Shown: positions 1 through 64,000, numbered from the stretch's first letter. The stretch: 64,000 bases of DNA from Pelagibacteraceae bacterium (GCA_019651435.1 BOYI01000001.1:372001-436000); one strand, 5' to 3'. The notes: generated by a model not told the origin, from the sequence alone. Translations and numbers: made by a program.

Positions 1-255
1 GACGTGGCTAAGAATGGATTGCAATGTTATTTCAATAATCAAGCTCTTCATGAACTAGGTAAAATGATTTTAGATGTTTCAACTAGCGGTTTGCAAAGAA
101 GAGGCTATCTCAATTCTGAAGGTCAGGATGAAAGCATACATCTTAAAAAATTGAAAAATATTATTGAAGATCAAAAAACACCCGCAGATGTTTTAATTGA
201 TGAATACAATCTTTCAAAAGATGTTATTGGTATTTTGAATAAGCCTTATTATTAA
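1..255 (+). CDS. gshA: Glutamate-cysteine ligase, C-terminal fragment (truncated by window edge)
   Basis: Frame open from base 1; C-terminal motif LQRRGYLNSEGQDE...TPADVLIDEY resembles proteobacterial GCL type 2; directly followed by gshB. Confidence 0.65.
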   Translation, partial: DVAKNGLQCYFNNQALHELGKMILDVSTSGLQRRGYLNSEGQDESIHLKKLKNIIEDQKTPADVLIDEYNLSKDVIGILNKPYY

Positions 256-256
256 A

Positions 257-1207
257 ATGATTAAAAAATTTTTATTTCAAATGGATGATCCTACAAAAAT
301 TAATATTAAAGAAGACTCTACGTATATGCTGATAAAGGAGTCTCTTTCCAGGGGTATTCGATGTTTTTATAATTCTCCAAGTTGGGTATATGCATCTTTG
401 AATAAATATAATCAAATTAAATCTAGCAACTTAGAGTTATCTTTAACTAAGAGTGGAAAACTCACTTATAAAAGTAAAAAATCTAAAGATACAAATCTTG
501 AAAAATTTAATGCAATTTTTATCCGACAAGATCCTCCATTCAATATGGAATACATTTCTAATACATATTTACTTAGTCAGCTTCAAAAACCTGTTTTGAT
601 TAATGATCCTAGTGAAGTTCGAAATTTTCCTGAAAAACACATAATGATGAACTTTCCTGAATTAACACCACCCACTTTGATCTCTTCTCATATCCCCTCC
701 ATATTAGCTTTTATTAGATTACATACGGAGGTCATACTTAAACCAGCTTATGGGAATGGGGGAATAGGCATTGAAAAAATTAAAATGAATCAATCAAACA
801 TGAAGAAATTTTTAACTAAATATATTTCAAAATTCCAAAATAACCCCGTAATTATTCAAAAGTTTCTAAAAAATTTCAATAAAGGGGATAAAAGAATAAT
901 TCTTGTGAATGGCCAAGTGAAAGGTGCAGTCTTAAGAGTTCCTAAAAAAAATAGTATTAAAGCAAATTTCCATGCAGGTGGAACTGCTGTTAAAACGACC
1001 CTCTCACCAAGAGAAAAACAAATATGCTCTACTATTAAGAGTTTTTTAAAAACTAAAAAATTATTTTTTGTTGGAATAGATGTAATAGATGGTTATTTGA
1101 CAGAAATTAATATTACATCACCAACAGGCATACAAGAGATAAACAGATTAAACAAAGTTAATATTGAAAAAGATGTTATTGATTTTGTAGAAAAATCACT
1201 GCAATAA
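257..1207 (+). CDS. gshB: Glutathione synthetase
   Basis: 316 aa; FIRQDPPFNMEYI, NDPSEVRNFPEKHIMM and ATP-grasp VILKPAYGNGGIGI motifs. Confidence 0.9.
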   Translation: MIKKFLFQMDDPTKINIKEDSTYMLIKESLSRGIRCFYNSPSWVYASLNKYNQIKSSNLELSLTKSGKLTYKSKKSKDTNLEKFNAIFIRQDPPFNMEYISNTYLLSQLQKPVLINDPSEVRNFPEKHIMMNFPELTPPTLISSHIPSILAFIRLHTEVILKPAYGNGGIGIEKIKMNQSNMKKFLTKYISKFQNNPVIIQKFLKNFNKGDKRIILVNGQVKGAVLRVPKKNSIKANFHAGGTAVKTTLSPREKQICSTIKSFLKTKKLFFVGIDVIDGYLTEINITSPTGIQEINRLNKVNIEKDVIDFVEKSLQ

Positions 1208-3124
1208 ATTCTCGAACAGTTTATTGATATTTTTTTGAATTAACTCCTCTAATGGTTTTCTAACTGTCCCATCAGGAATTACTCTTTCGTAAGAATATGA
1301 ACCTTTGTCAAATTTTATGATAAAGTCATCCTGTTCTATAATATCAAATATTGTAATTTTATAATTTGGATGAAAATATTCTATTTCTCCTTTTAGTTCT
1401 TGATTATCAGATGAGGTAAAAATTAAATCTTTGATAATTAATTCTTTATTATTCGAGTTAGTTACTTCACCTTCAATCGAAATATCATTATTAATAAACG
1501 ATTGAGAAAGAGTATTAATGAGTTGATTAATCTGTTCGAAATCCTCAATATCTTGAGAGAGGGATTGCATGAATAAAAGCAAAGCTATTTCCTCTTCTTT
1601 GACATTAATCTTAACTTGACCATTAATTTTTCCACTAATTCCAATCATGTTTTTTAAATCAATGGGTTGAGATATATCCAAATTTAAATCTAAAAAGCCT
1701 TTCAATCTTGAACTTTCAAGAAAAAATTTCTCCATATTTTCTAAGTCCAAATTTTTCAAACTGAGGTTTCCTGAAAATTTTTCATCAAATATATTTCCTG
1801 ATAATGTGGAAATATTTTCATCTTGAGTAATTTCAATATTTTCTAGAACATAATTACCAGTAGCAAGATCAATTATTAAATTCCCCTCAACGTTATTAAA
1901 TGAATAGAGATCAAGATATTTAGCATAATCATCTTGGTCAGTGTATTTCAATAATTTGCTAAGATCATTTGAGTCAAATTGTTGTAAATTGATATTTAAA
2001 AATGTCTGTTGAGTATTGGAAAGGTTAGTTTCCCCACTTAAAGAGAATTTTAATTCATCTTCTTCAAAAACATCTAGGGAATTGATAATGATCTCTTCAT
2101 CAATCACTGTCCCATCCATGGTAAAATGAGAAATATTTAGTTGATTGAGTATTTCTTTAATTTCAGCGTTAGGAATAAGATCAAATTCCTTAAAATTATT
2201 TATTTTAATTTGTAGTCCTCGATTTGAAAAATTATCTAAGTTGAAATCACCCAGAATGCTGATCAATGTTTCATCTTTTGAGATGTTTAATTCTTTAATT
2301 TTTATATTTTCATTTTCAATATTTGAAGAGAGAGAGAGTTTGTCAAAACTAATTAGATTAGAGTCTAATTTGGGAAAGATTAGTTGAAAAAAATTAGATA
2401 TATCATTTGATGAGGATGAGTTTAAATTCAAGTCAAAATTTGTATCTGAGAAATCGATGTAATTAAAACTTCCTTGTAAATCAAGTTCACTACCATTTTC
2501 AGTTATATAATTCAGAGAATTAATTTTAATCAAATCAGAATACTCAATATCAAAATTATCTAAATTTCCTTTTGGTAATTTTGTAGAGTTAAGAAAATTT
2601 ATATTTTGCAAAAACTGAGAAAATACTTCAAAAGGGATGTTGAATCCTTTTATATTAAGTTTGGAATTAAGAAAATTTTCTAGATTAATCAAACCTGAAA
2701 ACTTTAATTGAGAATTCTCATTAAAATTAAGCTCTAAATTATTAATGGAAAAGTTATTTTGAGTATATTCACCACTCACATTTATTGTATCTAGGTTGAT
2801 CTGTTTAAAAAATTTTTGATAATTTTTATCAAGCAGAAGTACTAATTCATTAACATCTAATTCCTGAATTGAAAAATTTAATTTCTTGAGAACTTCATCT
2901 TCGATAAAAGCATCAAATTGAACTTCAGCTTCTTTATAAGAAAAAGTGTCAGAAAAAATCTCAGTAATATTTTCATTAGATGAAATATTAAGATCTAGAT
3001 TTTCAATTTCCCCTTCGAGCAATACTTCGTTTTCAAGTGCATTAATATTTAGGTTTCCAATACTGGCATTAGGAATAGAAATTGAAATATTGTTGCTATC
3101 AAGCAAAGATCTAGAAAACATCAC
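1196..3124 (-). CDS. AsmA-like protein, main body
   Basis: 642 aa beta-rich repetitive protein with AsmA-like layout; overlaps the upstream membrane-anchor ORF by 4 nt. Confidence 0.5.
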   Translation of the reverse strand: MMFSRSLLDSNNISISIPNASIGNLNINALENEVLLEGEIENLDLNISSNENITEIFSDTFSYKEAEVQFDAFIEDEVLKKLNFSIQELDVNELVLLLDKNYQKFFKQINLDTINVSGEYTQNNFSINNLELNFNENSQLKFSGLINLENFLNSKLNIKGFNIPFEVFSQFLQNINFLNSTKLPKGNLDNFDIEYSDLIKINSLNYITENGSELDLQGSFNYIDFSDTNFDLNLNSSSSNDISNFFQLIFPKLDSNLISFDKLSLSSNIENENIKIKELNISKDETLISILGDFNLDNFSNRGLQIKINNFKEFDLIPNAEIKEILNQLNISHFTMDGTVIDEEIIINSLDVFEEDELKFSLSGETNLSNTQQTFLNINLQQFDSNDLSKLLKYTDQDDYAKYLDLYSFNNVEGNLIIDLATGNYVLENIEITQDENISTLSGNIFDEKFSGNLSLKNLDLENMEKFFLESSRLKGFLDLNLDISQPIDLKNMIGISGKINGQVKINVKEEEIALLLFMQSLSQDIEDFEQINQLINTLSQSFINNDISIEGEVTNSNNKELIIKDLIFTSSDNQELKGEIEYFHPNYKITIFDIIEQDDFIIKFDKGSYSYERVIPDGTVRKPLEELIQKNINKLFENLLQ

Positions 3125-3375
3125 ATTTTTGTAATTAAGTCAGCAGAAAGCAAGTCATTTTGAATAGAAAAATTAGCCTCCTTCATCTCAATTTGAGGTT
3201 TTGGTAATAGTATTAGTGACTGCTCTTCTGAGGATGTAAGGGAGACAGTATTATTTGTTTGCTCCATTACAGTTGCGCTGGTAATGGTGTTGATAGGTAG
3301 TTTGAAAAAGCTAAGAGCCACTAAAAGTAGAACTAAAAGAAAGACTATTAAGGATATAATTTTTATTTTTTTCAT
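3121..3375 (-). CDS. AsmA-like N-terminal membrane anchor, probably the same gene as the downstream ORF
   Basis: 84 aa with N-terminal TM helix; LLPKPQIEMKEANFSIQN resembles the AsmA N-terminal domain. Confidence 0.45.
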   Translation of the reverse strand: MKKIKIISLIVFLLVLLLVALSFFKLPINTITSATVMEQTNNTVSLTSSEEQSLILLPKPQIEMKEANFSIQNDLLSADLITKM

Positions 3376-3387
3376 TAGTTGAATTTA

Positions 3388-4314
3388 CTAAATGTATAAA
3401 TAGGTAAAGTAAGCCAAGTAAGCAAATATTAATCCTATCGATAATAATTTTCCAGCCATCTTTTTTATGATCATGATGAAAAAAACTATTGAAACCAACA
3501 AGAATAGCCATTTGTCAATCGATGAGAGAAGTTCATAGTAATTAATTTGACCATTTATAAATATTGCTATGAGTGTAATCCCAAAAATATTAGCGATATT
3601 TGATCCTAAAATATTCCCCACTGCTAAATTATTTTGTTTTTTTATAATAGAGATAATAGTAGCTACTACCTCAGGAAGAGAAGTGCCAAAAGCAACAACA
3701 GTAATACCAATTGTAGACTCAGCAACACCTAATAACTCAGTTAAGTTTTTGGCATAGGTAATAAAAAAACGAGAACTGAAAAATAAAACAATAAATGCAA
3801 TAATAATTTTAGAGATAATTATAATTGTTGAATTTTGACTATTTTCTATTGAAATGGGATCTTCTTCAGAAGGTTTTTTTAATTCAAAATAAAAAAATAG
3901 AATTAAAAGTAGGATAAACAAAAGACTAAACTTAAGCCCCAAAGTAAAATTAAAGAAAATCAAAAAAAAGAAAAGTATCGAAAAACTTATAAAGAAAATT
4001 GCAGTACTTTGATCTTGTTTTACAATATTTAGTGATATTAGTGGAAAAACCATAATTCCGCCAACAAGAAGAATATTTGCTATGTTACTTCCTACTAGAT
4101 TTCCAGCTACAATGCCTTCAGCACCAATCTGAAGAGCTTGAAAAGTAGCAGCAAATTCAGGTAATGAAGTTCCAATTGCGATTATAAAAATACCTACAAA
4201 TATTTCTCTTATTTGAAATATTTTTGAGACAAGAATAGAATTTTTAATTGCATATTCACAAGACCAAATGAGAATGACTAAACTTATAATTAAACCAATA
4301 AAACTTTGTATCAT
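3388..4314 (-). CDS. Calcium/sodium antiporter (CaCA family)
   Basis: 308 aa, many TM segments, duplicated alpha repeats GNLVGSNIANILLVGG and GNILGSNIANIFGI. Confidence 0.85.
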   Translation of the reverse strand: MIQSFIGLIISLVILIWSCEYAIKNSILVSKIFQIREIFVGIFIIAIGTSLPEFAATFQALQIGAEGIVAGNLVGSNIANILLVGGIMVFPLISLNIVKQDQSTAIFFISFSILFFFLIFFNFTLGLKFSLLFILLLILFFYFELKKPSEEDPISIENSQNSTIIIISKIIIAFIVLFFSSRFFITYAKNLTELLGVAESTIGITVVAFGTSLPEVVATIISIIKKQNNLAVGNILGSNIANIFGITLIAIFINGQINYYELLSSIDKWLFLLVSIVFFIMIIKKMAGKLLSIGLIFAYLAYFTYLYI

Positions 4315-6294
4315 TGCCTAATTCCCATTTGATCCTTTTTAATTTTTCTAATTTCATCTCGGAACATGGCTGCCTTCTCAAAATCCAAATTTTCTGCTGC
4401 TGATAGCATCTTTTTTTCTAGTTTTTGAATGTGTTTTTCAAATTTACTTGGACTCAAATCTTCATCTTTAGATAAACTAACAGTATAACTATCTTTTTCA
4501 TATATACTCTCAATTATTTCACCAATATTTCTTTTGACAGATTGTGGGGTAATATTATGAACCTTGTTATATTCAAGTTGCTTTGATTTTCGATAGTTTG
4601 TTTCCTCCAAAGCTGCCTCAATACTTTTTGTTTTAATATCTGCATATAAAATCACTTTACCTTCTACATTTCTTGCTGCTCTGCCAATAGTTTGAACGAG
4701 ACTTGTTTTAGATCGCAGATATCCCTCTTTATCTGCATCAAGAATTGCTACTAGACCACACTCAGGAATATCCAATCCTTCTCTTAATAAATTGATCCCA
4801 ATAATTATATCTATCTCTCCCATACGAAGAGAACGAATGAGTTTTATTCGATCAATTGTATCTACATCAGAATGCATATATTCAGCTTTAAAATTTTGCT
4901 CTTTTAGATAATTAGTTAGATCTTCAGCATTTCTTTTTGTAAGAGTAGTAATAAGTACTCGATTATTTTGAGATAATGTTTTTTGAATCTCACCTACAAG
5001 GTCTTCTACTTGATTGACAGTAGTTCTAATTTCACAATTAGGATCAAGTAATCCTGTAGGACGAATAATTTGCTCGACATACTCATTATCAACTTCATTT
5101 AATTCCCAAGGTCCTGGTGTAGCAGATAAAAAAATTGTTGGAGGTCTCATCATATCCCATTCTTCAAATTTTAATGGCCTGTTATCTAGGCACGAGGGTA
5201 ATCTAAATCCATATTCTGATAGTGTACTTTTTCTTGATCGGTCACCTTTGTACATTCCATTTATTTGAGGTACGGTAACATGTGACTCATCAATAATTAG
5301 TAAAGAATTTTCTGGAATGAATTCATATAATGTAGGAGGTGCGTCTCCAGATGATCTGCCACTCAAATATCTTGAGTAATTTTCAATACCAGAACAGGTA
5401 CCAGTAGCTTGGATCATTTCAAGATCAAAGTTAGTTCTCTCTCTAAGGCGCTGATGTTCTAATAGTTTTTTTTCCTTATCAAACTCTTCCAAACGATCCT
5501 TTAAATCTTTTTTTATTTCTTGTATAGCTTTTTCTAATCTCGGCTTAGGAGTAATATAGTGACTATTTGCAAAAATTTTTACTTCTTCAAAATTCTGAAG
5601 AAATTCCCCAGTAAGTGGGTCAAACTCTTTTATCTCTTCAATTTCATCCCCAAAAAAACTTACTCTCCATGCAATATCTTCCAAGTGTGCAGGAAAAACA
5701 TCAACCCGGTCTCCAGTGACTCGAAACATTCCTCTCCTAAAATCAATATTATTTCTTTTGTATTGAAGATCGACGAGCTCTCGAAGAAATTCCATTAAAT
5801 TTAAATTTTGTCCTTTTTTATTTCCAGGTCATTTTGGAATATGAGTCGACTGCACCAATGCCATAAATACAAGATACACTTGCTACAATTATTACATCAT
5901 CACGCTCAACAAGAGAGCGTGTTGCTGAATGTCGAAATCTATCAATTTGTTCATTTATTGATGACTCTTTTTCAATAAAGGTATCTGAACGAGGCACATA
6001 GGCTTCTGGTTGATAATAGTCATAATAACTTACAAAGTATTCGACTGCATTCTCAGGAAATAGAATTTTTAATTCTTCGTAGAGTTGGGCAGCCAGAGTT
6101 TTATTTGGAGCCATAATTAGAGTTGGTCGATTATATTTTTCAATTACATTGGCTATAGTGAATGTTTTTCCAGAACCAGTAACTCCCAATAACACCTGAC
6201 TTCTTTTATTATCCTTAAGCCCCTTAAATAATTTTTCTATTGCTTGAGGTTGGTCCCCCTTGGGTTTATTTTCACTGACTATCTTAAAAGGCAT
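4311..6294 (-). CDS. uvrB: Excinuclease ABC subunit B (frameshift near 5800-5820)
   Basis: Two abutting ORFs, 158 aa with Walker [11 protein letters not shown] and 494 aa with helicase motifs [19 protein letters not shown] and C-terminal UVR domain. Confidence 0.93.
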
Positions 6295-6342
6295 ACTTGT
6301 AGTTTTTTTAAATAAGTTTATAGATATCTAAATTAAAAAAAA

Positions 6343-7514
<1,172 letters not shown>

Positions 7515-7523
<9 letters not shown>

Positions 7524-8950
7524 TTTACTATCAGCAATAATTTTAGCTATACGAAGAGTATTCGTTGTCCCAACTTTTCCGAATGGAACACCGGCAGTAA
7601 TAATAATTTTATCCCATTCTTTAAAATTTTTCGATTTTTAGCAACCCTACAAGCTCTATCAACCATTTCAGTGGAAGAGGAGATCTCATCTACCACATCC
7701 ATGAAGGTGCCCCATGTTAAAGCATTTTGACGAGCTACTTTAGTGTTTGTCGTCAAACCAATTAAAGTAACATTGGGTCTCATTCGCGCAACTCGTAGAA
7801 TGATCTTCCCGATTGAGAAAACGTAGCAATACAATTACAACTAGCAATACTCGCAACCTCTAAAGCAGCTGTTGCTATGGCTTCAGTGGAAGTTTTAGTA
7901 TGATCAAGATTATAATTCTGTATATTAGCCAAATATTTTGAGTCACTTTCCACTCTTTTAATAATTTTATCCATCATTTCCACAGCCTCTTTGGGATAAT
8001 TTCCAGCCGCAGACTCGGCAGATAACATGACAGCATCCACTCCTTGGAAAACGGCTGTAGCTACATCAGAAGCTTCGGCACGAGTTGGAGTTGGAGAGTC
8101 AATCATGCTCTCTAACATTTGAGTTGCAACAATACATGGTCGTCCAAACTTTCGACAAGCAGCAACCATAGTTCTTTGATGGATAGGCACGTCCTCTGGA
8201 TTTGTTTCAACACCTAAATCTCCTCGAGCAACCATTATTCCATCACAATTTTCAGTGATTGATTCAATTTCATCCATAGCAGATGGTTTTTCAACTTTGA
8301 CCATTACTTTAAATTTGGATGGAATCAGTTTTTTAGCAGTTAGTAAATCTTTAGTTGTTTGAATAAAAGAAAGAGCGATCCAATCAACATCTAATTTAAT
8401 GGCCAGTTGTAAATCTTTTTTATCCTTTGGAGTAATAATTTTTAAATCAAGTTTAGTATCAGGAATATTCAAACCCTTATTATTTGAAATTTCCCTCCAT
8501 CAGTAACAACACATTTGATTGAGGTGGGGACTTAGATTTTACTTTTAACCGAACTTTCCCATCATTGACAAGCAGACGTTGGCCAACAGAAATAGATTTA
8601 AAAATCTCTTTATGAGGTAAATAAACTCTTTTACTGTCACCATCTTTTTTATTTTGATCAAAAGTAAATTCTTGATTTTTTTAACTGTTCTTTGACATTT
8701 GTAAATTTACCAACTCGAAATTTTGGACCTTGAAGGTCGCCAAAATACAAATAGTATCATTATGCTTTTTTCTAACTTTCTTACTATTTTAACTTTTGAA
8801 ATGATCCTCTTGGGATCCATGACTAAAATTTAAACGAAAGACATCAACTCCAGCTAAAAAAAGCTCTTCAATAGTCTTCTCAGTTTCGCAAGCAGGGCCA
8901 AGAGTGGCAACAATTTTTGCTCGTCTATTCCTTAATTTTAATTGATTCAT
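7515..8950 (-). CDS. pyk: Pyruvate kinase (several frameshifts)
   Basis: [48 protein letters not shown]; start [21 protein letters not shown]-term [18 protein letters not shown]. Confidence 0.92.
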
Positions 8951-8988
8951 TTAGATAAAAATTAATAACATGATATTAGTAAATTACT

Positions 8989-9282
8989 ATGAGTAAAATA
9001 AATAAAGATAATGAAGTTTTGATTAAGGCAAAAGTCCTTGATCATCTAATTGAACATTTACAAAAAAGAACTGATGTTCAAAATATTGATTTGATGAACC
9101 TAAGTGGGTTTTGTCGAAATTGTCTATCTAAATGGTATGCAAAATATGCAAATGAAGCTGGCTATGATCTAGATTATGAAGAAACTAGAAAGATTATATA
9201 CGGTATGCCTTATTCAGATTGGAAAGAAAAATTTCAAAAAGAAGCTACACCAGAACAATTACAAAAATTTAAAGATAAATAA
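8989..9282 (+). CDS. DUF1244 family protein
   Basis: 97 aa; LMNLSGFCRNCLSKWY and YGMPYSDWKEK motifs. Confidence 0.85.
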   Translation: MSKINKDNEVLIKAKVLDHLIEHLQKRTDVQNIDLMNLSGFCRNCLSKWYAKYANEAGYDLDYEETRKIIYGMPYSDWKEKFQKEATPEQLQKFKDK

Positions 9283-9297
9283 TATATAAGAATAATT

Positions 9298-11049
9298 ATG
9301 AGTGAAAATTTACCTAACTGGAATTTAAATGATTTTTATTCCAATATTAAAGATGAGCAAATCAATTTTGATTTGGACACTTTTAGAAAATTCTCTGAGT
9401 CATTTAATAAACAGTACAAAGAAAATATCGAGAAAAATTCTGATAATTTTGAGTCTGTAATTGAGGAGTATGAAAATGGTAACGAGACAGGTGATAAATT
9501 AGGTAATTACGCGTTTCTTATTTATGCAACTAATATGAACGATGAAGAAGTTGTTCAATTTTATCAAGGTATCAATGAAAAACTTACTGAAATTTCATCA
9601 AACCTTATATTTTTTACTAATGAGATAAATTCATTATCTGAAGAAAAGTTTCAAAAATTAATTCTAGGATCTGGGCGTTATAAAAACTGGCTCATCAATA
9701 TTCGAAGATATAAAGATCATCAACTTGATGAAAAAAGTGAACAAATTTTTCTTGATAAAAATTTGACTGCCAATTCTTCATGGGTGAGATTTTTTGAAGA
9801 ACAAATTAACGATCTAAAATTTGATATCAAAAACAAACAATTAAACAGCTCGGATGCTTTAAATTTATTATCAGATCATGATGCAGAAACTAGAAAAGAA
9901 GCTGCAGGAAGTATTGAAAGTGTTTTCAAAAATAACTCTAAGATATTTACTTTTATAACTAATACCTTGGCGAAAGACAAAATCACCAATGATAAATGGA
10001 GAAATTATAAATCACCTGTTGAATCTCGTAATCTAGCTAATAACGTTGAAGATGAAGTAGTCGAAGCACTTAGCCAAAGCGTTATTTCAAATTACAAAAA
10101 TATATCCCACCGATATTATGAAATTAAATCAAAATTATTTAATCAACCAAAACTTAATTATTGGGATAGAAATGCCCCATATCCAAACTCTCCAAATGTA
10201 AAAATTCAATGGGAGGAAGCTAAAGATATAGTTCTTAGATCTTATGGTAATTTTGATCAGAGTTTCAAAGACATTGTACTTTTATTTTTTCAAAATAATT
10301 GGATTGATGCGGAATTAAAATCTGGAAAATCACCAGGTGCCTTTGCTGCATCTACAATTCCTTCTATTCATCCATATATCCTTACTAACTTTCATGGAAA
10401 AACACGCGATGTTATGACTTTGGCTCATGAACTAGGTCATGGTTGTCATCAGTACCTGTCATCTAAACAAGGATTGTTGCTCTCTAGTACACCGTTAACC
10501 TTAGCCGAGACCGCTAGTGTTTTTGGAGAAATGATGACTTTTAGAACTCTTCTTGCTGAGAGTAGTTCAGAGACGAAAAAATATTTATTAGCTTCTAAAA
10601 TTGAAGACATGATTAATACCGTTGTAAGACAAATTTCATTTTTTGAATTTGAAAAGCTTGTTCATAATGAAAGAAAGAATGGAGAATTATCATCTGATCA
10701 AATTTGCGAATTTTGGATGAAAACTCAGTCTGAAAGTCTTGGTCCACACATTGAATTAACTGATGGATATAAATATTTTTGGTCTTATATACCACATTTT
10801 ATTCATACCCCATTTTATGTCTACGCATATGCTTTTGGAGATTGCTTAGTAAACGTTTTAATTCAACTTTATGATGAGGGATTGCCAGATTTTAAAAATA
10901 ATTATATTGAGTTGCTCAAAAGTGGAGGCTCTAAACATTACAGCGAGGTATTAAAGCCGTTTAATGTTGACCTAAAAAACAAAGATAGTTGGCAAAAAGG
11001 TTTGTCTATGATTTCTGGTTTAATTGATGAATTTGAAAAAGCTATTTAA
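9298..11049 (+). CDS. pepF: Oligoendopeptidase F (M3 metallopeptidase)
   Basis: 583 aa; zinc motif HELGHGCHQYL and FGEMMTF. Confidence 0.92.
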   Translation: MSENLPNWNLNDFYSNIKDEQINFDLDTFRKFSESFNKQYKENIEKNSDNFESVIEEYENGNETGDKLGNYAFLIYATNMNDEEVVQFYQGINEKLTEISSNLIFFTNEINSLSEEKFQKLILGSGRYKNWLINIRRYKDHQLDEKSEQIFLDKNLTANSSWVRFFEEQINDLKFDIKNKQLNSSDALNLLSDHDAETRKEAAGSIESVFKNNSKIFTFITNTLAKDKITNDKWRNYKSPVESRNLANNVEDEVVEALSQSVISNYKNISHRYYEIKSKLFNQPKLNYWDRNAPYPNSPNVKIQWEEAKDIVLRSYGNFDQSFKDIVLLFFQNNWIDAELKSGKSPGAFAASTIPSIHPYILTNFHGKTRDVMTLAHELGHGCHQYLSSKQGLLLSSTPLTLAETASVFGEMMTFRTLLAESSSETKKYLLASKIEDMINTVVRQISFFEFEKLVHNERKNGELSSDQICEFWMKTQSESLGPHIELTDGYKYFWSYIPHFIHTPFYVYAYAFGDCLVNVLIQLYDEGLPDFKNNYIELLKSGGSKHYSEVLKPFNVDLKNKDSWQKGLSMISGLIDEFEKAI

Positions 11050-11060
11050 ATAATTGTTCA

Positions 11061-12389
11061 ATGAAAGAAGATAATAATTTTGTATCTCGGGTAAAGCGCT
11101 ACTCCAAAGTCACTACGTCTTTAACAACTTTAGCAACGCAGTTTGCTGGGAAAAAATACCTAAATTTCGATTTAAGCGATCAAAAATATGCAGCTCAAAT
11201 TACTGAAATATTGGGAAATCTAAAAGGCCCTTTAATGAAAGTAGCTCAGCTAAGTGCCACTATTCCTGATTTACTACCTGAGGAGTATGCTCGTAAATTA
11301 GCAGAACTTCAATCAAATGCCCCACCTATGTCATGGGTATTTGTCAAAAGAAGAATGAAAGCAGAGCTTGGGGAGAATTGGCAAGATATTTTTTTATCTT
11401 TTGATAAAGAGGCAAGTTTCGCCGCCTCATTAGGTCAAGTCCATAAAGCCTCTCTTCCAAACAAAGATAATGTGGCTTGTAAACTTCAGTACCCTGACAT
11501 GGCTTCTGCCGTTGAAGCTGATCTTGGTCAGTTAAAAATTATTTTTAAAATCTATTCCAGTTACAATAAATCAATTCAAATAAGAGAAATTTACAAAGAG
11601 ATTGAAGCAAGATTAAAAGAAGAACTAGATTACAAACTAGAACATAAACATTTAAAAGTTTTTAATGTTATTCACCAAAAAAATGACTACATCAAAATCC
11701 CAAAAGTTTATGAAAAAATTTCAACTAATAGATTACTAGTAATGCAATACTTAGAAGGAAAAAAATTAATAGAATACAAAAATGCACCACAAAAATTGAG
11801 AAACGAATTAGCAAAAAAATTGTTTATGGCTTGGTATTATCCTTTTTACAAATATGGAATAATTCATGGTGACCCACACTTAGGTAATTATTCAGTGGAC
11901 AAAAAAAATAACATAAATTTATTTGATTATGGTTGTGTGAGAATTTTTCCAGCTAAATTTGTCAAAGGAGTAATTGATTTATATTTTGCACTCAAAGAAA
12001 ATGACAATTCCAAAATTAAAAAAGCCTACGAAGCTTGGGGCTTTAAGGATATTGACGATAAATTGATGGCTGTTTTAAACAAGTGGGCTTTATTCCTATA
12101 TGATCCAATTCTCAAAAATGAAGTTCGAAGAATTCAGGACTCAGATAGTGGTATTTATGGCGCGAAAATAGCAGGTGAGGTTCATAAAGAACTTAAGAAA
12201 TATGGAGGCGTCAAACCCCCCAGGGAGTTTGTTTTTATGGATAGAGCTGCTGTGGGACTGGGTTCTATCTTTATTCATCTCAAAGCTGAAATCAATTGGT
12301 ATAAGTTATTTCACGCACTAATTAAGGACTTTTCAGTTAAAACTGTTGATAACAATCAAAAAAAAGCCCTTAAATTTGCTGGAATTTAA
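11061..12389 (+). CDS. ABC1/UbiB (AarF)-family atypical kinase
   Basis: 442 aa; LKGPLMKVAQLSAT, AASLGQVHKA, HGDPHLGNY and LFDYGCVR motifs. Confidence 0.88.
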   Translation: MKEDNNFVSRVKRYSKVTTSLTTLATQFAGKKYLNFDLSDQKYAAQITEILGNLKGPLMKVAQLSATIPDLLPEEYARKLAELQSNAPPMSWVFVKRRMKAELGENWQDIFLSFDKEASFAASLGQVHKASLPNKDNVACKLQYPDMASAVEADLGQLKIIFKIYSSYNKSIQIREIYKEIEARLKEELDYKLEHKHLKVFNVIHQKNDYIKIPKVYEKISTNRLLVMQYLEGKKLIEYKNAPQKLRNELAKKLFMAWYYPFYKYGIIHGDPHLGNYSVDKKNNINLFDYGCVRIFPAKFVKGVIDLYFALKENDNSKIKKAYEAWGFKDIDDKLMAVLNKWALFLYDPILKNEVRRIQDSDSGIYGAKIAGEVHKELKKYGGVKPPREFVFMDRAAVGLGSIFIHLKAEINWYKLFHALIKDFSVKTVDNNQKKALKFAGI

Positions 12390-12487
12390 TCTTAATTTCG
12401 CATAGGTTCGTTAAAAAAATCATATTATAAATTTAGAAATTAGTTATTTAATCTGGTAAACAATATACCACCAAAAGGAACTCAATT

Positions 12488-13603
12488 ATGATAATCGGAA
12501 CAATCAAAGAAAAAAAGAAATTTGAAAATAGGGTAGCTATTAGCCCCGATGAAGTAAAAAATTATGTCAAAGCTGGGCACCAAGTTTTTATCGAAAAAAA
12601 TGCTGGCTTAGCTTCTGGTTTTACTGACAAAAGTTATAAAGAAGCAGGAGCTACAATCTCCTCTTTAAAAGAAATCTTAAAAACATCCGATATTATTGCA
12701 AAAATAAACTGTCCTACCGCCGACGAAGCAAAACAACTTAAAAGTAGTTCTATGGTTATCTCTCAACTAAATACTCAAAAAGAGATTGATATCATCAAAA
12801 TTTTTAATACAAAAAAAATATCAGCATTTTCTTTGGAGAGGGTTCCTAGAATTACTAGAGCGCAGGATATGGATATTTTATCCTCTCAAGCTAATTTAGC
12901 GGGCTATCACGCTGTTATTGATGCTGCTCAAGAATTTAACCGAGTTCTTCCACTTTTTATGACTGCTGCTGGTAAAGTAACCCCGGCAAATGTTCTTGTT
13001 ATAGGTGCCGGTGTAGCTGGACTACAAGCTATCGCTACAGCTAAAAGATTAGGTGCGATTGTTTATGCAACTGATGTTCGAATTGCATCCAAAGAGCAGG
13101 TGGAGAGTTTAGGTGGAAAATTTGTGATGGTTGAAGATGAGGAATCTAAAAATGCAGAAACCAAAGGTGGTTATGCAAAAGAAATGAGTGCTGAGTATCA
13201 AAAAAAACAAGAAGCGCTTTTAGCAGAAACTCTTAAAGAAATGGACATTGTTATATGTACAGCTCAGATACCTGGAAGAAAAGCACCTTTAATTTTAAAA
13301 AAAGATATGCTTGATAATATGAAACAAGGTTCTGTCATAGTTGACCTTGCTGTTGAGTCTGGTGGAAACTGTGAGTACAGCCAACTAGGCAAAGTAGTTT
13401 CCAAAAATGGTCTAAAAATCGTAGGTCATGCTAATGTTCCAGGTAGAGTAGCCAATAATGCATCAAGTTTATTCTCTAAAAATATATCCAATTTTTTAAA
13501 ACTCATGAATTTTGAGGATAAAAAGAAATCAGTTATTAACAAAAATGATGAAATTATCAAAGCAACTTTGGTTTGTTCAGCAGGAAAAAATTTAATTAAG
13601 TAA
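12488..13603 (+). CDS. pntAA: NAD(P) transhydrogenase subunit alpha part 1
   Basis: 371 aa; [23 protein letters not shown], Rossmann [20 protein letters not shown]. Confidence 0.93.
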
Positions 13604-13613
13604 AGGAGAGATT

Positions 13614-14003
13614 ATGTCAGAAATTTCAATTCAATTAGAAAATTTATCTTTTAAGGCCCAACAATTATCAGATCAAGCTAGTCAATTGGCTTTAGCAGCT
13701 GTTGAATCATCTGGGGGCCATAGCGATTTTATTATTTTTGGTATTACCGTTTTAGTACTTGCGTGTTTTGTTGGCTATTATGTTGTTTGGTCAGTGACTC
13801 CTGCATTACACAGCCCATTAATGGGTGTTACGAATGCTATCTCATCAGTAATCATAGTGGGCGCTTTACTCGCAGCTGGTCCTATAGATGCAACGATTTC
13901 AAAATATTTTGGTTTAGCAGCGGTTGGTTTGGCAGCAGTAAATATTTTTGGTGGCTTTGTTGTAACCAACAGAATGTTATCAATGTTTAAGAAGAAAAGT
14001 TAA
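13614..14003 (+). CDS. pntAB: NAD(P) transhydrogenase subunit alpha part 2
   Basis: 129 aa membrane protein, [24 protein letters not shown]. Confidence 0.93.
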
Positions 14004-14014
14004 GGAAGATTACA

Positions 14015-15404
14015 ATGTCAAATTTAACATCAGTAGCTTATTTAGTTTCATCTGTTCTCTTCATTTTATCATTAAGAGGACTTTCACACCCCACAACTGC
14101 TAGAAGAGGTAATTTTTATGGAATTGTAGGTATGGCCATCGCCATTATAACTACTGTCTCAAATCCTGGCGTTTTAAGCTATAAGGAGATCGCAATTGCT
14201 TTTGTCATAGGTGGTTTAATAGGAAGTGTTATCGCTGTTCGAATTCAAATGACAGCACTACCTCAGTTAGTAGCTGCATTTCACAGTCTTGTTGGTTTAG
14301 CGGCAGTTTTTGTTGCTGCCTCTGCTTTTTATAATCCAAGCGCATTTAATATAGGTACTGTTGGAAATATTCCTCTTGGAAGTTTAATAGAAATGGCTAT
14401 CGGTACCGCGATTGGTGCAGTAACTTTTACAGGCTCAATTATTGCTTTTGGTAAACTCCAAGGTTTTGTCTCCGGAAATCCATTAGTTTTCAAAGGTCAA
14501 CACCTTCTCAATCTTATCCTTGGTTTTAGGGATAATCGCATTAATTGCAAAATTTTGTATTGATCAAAATCCAGAATACTTCTGGATGATTGTTGCAGCA
14601 TCTTTTTTAATTGGAGTATTGCTTATCGTTCCTATTGGTGGTGCTGATATGCCAGTAATTGTTTCTATGCTTAATTCCTATTCAGGTTGGGCAGCAGCAG
14701 GCATTGGGTTTACACTATCCAATAATCTTTTGATTATTACTGGAGCACTCGTTGGATCTTCTGGAGCTATCTTGAGTTATATCATGTGTAAAGGAATGAA
14801 CCGATCTTTCCTTAATGTTTTACTTGGTGGTTTTGGTGGTGAACAAGCAGCAAGTGAAGGTGGAGCAAAAGATGACCGTGTTGCAAAACAAGGTAATGCT
14901 GCGATGCTGCATTCGTGATGAAAAATAGTAAAACAATTATCATTGTTCCTGGTTACGGTATGGCTGTAGCTCAGGCACAACACGCTCTGAGAGAAATGGG
15001 AGATTTACTTAAAGCTGCAGGAGCTCAAGTCCGATATGCAATTCATCCAGTTGCTGGAAGAATGCCAGGCCACATGAACGTTCTTTTAGCGGAAGCTAAC
15101 GTTCCCTATGATGAAGTTTTAGAATTAGATGAAATTAATAGAGATTTTTCTGAAACTGATGTTGCTTTCGTCATTGGCGCAAATGATGTTACTAACCCAG
15201 CAGCAAAGACAGACAAAACCAGTGCAATTTACGGAATGCCAATTCTTGATGTTGAAAATGCAGGACAAGTATTTTTTGTAAAAAGAGGAATGGCTAGTGG
15301 TTATGCTGGAGTGCAAAATGAACTATTCTTCCGTGACAACACACTAATGTTGTTTGGAGATGCAAAAAGTTTGTGAAGATATTATTAAGGGATTAGAAGA
15401 TTAA
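14015..15404 (+). CDS. pntB: NAD(P) transhydrogenase subunit beta (frameshifts near 14530 and 15370)
   Basis: [61 protein letters not shown]; tail [10 protein letters not shown] at 15404. Confidence 0.92.
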
Positions 15405-15423
15405 TCGTATTTCTTCTTACGCA

Positions 15424-15600
15424 TTAGCTTTTGAATCTCTTGATAGATTCTTCTTTTTCACGAAGCTTTCTTTCAGATGGTTTTTCGTAGTGTTTTCTGA
15501 GTTTTAACTCTTTGAAAATACCCTCTCTTAAAAGCTTTTTTTTAAGAACGCGAATAGCAGCTTCTACGTTATTATCTCTAACTTGTACTTCTATAGTCAA
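15424..15600 (-). CDS. rpsU: 30S ribosomal protein S21 (probable TTG start)
   Basis: TIEVQVRDNNVEAAIRVLKKKLLREGIFKELKLRKHYEKPSERKLREKEE. Confidence 0.92.
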   Translation of the reverse strand: MTIEVQVRDNNVEAAIRVLKKKLLREGIFKELKLRKHYEKPSERKLREKEESIKRFKS

Positions 15601-15637
15601 TCTAGTAACCTCATAAAGGCGTAAGTTATATATAATT

Positions 15638-16265
15638 ATGAAATCAAAGCAAGAAAAATTAGCCAATTCATTTGTTCAAGATGTACCTAAATTTGGCTGG
15701 TCTAGAGAAACCTTACTTCAATGTGCAAAAAAATTGAAGATTTCCACACCAAATCTCGCTCTTCTATTCCCATCATTTGAATATGATGTTTTGAAGTTCT
15801 TAATTGCTCAAAATAATGCTCTCGTTGAAAAAAATTATAATTCTTTCAATAATTCTCGTCTTAAAGTGAGAGATAAAATCAAGACGATCTTAGAATTAAA
15901 GTTTGAGAGTAATGCCTATTTAAAAAAGGCTTTACCAGAGATGTTAAAGTTCTTACTTCGTCCTGGTAATATTTTAATGTCAGTAAAGTTGCTTCATGAA
16001 ATAGTGATTTTATTGGAAACTTTCCGGAGATAAATCTAACGACTTTAGCTACTATTCAAAGAGAGGTTTGCTCTCAATGATTTACCTAGCAACTCTTATT
16101 TATTGGTTAAATGATAGATCAAACAAAAATATTGCTACTAAAAACTTTATAAGCAAATCAGTAGATGGAATTGTTGATGGAGTTTCAAAATTAAAGCAAC
16201 TAGGCACTTTAAGAAGTCTTGCACAAAGTTTTATGGAGAGATATTCAACTCGCAAAGCTTCCTAA
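15638..16265 (+). CDS. COQ9 family protein (frameshift near 16035)
   Basis: Two consecutive ORFs divergent from rpsU; KTILELKFESNAYLKKALPEML then MIYLATLIYWLNDRS typical of alphaproteobacterial COQ9. Confidence 0.7.
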
Positions 16266-17014
16266 GGGCGAGCAGTTAAACCTCCATCAATTATTAACTC
16301 AGTACCAGTGATATATTCGCTTTGATCGCTTAATAAAAACAATATTCCCTGAGCTATTCCTTCAGGCTGAATAACTTTTTTGATTGGCATAAATTCTTTT
16401 AAATTTTTTTTTGCATTTGGGATTTTTTTCCAGCGATCTTGCATAGGAGTCTCAACAGCACCAGGAAGGATACAATTGCTTCGAATATTATAGGATCCAA
16501 ATTGGATAGCCAGTGATTTAGATAGTCGGATCATGGCTGCCTTACTTGCACCATATGCATCTTGAGGTTTGTCATCTCCAGAGAGCGCATCCACTGAGGA
16601 AATGTGAACCATAGATCCAAATTTATTTTTTTTCATTACAGGTATGATTAATTTTGAGAGCAGCACCATAGTCTTAAGATTAATATCAAAGACCTGGTCC
16701 CAAATTTTTAAGTCAAGATCTACCGCAGAAATATCCTTCCCAAACCACAAAACTCCAGTTGTATTTACTAGGTAGTCAATTCTCTTATTGGATTTAACAA
16801 AATTATTGATAGCTTTTTTTAGTTCATCTTGTTTAACTAAATCTAACTGGCAATACGTAATTTTTTTATGTTGTAGGATTTTTTTAGTTGGTTTCTGAAT
16901 ATCAAGAGCAAGAATTTTAATGTTGTAATTGAGCAATAACTTTATTGTTGCTAAACCCATTCCTCCTGCAGCTCCTGTGACAACCACAGTTTTTCCTTTG
17001 AGATTTAAATTCAC
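16262..17014 (-). CDS. SDR-family NAD(P)-dependent oxidoreductase
   Basis: 250 aa; VTGAAGGMGLATI, YGASKAAMIRLSKSLA, ITGTELIIDGGLTARP. Confidence 0.9.
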   Translation of the reverse strand: MNLNLKGKTVVVTGAAGGMGLATIKLLLNYNIKILALDIQKPTKKILQHKKITYCQLDLVKQDELKKAINNFVKSNKRIDYLVNTTGVLWFGKDISAVDLDLKIWDQVFDINLKTMVLLSKLIIPVMKKNKFGSMVHISSVDALSGDDKPQDAYGASKAAMIRLSKSLAIQFGSYNIRSNCILPGAVETPMQDRWKKIPNAKKNLKEFMPIKKVIQPEGIAQGILFLLSDQSEYITGTELIIDGGLTARP

Positions 17015-17070
17015 AACAAAAATCTAAATTTTTATAGTTATAAGTAAACCCAGTAATTTAAAGAAAGCCA

Positions 17071-17106
17071 TTGACTTTTTTTAAGCAAATTTTCATTATA
17101 TTGGTC
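17071..17106 (+). promoter_or_regulatory. Possible sigma70-type promoter for the aldehyde dehydrogenase/TRAP cluster
   Basis: TTGACT (17071-17076), 17-nt spacer, CATTAT (17094-17099), ATG at 17124. Confidence 0.4.
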
Positions 17107-17123
17107 TTAACTGTGGAGCAACT

Positions 17124-18512
17124 ATGAGTATTCAAAAAACTATTACCCCTATTGACAATTCTGTTTATTTAGAAAGACCTTTATCAACCCAAAATGAAAT
17201 CGATAATGTTATTGAAAATTCCAAAAAAAGTTTTCAATCATGGAAGAGTACTTCTATTGATGATCGTATAAAAATTATTAATAAGTTTATTGATAATTTA
17301 ATAGCTCTTAAACCTGAGGTATCAAAAGAAATTTGCTGGCAGATTGGAAGACCCATCTCTCAATGTGGAAATGAGTTACGAGGCTTTGAAGAGAGGTCAA
17401 GACATATGGTAGAAATTGCAAAAGAGTCTTTAAGAGACATTCCTGCAACTAAAAATGATGAATTTGATAATTATATTTATAAGTCTCCTTTAGGTGTTAT
17501 TTTTGTTATGGCACCTTGGAATTATCCTATTATCACTGCTACTAATACTATTGTTCCCGCATTATTAGCAGGTAATACAATAGTCATAAAACATTCCTCT
17601 CAAACACCTCGGTGTGCAGAGTTAATATCACAAGCTTTTGAAAATACAGGATTGCCTGAAGGTGTATTTCAGTTTGTTCATACAGATCATCAAGCATGTG
17701 AAAAAATTATTGCTGATCCACGAATAGCTCATGTAGTCTTCACCGGCTCAGTGAGAGGAGGTCAAGAAGTTAAGAAATATATTGGAACTCGTTTTATTAA
17801 CGTTGGCTTGGAATTAGGAGGAAAAGATCCTGCTTATGTTCGTTCAGATGCAGATTTAAATCATGCTATTGAGAATTTAGTAGATGGTGCAATGTTTAAC
17901 TCGGGACAGTCTTGTTGCGGCATTGAAAGAATTTATGTTGACCAGTCTATTTATAAGGATTTTATCGATGGATTTAAAACTATAACTGAACAATATAAAT
18001 TAGGTGATCCTTCTCAAGAAGATACAAATTTAGGACCAGTAGTTCGATTATCTGCTGCAAACTTTATTCGCAGTCAAATTTCTGAGGCAGAAAAGCAAGG
18101 AGCAAAGCGATTAATAGATGAATCAAAATTTTCTATAGCAAAAGATGATAATTGTTACATTGCCCCCCAGGTTATGATTGATGTTAATCATTCAATGAGA
18201 TTTATGATGGAGGAAACTTTTGGACCAGCTGTTGGAATTATGCCAGTAAAAGATCAACAAGAAGCAAAACAACTAATGAATGATAGCCCCTACGGTTTAA
18301 CTGCTTCTATTTGGACAAAAGATTTAGATTTTGCAAAAGATTTTGGTAGAGAAATTGAGACGGGCACTTTTTTTATGAATAGATGTGATTATTTAGATCC
18401 TGCTCTTGCTTGGACAGGTGTTAAGGATACCGGAGTAGGTTGTTCCTTATCTGTATTAGCCTTTGATCAATTTACACGCCCTCAAAGTTTTCATATGCGA
18501 AAGGTAGTCTAA
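17124..18512 (+). CDS. Aldehyde dehydrogenase
   Basis: 462 aa; MAPWNYPIITATNTIVPALLAGNT, LELGGKDPAYV, FNSGQSCCGIERIYV. Confidence 0.92.
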   Translation: MSIQKTITPIDNSVYLERPLSTQNEIDNVIENSKKSFQSWKSTSIDDRIKIINKFIDNLIALKPEVSKEICWQIGRPISQCGNELRGFEERSRHMVEIAKESLRDIPATKNDEFDNYIYKSPLGVIFVMAPWNYPIITATNTIVPALLAGNTIVIKHSSQTPRCAELISQAFENTGLPEGVFQFVHTDHQACEKIIADPRIAHVVFTGSVRGGQEVKKYIGTRFINVGLELGGKDPAYVRSDADLNHAIENLVDGAMFNSGQSCCGIERIYVDQSIYKDFIDGFKTITEQYKLGDPSQEDTNLGPVVRLSAANFIRSQISEAEKQGAKRLIDESKFSIAKDDNCYIAPQVMIDVNHSMRFMMEETFGPAVGIMPVKDQQEAKQLMNDSPYGLTASIWTKDLDFAKDFGREIETGTFFMNRCDYLDPALAWTGVKDTGVGCSLSVLAFDQFTRPQSFHMRKVV

Positions 18513-18558
18513 CAAAACAATTTAGATATTCTTTTCATTTGTGTTAGCTTAGTTACTT

Positions 18559-19068
18559 ATGCCTTCGATCTTTATTCTTTATGTAAAACTCATTGATAAG
18601 ATTACAGACATTATAGGTCGCATCACAATGTACACGGTTTTTGTCATGATGGGTATTTTGGTATTATCTTTTGTCACCCGTAATATTATTAATTTTCCTC
18701 TACTTTGGATTATTGAAATGGCCCAATTCATTATGACTGGTTATTATTTGATGGGAGGGGCCTATTCCATGAAGGAAAGTCAGCACGTTCGAATGGATCT
18801 AGTTTATGGAAACTTATCAGATAAAAATAAAGCTAGGATGGATTTGTTTACAAGTGTATTTCTAATTTTTTATCTCTTTGTCTTATTAATCGGTTCTTAT
18901 AATAGCTTAGTATACACACTCGAGACCAATAAAAGACTTTTTACTGCTTGGGCGCCGTATGTATGGCCTATCAGCAGTATTATGTTTTTAGGAATTTTAT
19001 TGATGCTTCTTCAAACATTTTCAACAGTATTTAAAGACTACGCAAAGGTTAAGGGTATAAAAATATAA
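18559..19068 (+). CDS. TRAP transporter small permease (DctQ-like)
   Basis: 169 aa, 4 TM; MGGAYSMKESQHVRMDLVYGNL; overlaps DctM by 1 nt. Confidence 0.88.
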   Translation: MPSIFILYVKLIDKITDIIGRITMYTVFVMMGILVLSFVTRNIINFPLLWIIEMAQFIMTGYYLMGGAYSMKESQHVRMDLVYGNLSDKNKARMDLFTSVFLIFYLFVLLIGSYNSLVYTLETNKRLFTAWAPYVWPISSIMFLGILLMLLQTFSTVFKDYAKVKGIKI

Positions 19069-20399
19069 TGCTCGCTGAATATTTTAGTTACGAAGCTATT
19101 GCGATCCTAATGTTCGTTACGATGCTAGTGATGTTGCTGACTGGTCAAAGAGTTTTTGGAGCGATAGGTTTTGTTGCTGCTGCAGCTGCTTTACTTTTAT
19201 GGGGTGATGGTGCTGTAGAAATGCCATTTACCGCATCATGGAAACTTTTTAAATGGTATCCAATGCTAACACTACCACTATTTATTTATATGGGTTATAT
19301 GATCTCTGAATCTGGAATAGCTAATGATTTATACAAAATGTTCCACGTGTATTTCGGAGGAACCCGAGGGGGCCTCGCAATTGGAACAATGTTTATGATG
19401 GTGGCTATTTCAGCGATGAATGGTTTAAGCGTGGCTGGAATGGCTGTTGGTGCCACCATTGCCTTACCTGAAATGTTAAAAAGAAATTATGACAAAAGGA
19501 TGATAAGTGGAGTTGTTCAGGCTGGTAGTTCGCTTGGAATCTTGATCCCGCCAAGTGTTGTTTTAGTTCTTTATGGAATGATCGCTCGACAGCCTGTAAG
19601 TAAACTTTGGCTTGCTGGTTTAATCCCAGGTTTGATAATGGCTTCTCTTTTTATTCTATACATTTATATACGTTGTCGATTACAACCAGAGCTAGGACCA
19701 GTACTTCCAAAAAAAGAAAGAGAAATGCCGTTCATTGAAAAGCTTAAACTCTTAAGAGCCGGTATAATTCCATTTGCAATTTTCTTTGTAATGACAGGAC
19801 TTTTTATTATGGGAATAGCAAGTCTTGTTGAATGTTCAGCGGTTGGAGCTTTAGCAGCTACTCTTGCTGCTTGGTCTAAAGGAAGACTAAATTTGAGAGT
19901 AATTGAAGATGTTTGTAAAAAAACATTAGGTGTCTCATGTATGTTCATGTGGATTATCCTTGCAGCACTGTGTTTTGGAGCAGTTTTTGATGGTATAGGT
20001 GCAGTCAAAGCAATTGAGTCTTTGTTTATTGAGCGATGGAATTTAAGTCCTTGGGGTGTTTTAATTATGATGCAGTTATCTTACATTTTGATGGGAATGT
20101 TTTTAGATGATACTGCAATGTTAGTCATTGTAGCACCTTTATATGTTCCATTAATTATAGCTTTGGGATTTGATCCAATTTGGTATGGCGTTCTCTATAC
20201 GATTACATGTCAAATAGCATATATGACTCCACCTTTTGGTTATAATTTATTTTTAATGAAAGCAATGGCCCCAAAAGAAATAACGTTAATTGATATTTAT
20301 CGTTCAATTATTCCTTTTGTTTTGGTTATGTTATTTGGATTGGTGATTATGATGATGTTCCCACAAATCGCTCTCTGGCTTCCGACTACTCTGCTTTAA
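19068..20399 (+). CDS. TRAP transporter large permease (DctM-like)
   Basis: 443 aa; AGSSLGILIPPSVVLVLYG, TPPFGYNLFLMK. Confidence 0.93.
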   Translation: MLAEYFSYEAIAILMFVTMLVMLLTGQRVFGAIGFVAAAAALLLWGDGAVEMPFTASWKLFKWYPMLTLPLFIYMGYMISESGIANDLYKMFHVYFGGTRGGLAIGTMFMMVAISAMNGLSVAGMAVGATIALPEMLKRNYDKRMISGVVQAGSSLGILIPPSVVLVLYGMIARQPVSKLWLAGLIPGLIMASLFILYIYIRCRLQPELGPVLPKKEREMPFIEKLKLLRAGIIPFAIFFVMTGLFIMGIASLVECSAVGALAATLAAWSKGRLNLRVIEDVCKKTLGVSCMFMWIILAALCFGAVFDGIGAVKAIESLFIERWNLSPWGVLIMMQLSYILMGMFLDDTAMLVIVAPLYVPLIIALGFDPIWYGVLYTITCQIAYMTPPFGYNLFLMKAMAPKEITLIDIYRSIIPFVLVMLFGLVIMMMFPQIALWLPTTLL

Positions 20400-20472
20400 T
20401 AATAAATTCAAGCCATAATCTTTATTCCTAATTCAAATTTTTTTTTATATAATTTGACTCCGGAGGAAAATT

Positions 20473-21556
20473 ATGTCGACAAAAAAGAAAAATAATATCT
20501 CTCCATCTTCAAGGAGAGGTTTTCTAAAAAAAGCCGGATTAGTATCAAGCCGCAGCTATTGGTGCAACAGCTGCAAAGGCACCATACGTCTATGCTGCTT
20601 CTAATCCAATTAAATGGAGACTGCAAACTTATTCAGGTGCTCCACTAGGTGCACACGTTGTTCTCCCTCAGATTGAAGCTTTCAATAAAGCAGCTTATGG
20701 AGAAATGGAAATTGAGTTGTACTATGCTGATCAACTAGTACCAACTGATGAACTGTTTAGAGCAATGCAAGCAGGAACTATTGATGCTGTTCAATCAGAC
20801 GATGCAACTATGGGTTCACCAGTAGATATCTCTGTTTTTGGTGGATACTTCCCATTTGCTACTCGTTATAGCCTCGACGTTCCAGCGATGTTCAGATACT
20901 ACGGTCTTGATAAAATCTGGGCTGAAGCATATGGCGAAGTAGATAACGTAACATGGTTAAGCACAAGTGCTTGGGATCCATGTCACTTATTTACGGTTAA
21001 TAAGAAAATTGAAAAGCTTGAGGACATGAAAGGTCTAAGAGTATTCGGTGTTCCAACTGCTGGTCGTTTCCTAGCTCAATACGGATTAATTCCTGTAATT
21101 GTTCCTTGGGATGATGTGGAAGTAGCAATGCAGACTGGTGAACTTGATGGTGTTTGCTGGTGTGGATTTACTGAAGCTTACGAAGTTGGATGGGCAGACA
21201 TTTGTAACTATGCTCTTACTAACTCAGTAACTGGTGCATGGTTTGGTTCTTATTTTGCTAACAGTGAAAGCTGGAACAAACTTTCACCAAAACTTCAAGA
21301 GCTTTTCAAAATGTCAATTGACCAATCTCACTACTATAGACAAGTATGGTATTGGGGTGGTGAAGCTGACCTACGTGTTAATGGTAAGAAGATGGAATTA
21401 TCAAGTCTTCCTGCAGACGAGTGGGCCGGTGTTGTCAAAGACGCTGAAAAATTCTGGGATGATGTTGCAGCTTCTTCGCCAAGAAGTGGCAAAGTGGTTG
21501 AGGCATTCAAATTGTATGCAGCAACTATGGACAAAGCAGGTTATCCATACAGATAA
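20473..21556 (+). CDS. TRAP transporter substrate-binding protein with Tat-type signal (frameshift near 20550)
   Basis: SSRRGFLKKAGLVS then, after a 1-nt shift, AAIGATAAKAPYVYAA; mature protein LQTYSGAPLGAHVVLPQI...LRVFGVPTAGRFLAQYGLIPV. Confidence 0.9.
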
Positions 21557-21566
21557 TATAATTTTT

Positions 21567-21600
21567 AGCTCACCTCATATAGTTATGGGGTGAGCTTTTC
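21567..21600 (+). terminator. Rho-independent terminator after dctP
   Basis: AGCTCACC...GGTGAGCT inverted repeat followed by TTTTCTT. Confidence 0.75.
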
Positions 21601-21611
21601 TTAAATAAAAA

Positions 21612-22974
21612 ATGTCATTAAATTTTAAACAATTAGAAAAAAAAGATTAAGTCAGGCGATATTGATACGGTTCTTGTGGCTTTATCAGATATGCAAGGAA
21701 GATTAGTGGGCAAAAGAGTTACAGGTAAAGCTTTTTTAGACTATGTTCACAAAGAAACTCATTTTTGTAATTACCTTTATACTGTTGATATGGACATGTT
21801 CACTGTGCCTGGGTTTAAATCTTCCTCTTGGGAGACGGGCTACGGAGACATGACCGTAATCCCCGATCATCAAACAATAAAAGAATTACCCTGGTTAGAA
21901 AAAACCGCATTAGTTTTAGGAGATGCCTTTGAGCATGATGGAAAAACTCCAGTGGCGCATTCTACAAGACAGGTTTTAAGAGAGGCTATAGCCAAAGCAA
22001 ATAAAATGGGATTTGAGCCAATGCTCGGATCGGAATTAGAATTTTTTCTCTTTAAACAAACTTATGAAGAAATTCATGCTAATCACTATAAAAATTTAAA
22101 AGAGACCTCTTGGTACATTGAAGACTACATGCTTTTTCAAACTTCAAAAGAAGAACCTTTTAATCAAGAGTTAAGAAATAATCTTTTAGCTGCAGGCATT
22201 TATGTAGAGTGTACCAAAGGTGAAGCGGCACCAGGCCAACAAGAAATTAACGTTGTCTTTACTGATGCGTTGAACATGGCAGATAATCATATTTTGATTA
22301 AGAACGCCGCAAAAGAAATTGCATTCAAACATAATCGAGCAGCTAGCTTTATGGCAAAATATAATAAAGAGGCTTGTGGTAGTTCATGTCATATTCACAA
22401 TTCTTTATTTGATAAAAAAACTAAAAAAAATACTTTTGCAGACTCTAAAGACAAATATGGAATGTCTAAAGTTTTTAAAAGTTACGTTGCGGGACAAATT
22501 TTATTCTTAAGAGATCTTTCTATTTTCTTAGCTCCAAATATTAATTCCTATAAACGCTTTCAAGAGGGTTCATTTGCACCAACGACAGCTGCTTGGGGTA
22601 TCGATAACAGAACAGCTGGTTTTCGCTTAGCCGGACATGGGGGGTCAATAAGAATTGAATGTCGAGTACCAGGTGCTGACGTTAATCCTTATTTGGCTTT
22701 TGCCGGTTTGATCCAAGCTGGTTTATATGGAATCGAAAATAAATTAGAGCTTGAAGACCCTTTAATGGGAAATATTTACCAAAACAAAAAAGCAAAAAGT
22801 GTCCCTGGTACTTTGAGGGAAGCTATTGATTTAGCTAAAAAATCTAAGTTACTCCCCAAGATTTTCCAACCTGATGTTTTGGAGCACTATATTCATGCTG
22901 CAGAATGGGAACAGTCTGAATATGATAAATCTGTAAACGATTGGGAACACCAACGTTACTTTGAACGAGGATAA
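21612..22974 (+). CDS. Glutamine synthetase-family protein, possible gamma-glutamyl-amine ligase (frameshift in A-run near 21642)
   Basis: N-term MSLNFKQLEKK then SGDIDTVLVALSDMQGRLVGKRV; GEAAPGQQEINVVF, CGSSCHIHNSL, RIECRVPGADVNPYLAFAG. Confidence 0.85.
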
Positions 22975-22988
22975 AATAGGAGACTAAA

Positions 22989-24134
22989 ATGCAAAATATG
23001 AATTGGAATTACCCAACCACTGTCTGGTTTGGCCCTGATCGATCTCAGCAAATACAACAAGCTTGTGATGCTTTGGGTATAAAAAACCCTCTTATTGTGA
23101 CTGACCCAGGTCTGCTGCAAACTCCTATTATTGATGAAATTAATTCTAATCTTTCATCTAAAACAAATGTCTACTCTGATGTTCAAGGAAATCCTACTGG
23201 CTCAAATGTTACCAATGGAGTTAAGGTATTTTTAGAAGGTAATCATGACGGGGTTATTGCAATAGGTGGTGGTTCCGGAATGGATGCTGGTAAGGGAATT
23301 GCTTTTCTAGCTCATCAATCAAGACCATTATGGGACTTTGAAGATATTGGAGACTGGTGGACTCGAGCTGACTCTAATGTCATCAAACCTATTATTGCGA
23401 TTCCAACTACAGCAGGAACAGGTTCTGAAGTTGGAAGAGCAGGGGTTTTCTTGAATGAAGATAATCATAAAAAGAAAATTATTTTTCATCCAAAGATGTT
23501 ACCTCAAATTGCAATCTTAGATCCTTCTTTAACAATTAACCTACCAAAAGGAATTACAGCTGGAACAGGGATGGATGCACTAGCTCATTGCTTAGAAGCT
23601 TACTCATCTCCTTTTTATCATCCTATGGCAGAGGGTACGGCTTTAGAAGGTCTTCGTTTAGTGAAAGAAAATATTCAAGAGGTTTATCATAATGGAAAAA
23701 ATATTGAAGCTCGTGCACATATGCTTGTAGCATCAATGATGGGTGCGGCTGCTTTTCAAAAAGGACTAGGAGCTATTCATTCAATTACTCACCCAGTTAA
23801 TTCTCTTTATCATACTCACCATGGTACCACGAACGGAACAGTGATGCCTTTTGTCTTAAACTACAATCGAAGCACGATTGAAGATAAATTTGTGCGTTTA
23901 GCTAATTTCTTAGATATCAAAGGTGGTTTTGATGGAATAGTACAATGGGTTATTGATTTGAAAAAAGAAATGGAAATTCCTGAAACACTCAAAGATATGG
24001 GCGTTCAACCGGGAGATGAAGTCAAATTAGCACCGCTAGCGCAAGAAGACCCAAGCACAGGCGGCAATCCATTGGAGATGACTGAAGAGAAATTCCAGGA
24101 GCTAATTGCGAACTGTATTTCAGGTAAATATTAA
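22989..24134 (+). CDS. Iron-containing alcohol dehydrogenase
   Basis: 381 aa; AIGGGSGMDAGKGIAFLA, IPTTAGTGSEVGRAGVF, GMDALAHCLEAY, GAIHSITHPVN. Confidence 0.93.
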   Translation: MQNMNWNYPTTVWFGPDRSQQIQQACDALGIKNPLIVTDPGLLQTPIIDEINSNLSSKTNVYSDVQGNPTGSNVTNGVKVFLEGNHDGVIAIGGGSGMDAGKGIAFLAHQSRPLWDFEDIGDWWTRADSNVIKPIIAIPTTAGTGSEVGRAGVFLNEDNHKKKIIFHPKMLPQIAILDPSLTINLPKGITAGTGMDALAHCLEAYSSPFYHPMAEGTALEGLRLVKENIQEVYHNGKNIEARAHMLVASMMGAAAFQKGLGAIHSITHPVNSLYHTHHGTTNGTVMPFVLNYNRSTIEDKFVRLANFLDIKGGFDGIVQWVIDLKKEMEIPETLKDMGVQPGDEVKLAPLAQEDPSTGGNPLEMTEEKFQELIANCISGKY

Positions 24135-24137
24135 AAT

Positions 24138-24914
24138 TTATAATTTCAAAAACTGCTTGTGTGCTTTAGCAGATATGCTTGCTACCACATCGCCGTTAGA
24201 CTGAAAATTTAGTGATTTTCCATGCCAATCAGTAATTATTCCACCAGTTTCCTCAATAACATTTACTAAAGCTAAATAATCAAAGGGCTTCAGAAAAGAC
24301 TCTACTACAAACGGAATTCTTTTCTCAGCTAAAAGTCCATATTGAACACAGTCACCACCAAATGTGATGTATTGGGTTTTTTTTGCCAAGGATCTATATT
24401 TTTTATTTTTTGATGAGTCTTGATACGCAGTCATTCCCGATGTGCTAAAGAACAATTCTTTTAATGATTGATCTGAGGATACTTTTTTAAGTTTTTGATT
24501 ATTACAAAAAGCTCCATGGTTTTTAATCCCTATCCATCTTTTTTTTAATTGAGGGCAATTAATAATTCCAATAATTGGAGCTCCTTGATGACAAAGAGCT
24601 AAAAGCGTACCGTAATTTCCATTTCCATTAATAAAGTTTTTTGTTCCATCAATGGGATCGATAACCCATATAAATTCAGATCGAAGATTTTTATTTTGAT
24701 ATTCCTCACCATAAATTCCATGTTCAGGATATTTTTGACTAATTAGTTTTCTCAATGATCTCTCTACTTGCATATCAATTTTAGTAACTGGAGATCGGTC
24801 TATTTTAAAATTTACTTTTATTTTTGACGGGGTGTTTTGTTTGACTATTTTTTCTGAGACATTAATTAGTTTTTTGGCAAAATTTAAATAGGAATTTAAT
24901 TCACTCTTTCTCAT
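24138..24914 (-). CDS. Inositol monophosphatase family protein, histidinol-phosphatase-like
   Basis: 258 aa; YGEEY, WVIDPIDGTKNFINGN, PFDYLALVNVIEETGG. Confidence 0.85.
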   Translation of the reverse strand: MRKSELNSYLNFAKKLINVSEKIVKQNTPSKIKVNFKIDRSPVTKIDMQVERSLRKLISQKYPEHGIYGEEYQNKNLRSEFIWVIDPIDGTKNFINGNGNYGTLLALCHQGAPIIGIINCPQLKKRWIGIKNHGAFCNNQKLKKVSSDQSLKELFFSTSGMTAYQDSSKNKKYRSLAKKTQYITFGGDCVQYGLLAEKRIPFVVESFLKPFDYLALVNVIEETGGIITDWHGKSLNFQSNGDVVASISAKAHKQFLKL

Positions 24915-24957
24915 TTTATTTGAATATATAGAAAAACATCATGACTACTATTTATAA

Positions 24958-25593
24958 TTAATGAATATTATTTGTTAATTTCTGAAAAATAAGTTCAAAA
25001 TTTTCTGAAGTTTGTGCACCATTAATTACTATTTGTTTATTAACTATAAAAGTTGGAACACTGTTAATGCCCATTTTTCTAGCCTGAATTTCTTCATTTG
25101 CTAAAGGCTCAATGTTTTCTTGATCGGATAAGTAATTTTTAAATTCATCTTCATCGATTGAGTGACTGACGGCTATACTTAGTAGAATATTAGGATTTCC
25201 AATATCCTCACCTCTGATGAAATAAGCCTCAAATAAATCATTTAAAACATCTTGTTGAATATTTTGTTTATAAGCTAGGGCTAGCAGACGATGAGAATTA
25301 AACGAATTTGGGGTAACCTCAATAGAGTCAAAATTAAAATCAATTCCCTCTTTTTTACCCTCTTCAAAAATATTGTCATAAATAGTTTTAGCTGCATCAG
25401 CACTTCCAAATTTTGAAACTAAATATTCTTGTCGATCCATGCCATCTGGTGGCATTCCAGGATTTAACTGAAAAGGTCTCCAAGTTTGTTTAATTTCAAG
25501 GTGAGAATGTTTTTCAATAGCTTTTTCAAGGCGTTTTTTTCCAATGTAACACCATGGGCACACAGTATCTGAGAAAATATCTAACTCTATCAT
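24958..25593 (-). CDS. DsbA family oxidoreductase (FrnE-like)
   Basis: 211 aa; DIFSDTVCPWCYIGKKRLEKAI, GINSVPTFIVNKQIVINGAQ. Confidence 0.9.
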   Translation of the reverse strand: MIELDIFSDTVCPWCYIGKKRLEKAIEKHSHLEIKQTWRPFQLNPGMPPDGMDRQEYLVSKFGSADAAKTIYDNIFEEGKKEGIDFNFDSIEVTPNSFNSHRLLALAYKQNIQQDVLNDLFEAYFIRGEDIGNPNILLSIAVSHSIDEDEFKNYLSDQENIEPLANEEIQARKMGINSVPTFIVNKQIVINGAQTSENFELIFQKLTNNIH

Positions 25594-25674
25594 TTTGCAA
25601 ATTATAACAGTGATGTCATAAAATCATAATAAATACCAATATAATGTCTTATAATGACTTTGGAGGTATAAGGT

Positions 25675-26001
25675 ATGAAAAAATTTTTTGTATTAGCAAG
25701 ATACACACCGGATTTTTTTGAAGCTTTAATAAAAGATCCAAGTTCAGATAGAAGAGAACACACTCGTAGATTGGTTGAGATAGCAGGAAGTAAAATGCTT
25801 GATTACTCTCTTACTAGAGGTGAGTTTGATTTTGTTGTAGTACAAGAGGCACCTGACTTTGAAACTCTTGCGGCAATAAAAATTGCTGTAGAGTCAACAG
25901 GTATGGTAACAGATTTTATAATTTTGGAGGATATTGACTTGAATGCTATAGCAAGTAAGTCCAGCAAAATTTTAGAGTCCTTTAAGGCACCAGGAGAATA
26001 A
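25675..26001 (+). CDS. GYD domain-containing protein
   Basis: 108 aa; RYTPDFFEALI...AGSKMLDYSLTRGEFDFVVVQEAPDFETLAAIKIAVESTG. Confidence 0.75.
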   Translation: MKKFFVLARYTPDFFEALIKDPSSDRREHTRRLVEIAGSKMLDYSLTRGEFDFVVVQEAPDFETLAAIKIAVESTGMVTDFIILEDIDLNAIASKSSKILESFKAPGE

Positions 26002-26003
26002 AA

Positions 26004-26411
26004 ATGATTGAAAATTTTAATGGAATTTTTTATTTAATTATTTTTTTAGTTATATTGGCAATGAATACTTTTTATGGTTTCAATTGCCTATTCAATACTC
26101 AAAAATTTTTAGAAAAATATGAAGTTGATATATCTGCTTCTTTCTTTTGTCGTTTTGCAGGAGGAGTGATAATGGGAGCGGTATTAATGCAACTATATAT
26201 TCTTTTTAGAGGAACAGAAGCCACTTGGGCATTTTTCAATTTCATGTTCATCATGATGACCTTAATTGCAGGAGCTTCCTTCTATGGATTTGAAATAGAT
26301 AAGCTTGGATTAACGAAGGGATCTAGTAGAGAGGGTTATATATCTACTGGTGTATTAGCAATTCTTTGGGCTATTCTTTGTTTTGGTCTGGCGGATAAAA
26401 TTTATATTTAA
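26004..26411 (+). CDS. Small integral membrane protein of unknown function
   Basis: 135 aa, about 4 hydrophobic segments, 2 nt after the GYD gene. Confidence 0.65.
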   Translation: MIENFNGIFYLIIFLVILAMNTFYGFNCLFNTQKFLEKYEVDISASFFCRFAGGVIMGAVLMQLYILFRGTEATWAFFNFMFIMMTLIAGASFYGFEIDKLGLTKGSSREGYISTGVLAILWAILCFGLADKIYI

Positions 26412-27257
26412 CGGTTTTTGATAAAATAAATAAATATCAAAGAGGTTAAATACATAATTAAACTATATGTGGCGGCGGGTATAATATAAAGCCCGCCCCC
26501 AAAAACTGTAGTTCCTACAAAGATGGCAAGAGTTCCATTTTGTAACCCACATTCAATTGCGATTGCTTTTTTTTGAGAAATTCCCGTTCCAAAAAATCCC
26601 GACCAATAAAATGCAATTAACATCATTAAAATATTCAAAGTAAGGACCACTAGACCTGTTTGCGCAAAATAGCTAACTACATTTTCTCTTTCAGCTAAAA
26701 TGGCACCCAGTAGGACTAAAACAAATAACAGTGTTGAGATAAATCTAGCAGATTTTTCTATTTTCAAGGTTAGACTATTTAAAAAAGACCTCACTCCCAT
26801 TCCCAAAAGAACAGGTAGAGTTACTATTAAAAACATACTCAATGCTATACCTGTAAGAGAAATAGACTCTGGTAAACTAGAGTCTCCAATCAATCCAATT
26901 GATATAGCAAGAACGATTGGACACACTTACCGCACTCAATAAACTCATTACCGCAGTCAGAGATACAGAAAGCGCAACATCTCCTTTTGCAAAAAATGTT
27001 AATATATTAGATGTAACACCACCTGGTGCTGCTGCTATTAGCATTACCCCAATTGCAATTTCAATGGGTAGGGGCCAAATGATTACCAATACCAAACCAA
27101 CTATTGGAAGAAAAATAAGTTGACTAACAAGTCCAACTAGGAAATTTTTTGGTTTTTTAAATACATTTGAAAAATCAGAAATTGATAAGCCCAGACCTAA
27201 GGTAAACATAATAAAGGCTAGAGCTAGAGGTAGAATCACATCAGTTACAAAATTCAT
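26408..27257 (-). CDS. Bile acid:sodium symporter family protein (frameshift near 26900)
   Basis: FIMFTLGLGLSISDF, MLIAAAPGGVTSNILTFFAKGDVALSVSLTA, IAIECGLQNGTLAIFVG across two ORFs. Confidence 0.9.
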
Positions 27258-27287
27258 AACAAAACCTTAACAAATATTTCCAATATT

Positions 27288-28225
27288 TTATATTTCATAT
27301 CCTTTGACTTTTTCCTCATCATCTACTAATTCCTCCGGAAACCCAGGAGCCCTAAAGTCAGTTTCATATTTATCTTCAAGCCTTTTTACTACCATTGAGG
27401 ACCAAGCACGACTGCCATACTTCTCTTTTGCGTCTTTAATAATACTTAGAACAAGAGGAGAGATCTCTAAATCAATATCAAGTTTTTCTGCTAAACTCTC
27501 AAAAAGCCCAACATCCTTCTCAACTAAATCCATAGTAAAATTAATATTATAAGATCCATTTAAAATTACCTGACTCTCTGTTTCATGTACAAAAGAGTTT
27601 CCTGATGATGCAGCTATACCCTTAAAGGCTTTATTGAGGTCTAGTCCTGATTTTTGGCTATTGTCCAAGCCTCTCCCAAAGATACAAGATGAACTGTTGC
27701 TAAATAATTAGTAATGACTTTAAGGATAGATGCAGAACCAAAATCACCAACATGAAGAATTCTTCTTCCAAGACAGCTTAAAACAGGAAGTGCTTTTTCA
27801 AAACCCTCCCTTTTTCCACCAACAAATATAGAGATATTTCCCGTAGCTGCACGATGACAACCACCACTCACTGGTGCTTCAAGTGCAATTGCTTTTACTT
27901 TCTATAAGTAAAGCATGTTTTTTAGTTGATCTTCATCAGTTGTGCTCATCTCCATCCAAATTTGATTTTCTTTAATGTATGCTGCAATGCCTTTTGAGGA
28001 CTCAATTACTTCATTACATGCTTCAGGTGATGGTAGACATGTTATTAGAATATCATTGTTGGATACTAACTGCTCGATCGATGATGCAACCTTTGTACCT
28101 TTGTTTTTAAATTGATTTAATACTTCATTGTCTTTGTCAAAGACCGTTAAATCAAAATTATTATTAAATAAATTGCTTGCTAGTTTGCCGCCAACATTAC
28201 CTAAACCAATGAAACCAATTCTCAT
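27288..28225 (-). CDS. 3-hydroxyisobutyrate dehydrogenase-like beta-hydroxyacid dehydrogenase (frameshifted)
   Basis: MRIGFIGLGNVGGKLASNL, ITCLPSPEACNEV, MSTTDEDQL, GSASILKVITNYLATVHLVSLGEA across three ORFs. Confidence 0.85.
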
Positions 28226-28306
28226 AATTAACCCCTCATCAAAATTAACCAAATTATTTTAATCCTATTTTTTAATATAAATAACTATGATTTTTAATAA
28301 GATTAA

Positions 28307-28777
28307 GTGATGTCAATTTATTTAAGAACTGAACCAATTATTTCAGACTGGACAGACTACAATGGGCACATGAATCTGGCTTTTTATATTCACTTATTTG
28401 ATCAAGGTTGGGATGTTTTATTAGACAGATTTGAAATGGGTGGGGAGTCTGCCAAAATACAAAAAAGATCTACTTTTGCCGTTGAGTCTCATACAAAGTA
28501 TATCAAAGAGGTCAAAGAGGGAGATTTAGTTGATATCAATCTTTTATTTCTTGATCGAGACAAAAAACGATTTGTTTACCAACTTGAGATAGTCAATAAA
28601 AATGGTGATTATAGGGCAGCTACAACTGAGGTCTGCTCAGTCTATGTTAACCTTGATATTAGAAGAGTAACTGAAATTGAACCTCATAAATTAAAATTAG
28701 TCGATGACTTTATTGAGGAAAATAAAAATAACTTTACCCCTATAGAATTTTATTTAAACGATAAATTAAAAAAATAA
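28307..28777 (+). CDS. Hotdog-fold thioesterase
   Basis: 156 aa; ISDWTDYNGHMNLAFYIHLFDQGWD. Confidence 0.75.
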   Translation: MMSIYLRTEPIISDWTDYNGHMNLAFYIHLFDQGWDVLLDRFEMGGESAKIQKRSTFAVESHTKYIKEVKEGDLVDINLLFLDRDKKRFVYQLEIVNKNGDYRAATTEVCSVYVNLDIRRVTEIEPHKLKLVDDFIEENKNNFTPIEFYLNDKLKK

Positions 28778-28780
28778 ATA

Positions 28781-29509
28781 ATGATTTCTGATTATAGACA
28801 GGAATGTGAAGATCTAGCAGCCGCATTTCAATGGACAGCTAAAATAAACATGCATGAAGCAGTAGCTAACCATTTTAGTTTAGCTGTCGGAGACGGCACT
28901 TCTTTTTTGATAAATCCAAATCAAAAACACTTTAGTTTAATTACAGCTTCCGACATTTTACTTTTAAAGACAGACGAAGATCCCTTTAAATTACAAAATG
29001 CCCCAGATCCAACTGCTTGGGGTTTGCATAGCTCTCTTCATAAATTCGTACCCCATGCAAAATGTGTAATACATGTTCATTCTATTTATTCAACTGTGCT
29101 TGCTTCTTTAAAAGATAGTTATTTAAAACCAATTGATCAAAATACAGCCTTATTTTTTAATCGCATGATTGTAGATGAGAATTTTGGTGGCCTAGCTTTT
29201 GAAGAAGAAGGTGAAAGATGCTCCAAATTGTTTTCAGATCCTAAAATTAAAGTCATGGTGATGGGTAATCATGGCTTATTAGTGTTGGGTGATAATATTC
29301 CTGATGCTTTTAATAGAATGTATTATTTTGAACGTGCTGCTGAAACATACATAAAAGCACTTCAAACAAATCAAGAACTTAGAATATTATCTAATGCTAT
29401 AGCTGAAAAAACTGCATCCGAATTAGAGGAGTATCCCAGTCAAGCTGAGTCTCATTTTAGAGATATAAAAGAAATATTAATTAAAGAGGGTAGTAACTTT
29501 AAAAATTAA
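28781..29509 (+). CDS. Class II aldolase/adducin family protein
   Basis: 242 aa; AVANHFSLAV, HVHSIYSTVLA, VMGNHGLLVLGDNIPDAFNRMYYFERAAETYI. Confidence 0.9.
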   Translation: MISDYRQECEDLAAAFQWTAKINMHEAVANHFSLAVGDGTSFLINPNQKHFSLITASDILLLKTDEDPFKLQNAPDPTAWGLHSSLHKFVPHAKCVIHVHSIYSTVLASLKDSYLKPIDQNTALFFNRMIVDENFGGLAFEEEGERCSKLFSDPKIKVMVMGNHGLLVLGDNIPDAFNRMYYFERAAETYIKALQTNQELRILSNAIAEKTASELEEYPSQAESHFRDIKEILIKEGSNFKN

Positions 29510-29612
29510 ACTCAAAAAAATTTAAAAAAATTATTCACATTTTATAAACAGAAAAATTTTTTTACCTTTAGTTTTTATTGTTTGTAATTTTAAAGTATTT
29601 TAATATTAAAAA

Positions 29613-29722
29613 TGTAGAGGGGAGGAAACTTCCCAAAACAAAGAAGAGGGCCAGACTTGTAGAGGCTAGGAAGAAGGAAACTGAAACTTAGTCGAGACAG
29701 TCTAGGCTCTTTTCCTTTTTTT
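29613..29722 (+). ncRNA. Candidate structured small RNA ending in a terminator-like helix and T7 tract
   Basis: Hairpin GGGAGGAAACTTCCC (29620-29634), then a 15-bp helix GAAGAGGGCCAGACT (29643-29657) with AGTCTAGGCTCTTTTC (29699-29714; one bulged A, two GU in coding letters), followed by T7; high GC against an AT-rich flank. Confidence 0.4.
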
Positions 29723-30328
29723 GCTCAATAAAACTATTCTTATTTTCACTTTAGTTCCAAAATCTTTGTTCTTTGGTAAATAGTTAACAGGTTTTGATTT
29801 ATAAATTATTTCAAATTTATCGTCATTTAATTTTAAGAACTCGTCAAAATTAAATTTCCTCCAAATATCAACCCTATGTGTAAAAATAAAATATCCTTTA
29901 TTCTTTAAATAATTATATACACGTTTAAAAAGTAATTGATAATTAGCACAATAAGTCATCCCACCTATTAGACTGACAACATTGTAATTGTCATCTGATT
30001 TAATATTTTTCTCGAAGCTTGATAGGTATAAATTTCTATAAAGACCTTTTTGTAGTGAGATATTCATAATTTTTTTTGAAATATCAGTTCCATCACAAAT
30101 AATAGTAGGAAAAATTTTTCTTATTTCTTGAGCGAAAAGTCCTGTTCCACAAGCTAAATCTAGGAGGTATTTAGGCTTATTTTCTAAATATTTTTTTAAA
30201 ATTAATGCAGCCTGTCTAGGCGCTTTATAATTCCATTGATTAAGAGATTTGTCATAAGTATTGGACCATTCATCATAAAAATTTCTAATTTCTTTGCTAT
30301 TACCAATACCTTTTAGTAATTTCCCCAT
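29702..30328 (-). CDS. Class I SAM-dependent methyltransferase
   Basis: 208 aa; YDEWSNTYDKSLNQWNY, LLDLACGTGLFAQEI, DGTDIS. Confidence 0.85.
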   Translation of the reverse strand: MGKLLKGIGNSKEIRNFYDEWSNTYDKSLNQWNYKAPRQAALILKKYLENKPKYLLDLACGTGLFAQEIRKIFPTIICDGTDISKKIMNISLQKGLYRNLYLSSFEKNIKSDDNYNVVSLIGGMTYCANYQLLFKRVYNYLKNKGYFIFTHRVDIWRKFNFDEFLKLNDDKFEIIYKSKPVNYLPKNKDFGTKVKIRIVLLSKKRKRA

Positions 30329-30335
30329 ATAAATT

Positions 30336-31752
30336 TTATCTCATTACAAAAGGATTTTTCATCGGTTCATCAGATGTATTAATCCATGTTGTCTTGGTTC
30401 TTGTGTAATCTAAAATGATTGTTTACCTGCTTCTCTAGCATAGCCAGATTGGTTGAACCCTCCAAAGCAGCAATAGGAGATATAACTCTGTAGGTATTTA
30501 TCCAGCAAATACCTGCTTTAATTTCTTTTGATACTGATGTGCTCTGATAAATCTTTAGTAAATAAACCAGAACCTAAACCGTATTCTGAGTCATTGGCTA
30601 AGTCTATAGCATCCTTTCTGTCAAACTCTATTAATGATATACAGGTCCAAACATTTCTATTTTTAATGTTTCTATATCTCGGTGAGGCAGTAAATTAAGG
30701 TAGGTTCAAAATAGTTCCTTCTTTTCAATTTTTTCCCACCAAAAATTATTTCTGCTCCTTGGGATACTGACTTATTGATAGTATTTTCTATGATTTCAAT
30801 CTGTTTACTTGTACATAAAGGCCCTAAGTTAGTCTTAGGGTCTAAAGGATTTCCAACAATGATATTTTCACTTTTTTGCTTAATTAATCTTTTAACTTTG
30901 AAGATATGTTTTTGAACGATAACTCTACTGCCTGCAACACATGATTGACCTGAGGCCCCAAAATTTCCTGCAATAATTCCATTTGCAGCACTTTCAATAT
31001 CTGCATCATCAAAAATGACAAGAGGTGATTTTCCTCCTAGCTCCAAGTTAGTGGCAGCAAAATTATTAGCTGAATTTTTAATTATTTTTTTGCAGTTTCT
31101 GTCCCTCCAGTAAAAGCAATACGATCTATTCCTGGATGAGAAGTTAAAGGGATAGCACAGTTATCGCTATCCCAGTAACGATAGACACGACACCCTTAGG
31201 AAAACCTGCTTGATCAATTAATTTTGCTAGTTCAAAAAGTGAACATGGTGCAATTTCAGAAGCTTTTATGATAACGCTACATCCAGCAGCAAGAGCAGGG
31301 GCTAATTTTGTGGCTGTAAGAAACATTTGAGCATTCCAAGGGACTATAGCTGCCACAACCCCAATAGGATGGTGAGTTGTATAAACATGCATATTTTGCT
31401 TATCAATAGGTAAGGTAGAACCCTCAATTTTATCGGCCATGCCAGCAAAATATCTGTAATATTCTGAGACATACTTCGTTTGAGATACTGTTTCTGCAAG
31501 AAGCTTACCACTATCCTGGGCTTCAATATTTCCAATATTATCGGCATTGTTTTCTATTAAGTCGCTAACCTAAAAGAAGTTTCCCCGATTGCTAGCAGTC
31601 ATAGATTTCCAAGATTGGTTATTCAAAGCATCTTTTGCAGACTGCACAGCTAAGTCGATATCCTTTTCACTAGCACAATCAAAAGAAGCCCAAGTCTGAT
31701 TATTATGAGGGTTTTGTGAGTGCATAATTTGGTTAGTGGAACCGATCTCCAT
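30336..31752 (-). CDS. Aldehyde dehydrogenase (multiple frameshifts)
   Basis: AIVPWNAQMFLTATKLAPALAAGCSVIIK, MELGGKSPLVIFDDADIE, NFGASGQSCVAGSRV; tail ends at TAA 30336-30338. Confidence 0.85.
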
Positions 31753-31791
31753 TCACCATTTATATAAAGTTGAAAATGATTATCTAATTTT

Positions 31792-32830
31792 TCATGATGA
31801 AAATTTTGGCATTACGTCTGTAATAAATTTATCTAAAAATCTTTCTTATCATCAATGCTTAAATGTGAGTCAATCCAAATTGAATATTCATCAAAACCTA
31901 AATCTTCATAGCGTTTAACATTATCAATAACCTCTTGTAAGGTACCTATGTTTTGATTTTTCGCATTTCTTTTGGTGAGTACATCTCATTATTATCAATT
32001 TCTTCTTGTGTTAATGGATCAAGCGTTCCTTGAACTACTTTTCTAGAATTTTTAAACCATGCACCAAAGTTATTATAAAATTTAGAGACTGCTATAGCTC
32101 CTTTTTCAATTTCAGTTTCATTATTTCCAATATAGCAGTGGTTCAACATCATAGATAGACAATTAGTATTTTTAGGAAATTTTTTACAAGTTTCATCAAA
32201 TATATTTTTTAAACGGATAATTTCATCAAGACCTTTCCACAGAGGTGTAACTTGGACATGCCAGTTATTTGTTACAGCAAATTCATGACTATTAGGATCT
32301 CTTGCAGCTATCCATATAGGAGGACCATTCTTTTGGAGAGGCTTAGGTATTGATGTACTACTTGGAAATTGAAAATACTTGCCTTGATGAGAGTAATCCC
32401 CCTTGCCATAATTTTTCCAAAGTAGGTACAATTTCTCTCATTCTCATTCCAGCTTCCATTGCATCCATTCCAGGAATTATTCTGTCGTATTCATAAAGAT
32501 AGGCTCCTCTGGCTAATCCTAGCTCTAAACGACCATTTGATAAAACATCTGTCATTGCCGCCTCACCTGCAAGTTTTAGAGGATGCCAAAAGGGGACTAT
32601 AAGTGTTCCAGTTCCAAGTTTAATTTTTTTAGTGTATCGACATAAATCAGCGATGGTAATAAAGGGTTAGGGGCAATAGCATAATTCATTGCATGATGTT
32701 CACCAGTCCATATGGCTCTCATTTCACTTTGGTCAGCCATTTGACAAAGTTCAATAAAATCCTCATACAGTTTGGTATAAGATTGTTCAGGATTATCTCT
32801 AATCATATGAACAAATAATGAAAACTTCAT
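31792..32830 (-). CDS. LLM-class flavin-dependent oxidoreductase (frameshifts)
   Basis: MRAIWTGEHHAMNYAIAPNPLL, GRLELGLARGAY, IWIAARDPNSHEFAV; C-term LDKFITDVMPKFSS. Confidence 0.85.
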
Positions 32831-32850
32831 GGCACCTTACTTCTTTCTAT

Positions 32851-33648
32851 TTACTGTAAACCTTTAATAAAATTTATTAAATGTAAATTACATTGTTTAG
32901 CATGAGTTAATGGCACCACATGTCTAGCACCTTTAATTACGCATAATTATGATCATTAATTTTAGCTAGTTTTTACTCATTGAAGGTGTTGAGTTTAAAT
33001 CTTTTTCACCAGTGATATAGAGCATAGGAACTTTAATATTTTTAATCATTTTTGTGGAATTTCCATCTAGTTTTGAAAAAAGATCATAGGCATTAGCATA
33101 ACCTTCAAAATTATTTTTATTAAGTAATAGAAATTTTTTTGATGAATTTTGCATGATTATTCATTTTAAGAGATTTTGATTTTCCAAACCATCGCTCAAT
33201 AAGTTTATTAACTAATGTTTCTTCATTAGGTTTTTCTTTAATCTCTTTTGCTCTTTTTGAACTTTTCTTAAAGCATCTTTAGATCCTTTTGTAAACTGAA
33301 GAAATAGCTATTCCTGATTTTAAAATATTGGGATTATTTCCAGCAATTTCTATAGTAATCAAAGCCCCTAAGAGTGACCTCATTAAAAGGTTTATAGATA
33401 TCAAGTAATTTTATAAATTTTGTAATTTCTGAGCAAAACCTTTCAGTGTAAGTTTTTTTGAGATAAAAATTTACTTTGACCATGTCCAGGAAGATCTAAG
33501 GAATAAATTGTATAATTTTTTTAAAATTTTAATTTGCTCTATCCAACTTTCTGATCTTAAGCCGAGACCATGAATTAAAATTACAGCTGGACCTTTGCCG
33601 GTTTGTAATATGCAATTCCGTTTTTGGATTTATTTTTTGCTGGATCAT
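32851..33648 (-). CDS. Alpha/beta hydrolase (multiple frameshifts)
   Basis: NGIAYYKTGKGPAVILIHGLGLRSESW (joined frames), VPMLYITGEKDLNSTPSMS, C-term AKQCNLHLINFIKGLQ. Confidence 0.7.
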
Positions 33649-34253
33649 CGATATCATTTCCAAGTTCTTTTAAATCTTGATATCGATCTCCAATTCTATG
33701 ATGAGGACGACCTCCATTTGCACCGCCTAAAGCAATAACTATTTCATTAGCTGCTGGGCTATCAGATATTGCGAATTGGATAGTATGATAATGAGATCTT
33801 CTTCCTGGATCGTGTTTATCCATCAAGGTATCATAATAGGACCATTGGCAGGAGCTCTGTATTAGTAAAGACTAAATAAGATTTAGCTCCAACGGCATTT
33901 CTATAAAAATTTCCAAATCTTAAGGTATGAGTAAACTGCTGATCCATGTTCGATTTCTCCTTCGGTTCCAACTACTGCAGCTTTTCCATAAGCTTCAATA
34001 TTATCAGGTCCTCCAGCAAGTTTTAAAATTCTCTCTGAGAGTTTTTCACCTAAAATAGGAGCAAGGCATGAATCTCCTGGCTTTAAATCTTCAATATACC
34101 TTCCAGCCCAAGGGTTAGTAATGACAGCAGCAACAGCAATATATGTAGAGGATTATTAGCTTCTTTAAATCCCTCTATATGTATTTCTTCAGAATAATCT
34201 ACAAATTTTCTAATTCTCTAAGGCCATGATTTTTAATTAAATACTAGTTTCAT
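33620..34253 (-). CDS. AA_synth (DUF1185)-like protein (multiple frameshifts)
   Basis: Joined frames: AAVITNPWAGRYIEDL...GPDNIEAYGKAAVVGTEGEIEHGSAV...ANEIVIALGGANGGRPHHRIGD, matching the remembered family pattern. Confidence 0.65.
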
Positions 34254-34277
34254 AGATAATTATATAGCTATTTGAAA

Positions 34278-34352
34278 TGGTGCCGCCGAGAAGAATTGAA
34301 CTTCCGACCCCACCCTTACCAAGGGTGTGCTCTACCACTGAGCTACGGCGGC
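34278..34352 (-). tRNA. tRNA-Thr(GGU), CCA encoded
   Basis: Cloverleaf GCCGCCGTAGCTCAGTGGTAGAGCACACCCTTGGTAAGGGTG...CGGCGGCACCA; anticodon GGT. Confidence 0.95.
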
Positions 34353-34616
34353 ATACTTAAAAAACAATATATTTATATAGCTTTTAACAACTTACAATTT
34401 TAAAAAAAAATTTTATTAGTTTTCACTTTCCTTTAAATATTAACAAAAAAAAAATAGTAGCTAAAATGATTAGTGATATCGTCATATCAACCCATAAGGT
34501 GCCCGTAAACATTTTAAATAATTTTCTTTTTTTTATAACTTAAAATAGGAATTAATAACTTTAGTAGCTAGGAAATTTATCATTTAATCTACTTGAAAAT
34601 TAATATTTTGATTTTA

Positions 34617-35020
34617 TTCCGGGCACTCATCCATAAGATCATACATTGCATTCTCAAATCTTGAGATATCAACTAAAATTGGAAATGTCATAAATGACCC
34701 TTTCCCCCATTTATTCCAAAATCCAAAAACCCCTTCAGTTACATCTTCACCATATTCATCATAGCATAAACTTCTTGTAAACCGATTTCTCCATCTAACA
34801 TAAAATATTCTCTTCCATCATCTCAACTTGACTAGCAGCAAAATTTCCCAAAAAAGCTTATCAAAATCATAAATAGCAATTAAACTCATCCCCATGAAAT
34901 CTTGTAAGTATGTAATTAGCATCCATCTTTTTCATATTCTGTGGCTACAGCATCCCAGCCATAATCACCACCAAGCAAAAAACCCCAGGGCTTCATGAAT
35001 AATTTGATTATTAGGTTTGC
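34617..35020 (-). pseudogene. Frame-disrupted ORF of unknown function
   Basis: Coding-like pieces in shifting minus frames (e.g. PILVDISRFENAMYDLMDECPE); no ORF of 60 aa or more. Confidence 0.3.
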
Positions 35021-35122
35021 TATAAGAAATTGATATATTTGTAAAAATAAAAAAAAAAAAAAGAAAGCAGATAATCTTTTAAACTTTAAATTTATTTTAA
35101 TTTATTCAGGAGTTAAGTCTAC

Positions 35123-35305
35123 TTAAGAGATTTCATAGTCTCCATAAACAATGGTATTTGAGCTATCTAGTTGATATTTTTTTAAAAGTCTAACTTTACT
35201 ATTTTTTTCCCTTAGTTTTCTTATCTCTAGAGCGGCTTCTCTTCGGTATTTTCTATTTTTCCACCAAGAGGAATTACCAATTTCTAAAGTAATTACTTTT
35301 TTCAT
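35123..35305 (-). CDS. Hypothetical protein
   Basis: 60 aa basic ORF overlapping the preceding gene by 1 nt. Confidence 0.45.
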   Translation of the reverse strand: MKKVITLEIGNSSWWKNRKYRREAALEIRKLREKNSKVRLLKKYQLDSSNTIVYGDYEIS

Positions 35306-35739
35306 TATACAAAACTGACTAAATAAATAATGAATATATATCGAGATATCTTTGAAATGCTTACCAATATGAAAAAAATACTAAATCGAACTTTTAATAC
35401 TCCAGCAAGCAAGGTTAAGGGATCACCAATAACTGGAACCCAAGCTAATAGCAAAGACCAAAGACCATACTTTTGAAAATATTTTTGACTTTTATTTAAT
35501 TGTTCTTGAGATACAGGAAACCATTTACGGTCTTGAAAAATAGTAATTTTTTTCCCCAAATACCAATTAAATATAGATCCCAAAATATTTCCAGAACTTG
35601 CTATAATTAAAAGTATATTTTTCTCAAATAAATTTGTTAATAACATAGTTGTCAAAACTATTTCAGAAGATAAAGGCAGTATAGTTGCTGCTAACAAGCT
35701 AATTATAAAAAGTTTCAAATAGGATATAAATATCAACAA
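35305..35739 (-). CDS. YqaA/SNARE-associated (DedA-like) small membrane protein
   Basis: 144 aa; GNILGSIFNWYLGK, YGLWSLLLAWVPVIGDPLTLLAGVLKV. Confidence 0.8.
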   Translation of the reverse strand: MLIFISYLKLFIISLLAATILPLSSEIVLTTMLLTNLFEKNILLIIASSGNILGSIFNWYLGKKITIFQDRKWFPVSQEQLNKSQKYFQKYGLWSLLLAWVPVIGDPLTLLAGVLKVRFSIFFILVSISKISRYIFIIYLVSFV

Positions 35740-35752
35740 TATTTAATTTCTC

Positions 35753-36166
35753 TTAATATACCGACTCAGCTTTTAAAATATCCAGGATTAGCATGAATGT
35801 AAAATATCCTGCATTGATAAATACAATAAAACTAAACATATAAATTATTTCTTTGGAAACATTCTCACTGACAAAATTAGGAAAAAAATATTTTCCTAAT
35901 AAAAAACTAATCTCAGAATAGATTACTGTTATAACTCCAGCAACAAAGAGGACATATGTAAATTTTCCAAAATGATTTACAATCAATAGACTAAGCAGAA
36001 CAAATATTAATAAAAAAAAAGATGAATAAATTGAAATTTTGGAAAAAGTTAATTTTTGTTTATAGATTTTTCTTGCTAGTAGTAATAAACTAAAAATAAA
36101 AGTCAATATTATAGAAATTATTAAAATTTTTGTATTATAAAGGGACTCTGTAAAAAATAGATCCAA
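35753..36166 (-). CDS. Hypothetical membrane protein (TTG start)
   Basis: 137 aa with about 4 TM segments. Confidence 0.5.
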   Translation of the reverse strand: MDLFFTESLYNTKILIISIILTFIFSLLLLARKIYKQKLTFSKISIYSSFFLLIFVLLSLLIVNHFGKFTYVLFVAGVITVIYSEISFLLGKYFFPNFVSENVSKEIIYMFSFIVFINAGYFTFMLILDILKAESVY

Positions 36167-36169
36167 AGA

Positions 36170-36262
36170 CTATTTTTTTCTAATTTTTCTAATAGTCATT
36201 ATTGAGAGGTATAAAACAAAGGCAACAATCAAAGCTGCACCTAATAGAAATAACCATTTCAT
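36170..36262 (-). CDS. Possible 30-aa single-TM small protein
   Basis: ATG...TAG ORF MKWLFLLGAALIVAFVLYLSIMTIRKIRKK just upstream of the 137-aa membrane ORF. Confidence 0.4.
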   Translation of the reverse strand: MKWLFLLGAALIVAFVLYLSIMTIRKIRKK

Positions 36263-36302
36263 TAATTAAAACATATCATAAATTGATTATTCAGAAAGTA
36301 TT

Positions 36303-38873
36303 TTAAGAATTTAATATTTTTAAGTTTTTATTTGCTATTTTAAGACCATACTTATCTTTACTAAAAATAATTTTTTCTGGAATATTTTCACCCATGTCTA
36401 GAATAATTTCTGATAAAGGATTAAGAATTTCATCTTGAAGCAATCTTTTAAGAGGTCGTGCTCCAAAAATAGGATCGAAACCTTTCTCTGATAAGAATTC
36501 TAATGCCTCATCAGAAAAACTTATCTGAATACCCTTTGAACTAATCCTATCTTGAATGATATCAATTTGATTTTTTAAGATATGATTAATATTTTCTTTA
36601 GTAAGTTTATTGAAAAGAATAATATCATCAATTCTGTTTAAAAACTCGAGTCGAAAATGATTTTTTAATTCTTCTAATGCTAAGTTCTTTTTTGTAGCAT
36701 AATCAAAATTATCATCGATAGGAATTTGAGATCCGATATTAGATGTCATAATGATCAGAGTATTTTTAAAGTTTACTATTTTGCCTTTGGAGTCAGTTAA
36801 TCTTCCATCATCCAGTATTTGAAGTAGAATATTAAATACATCAGGGTGAGCTTTTTCTATTTCATCAAAAGAATGACTTGATAAGGACGTCGGCGAACAG
36901 AGTCAGTTAATTTACCTCCATCATCATAGCCAACATACCCTGGAGGTGAGCCAATCAATTTACTTACGGAATGCTTTTCCATATATTCAGACATATCCAG
37001 TCGAAGCATTTGTTTTTCATTATCAAATACATATTCTGCTAAAGCTTTAGATAATTCAGTTTTACCAACTCCTGTTGGTCCTAAAAAGAGAAACGAACCT
37101 AAAGGTTTATTAGGATCTTGTAGTCCTGCTTTTGAAATTTTAATCGCTTTTGATACTTTTTCGATAGCATCGTTTTGACCAATAACTCTTTTTTCAAGTA
37201 GTCGTTCAATGTTAACTAATTTATTGTTTTCACCACTAGATAATTTCTCGAGAGGTATGCCAGTCCATTTTGAGACAACTCCAGCGATATCTTCTGCATT
37301 AATGACCTCATTAATAATCTTTGATTGCTCTTGTTCATTAAGCGAGTTATATTCTTTTTGAAGATCTGGGAGTAATCCATACATAATTTCACTAGCTTTT
37401 GTTAAATCACCATTTCGTTGTGCAGCCTCTAAATCCTCTTTTGCTTGATCGATACGCTCATTAAGATTTCTTTTGGTATCTAAAATCTTTTTTTCTGCCT
37501 CCCAAGTAGCATTGAGACTTTTTAGTTTTTCTTCCAGTTCTTGAATTTGTTTATTGATAGTTTCATTCTTTTTTTCATCTTGCTCACTATCTTTTGATAG
37601 AACATTCTTTTCCATTTGAAGCTTGATTAAATCGCGATCTAACTGATCAATCTCTTCAGGCTTACTATCAATTTCCATTTTTACTTTACTGGCTGCTTCA
37701 TCCATTAAGTCAATCGCTTTATCAGGAAGAAAACGATCAGTGATATATCGGTCAGATAATTGAACTGCAGCTAGAATAGCTTCATCACTTATTCTTATAC
37801 CATGATGAATTTCATATTTTTCTTTTAAGCCTCTTAGGATTGCAACCGCATCTGTGGTTGAGGGTTCATTGACAAATACTGGTTGAAACCTTCGAGTAAG
37901 AGCAGCGTCTTTTTCAAAATATTTTTTATATTCATCTAAGGTTGTGGCACCTACACAATGTAATTCACCTCTTGCTAAAGCGGTTTTAACATGTTGAGGC
38001 ATCCATCGCACCATCAGACTTCCAGCACCCACTAAGGTATGAATTTCATCAATAAATAAAATAATTTCCATTTTCTTTATGGATTTCTTTTAAAACATTT
38101 TGAAGTCGCTCTTCAAATTCTCCTCGGTATTTTGCACCAGCGAGAAGTAATCCGAGATCTAAAATACGAATTACTTTATTTTCCAAAGATCTAGGAACAT
38201 CTTTATTAACTATTCTCTGAGCTAATCCTTCGATAAGAGCTGTTTTTCCAACACCCGGATCACCAATTAGAATAGGATTGTTTTTAGTTCTTCGAGATAA
38301 AACCTGAATAGTTCTTCGTATTTCTTCATCGCGACCAATGACAGGATCTAACTCCCTGTTCTGTGCTTTTTGTGTAACGTTAATTGTATATTTTTCTAAT
38401 GCATTGAAGTTATCATCTGAACTTTCGTTATCAGATTTAGAACTTTTTCGAATTTCAGAAATTTTACTTTTAATTTTATTAAGATTTAGCCCTACTTTTT
38501 TTATAATCGATTCAATATTATTATCAGATTGAATAGAGCTAATTAAAAGAGAGTCTATTGATACGTAGTTGTCTTGTTGTTCAGAGGCTAATTTTTCTGC
38601 ATTCTCAAAAAGTTGAATTAATTTTGGATCTGCAAAAATTTGGCCATTTCCCCCATTTGGGAGTTCTTTTGATAAGTTGTTTTGAACTAAATTTTTAATC
38701 TGGTTGAAATCACTACCTTCAAAAGCTTTTACTATGAGGTCATGATTACTATTCAATAATTCAGAGAAAATATGCATGGGAGTGATTTTTTGATGTTTTT
38801 TTCCTAATGCCAAATTTTGAGCAGCATTAATTATTTTTTTTGAACTATTAGTATATTTTTCAAAATTCATCAT
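36303..38873 (-). CDS. clpB: ATP-dependent chaperone ClpB (frameshifts near 36750-36890 and 38070)
   Basis: [76 protein letters not shown]. Confidence 0.93.
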
Positions 38874-38895
38874 ATAATTTATGTGGTTATAATTT

Positions 38896-39003
38896 ATGAA
38901 GAAACAAGACCCGAAGAAAAAAAACTTAGAAGACATAAAAAAAGAGAAATTAGCGCTAAAGTTAAGAGAAAATTTAAAAAAAAGAAAAAAACCAACTAAA
39001 TAG
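38896..39003 (+). CDS. Small basic protein, 35 aa
   Basis: ATG...TAG ORF MKKQDPKKKNLEDIKKEKLALKLRENLKKRKKPTK, 3 nt before murA; absent from the ORF track because of length. Confidence 0.5.
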   Translation: MKKQDPKKKNLEDIKKEKLALKLRENLKKRKKPTK

Positions 39004-39006
39004 AAA

Positions 39007-40263
39007 ATGCAAAAAGTAATAATTGAAGGTCCTGTCACCTTAAAAGGTGAAGTTAATATTTCAGGTTCCAAAAATGCCTCTCTTCCAATTATGATTTCTA
39101 CTGTCTTATCTAAAGGAAGTTGTTTGATTAGCAACGTTCCCAATCTTCGTGATACAAGATTTTTAGTTTCTATTCTTCAAGACTTAGGTTGCAAGGTAGA
39201 TTTTCAAAAAAATATTTTTGCTGTTCATAATTCATCAATTAAAAAAAAATCAGCTGATTACGAATATGTTCGTCAAATGAGGGCTTCTATAGTTTTGCTT
39301 GGACCCGTTATAGCAAGATATCCAAAATTTAAAATAGCTCTTCCTGGTGGTTGCTCGATTGGAACCCGAGGTATTGATTTACACTTAGAGGCCTTGAAAT
39401 TAATGGGTGTGAAAATTTCTATTCGTGGTGGCTACGTAATAGCAGATCGAAAAAATAAACAATTAAATGCCATCAATCACAAATTCTCAAAAATTAGTGT
39501 AGGAGCTACTCAAAATATTTTGATGGCTGCTACTCTGGCTAATGGAAAGACAGTTCTCAAAAATTGTGCGATAGAGCCTGAGGTAATTGATCTGATCAAT
39601 TTTCTTAATAGTTGTGGTGCAAAAATTTCCATTAAAAATAGAACAATTACAATTTTAGGTGTCACAGAACTCGAACTACAAAATCACGAAGTTATTCCAG
39701 ATAGAGTAGAGGCGGGGTCTTATATCTTGGCTGTGATGGCAACAAAAGGAAAAGTTATAATGAAAGATTTTGAACCCAGACATCTCGAATTTCCATTGAA
39801 TATCTACCAATCTATGGGATTAAAAATCAAAAAAGTATCTAATCGGTCTTATGAACTTAGTTGTAGAAATTTAAAAACAATTAAAAAAATCAATACAAAA
39901 GAATATCCAGGATACCCAACTGACCTCCAAGCACAAATTATTGCCGCATTATTAAAAACTGGAATAAAATCTCGAGTGACAGAAAATATTTTTGAAAATA
40001 GATTTATTCATATTCCTGAGTTAAGACGATTTGGAGCCGATTTAAAATTAAAGGATAAAACCGTTGAGATACAAAAAGTAAGTGAACTTTATGGGGCAGA
40101 GGTGATGGCAACCGATATTCGTGCAAGTTTTTCTCTTATTATTGCCGCTATTATGGCCAAAGGCACCACTACGATTGATCGAATTTATCACTTAGATCGA
40201 GGATATGAAGATTTTGATTTAAAATTAAAAAAATGTGGCGTAAACATTAAAAGGAAAAAATGA
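39007..40263 (+). CDS. murA: UDP-N-acetylglucosamine 1-carboxyvinyltransferase
   Basis: 418 aa; GSKNASLPIM, RQMRASIVLLGP, PGGCSIGTRGIDLHL, YPTDLQAQ. Confidence 0.95.
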   Translation: MQKVIIEGPVTLKGEVNISGSKNASLPIMISTVLSKGSCLISNVPNLRDTRFLVSILQDLGCKVDFQKNIFAVHNSSIKKKSADYEYVRQMRASIVLLGPVIARYPKFKIALPGGCSIGTRGIDLHLEALKLMGVKISIRGGYVIADRKNKQLNAINHKFSKISVGATQNILMAATLANGKTVLKNCAIEPEVIDLINFLNSCGAKISIKNRTITILGVTELELQNHEVIPDRVEAGSYILAVMATKGKVIMKDFEPRHLEFPLNIYQSMGLKIKKVSNRSYELSCRNLKTIKKINTKEYPGYPTDLQAQIIAALLKTGIKSRVTENIFENRFIHIPELRRFGADLKLKDKTVEIQKVSELYGAEVMATDIRASFSLIIAAIMAKGTTTIDRIYHLDRGYEDFDLKLKKCGVNIKRKK

Positions 40264-40892
40264 ATTCAAATTTAATTATTGCTTGCCCTAAGGGCAGATT
40301 AGAAAAAAAGGTTGTCAAATATCTTGCCGATCGTGGCTTAGAAATTGAAAAAGCATTTTTTGATGATGAAATTCGAAAACTGACATTTGATACGAATTTT
40401 AAAAATATAAAAGTAATAAAACTGAAACCTTCAGATATTCGATCATATACAATCCTTGGTGCTGCAGATATAGGATTTGTTGGATATGATGATATTTTAG
40501 AGAATTCATCAGAAAATATTGTGCTTTTACAAAAGACGTCTATTGGCAAATGTAGAATTTCAATTGCCTCAGATCGAAAAAAAATAGATTTTTCTGAAAA
40601 AAAGGTATTTAAAGTTGCAACCAAATTTCAAAATATATCAGAGCAATATTTTCGTGATCTTAATATACAAACAGAGACGATCAAACTAAATGGATCAATC
40701 GAATTAGCTGTCAAATACGGAGTAGCAGATTTTATTTTAGACTTAGTTCAATCTGGAAAGACTCTCAAAGACAATCAACTATATGAAAATGTAATTATTA
40801 ATAATGATATCTCTACAGTAATTATTAGTAGTTACTATGCCTATGACACTAAAAAAGTATTTATAAAAAAACTCTTAACTAAAGGTTTATAG
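40260..40892 (+). CDS. hisG: ATP phosphoribosyltransferase
   Basis: 210 aa; ACPKGRLEKKV, GAADIGFVGYDDI; overlaps murA by 4 nt. Confidence 0.92.
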   Translation: MNSNLIIACPKGRLEKKVVKYLADRGLEIEKAFFDDEIRKLTFDTNFKNIKVIKLKPSDIRSYTILGAADIGFVGYDDILENSSENIVLLQKTSIGKCRISIASDRKKIDFSEKKVFKVATKFQNISEQYFRDLNIQTETIKLNGSIELAVKYGVADFILDLVQSGKTLKDNQLYENVIINNDISTVIISSYYAYDTKKVFIKKLLTKGL

Positions 40893-42161
40893 TGAAAATA
40901 GTTAGTAAAAATTGGATTTTATCCAACTTAAATTCATCTCTTAAGGCTTCTACCTCAGTTTCTTCAACTGTAAAATCAATCATAGAGGATATAAAAAAAA
41001 ATGGCGATAGGGCAGTTTTAAAATATGTCAAAAAATTTGAAAATCCTAAAGCTACAATTAAAAATATCAAATTATCAAAACAAGTTTTAAAGAGCGCATA
41101 TAACTCTATATCTAAACAAGATAAAGAGGCTTTAAAGTTAGCTTATAGAAGAATTCACTACTATCACACTAAACAAAAGAAAACTTCTTACTCTTATAAA
41201 GATCAACTTGATACTAAGTTTTATATACAATGGAATCCCATTGATAATGTAGGTCTGTACATCCCTGGTGGTATGGCTTCTTATCCTTCGACAGTTTTGA
41301 TGACTACAATTCCTGCAAAATAGCAAATGTTCCAAATATTATGCTTTGTGTTCCCTCAAAAATGGAATTACATCAAATTTAACATTAGCCGCAGCTCACC
41401 TTTGTGGTGTTGATCATGTTTATAATATTGGTGGAGCCCAAGCTATAGCTGCTTTTGCTTATGGTACTAAAACAATTAAAAAGGCCGATAAAGTTTTTGG
41501 TCCTGGCAATCAATTTGTAGCTGAAGCAAAAAAACAACTTTTTGGTACCATTGGTATTGATCTACCTGCAGGCCCATCTGAAGTACTTGTTATCGCTAAT
41601 AGTAAATCTAATCCAAATTGGATAGCCTATGATGTTCTTGCTCAAGCTGAACATGATCCTAATGCTAAGACTTATGTTGTTAGCACATCTAAAAGTTTAC
41701 TTGAGAGTGTAAAAAAAGAAATTTCTTCATTAATTAAAAATTCTAAAATTCAAAATGTTGAACAGTCTATCAAAAATCATTGTTTTCTAATTCACTCTCA
41801 AGGCAAAAAAGAGATTTATGAAATTTCTAACTTTATTGCCCCTGAGCACCTTCACATTCACTCAAAGTTTTCTAAAGATTTATTAAAAAATATCATCCAT
41901 GCAGGATCGGTTTTTGTTGGAGAAAAGGCACCTGTGCCTCTTGGGGACTACACTATTGGCACTAATCATGTTTTGCCCACTGATCAAACAGCAAAATTTG
42001 CTTCTGGACTTGGCGTGGATGATTTTATGAAAAAAACTGTCTTTATTAATGCTGGAAATAAAACTTTAAAGATAATTTCTAAACCTACGACTCTTTTAGC
42101 TAGAAAAGAAGGTTTAGAGGCTCATGCATTATCTGTTGAAATTAGAAAAATCAAAACATAA
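40892..42161 (+). CDS. hisD: Histidinol dehydrogenase (frameshift near 41320)
   Basis: VGLYIPGGMASYPSTVLM, VDHVYNIGGAQAIAAFAYGT, KVFGPGNQFVAEAK, DLPAGPSEVLVIA. Confidence 0.93.
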
Positions 42162-42173
42162 TATACACAAAAT

Positions 42174-42395
42174 ATGTCCAAAGAAGATGCAATCGAATTT
42201 CAAGGTGTAGTTTCAGAACTACTACCCAACGCTATGTTTAAGGTTAAGCTTGATAATGATCATGAGGTTATAGCACACACATCAGGTAAGATGAGAAAAA
42301 ACAGAATTAGAGTGTTGGCAGGAGATAGGGTTACTGTTGAAATGACACCATACGACTTAACTAAGGGCAGAATTACATTTAGGTCAAAAAACTAA
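42174..42395 (+). CDS. infA: Translation initiation factor IF-1
   Basis: 73 aa; [55 protein letters not shown]. Confidence 0.96.
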
Positions 42396-42423
42396 TGAAT
42401 TATTTTTTAAAAGGAGCAATGCC

Positions 42424-43550
42424 GTGTCTACAAAACTTATTGTCACAAACTACAAAAATTTCAAATGTGGAGTCAAACTTAATGAAGGAGAATTGGTTAA
42501 TATTCGATTTCAACCCAATGAAGATGTTCAAATTGGAGATATTTATAAAGTTAGGATAGCTGAGATACTCCCGAACGATAGCGGAGCTTTTGTTACTTAT
42601 GGTAAAGGAGACCAAAGAGGTTTTTTTAAGCGTATCAATTTACCTAACGGTGATAAAGTACATGAAGGCCAATCCCTTTTGCTTCAAGTAAGGAGCATTG
42701 GTTCCAAGGATAAAGTCCATTTATTTACAAACAATATCATTCTTACAGGTAAATTTATTAACCTTCTGCCTTATGGTGATGAAATTATATTGAGTCGAAG
42801 AACTCGAAAAATTTAGATACTAATCAACAAGATAAAATTATGGATGCATTAAGTGAGTCTGAGGTTGGACTGATTGCAAGACACAATTTAGTTCCTGAAA
42901 ACTTAGATATTGCTCAAGCAGAACTACAATCATTGAACCAGCAATGGAAAGATATCGAATTAAATGCAAAAGAATTAAATGAAGAAGGTTTAGTTTTTCA
43001 AAATACTTACTTTGATCAAAATTTTGTTTGTGATTATTCAGATAAAAATACTGATCAAATTATTTTTAGTGATCACGATCGTTTGAAAAAGTTAAAACTT
43101 GGGATGAAGGACTTGACTCTAGTTTTGCTAATATCTGCGAAGAGATGTCTTCTGAACAAATTGAAGAACACTTTAATTTAAGCGAAAAAATTGATTATCT
43201 AATAGGTCACCAGTATGAACTCCCAAGTGGTGGTAATATCATGTTTGGAAAAACAGATGCCTTGACAGCTATTGATGTTAATACTGGAAGTGCAAAAAGA
43301 TTTGATACAAATCGTGAAGCTATTCAACTAATTGCTAAGCTTAATAAAATTAAAGAATATTTCTGGCAAAGTTGTTATTGATCCAGTTGCTAGTGATCAC
43401 AATACTCTTCGTAAACTTGTTGGAATGCTAAAAAATGAATTCCGTGATGATCTGAGCATCACTAATGTTTATGGCTATACTCGTGGAGGACTATTGGAGT
43501 TAAGTAGATCTAGAAATGATCGATCAATTGATGAATTAAATCTAAATTAG
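42424..43550 (+). CDS. rng: Ribonuclease G/E family protein (frameshifts)
   Basis: KVRIAEILPNDSGAFVTYG, LPSGGNIMFGKTDALTAIDVNTGSA, VYGYTRGGLLELSRSR across four ORFs. Confidence 0.88.
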
Positions 43551-43565
43551 TAATTAAAATTGAAA

Positions 43566-43641
<76 letters not shown>

Positions 43642-43749
43642 ATCGAACGTAATTTCTATTATATAAATTTTATCTTTTCTACTAAAAATTAACGACTTTT
43701 TGAAGGATATGATAATTTTTAAAAATCATGAAGAAGGGAATCATATGTC

Positions 43750-44121
43750 ATGACAAATTTTGAAAAGGTAAAACAATTTATGCAGACTTTTGGACAAGAG
43801 GTAAAAACAAAAGCATCTTTTAGTGATGAGAAAACAAATCAATTAAGATTAGATCTCATTTCGGAAGAATTAGAAGAACTTAAAAATGCAATGGAAAGTA
43901 AAGACTTATTAGAAGTAGCAGATGCGTTAACAGATATACTTTATGTAACTTATGGGGCAGGGCATGCCTTTGGAATAAATTTAGATAAGTGCTTTGATGA
44001 AGTTCAAAATTCTAATATGAGCAAGTTAGGTGCTGATGGAAAACCTATTTATAATGAGTCAGGTAAAGTTATGAAAGGCCCAGATTATTTCAAACCAGAC
44101 CTCTCTAAATTTTTAAGCTAA
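43750..44121 (+). CDS. MazG-like/phosphoribosyl-ATP pyrophosphohydrolase-like protein
   Basis: 123 aa; RLDLISEELEELKNAMESKDLLEVADALTDILYVTYG. Confidence 0.75.
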   Translation: MTNFEKVKQFMQTFGQEVKTKASFSDEKTNQLRLDLISEELEELKNAMESKDLLEVADALTDILYVTYGAGHAFGINLDKCFDEVQNSNMSKLGADGKPIYNESGKVMKGPDYFKPDLSKFLS

Positions 44122-44441
44122 TGATCTAAATTGGTGGCTGCAGTTTCCATGAAAATGACTTTACCATCTTTAAACTTATAATGTGCCATTACAGCCTGCC
44201 TTTTTCCATCTGAAAAATTTACTATTGAATGATCAAATCCAACTTCCTCATTTTCAAATAAAACTCTTGGTGGTTTTTCATTTTTTACATCACCACTTTT
44301 AACCCACTCAATAACCTCACTTTTTCCTATGCTCGTGCCACTTGAGTGAAAATAAAATTCAAAATCATCATGAAGTATTTCCTCCATGCTAGATGTATCG
44401 ATTTCCTCAATAGCTTTATTCATTTTTTCTAGTATTGACAT
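44118..44441 (-). CDS. SnoaL/NTF2-like protein
   Basis: 107 aa; MEEILHDDFEFYFHSSG, AHYKFKDGKVIFMET; SD AAGGAGG before ATG. Confidence 0.65.
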   Translation of the reverse strand: MSILEKMNKAIEEIDTSSMEEILHDDFEFYFHSSGTSIGKSEVIEWVKSGDVKNEKPPRVLFENEEVGFDHSIVNFSDGKRQAVMAHYKFKDGKVIFMETAATNLDH

Positions 44442-44459
44442 ATTGATCCTCCTTTTTAA

Positions 44460-44771
44460 TCAGTCGGTGAATATCATTCTCATTTCATCTTGCATCGTTC
44501 CATGTACCATAACTTTAGATAACTTTTCTTGAAGGTCGATATATTTAGGATCAGCAGACATAGCCATATCCTTATCATAATCTCCATCAAACATTTCACC
44601 TATCAAAGTCTCTCTAAAAGATCTTGGGTTCCCGCCGATTTGAAATGAAAAATAGCTTTGAGAGTCAGGAAAATGAACCTTTCTAACTTCTGCTAGTCCT
44701 TTACATATTTCCATGGCATCATTGAGTTTATCGTCCTGAACTGTAAATGTTCGAGAATATATTCCCTTCAT
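44460..44771 (-). CDS. Hypothetical protein
   Basis: Start chosen at MKGIYSRTF with GGAGAG SD; about 103 aa. Confidence 0.55.
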   Translation of the reverse strand: MKGIYSRTFTVQDDKLNDAMEICKGLAEVRKVHFPDSQSYFSFQIGGNPRSFRETLIGEMFDGDYDKDMAMSADPKYIDLQEKLSKVMVHGTMQDEMRMIFTD

Positions 44772-44772
44772 A

Positions 44773-45120
44773 TTACTCTCCCCATGCTCCATGAAATTCA
44801 ATCATTACAGCTTTTTCATCGCCAACTACCCATCCATCATGACCAGGGTCAATAGAATAAGCTTGTCCAGCTGAATATGAAGCTTCTGTTCCATCATCCA
44901 TTTTTACACAAACAGTACCTTGAGCAATATATCCCAAATGCTTTGTTTGACAGCTTTCAGTGCCAACATGAGGTTTTACGTCATTTGACCATTTCCATCC
45001 AGGCTCTGCAGTTATTCTCATTACTCTTTGATCTCCAACTTTACAGACATCCACTGTTGCATTGTTGAATGTATTAATTTGATCGTCGGGATTATTAAAA
45101 TCCCTTACATCTACTCCCAT
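44773..45120 (-). CDS. Cupin-domain protein
   Basis: 115 aa; EPGWKWSNDVKPHVGTESCQTKHLGYIAQGTVCVKMDDG...YSIDPGHDGWVVGDE; SD AAGGAGG. Confidence 0.75.
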   Translation of the reverse strand: MGVDVRDFNNPDDQINTFNNATVDVCKVGDQRVMRITAEPGWKWSNDVKPHVGTESCQTKHLGYIAQGTVCVKMDDGTEASYSAGQAYSIDPGHDGWVVGDEKAVMIEFHGAWGE

Positions 45121-45132
45121 ATATCCTCCTTG

Positions 45133-45432
45133 TTAGTCCGTACTTACTGGTGTTAATTCAAATAAATCGATACTTTGAATACACTCATCATAAATAGGTT
45201 TCATCACAGGATTTCTTCCAGATACAAAATCCTTCATTGCTTGCTCATCATGAACATGAACTTTAAACATGACACCACTCTTATCTGGTAATATTCCTGG
45301 AACTGTTTTTTCCACATGAGCAACTTTTCTTCTTTCAGCCATGCCTTCTTCAGACTGCATGAAACCCATGAACTTTTCAAAATGACCTTCACCTTCTTTG
45401 AATTTTCCTATCGCTAACATTATTTTTTCCAT
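45133..45432 (-). CDS. Small protein, possibly ferredoxin-like/ABM fold
   Basis: 99 aa; GHFEKFMGFMQSEEGMAERRKVAHVEKTV; SD GAGGAG. Confidence 0.5.
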   Translation of the reverse strand: MEKIMLAIGKFKEGEGHFEKFMGFMQSEEGMAERRKVAHVEKTVPGILPDKSGVMFKVHVHDEQAMKDFVSGRNPVMKPIYDECIQSIDLFELTPVSTD

Positions 45433-45536
45433 TTGTAGTACTCCTCTATGAATATGATAACAAATTTTAGCAAAATTAATTAAAAATCATTACAAATTTA
45501 ATATGAATTGAATGCATAACGAATGCTCTTAATGTA

Positions 45537-45686
45537 TTAAAAAAAGATAATTACCACTAAAATACAAACAACGTAATAGATGACTCTATTTCTTAAATAT
45601 TTCCAAAAATCATTTCTTCTTCGAAAATAAAAAATTAACTCTGCTATTATTGCAATGAGGATACAGAGTAGAATTGATTTTATCAT
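45537..45686 (-). CDS. Possible 49-aa two-TM small membrane protein
   Basis: ORF MIKSILLCILIAIIAELIFYFRRRNDFWKYLRNRVIYYVVCILVVIIFF between tmRNA and the small-protein operon; not in ORF track. Confidence 0.4.
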   Translation of the reverse strand: MIKSILLCILIAIIAELIFYFRRRNDFWKYLRNRVIYYVVCILVVIIFF

Positions 45687-45691
45687 AATAT

Positions 45692-45950
45692 TGAGAGGGG
45701 CGTTCTGTTGCCCGGCCGCCCCAAAGCCGCGCTTACCTAATTAGATTAAGCAGCGAGTGCTAATTCATTATCGTTAGCAATTATTTTAAGTTTCTATGTC
45801 GAAGAAACGCTTACAACGAGCAAAAACTATATCTTTCAGAGCACGTCAAACCTATATCACCCCCAAATATTTTTTTGGTGGAGGTGTCGGGTACCGCCCC
45901 CGAGTCCGATACACCTAGTACATATAGCGTTTATTGCTATAGTTGATAAA
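45692..45950 (-). ncRNA. ssrA: tmRNA, circularly permuted two-piece type
   Basis: Acceptor piece ends GGACTCGGGGGCGGTACCCGACACCTCCACCA (CCA at 45878-45876), then coding piece starts GGGGGTGATATAGGTTTGACG (from 45864); GGGGGTG pairs with CACCTCC; tag GCTAACGATAATGAATTAGCACTCGCTGCTTAA = ANDNELALAA (45778-45746). Confidence 0.93.
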
Positions 45951-45994
45951 CAACGGGGATAATATAATCTTAATAATGAATCTTTTAAACACCT

Positions 45995-46920
45995 ATGAAA
46001 AAAAAATCTGCAAAATTACCTAAATTTAAAGAATTTAAAACCACTCGAGCGACATCTACTGCGTTAGAGAAGATTTTATACAAACCTATCCCCATTCTTG
46101 ATCATGGCTTTATCGTGTTATTGACTATATGGGCACTGATCAATCAATTGTTCAAGCTGCGAGAGTTTCTTACGGTGAGGGAACAAAAAAATTAAGAGAG
46201 GATAGAGGTCTCATTCGCTATCTTTTAAGCCATTGGCATACAACTCCATTTGAGATGTGTGAAATCAAATTCCATATTAAATTACCAATATTTGTTGCCA
46301 GACAGTGGATTAGGCACCGCACTGCTAATGTAAATGAATATTCGGCAAGGTATTCAGTATTAGATAAAGAATTTTATATTCCAGAAATGGATCAATTAGG
46401 ATCACAGTCAACTACTAACAAACAAGGTCGATCAAATACATTAGATAAAAAATTTGCTAAGCATGCGCAAGATTTGATCAAAAAAAATTCAGAACAATTG
46501 TATGAAGATTATCAAGATCTTTTAAATGGAAAACTTTTAAATAATGATGAGTATGTAGAAGGAGAAGGACTAGCTAGAGAATTAGCAAGAACAACATTAC
46601 CATTAAATTATTACACTCAATGGTATTGGAAAATAGACTTACATAACTTGATGCATTTTTTACGTTTGCGAGCTGATAGTCATGCCCAATATGAAATTCA
46701 GATTTATGCTGAAAAAATGGTCGAAATTTTAAAGAAATGGGTCCCATTAACTTATGAGGCTTTTGAAGATTATCGCTCAGACTCTTTCCAACTCTCAAAA
46801 GAGGCAGCAAAACTTCTAAAAGATATTTTAGCAAATAAGAAAATTAAACCATCTAATTATAAATTATCTTTAAGAGAAATCAGAGAGATTGAAAATAAAT
46901 TTGATATTAAAGTTTCTTAA
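45995..46920 (+). CDS. thyX: Flavin-dependent thymidylate synthase (frameshift near 46130)
   Basis: RQWIRHRTANVNEYSARYSV (ThyX motif), ARTTLPLNYYTQWYWKIDLHNLMHFLRLR. Confidence 0.95.
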
Positions 46921-47664
46921 TTTTTAAATTTATTTGTAATTGAAATAGCAATATTTTCAAATTGCTTACTGTAATCATCTTTGTAATCAAAACAGTATGG
47001 CTTACCCTCATCACAACTTTTGGGAATATTTAAATTAAAAGGAAGTTCTTCAATTAAATTAATATTTTCTTTTAAGAGTATTGACTTTGTTTTCGACTCT
47101 CCAAAAATAAATTTCTTCTGATTATTTTCTTCAAGAAAAGACATATTTTCTACAACACCCAAAATAGGAACTCCAACTTTGATGAACATATTAATTCCTC
47201 TTATCACATCTTTTAAAGAGAGAAGTTGAGGGGTGGTGACTATTAAAGTACCATCTAATTTAAGTTTTTGAGACATTGAGATTTGAACATCTCCTGTTCC
47301 AGGGGGGAAATCCACAATAAGATAATCTAATTCACCCCAATGTGTCTTATTAATAAGTCCATCGAGTCCTTTTGCAAGCATTGGACCTCTCCAAACCACA
47401 GCCTGATCCTCATTGACTAGGAAGCCTATGGACATTGCTTTGATACCAAAAACTTCAAATGGAATAAATTTTCCCTCTTTCACCTCAGGTTCTTTGTCTC
47501 CAATCCCAAGAAGAGTAGGCACACTTGGGACCGTAAATATCAGCATCTAGAAGACCTACTTTGTATCCTTGATTGGCTAAAGTAATTGCAATATTGCAAG
47601 ATATAGTTGATTTTCCAACGCCACCTTTACAACTGGATATTCCAAAACAGGTCTTGATATTCAT
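46917..47664 (-). CDS. mrp: Mrp/NBP35-family Fe-S carrier ATPase (frameshift near 47545)
   Basis: Start [27 protein letters not shown] in joined frame, [27 protein letters not shown]. Confidence 0.88.
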
Positions 47665-47690
47665 CTATTAAACACTACATATAATGTATC

Positions 47691-48791
47691 GTGTTCAAAA
47701 ACAAATTTAAAATTTTTGCCCTTGACGGGCCATGGGGACCATCTTCTGGTAATAATAACCCCGGTTCTGGTGGTGGATTTTCTGGTGGAAATAAGGAATC
47801 CATTGATGACTTATTAAATGATTTAAAAAATAAATATAAAATTAAAATGCCTTTTAATGGTGGAATGAAAGGTATTTCTTTCCTAATTCTTTTGGCTATT
47901 TTGGGATGGTTAGCTACTGGCTTTTATCGTGTCGAACCAGATGAGCAGGGAGTCGAACTTTTATTTGGTAAGTGGAATGAAAGCACAACAGCTCCTGGTC
48001 TTCATTACTTTTTTCCAACACCTATTGGTAAAGTATTAACCCCAAAAGTCGAAGCGATTAGAAAAATCAATGTAGGTTTTAGATCTAATGGGTCCTCTTC
48101 AAGAGATGTCTTAGAGGAAAGTATGATGCTAACTTCCGATCAAAATATATCAGATTTAGATTACACAGTTCTTTACCGAATTAAAGACGCCGGACAATTC
48201 TTATTTAATTTACGTGATCCAGAAGAAACCGTAAAAGTTATTTCTGAGAGTGTAATTAGAGAGGTTGTTGGTCAAACTAGACTTGAAGACCTATTAACAG
48301 TTTCTCGTCAAAAAGTTGAGAGAGACTCAAGATCTTTATTACAAGAATTACTAGATGAATATGAAGTAGGAATCCTTATCCAGTCTATTCAATTACAAGA
48401 TGTTAATCCTCCAAGCCAAGTGATTGATGCTTTTGATGATGTTCAAAAAGCTCGTCAAGACAAAGAAAGAACAGTAAACCAAGCAGAAGCTTATAGTAAT
48501 AGAATTGTTCCTGAAGCTAGAGGTGAAGCAGAAAAGATTTTGCAAGAGGCTGAAGGTTATAAAAATAAGTTGATCAAACAGGCTGAAGGTGAAGCAAGTC
48601 GTTTTACTCAAGTTTTAGATACTTATATGCAGGCAAAAGATACCACTAAAAAAAGAATATATTTAGAAACATTAAGAGATGTTTTATCTGGATCTTCAAA
48701 GATAATGATTGATCAGAATTCAGGTAATGGTGTTGTACCTTATCTTCCTTTAAATGAGCTCAATAAAAATAAACAAGGAGGAAACAATTAA
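47691..48791 (+). CDS. hflK: FtsH protease activity modulator HflK (GTG start)
   Basis: 366 aa; FALDGPWGPSSGNNNPGSGGG, GFYRVEPDEQGVELLFGKW, SPFH-type domain. Confidence 0.93.
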   Translation: MFKNKFKIFALDGPWGPSSGNNNPGSGGGFSGGNKESIDDLLNDLKNKYKIKMPFNGGMKGISFLILLAILGWLATGFYRVEPDEQGVELLFGKWNESTTAPGLHYFFPTPIGKVLTPKVEAIRKINVGFRSNGSSSRDVLEESMMLTSDQNISDLDYTVLYRIKDAGQFLFNLRDPEETVKVISESVIREVVGQTRLEDLLTVSRQKVERDSRSLLQELLDEYEVGILIQSIQLQDVNPPSQVIDAFDDVQKARQDKERTVNQAEAYSNRIVPEARGEAEKILQEAEGYKNKLIKQAEGEASRFTQVLDTYMQAKDTTKKRIYLETLRDVLSGSSKIMIDQNSGNGVVPYLPLNELNKNKQGGNN

Positions 48792-49663
48792 TGAAATCAA
48801 GAAATATAATAATTTTAGGAATTTCTTTTTTCTTTATTCTTTTTGCTTCTGGATTTTTCTTTGTTGTAGATCAAACAAAACAAGTAATCGTTTTACAATT
48901 TGGTGAGCCTCGTGCTGTTCATCAGTCACCAGGACTCAAATTTAAATTACCTTTCATTCAAAATGTTGTTTATTACGATAGCCGAGTATTGAACTTAGAT
49001 CCTGCTCAAGAAGAAGTAATTCTAAGAGACCAGAAACGTATAGTTGTTGATGCTATTGTTCGTTACATGATCAATGATCCTTTAAAGTTCTTCCAAACAA
49101 CTAGAACTGAGCTAGCTTTAAACGATCGTTTAGGACGTATTATTAATTCTTCTGTGAGGGGTGTTATCGCTCAATATGAATTAAATGATCTATTATCAGA
49201 TAAACGTAATAATATTATGGCCGAAATTTTTGAAAATGTTCGAGAAGATCAAGATAATTTTGGTATTGAAATAGTTGATTTGAGATTAAAGAGAACTGAT
49301 TTAACTGCTGAAGTGCAATCTAACGTGTTTGATAGAATGAGAACCGAAAGAGAAAGAGAAGCTAATCTATTAAGAGCTGAAGGTCAGGAACTTTCTCAAA
49401 AAATTAAAGCAACAGCTGATCGTCAAAAAATTGAAATTATCGCTGAAGCAGAAAAACAATCCAATATTCTTAAAGGTGAAGGTGAGGCAGCTAGAAACAC
49501 GATATTGAACGATGCTTTTTCTAAAGATCCTGAATTTTTTGAATTCATCCGTTCTATGGAAGCTTACGCAGATACCTTTAAAGACGGGTCTACCACTATG
49601 GTGATTTCACCAGATAGTGATTTCTTTGAGTATTTTGAAAATGCCGAAGGTAATAATCAGTAA
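48791..49663 (+). CDS. hflC: Protease modulator HflC
   Basis: 290 aa; FFVVDQTKQVIVLQFGEPRAV, FFEFIRSMEAY; overlaps hflK by 1 nt. Confidence 0.94.
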   Translation: MKSRNIIILGISFFFILFASGFFFVVDQTKQVIVLQFGEPRAVHQSPGLKFKLPFIQNVVYYDSRVLNLDPAQEEVILRDQKRIVVDAIVRYMINDPLKFFQTTRTELALNDRLGRIINSSVRGVIAQYELNDLLSDKRNNIMAEIFENVREDQDNFGIEIVDLRLKRTDLTAEVQSNVFDRMRTEREREANLLRAEGQELSQKIKATADRQKIEIIAEAEKQSNILKGEGEAARNTILNDAFSKDPEFFEFIRSMEAYADTFKDGSTTMVISPDSDFFEYFENAEGNNQ

Positions 49664-49680
49664 TTCTTAGGAGTAATTAA

Positions 49681-51072
49681 ATGAAGAAATATTTCTTTTT
49701 ATCTATCTTTACGTCTTTGTTTTTTATTAACAACGCTTTTGCTCAATTTGAAAGAGGATATGCAGATTTAGTTGAAAGACTTTTACCCTCCGTTGTTAGT
49801 ATTGCCACTTCTCAAATAGTAGAAAGAAGAACAAGCTCTATTCCAGAATTACCCGAGGGTCACCCCTTTAATGACATGTTTGAAGATTTTTTTGGTAATC
49901 AAATGCCTAAAAGAGAAAATATGACAGGATTAGGTTCTGGTTTTATAATTAGCCCTGAAGGATATGTAGTAACTAATAATCATGTTATTAGCGGTGCAGA
50001 TCAAATAACAGTAATTTTTAATAATGGTATTGATGAAGTACCAGCTGAATTAGTTGGAACAGATCCTAAAACAGATATTGCGGTTCTAAAAATTGATCCT
50101 TCATTAGTAGAAATTCAAAATGTTAGTTGGGGAAATTCTGAAAGTTCTCGAGTTGGAGATATTGTTTTAGCAATTGGTAATCCACTAGGACTTGGCGGAA
50201 CAGTAACTTCTGGCATAATTTCTTCAATTAATAGAGACATTGGTGGTGGACCGTACGTTGATTTTATTCAAACCGATGCCCCAATTAATCGAGGAAATTC
50301 AGGCGGGCCTTTGTTCAATTTAGATGGGGAAGTCATTGGTATCAATTCAATGATTATCTCCCAAACAGGTGGAAGTGTAGGATTAGGTTTTTCTATTCCA
50401 GCTAATACCGCTAAACTAATCGTAGAGCAAATAATATCATTTGGAGAAGCAAAAAGAGGTTGGTTGGGTGTACAAATTCAAGATCTTACTCCAGAGTTCT
50501 CGGAGAGCTTAGGCTATGACTCTACAGAGGGGGCTTTTGTGGCATCTGTTAATCCCGAGAGTCCAGCTGCTAAATCAAATATACAGGCAGGAGATATCAT
50601 TGTTGAATTTGATGGTAAGAAAATTTCCTCTTTTAAAGATCTACCCAAGGTAGTTGCTGAGACACCTATTGGCAATGAAGTAGTGGTAAGCGTTTGGAGA
50701 AATGGTGGTTTAATTGATATCAACGTTAAAATTGATGAACTCAACGAAGGAGGAACTGTTACAGCTAATTCGGATGGTCTTTATATTAAGGAACTAGATA
50801 TTACATTAGTCCAACTTGATCCAACTACTGCTGAAACTCTGGGTATTGACTCTTCAACTTCAGGTATCCTAGTTAAAACAGTCGGCGAAAATAATAAAAA
50901 CTTAATGGTCAACGATGTCATCATTCAAGTATCAAGTGAAAAGATTACCGATCTCCCTTCTTTTGAGAAGATGTTAAGCGACAGTTTAAAGTTAAAGAGA
51001 GATAAATTGTTACTAAGAGTTATTCGCGAAGGCAATGAGTTCTGGTTAATCAATCCTCTCGTTATTGAATAA
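49681..51072 (+). CDS. degP: DegP/HtrA serine protease
   Basis: 463 aa; signal peptide, GLGSGFIISPEGYVVTNNHV, DAPINRGNSGGPLFN, PDZ domains. Confidence 0.93.
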   Translation: MKKYFFLSIFTSLFFINNAFAQFERGYADLVERLLPSVVSIATSQIVERRTSSIPELPEGHPFNDMFEDFFGNQMPKRENMTGLGSGFIISPEGYVVTNNHVISGADQITVIFNNGIDEVPAELVGTDPKTDIAVLKIDPSLVEIQNVSWGNSESSRVGDIVLAIGNPLGLGGTVTSGIISSINRDIGGGPYVDFIQTDAPINRGNSGGPLFNLDGEVIGINSMIISQTGGSVGLGFSIPANTAKLIVEQIISFGEAKRGWLGVQIQDLTPEFSESLGYDSTEGAFVASVNPESPAAKSNIQAGDIIVEFDGKKISSFKDLPKVVAETPIGNEVVVSVWRNGGLIDINVKIDELNEGGTVTANSDGLYIKELDITLVQLDPTTAETLGIDSSTSGILVKTVGENNKNLMVNDVIIQVSSEKITDLPSFEKMLSDSLKLKRDKLLLRVIREGNEFWLINPLVIE

Positions 51073-51970
51073 ATCAATCTTTATTGTTGGCCCCACTTGT
51101 GCGGGGAAAAATGATTTTGCATATGAATTATCAAAACATTTTAGTTTTGAAATAATTAATGCTGATAGTATGCAAGTCTATAAACAGCTTCGAATATTAA
51201 CTAATAGACCAACTGATAAAGAACTTAAGATCGTTCCTCACCATTTATATGGTCACATAAATAATCAAGAATATTCAGTTAATCATTGGATAAATGAGTT
51301 AAACAAACTCTTCAAAATATTTATAGCAGAAATAAAGTCCCTGTTTTTGTCGGAGGAACAGGATTTTATGTTCAAGCTTTAATCGAAGGTTTATCTGAAA
51401 TGCCAAACATTAGTCAAAAATATAAAAAAGAGGCGGAGGATTTATTTTATAAAAAAGGTCCAGATATTTGTTTAGATTTATTATCTAAATATTATAGGAA
51501 AAATATTTCCAAAAGATAAACAAAGATTGATTAATCGCTTAGCTTTTTGTCTTGAATACAATGACATTATGGAAAATCACTACAGTGAAAAAACCCCAGT
51601 CACATCGAACCCCTTAGTTATTCAAGTAGTCAAACCTAAAAGAGATTTGTACGAGCTGGCAGAAACGAGGTTTCATAAAATGATCGAAGAGGGAGCTTTA
51701 GATGAAGTAAAGAAACTTCATGAGTCGAAAAAAATTTCCAAAACTCTTTATAAAGCACATGGGTTACCAGAATTATTAGCTTGTATTAGAAACAAGATGA
51801 GTTTAGAGGATGCGGTTTATGACGGAATTCACAATACTAAAAGATACATCAAGAGACAATTTACTTGGTGGAACAATCAAAAGTTTAGCAATCTCAATTT
51901 AAGAATTAATTATAAAAAAAGCTTCCCTAAAGATTCAATTGAAAATATAAGTATATATCTAAACAAATGA
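51065..51970 (+). CDS. miaA: tRNA dimethylallyltransferase (frameshifts)
   Basis: IVGPTCAGKNDFAYEL, NADSMQVYKQL, YIKRQFTWWNNQ. Confidence 0.9.
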
Positions 51971-53738
51971 GTACAGATCAAGAAATCACTGGCGCAGAAA
52001 TAATTCTTCAAGCCCTAAAAGATCAAGAAGTGGATACTATCTTTGGGTATCCTGGGGAGCTGTTCTTCCTATTTATGATTCAATCTTTGGCCAAAACTTT
52101 TTAAAACACGTTTTAGTAAGACAAGAGGCAGGCGCAGTTCATGCTGCAGAGGGTTATGCACGATCTAGTGGAAAAGTAGGGGTATTACTTGTGACATCTG
52201 GACCGGGAGTAACGAATGTTGTGACAGGACTTACTGATGCGCTTATGGATAGTATTCCTGTTGTTTGTATTAGTGGTCAAGTCCCCTCTCATTTGATTGG
52301 CACGGATGCGTTCCAAGAATGTGATACCACAGGTATCACAAGACCTTGTACAAAACATAATTACCTTGTCAAAGATGTAAATAAATTGTCTGAAACTATT
52401 CATGAAGCGTTTGAAATTGCTCGTTCTGGTAGACCTGGACCTGTTTTAATTGATGTTCCAAAAGATGTTCAATTTGCAAAAGCTAAATATAAAAGTAAAA
52501 GTGAAGTAATTTTTAAACCGCATCGTATAAAGTCAGGATCATCAGAAATCGATGGACAATTTATTGAAAAATTAGTTGAACACATTCAAAAGTCGAAAAA
52601 ACCAGTTTTTTACGTTGGTGGAGGTTGTTTGAATTCAGGACCTCAAGCAAGTAATGAGTTAATGAAATTAGTTCAAAAAACCAATATTCCAGTTACAACA
52701 ACTCTTCATGGCTTGGGTTGCTATCCTGGCGAAGATCCAAAATCACTAGCAATGCTAGGTATGCATGGCACTTATGAAGCCAACTTAGCTATGAATGAAT
52801 GTGATTTAATGATCAATGTTGGTGCAAGATTTGATGATCGTGTAACAGGTCGATTAGATGCCTTTTCTCCAAACTCTATTAAATTTCATTTTGATATTGA
52901 TCAAAGTTCAATTAATAAAAATGTCAAAGTGGATTACCATACAAATACTGATATTACACTCTCCTTAAAAGCAATTAATGAACATATTGAAAGTAGAGGA
53001 GTAAATTTTGATCAAAGTCAATATGATCAGTGGTGGAATCAAATTGAGGAATGGAGAGGCAAAAACAGTCTTCTTTATGAGCAAGGCGATGAAGTTATCA
53101 AGCCTCAACATGCCATTAGCAGGTTATATGAGTTAACCAATCAAAAAGATACTTTTATTACAACTGAAGTTGGGCAACATCAAATGTGGGCTGCACAATA
53201 TTACAAATTTTCAAAACCAAATCGTTGGATAACCTCAGGAGGACTAGGCACTATGGGTTTTGGTATGCCTGCTGCTATTGGTGCACAAATGGCAAACCCA
53301 GAAGCTCTTGTAATTGATATAGCTGGTGAGGCCTCTTTCTTAATGAATATTCAAGAAATAGCTACAGCTGTTCAATACAAATTACCAATTAAAATTTTTA
53401 TTCTTAATAATGAATACATGGGTATGGTAAGACAGTGGCAGGAATTACTTCATGGAAGTCGTTATTCTGAAAGTTATGTTGATGCATTACCTGATTTTAA
53501 AAACTTAGCTGAAAGCTTTAATGCTGTAGGTGTTAGAGCTAAAAATTTATCTGAACTCGATGACGCAATAAATGAAATGATTTCTGTAGATCGACCAGTT
53601 ATTGCAGATATATGGGTTGATAAAAAAGAAAATTGCTTCCCAATGATACCAAGCGGTGCAGCTCATAATGAAATGCTTTTATCTAAATATGATAAAGAAA
53701 AACCAGAGAACCAAGAAAAAGGAAAAGTTTTAGTTTAA
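51967..53738 (+). CDS. ilvB: Acetolactate synthase large subunit (frameshift near 52050)
   Basis: Start MSTDQEITGAEIILQALKDQEVDTIFGYPG; SGPGVTNVVTGL, GLGTMGFGMPAAIGA, ILNNEYMGMVRQWQEL; ATGA overlap with miaA. Confidence 0.95.
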
Positions 53739-53741
53739 ACT

Positions 53742-55312
<1,571 letters not shown>

Positions 55313-55316
55313 AACA

Positions 55317-57912
<2,596 letters not shown>

Positions 57913-57919
<7 letters not shown>

Positions 57920-58674
57920 ATAATAAAAAAGTCTTTTTAGTATATATAGTTTTTTTCTTTATTTTTTTGACTTTCTTGTTATTTCCAAAATATGGAAATA
58001 ATACGAAACTTTATTCTTATTTTATAAAAGAAAAACTAGAAACACCTTTTGGTTTTGTTGGTTTAAAAATAAATAATTTTTATTCCTTATTTCAATCCAA
58101 CAAAGTACATCTAAAAAATATCAATCAATTAGAAAAAGAAAATGATTACCTTATTAATATAAATAATTATTTATTGACTATTACTTCTAAATACAAAGAT
58201 CAATATAAAATTTTTCATGAAAATTATCCAACAATTCCTACTACTATTGGAGTATCTGTAATAGGTGATAGAAATTTATTATTAAATAGAAATTTTATTA
58301 TCAATAAAGGTAAAAAAAGTGGTATCGTTATTGGCAATTATGTTCTTGATGGTATCAATGTCATTGGTCGTGTAAAAAATTTAACCAATAATAATGCTGA
58401 AGTTGTTACAGTTATCAGTAAAGATTATGGCGATGAAGTAGTTATAAATAATCAATTATTTATAGTAACAGGTACAAACAATAATTATTTAAGTTTTTTA
58501 AGAAAAAAAAATACTATTGATGAAATAAATTTAAAAAAAAATCAAAAGGTAATAATTAAAAATGAATCTGTTGACTTAGTCTTAGGAAGGATTGATTTTA
58601 TTAATAAACAACCTGTAGTTATTACTCCTAAAAATTTAAATTTAGATAATTTGAGAGTCTTAATAAATGATTAG
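57913..58674 (+). CDS. mreC: Rod shape-determining protein MreC
   Basis: 253 aa; N-terminal TM, INKGKKSGIVIGNYVLDGINVIGRV; between mreB and mreD. Confidence 0.85.
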
Positions 58675-59102
58675 AATATTTTTAATCTTAGTGTGCTATC
58701 TGTCTTATGGAAATTTCGGCTATACTTTCAATAATCTACTTATATTTTCATTGATAAATATAGCTTATTATTCTTTCTTAAAAGGAAAAAAAGATTGATT
58801 TAAATGATTTTATAATTTTTATCTTATCAACTTATTTAATTGAAGTATTCCTTGGACTTCCTCTTTTTATATCTGTTGTGGCTCTTTCACTACCCTTAGT
58901 AGTTATTAGTTATTTTGTAAATAATTTATCTATACACTTCTCATTTATATCTATTCTTCTTTTTATACTAAGTTTCGTCACATTTTACTTTTTAAATCCA
59001 GAAATTTTTATAATTATGAATTTGGAAGACTATACATATTATTTTTTAGTTTTGATTTTTTTAAATATTGGTTTGAGATTAGATGGAAAAAAACAAAGCT
59101 AG
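58667..59102 (+). CDS. mreD: Rod shape-determining protein MreD (frameshift near 58797)
   Basis: Highly hydrophobic; position between mreC and PBP2. Confidence 0.65.
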
Positions 59103-60850
59103 CCAAGACAGTATAAAGATACTTAATCGTAGATCGTTTATTATTACTGCAGTTAGTTTGATTTTAAGTTTGATAGTCTCAATAAGACTTTTTTCTTTGC
59201 AAATACTCAATTTTAGTTTTTATCAAAAAAAATCAGTTGAAAATAAAGTATCTGTAAAAGCCACACCACCAATTAGGGGAGACATTTTCGATAGTGAAAA
59301 AATTTAGTTGCTGCAAATGCATCTCTTTATGAATTTGTGCTATATAAAAATCTTAATAAAAATTATTTAGATGAAGTTAATAAATTAAATAAGTTAATAA
59401 ATCTTGATTTGAATATATCTAGTATTTCAGAAAAACTTAAAATATTTAATGCTTATACGCCATTTATATTATCGAGGGCTAATTGGAAGCAAATCGTTGA
59501 ATTTGAAAAAAATAAATTTCTTTTTACATCTATAAAAATTATTGAGTCCAAAAAAAGATATTATCCCTATAAAAATTTATCTCAAATTATAGGATATATG
59601 GGCAAATCTAAAGATACCAAAGAATTATACTCAAAAGGTGTCTTTCATTTAGAAAAAACTTATGATGAATATTTAAAAGGAAAACCAGGAAAAATTTTTA
59701 ATGAGGTAAATTCTCGTGGGAAAGTTATCAGAGAAATTGCCATTGAGGAGCCCATAAAAGGTAATTCTTTAAATTTAACGATTAATTTAAAACTTCAAAA
59801 TTTTGCCCAATCTGTTCTTCCTTTAACTAATAAAGGATCGATTGTTGTATTAAATAGATTTGATGGATCAATTCTTTCAATGAACTCAAATCCTACCTAT
59901 GATGCTCAGGTATTTGAGGATAGACAAAACGATACTATTAACTCTCTTCTTAATGATCCTGAAAGCCTCTTTTAAATAGAGCTTTACTGGTTTTTATCCT
60001 CCTGGTTCTGTTTTTAAACCTATTCCAGCTTTATTGGGTTTGAAAAAATATCATAAGTGAAAAAACTGAAATTATTTGTACAGGCTCAACCTCACTTGCA
60101 GATAGAAACTATTATTGTTGGAAAAAAGGTGGTCATGGAAGAGTTAATTTAAAAAAAGCAATAAAAGAGTCTTGTGATTGTTACTTTTATGAACTTGCTA
60201 AAAAAATTAATATTGACGATCTATCAGATTTAGCCACAGCATTGGGTTTAAATAACATATATAAGATCGGCTTATCGAATGCTCAAAAGGGTTTAGTACC
60301 AAATAAAAAATGGAAAAAGTCATATTTAGATCAAGGTTGGTATCAGGGGGAGACTCTCATAACATGTATTGGACAGGGTTTTAATTTAACTTCACCCTTG
60401 CAGTTAGCTAGTCTTTATTCTGCCTTACTTAATGGAGGAAAATTTCCTTCCCCAAAACTTATCAAAGATGAGCCAACTAAATATTTAGGTGAGGAACTTA
60501 ATACTTCTCATCAAAAAGCTATTTTAAATGCTTTAAAAGCTGCTGTTCAGGAACCATCAGGAACAGCTTATAAATTGAATTTAGATAACCCAAATTTTGT
60601 AAAGATAGGAGGTAAGACAGGAACTTCTCAAGTAGTTAGAATTAAAGAGGAAGATAGAGAAGATGACCTTTATAAAACTAAGGAAATCGAGGATAGATTT
60701 AAAGATCATTCAGTTTTTGTTGGTTACGCACCCATTGAAAATCCAAAATACATAGTATCAGTAATTATCGAAAACGGTGGATCGGGTTCTGCGGTCGCAG
60801 CTCCTATAGCACACAAAATATTAAATTTTGCTTATCAAGAAAATGTTTAA
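59083..60850 (+). CDS. mrdA: Penicillin-binding protein 2 (frameshifts near 59305 and 59975-60240)
   Basis: RGDIFD, GKPGKIFNEVNSRGKVIREI, FYPPGSVFKP (frame-joined), GGKTGTSQV. Confidence 0.9.
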
Positions 60851-61946
60851 AGATTTTAAATCACTTCTAAATATTAATTGGATTTATTTTTTTCTTTTAC
60901 TGATAATTTTTTGGATAGGTGAAATTAATTTATATTCCGCAGCTGGAGGTAATCTCGAACCTTGGGCTATTAGTCAATTAAAAAGATTTATTATATTTCT
61001 ACCTATCGTATTTTTTATTTTGTTACTCCAGCCAAAGTTTATTTTTAATATTACAGAATTAATACTAATAGCAGTCATGTTTGGTTTATTGATTACTCTT
61101 TTTTTTGGTTATACGGGTATGGGAGCTAAAAGATGGATTAGAGTAGGTGGTTTTAATTTACAAGTATCTGAATTTGCTAAAATCGCTTTAGTCATATTTA
61201 TGGCTAAATATTTCCATAAGTTAAATGCTGAAAAAACTATTGGTTTAATAAGATCAATTATCCCTTTATTAATATCTCTTGCCTTATTTTTGTTGGTGGC
61301 CGTACAACCAGATCTTGGAACTGCTTTGATAATCTTAATTCTTGGCCTTGTCGCTATTTTTTATGCAGGTATAAAATTGATTTACCCCTTGCTTTCTCTT
61401 TTATTGATAGCTCTTGTAAGCCCATTCTTGTGGACTTTACTAAAACCTTATCAACAAAATAGAATTATGATTTTTTTAAATCCTGACTTAGATCCCTTGG
61501 GCAAAGGTTATCATATTATTCAATCTAAAATAGCTATTGGATCTGGAGGATTGAATGGAAATGGCTTTCTTGAGGGTTCTCAAAGTAGCCTGGACTTTCT
61601 ACCTGAAAAAGAAACTGATTTTGTTTTTGCTATTTTCTCTGAACAATTTGGATTTACAGGATCAATACTATTAATTTCTATCTTTTTAATTTTTTTTCTA
61701 ATACCTATTTTAAAAACATTCAAATTAACTCAATTGTTTAACAAAATTATTTTATTTGTTTTATCTTTTAAAATATTTTTTGAATTTTTGATTAATATAT
61801 CAATGACTATAGGCTTACTCCCTGTAGTCGGAGTAGCTTTACCTTTTATGTCTTATGGAGGTAGTTCACTCTTGAGTAATATGATTATTTGTGCATTATT
61901 GATGAATTTAATGTCAGTTGAAGAAAAAAAGAGAATGTTTTCATGA
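60828..61946 (+). CDS. rodA: Rod shape-determining protein RodA
   Basis: 372 aa; GAKRWIRVGGFNLQVSEFAKIALV, VQPDLGTALI, LPEKETDFVFAIFSEQFGF. Confidence 0.95.
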   Translation: MLIKKMFKDFKSLLNINWIYFFLLLIIFWIGEINLYSAAGGNLEPWAISQLKRFIIFLPIVFFILLLQPKFIFNITELILIAVMFGLLITLFFGYTGMGAKRWIRVGGFNLQVSEFAKIALVIFMAKYFHKLNAEKTIGLIRSIIPLLISLALFLLVAVQPDLGTALIILILGLVAIFYAGIKLIYPLLSLLLIALVSPFLWTLLKPYQQNRIMIFLNPDLDPLGKGYHIIQSKIAIGSGGLNGNGFLEGSQSSLDFLPEKETDFVFAIFSEQFGFTGSILLISIFLIFFLIPILKTFKLTQLFNKIILFVLSFKIFFEFLINISMTIGLLPVVGVALPFMSYGGSSLLSNMIICALLMNLMSVEEKKRMFS

Positions 61947-62293
61947 GTAAATTAGTAAAACGCCCATGGGGCACTTATACTGTATTAGCTAAATCCAAAG
62001 ATTTTCTTTTAAAGAAAATTACTGTACTTCCTGAAGGAGTACTTTCTTATCAATCACATAATTATCGCTCAGAACATTGGATAATAATTGAGGGTAAAGC
62101 TACAGTCATCATTAATAATCGTACTTATTATAAATCTGAAAATGAAAATATATTTATTCCCAAAAAAGCTAAACATAGGGTGATAAATGAAAGTGCCAAA
62201 AAAAAACTTGTAATTATTGAAGTTCAAACAGGAACTAAGTTTTTAGAAAGTGATATTAAAAGATATTCAGATATTTATGGGAGAAATAATTAA
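61943..62293 (+). CDS. Cupin protein, mannose-6-phosphate isomerase-like
   Basis: 116 aa; VKRPWGTY, LPEGVLSYQSHNYRSEHWIIIEGKA, FIPKKAKHRV. Confidence 0.88.
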   Translation: MSKLVKRPWGTYTVLAKSKDFLLKKITVLPEGVLSYQSHNYRSEHWIIIEGKATVIINNRTYYKSENENIFIPKKAKHRVINESAKKKLVIIEVQTGTKFLESDIKRYSDIYGRNN

Positions 62294-62683
62294 ATGAAAA
62301 TATTAGCTGAAATTTCAGTAGGAGAACTTTTTGATAAAATCACAATTTTAAATATAAAAACTCAAAAAATTAATGATACAGAAAAGCTGATTAATATTAA
62401 AAATGAGTTGAATTTTCTTAATAATCAAGCTTCGAGTATTATCGTCAAAGATCAAGACTCATTGAGCCAAAATATTAATAAACTTCAATCTATCAACGAA
62501 GAATTATGGGATATAGAAAACCATAAAAGGGAGTGCGAGGCTAATAAAGATTTTGGAGAAAAATTTATTCAATTATCAAGAGATGTACATTTTAAAAATG
62601 ATATACGTGCACAAATAAAAAAAGAAATTAATCTTTTAACTGACTCTATAATAGTAGAAGAGAAAGAATATTCTAAGTACTGA
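62294..62683 (+). CDS. DUF6165-like protein
   Basis: 129 aa; MKILAEISVGELFDKITILNIKTQKI, NEELWDIENHKRECE. Confidence 0.7.
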   Translation: MKILAEISVGELFDKITILNIKTQKINDTEKLINIKNELNFLNNQASSIIVKDQDSLSQNINKLQSINEELWDIENHKRECEANKDFGEKFIQLSRDVHFKNDIRAQIKKEINLLTDSIIVEEKEYSKY

Positions 62684-63192
62684 CGCTATAAAGGCTGACT
62701 AATTTATCTTTCATTTTAGATCTGCCATTTAGAAAAGCTAGCTCTAATAAGATTATAACACCCAGTGTTTTTGCTTTTGTCTTTTTAATTAGTTTTATTG
62801 AGGCTTGAATTGTACCGCTAGTAGCAAAAATATCATCTATAATTACTACTTTATCGTTTCCTTTGAGCATATCTTTTTGTATTTCTAATTGATTTTTACC
62901 ATATTCAAGTTTGTAACTAGTGCAAAATGTTTTTCCAGGTAACTTTCCTTTTTTTCTAATCATGACTAATTTAAGTTTTAGTTTATAGGCTACAGCTGCT
63001 GCAAAAATAAAACCCTCGAGAGTCAATTCCTACTATAGTATTGGCTTTCATTTTTTTTACTTCGATCGTCATCTTATTGACAATTTTATTAAATTCTTTT
63101 GGGTTAGCCAGTATCGTAGCAATATCATAAAAAGCGATACCTTTTTTTGGAAAGTCTTTTATAATTCTGATACTTTTAGGGGCACCTTTCAT
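62673..63192 (-). CDS. apt: Adenine phosphoribosyltransferase (frameshift near 63005)
   Basis: IKDFPKKGIAFYDIATIL, VGIDSRGF, VIIDDIFATSGTIQASIKLI. Confidence 0.9.
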
Positions 63193-63938
63193 GAAGAGAA
63201 AGATTAAATCAGTATTTAACAAAAAAAACAAAAAAGAAAATTATTTGTTTAACTTCTTATAGTTATAATTTTACAAAAATTATAGATGATTTAGTTGATG
63301 TAATTCTTGTCGGTGACTCGATGGGAATGGTCCTTTATGGTATGGATAATACAAGAGATATAAATGATGAAATCATGATAAGACACGCTTCTGCAGTAAA
63401 AAAAGCTGCTAAAAACTCTTTAGTATTCTTTGATCTTCCATATTCAAAAAAGTTCTCTGAGAAAAATATAATAAAAAGAACAATAAATATATTTAATCAA
63501 ACAAAATGCGATGGTGTCAAAATTGAGGGAAATTCAGAATTAGTAGATGTCATAAAATATCTAAAAAAAATGAATATTCCAGTAATGGCTCATGTCGGCC
63601 TTCAACCTCAAAAGTTTTCATCATCTAGTAAATTTAAAATATATGGGCGCAAAGATGATGATTTAAAAAACATATTAAACGATTGTATTGATTTAGAAAA
63701 AGCAGGAGCAATTTCTTTATTATTAGAGGGAATGCTTACAAAGATTGCAAAGCAAATAACTATTACATCAAAAATTCCTACAATAGGAATAGGTGCTTCA
63801 GAGAATTGTGATGGTCAGATTTTGGTATCGGAAGATATGCTAGGAATGTTCACAGAGTATCATCCTAAGTTTGTAAAGAAGTATGCAAAGCTTTCTACAA
63901 ATATCCAAAATGCTATCAAAAAATTTAGGAAGAAGTAA
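63191..63938 (+). CDS. panB: 3-methyl-2-oxobutanoate hydroxymethyltransferase (frameshift in A-run near 63230)
   Basis: MKRKIKSVFNKKNKKKIICLTSYSYNF, VILVGDSMGMVLYGMDNT, MAHVGLQPQ, IPTIGIGASENCDGQILVSEDMLGMF. Confidence 0.93.
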
Positions 63939-64000
63939 ATAGCTATAAATTTCCTAACAAGAAATTTAGATATGATTAATCTTGTCTTTTAATAGAGCTA

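Follow-up and report, generated by a model that had tools for sequence, protein, structure and literature searches.

The window, that is, the whole 64,000-nucleotide stretch of DNA that was analysed, carries a run of six plus-strand genes. In order, these encode an aldehyde dehydrogenase (ALDH, 17124..18512; Pfam Aldedh, 5.6e-119), the TRAP small permease EtoV (DctQ, 18559..19068; Pfam DctQ, 3e-19), the TRAP large permease EtoW (DctM, 19068..20399; Pfam DctM, 4e-67), a DctP protein assigned here as EtoX, the predicted ethanolamine-binding TRAP protein (20473..21556; Pfam DctP, 1e-13), a GS-like ligase predicted to be a gamma-glutamylethanolamide synthetase (21612..22974; Pfam Gln-synt_C, 5e-98) and an iron-containing alcohol dehydrogenase (Fe-ADH, 22989..24134; Pfam Fe-ADH, 1e-45). 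The places, order and strand given for the six genes in the original prediction were borne out, the Pfam matches are clear, and the gene order is kept in related genomes. An SDR-family dehydrogenase gene (16262..17014, minus strand; Pfam adh_short_C2, 5e-51) diverges from the operon, and the cluster boundary should be moved further left to include it. At the other end, an inositol-monophosphatase/HisN-like gene (24138-24914, minus strand) adjoins the operon; IMPase-family genes also neighbour ligases of this clade in Ruegeria conchae (37% identical) and Arthrobacter (31%).

The true start of etoX is the ATG at 20473, the listed ORF (20705-21556) beginning at an internal start, and the N-terminus of EtoX carries a twin-arginine signal, SRRGFLKKAG; the ligase gene starts at the ATG at 21612, where the listed ORF covers 21676-22974. 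A 1-nt frame break is located near 20550 in etoX, and another lies inside the A8 run at 21637-21644 of the ligase gene. Since both genes are unbroken in relatives and other genes of the window are split likewise, these breaks are likely to be sequencing or assembly indels. The other split genes are transhydrogenase-like (14015-15376), COQ9-like (15638-16033) and BASS-like transporter (26408-27257) genes, which are fragmented into overlapping or short ORFs here versus a single ORF in relatives, and this suggests systematic indels in the assembly. The gene at 15638 was rejected as a TetR regulator of the operon, as its intact relative matches COQ9.

The best PDB relative of EtoX, at E = 9e-116, is 4uab/4xf5, against 1e-9 for the runner-up, and EtoX is 60% identical to Csal_0678 (4uab). 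It has been reported that the crystal structure of Csal_0678 holds ethanolamine via Glu220 and aromatic side chains (PMC12410723), and that Csal_0678 is without the Arg responsible for the carboxylate preference of TRAP proteins (PMC4646407). In the EtoX fragment, E157 is invariant in 75 of 75 homologues and is the probable ligand-platform Glu, the counterpart of Csal_0678 Glu220, given a presumed +3 numbering offset from chain position 217; F114 aligns with the Arg of the carboxylate-type TRAP protein 4pet and is a Phe, again in 75/75, the conservation of the pocket having been judged from sequence alone. A carboxylate-type TRAP protein is ruled out by the missing Arg and the kinship with 4uab, and the DctP protein does not belong to a carboxylate-only clade. 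An independent pointer to ethanolamine is provided by a Desulfuromusa MAG, where the same TRAP genes lie directly upstream of BMC, eutP, regulator, eutA, eutB and eutC genes; this neighbourhood is a classical ethanolamine ammonia-lyase system with microcompartment genes. The substrate, which the original prediction had left unknown, can be named from the kinship with Csal_0678, the two conserved residues and the Desulfuromusa eut context: these features strongly indicate that the DctP protein of the window is EtoX, with ethanolamine as its substrate.

An improbable alternative, to which a second solved entry of Csal_0678 (4xf5, which we take to be its alaninol complex) and a pathway chemistry that would be equally workable lend some support, is that the same machinery has another small amino alcohol (alaninol, serinol or 1-amino-2-propanol) as its main natural substrate, with ethanolamine being secondary. 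The occurrence of the same TRAP genes beside ethanolamine ammonia-lyase genes argues against this, as does the Phaeobacter homologue, which binds ethanolamine and is induced on phosphoethanolamine (PMC10132767).

In a 39-row maximum-likelihood tree, from which GlnA4 and IpuC sequences were left out, the GS-like ligase groups with Csal_0679 (5dm3), 11zs and EtoX-linked ligases in a clade with 100/100 support, apart from GlnA, PuuA and GmaS; its assignment to the non-GlnA members of the family is thereby upheld. The ATP/glutamate residues E129, E131, E220, H269, R321, R339 and R359 are retained, while D50, S53, Y179 and E327, which make up the ammonium site of GS, have P, K, D and F in their place, and the ammonium site has been lost. 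The ligase scores 234 bits against the NCBIfam model for GlnA (cut-off 429), 185 bits against that for gamma-glutamylputrescine synthetase, PuuA (cut-off 650), and 225 bits against that for type III GS (cut-off 469.6). A separate true GlnA is encoded elsewhere in the genome, where about seven GS-family genes occur in 1.35 Mb (genome G000, contigs C1, C3 and C4), four of these lying in a stretch of about 30 kb on C3. The GS-like protein is accordingly named here as a predicted gamma-glutamylethanolamide synthetase.

The tree rules out a PuuA- or GmaS-type ligase, and it is very unlikely that the genes form a putrescine or methylamine pathway of the PuuA or GmaS kind, standing by chance beside an unrelated TRAP transporter. 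Such a pathway could find some support in a sister family, where an EtoX-lacking GS-ALDH-FeADH set adjoins four ABC-transporter-like genes, an ABC label that is an interpretation, the SBP being without an NCBIfam match, and a D-amino-acid-dehydrogenase-like gene; however, besides the position of the ligase outside both clades and its low score against PuuA, a diamine calls for an amine oxidase (PuuB), not an alcohol dehydrogenase, and the TRAP genes lie inside the same gene run. The reading as another true glutamine synthetase, serving nitrogen assimilation amid an unrelated catabolic operon, has a Gln-synt_C fold and a full set of ATP/glutamate residues in its favour, but its probability is negligible and a true GlnA is ruled out in view of the four ammonium-site replacements, the GlnA score, the separate clade and the true GlnA found elsewhere.

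The locus is, with high probability, an operon of the EtoVWX type for the uptake of ethanolamine and its catabolism via gamma-glutamyl intermediates, and the original prediction of a TRAP-fed, gamma-glutamyl-dependent pathway for amino alcohols was right in outline, as the ligase clade, the EtoX kinship and the gene set attest. What is observed is the gene content, the placement in families and the pattern of active-site residues; from here on, the enzymatic steps in this organism are inferred, most of all which protein is the hydrolase. EtoX would bind periplasmic ethanolamine, and EtoVW would bring it into the cell. The GS-like ligase would then join ethanolamine to glutamate using ATP, giving gamma-glutamylethanolamide, which Fe-ADH, and possibly the SDR too, would oxidise to gamma-glutamylacetaldehyde; ALDH would convert this aldehyde to gamma-glutamylglycine, and release of glutamate and glycine would fall to a hydrolase from elsewhere in the genome, possibly a PuuD-like peptidase C26.

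The original prediction had noted no visible gamma-glutamyl hydrolase, and indeed none is present in the gene run. FGase is the hydrolase family that occupies that place in the Paracoccus operon and others, and Phaeobacter's own gamma-glutamylglycine amidohydrolase would, to judge from the matching P. denitrificans layout, also be FGase-type; the FGase family was found neither in the window's genome nor in any sampled relative (0 of 60 genomes of the order). A peptidase C26/PuuD-like gene is located at contig C1:307206-308087 and occurs in 55 of the 60 genomes, independent of EtoX. C26 genes lie near the same ligase clade in Arthrobacter and Paraburkholderia, so the C26 protein is a plausible candidate for the replacement of FGase; being near-universal, it was rejected as an EtoX-linked hydrolase and is a candidate only. 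The lack of an operon hydrolase, with a near-universal gene as the candidate, counts against the EtoVWX reading. The GATase of SAR11 (c34) was likewise rejected as the EtoX-linked hydrolase in this order: its homologues here, at about 30% identity, are common and show no tie to EtoX.

Meanwhile, the SDR gene is closely associated with EtoX, being present in 12 of 12 EtoX-positive versus 1 of 48 EtoX-negative related genomes (n = 60; Fisher 9e-12, a value that ignores kinship and physical linkage), and in loci of SAR11 and the HIMB59 order it lies next to EtoX genes. For Streptomyces, it has been proposed that an SCO1611 dehydrogenase, whose cluster also includes a short-chain dehydrogenase, oxidises the alcohol (PMC6529630), and by this analogy the SDR may be a second gamma-glutamylethanolamide dehydrogenase. 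The window SDR is only 27% identical to the SDR of the Arthrobacter cluster. The apparent redundancy of SDR and Fe-ADH is a further point against the EtoVWX reading.

The ligase is more widely spread than EtoX and is found in 43 of the 60 related genomes. In EtoX-lacking congeners, the same place is taken by ALDH-GS-FeADH without SDR and TRAP, and SAR11 loci and three HIMB59-order loci have EtoVWX and then SDR with no ligase between; a ligase orthologue was not found in the SAR11 genomes or the three HIMB59-order genomes without a linked ligase, some of which are incomplete (best match 38%). Importer and ligase are thus not strictly linked, which also weighs against the EtoVWX reading. SAR11 loci L079-L088 show EtoVWX-SDR-ALDH-FeADH, again with no ligase; a GATase-fold gene follows FeADH in eight SAR11 loci, all those long enough to show it, and by the tree SAR11 has a GmaS-clade ligase elsewhere. 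In another genome of the same order (G038, L065:4893-8249), SDR-ALDH-FeADH occurs without EtoX or ligase, by ABC-transporter-like and D-amino-acid-dehydrogenase-like genes. In congener G030 (L027:5470-6834), a gene between ALDH and DctQ of the corresponding operon matches the model for PbfA, (R)-1-hydroxy-2-aminoethylphosphonate ammonia-lyase, with 665 bits (cut-off 525), a hint that the operon may be connected with the use of aminoethylphosphonate. EtoX is much more conserved than its partners, with a median identity of 80% between the window and Rhodobacterales homologues (L089-L119) versus 47-54% for GS, ALDH and FeADH. At L136:2010-7004, at L200 and at many Rhodobacterales EtoX loci, the EtoX TRAP genes often have as neighbours a gene for an FGGY kinase, two for FAD-dependent dehydrogenases and one for a DeoR/GlpR regulator; the kinase and FAD-dehydrogenase neighbours too stand against the EtoVWX reading. 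It can be tentatively suggested that, among streamlined ocean Alphaproteobacteria, HIMB59-like bacteria and SAR11 have a distinct variant of ethanolamine catabolism, in which the EtoX-linked SDR is integral, FGase is replaced by unrelated enzymes of the glutamine-amidotransferase fold and, in SAR11, the job of the ligase possibly falls to a GmaS-like ligase encoded elsewhere, although this variant is rather less likely to hold than not.

Membrane phosphatidylethanolamine yields ethanolamine, a nitrogen and carbon source that is widespread in the sea, and in an ocean survey most alphaproteobacterial etoX genes were left in an unassigned group (PMC10132767). The window places a full operon in a genome that appears to be HIMB59/AEGEAN-169-like, and in the literature searched no report linking this clade to ethanolamine use was found. 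Within the collection of named genomes, the relatives of the window are uncultured Alphaproteobacteria such as AG-333-K07. The pathway itself is known; what is new is its presence in this taxon, its lack of an operon hydrolase and its association with the SDR. In addition, transporter, ligase and SDR/ALDH/ADH genes each have their own distribution among genomes, and finding etoX is therefore no proof of a gamma-glutamyl ligase.

The closest published system is the operon of Phaeobacter sp. MED193 (MED193_10021-10056), which encodes RpiR, an amidohydrolase, EtoV, EtoW, EtoX, a ligase, ALDH and an alcohol dehydrogenase; five operon proteins are up on phosphoethanolamine, and EtoX binds ethanolamine with a Kd of 7.9 uM (PMC10132767). 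The window shares with it an adjacent TRAP importer, GS-like ligase, ALDH and alcohol dehydrogenase and the same proposed chemistry, but its ALDH gene precedes the TRAP genes, the run contains no RpiR or amidohydrolase gene, and a divergent SDR is present. The annotated operon of Paracoccus denitrificans has the same layout as that of Phaeobacter, and its sequences stood in for Phaeobacter in the identity comparisons: ALDH is 50% identical over 422 aa, EtoV 40%, EtoW 62%, Fe-ADH 56% and the ligase 48%, so that the TRAP, ALDH and Fe-ADH proteins span 40-62%. Since the gene set of the window matches those of Phaeobacter and P. denitrificans, it is a member of that kind, for which a TRAP importer is normal; the suggestion that a TRAP importer would make this an unusual variant does not stand, as it is the published EtoVWX arrangement (PMC10132767). 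Chromohalobacter salexigens Csal_0678/Csal_0679 (4uab, 5dm3) is related on both sides, through its EtoX at the identity given above and through a ligase of the same fully supported clade. The GlnA4 cluster of Streptomyces coelicolor combines a gamma-glutamylethanolamide synthetase with ALDH and a dehydrogenase predicted to oxidise the alcohol (PMC6529630); in that system, the enzyme proposed for alcohol oxidation is an SDR and the importer is an amino-acid-type permease (absent from S. coelicolor itself), whereas the window has SDR plus Fe-ADH and a TRAP transporter. Other importers, for instance an amino-acid permease in Rhizobium, are also found with the ligase-ALDH-FeADH set. The Puu pathway of E. 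coli follows the same logic of glutamylation, oxidation and hydrolysis, but its ligase falls in another clade, the FAD oxidase PuuB takes the place of the alcohol dehydrogenase, and the window ALDH is only 28% identical to PuuC.
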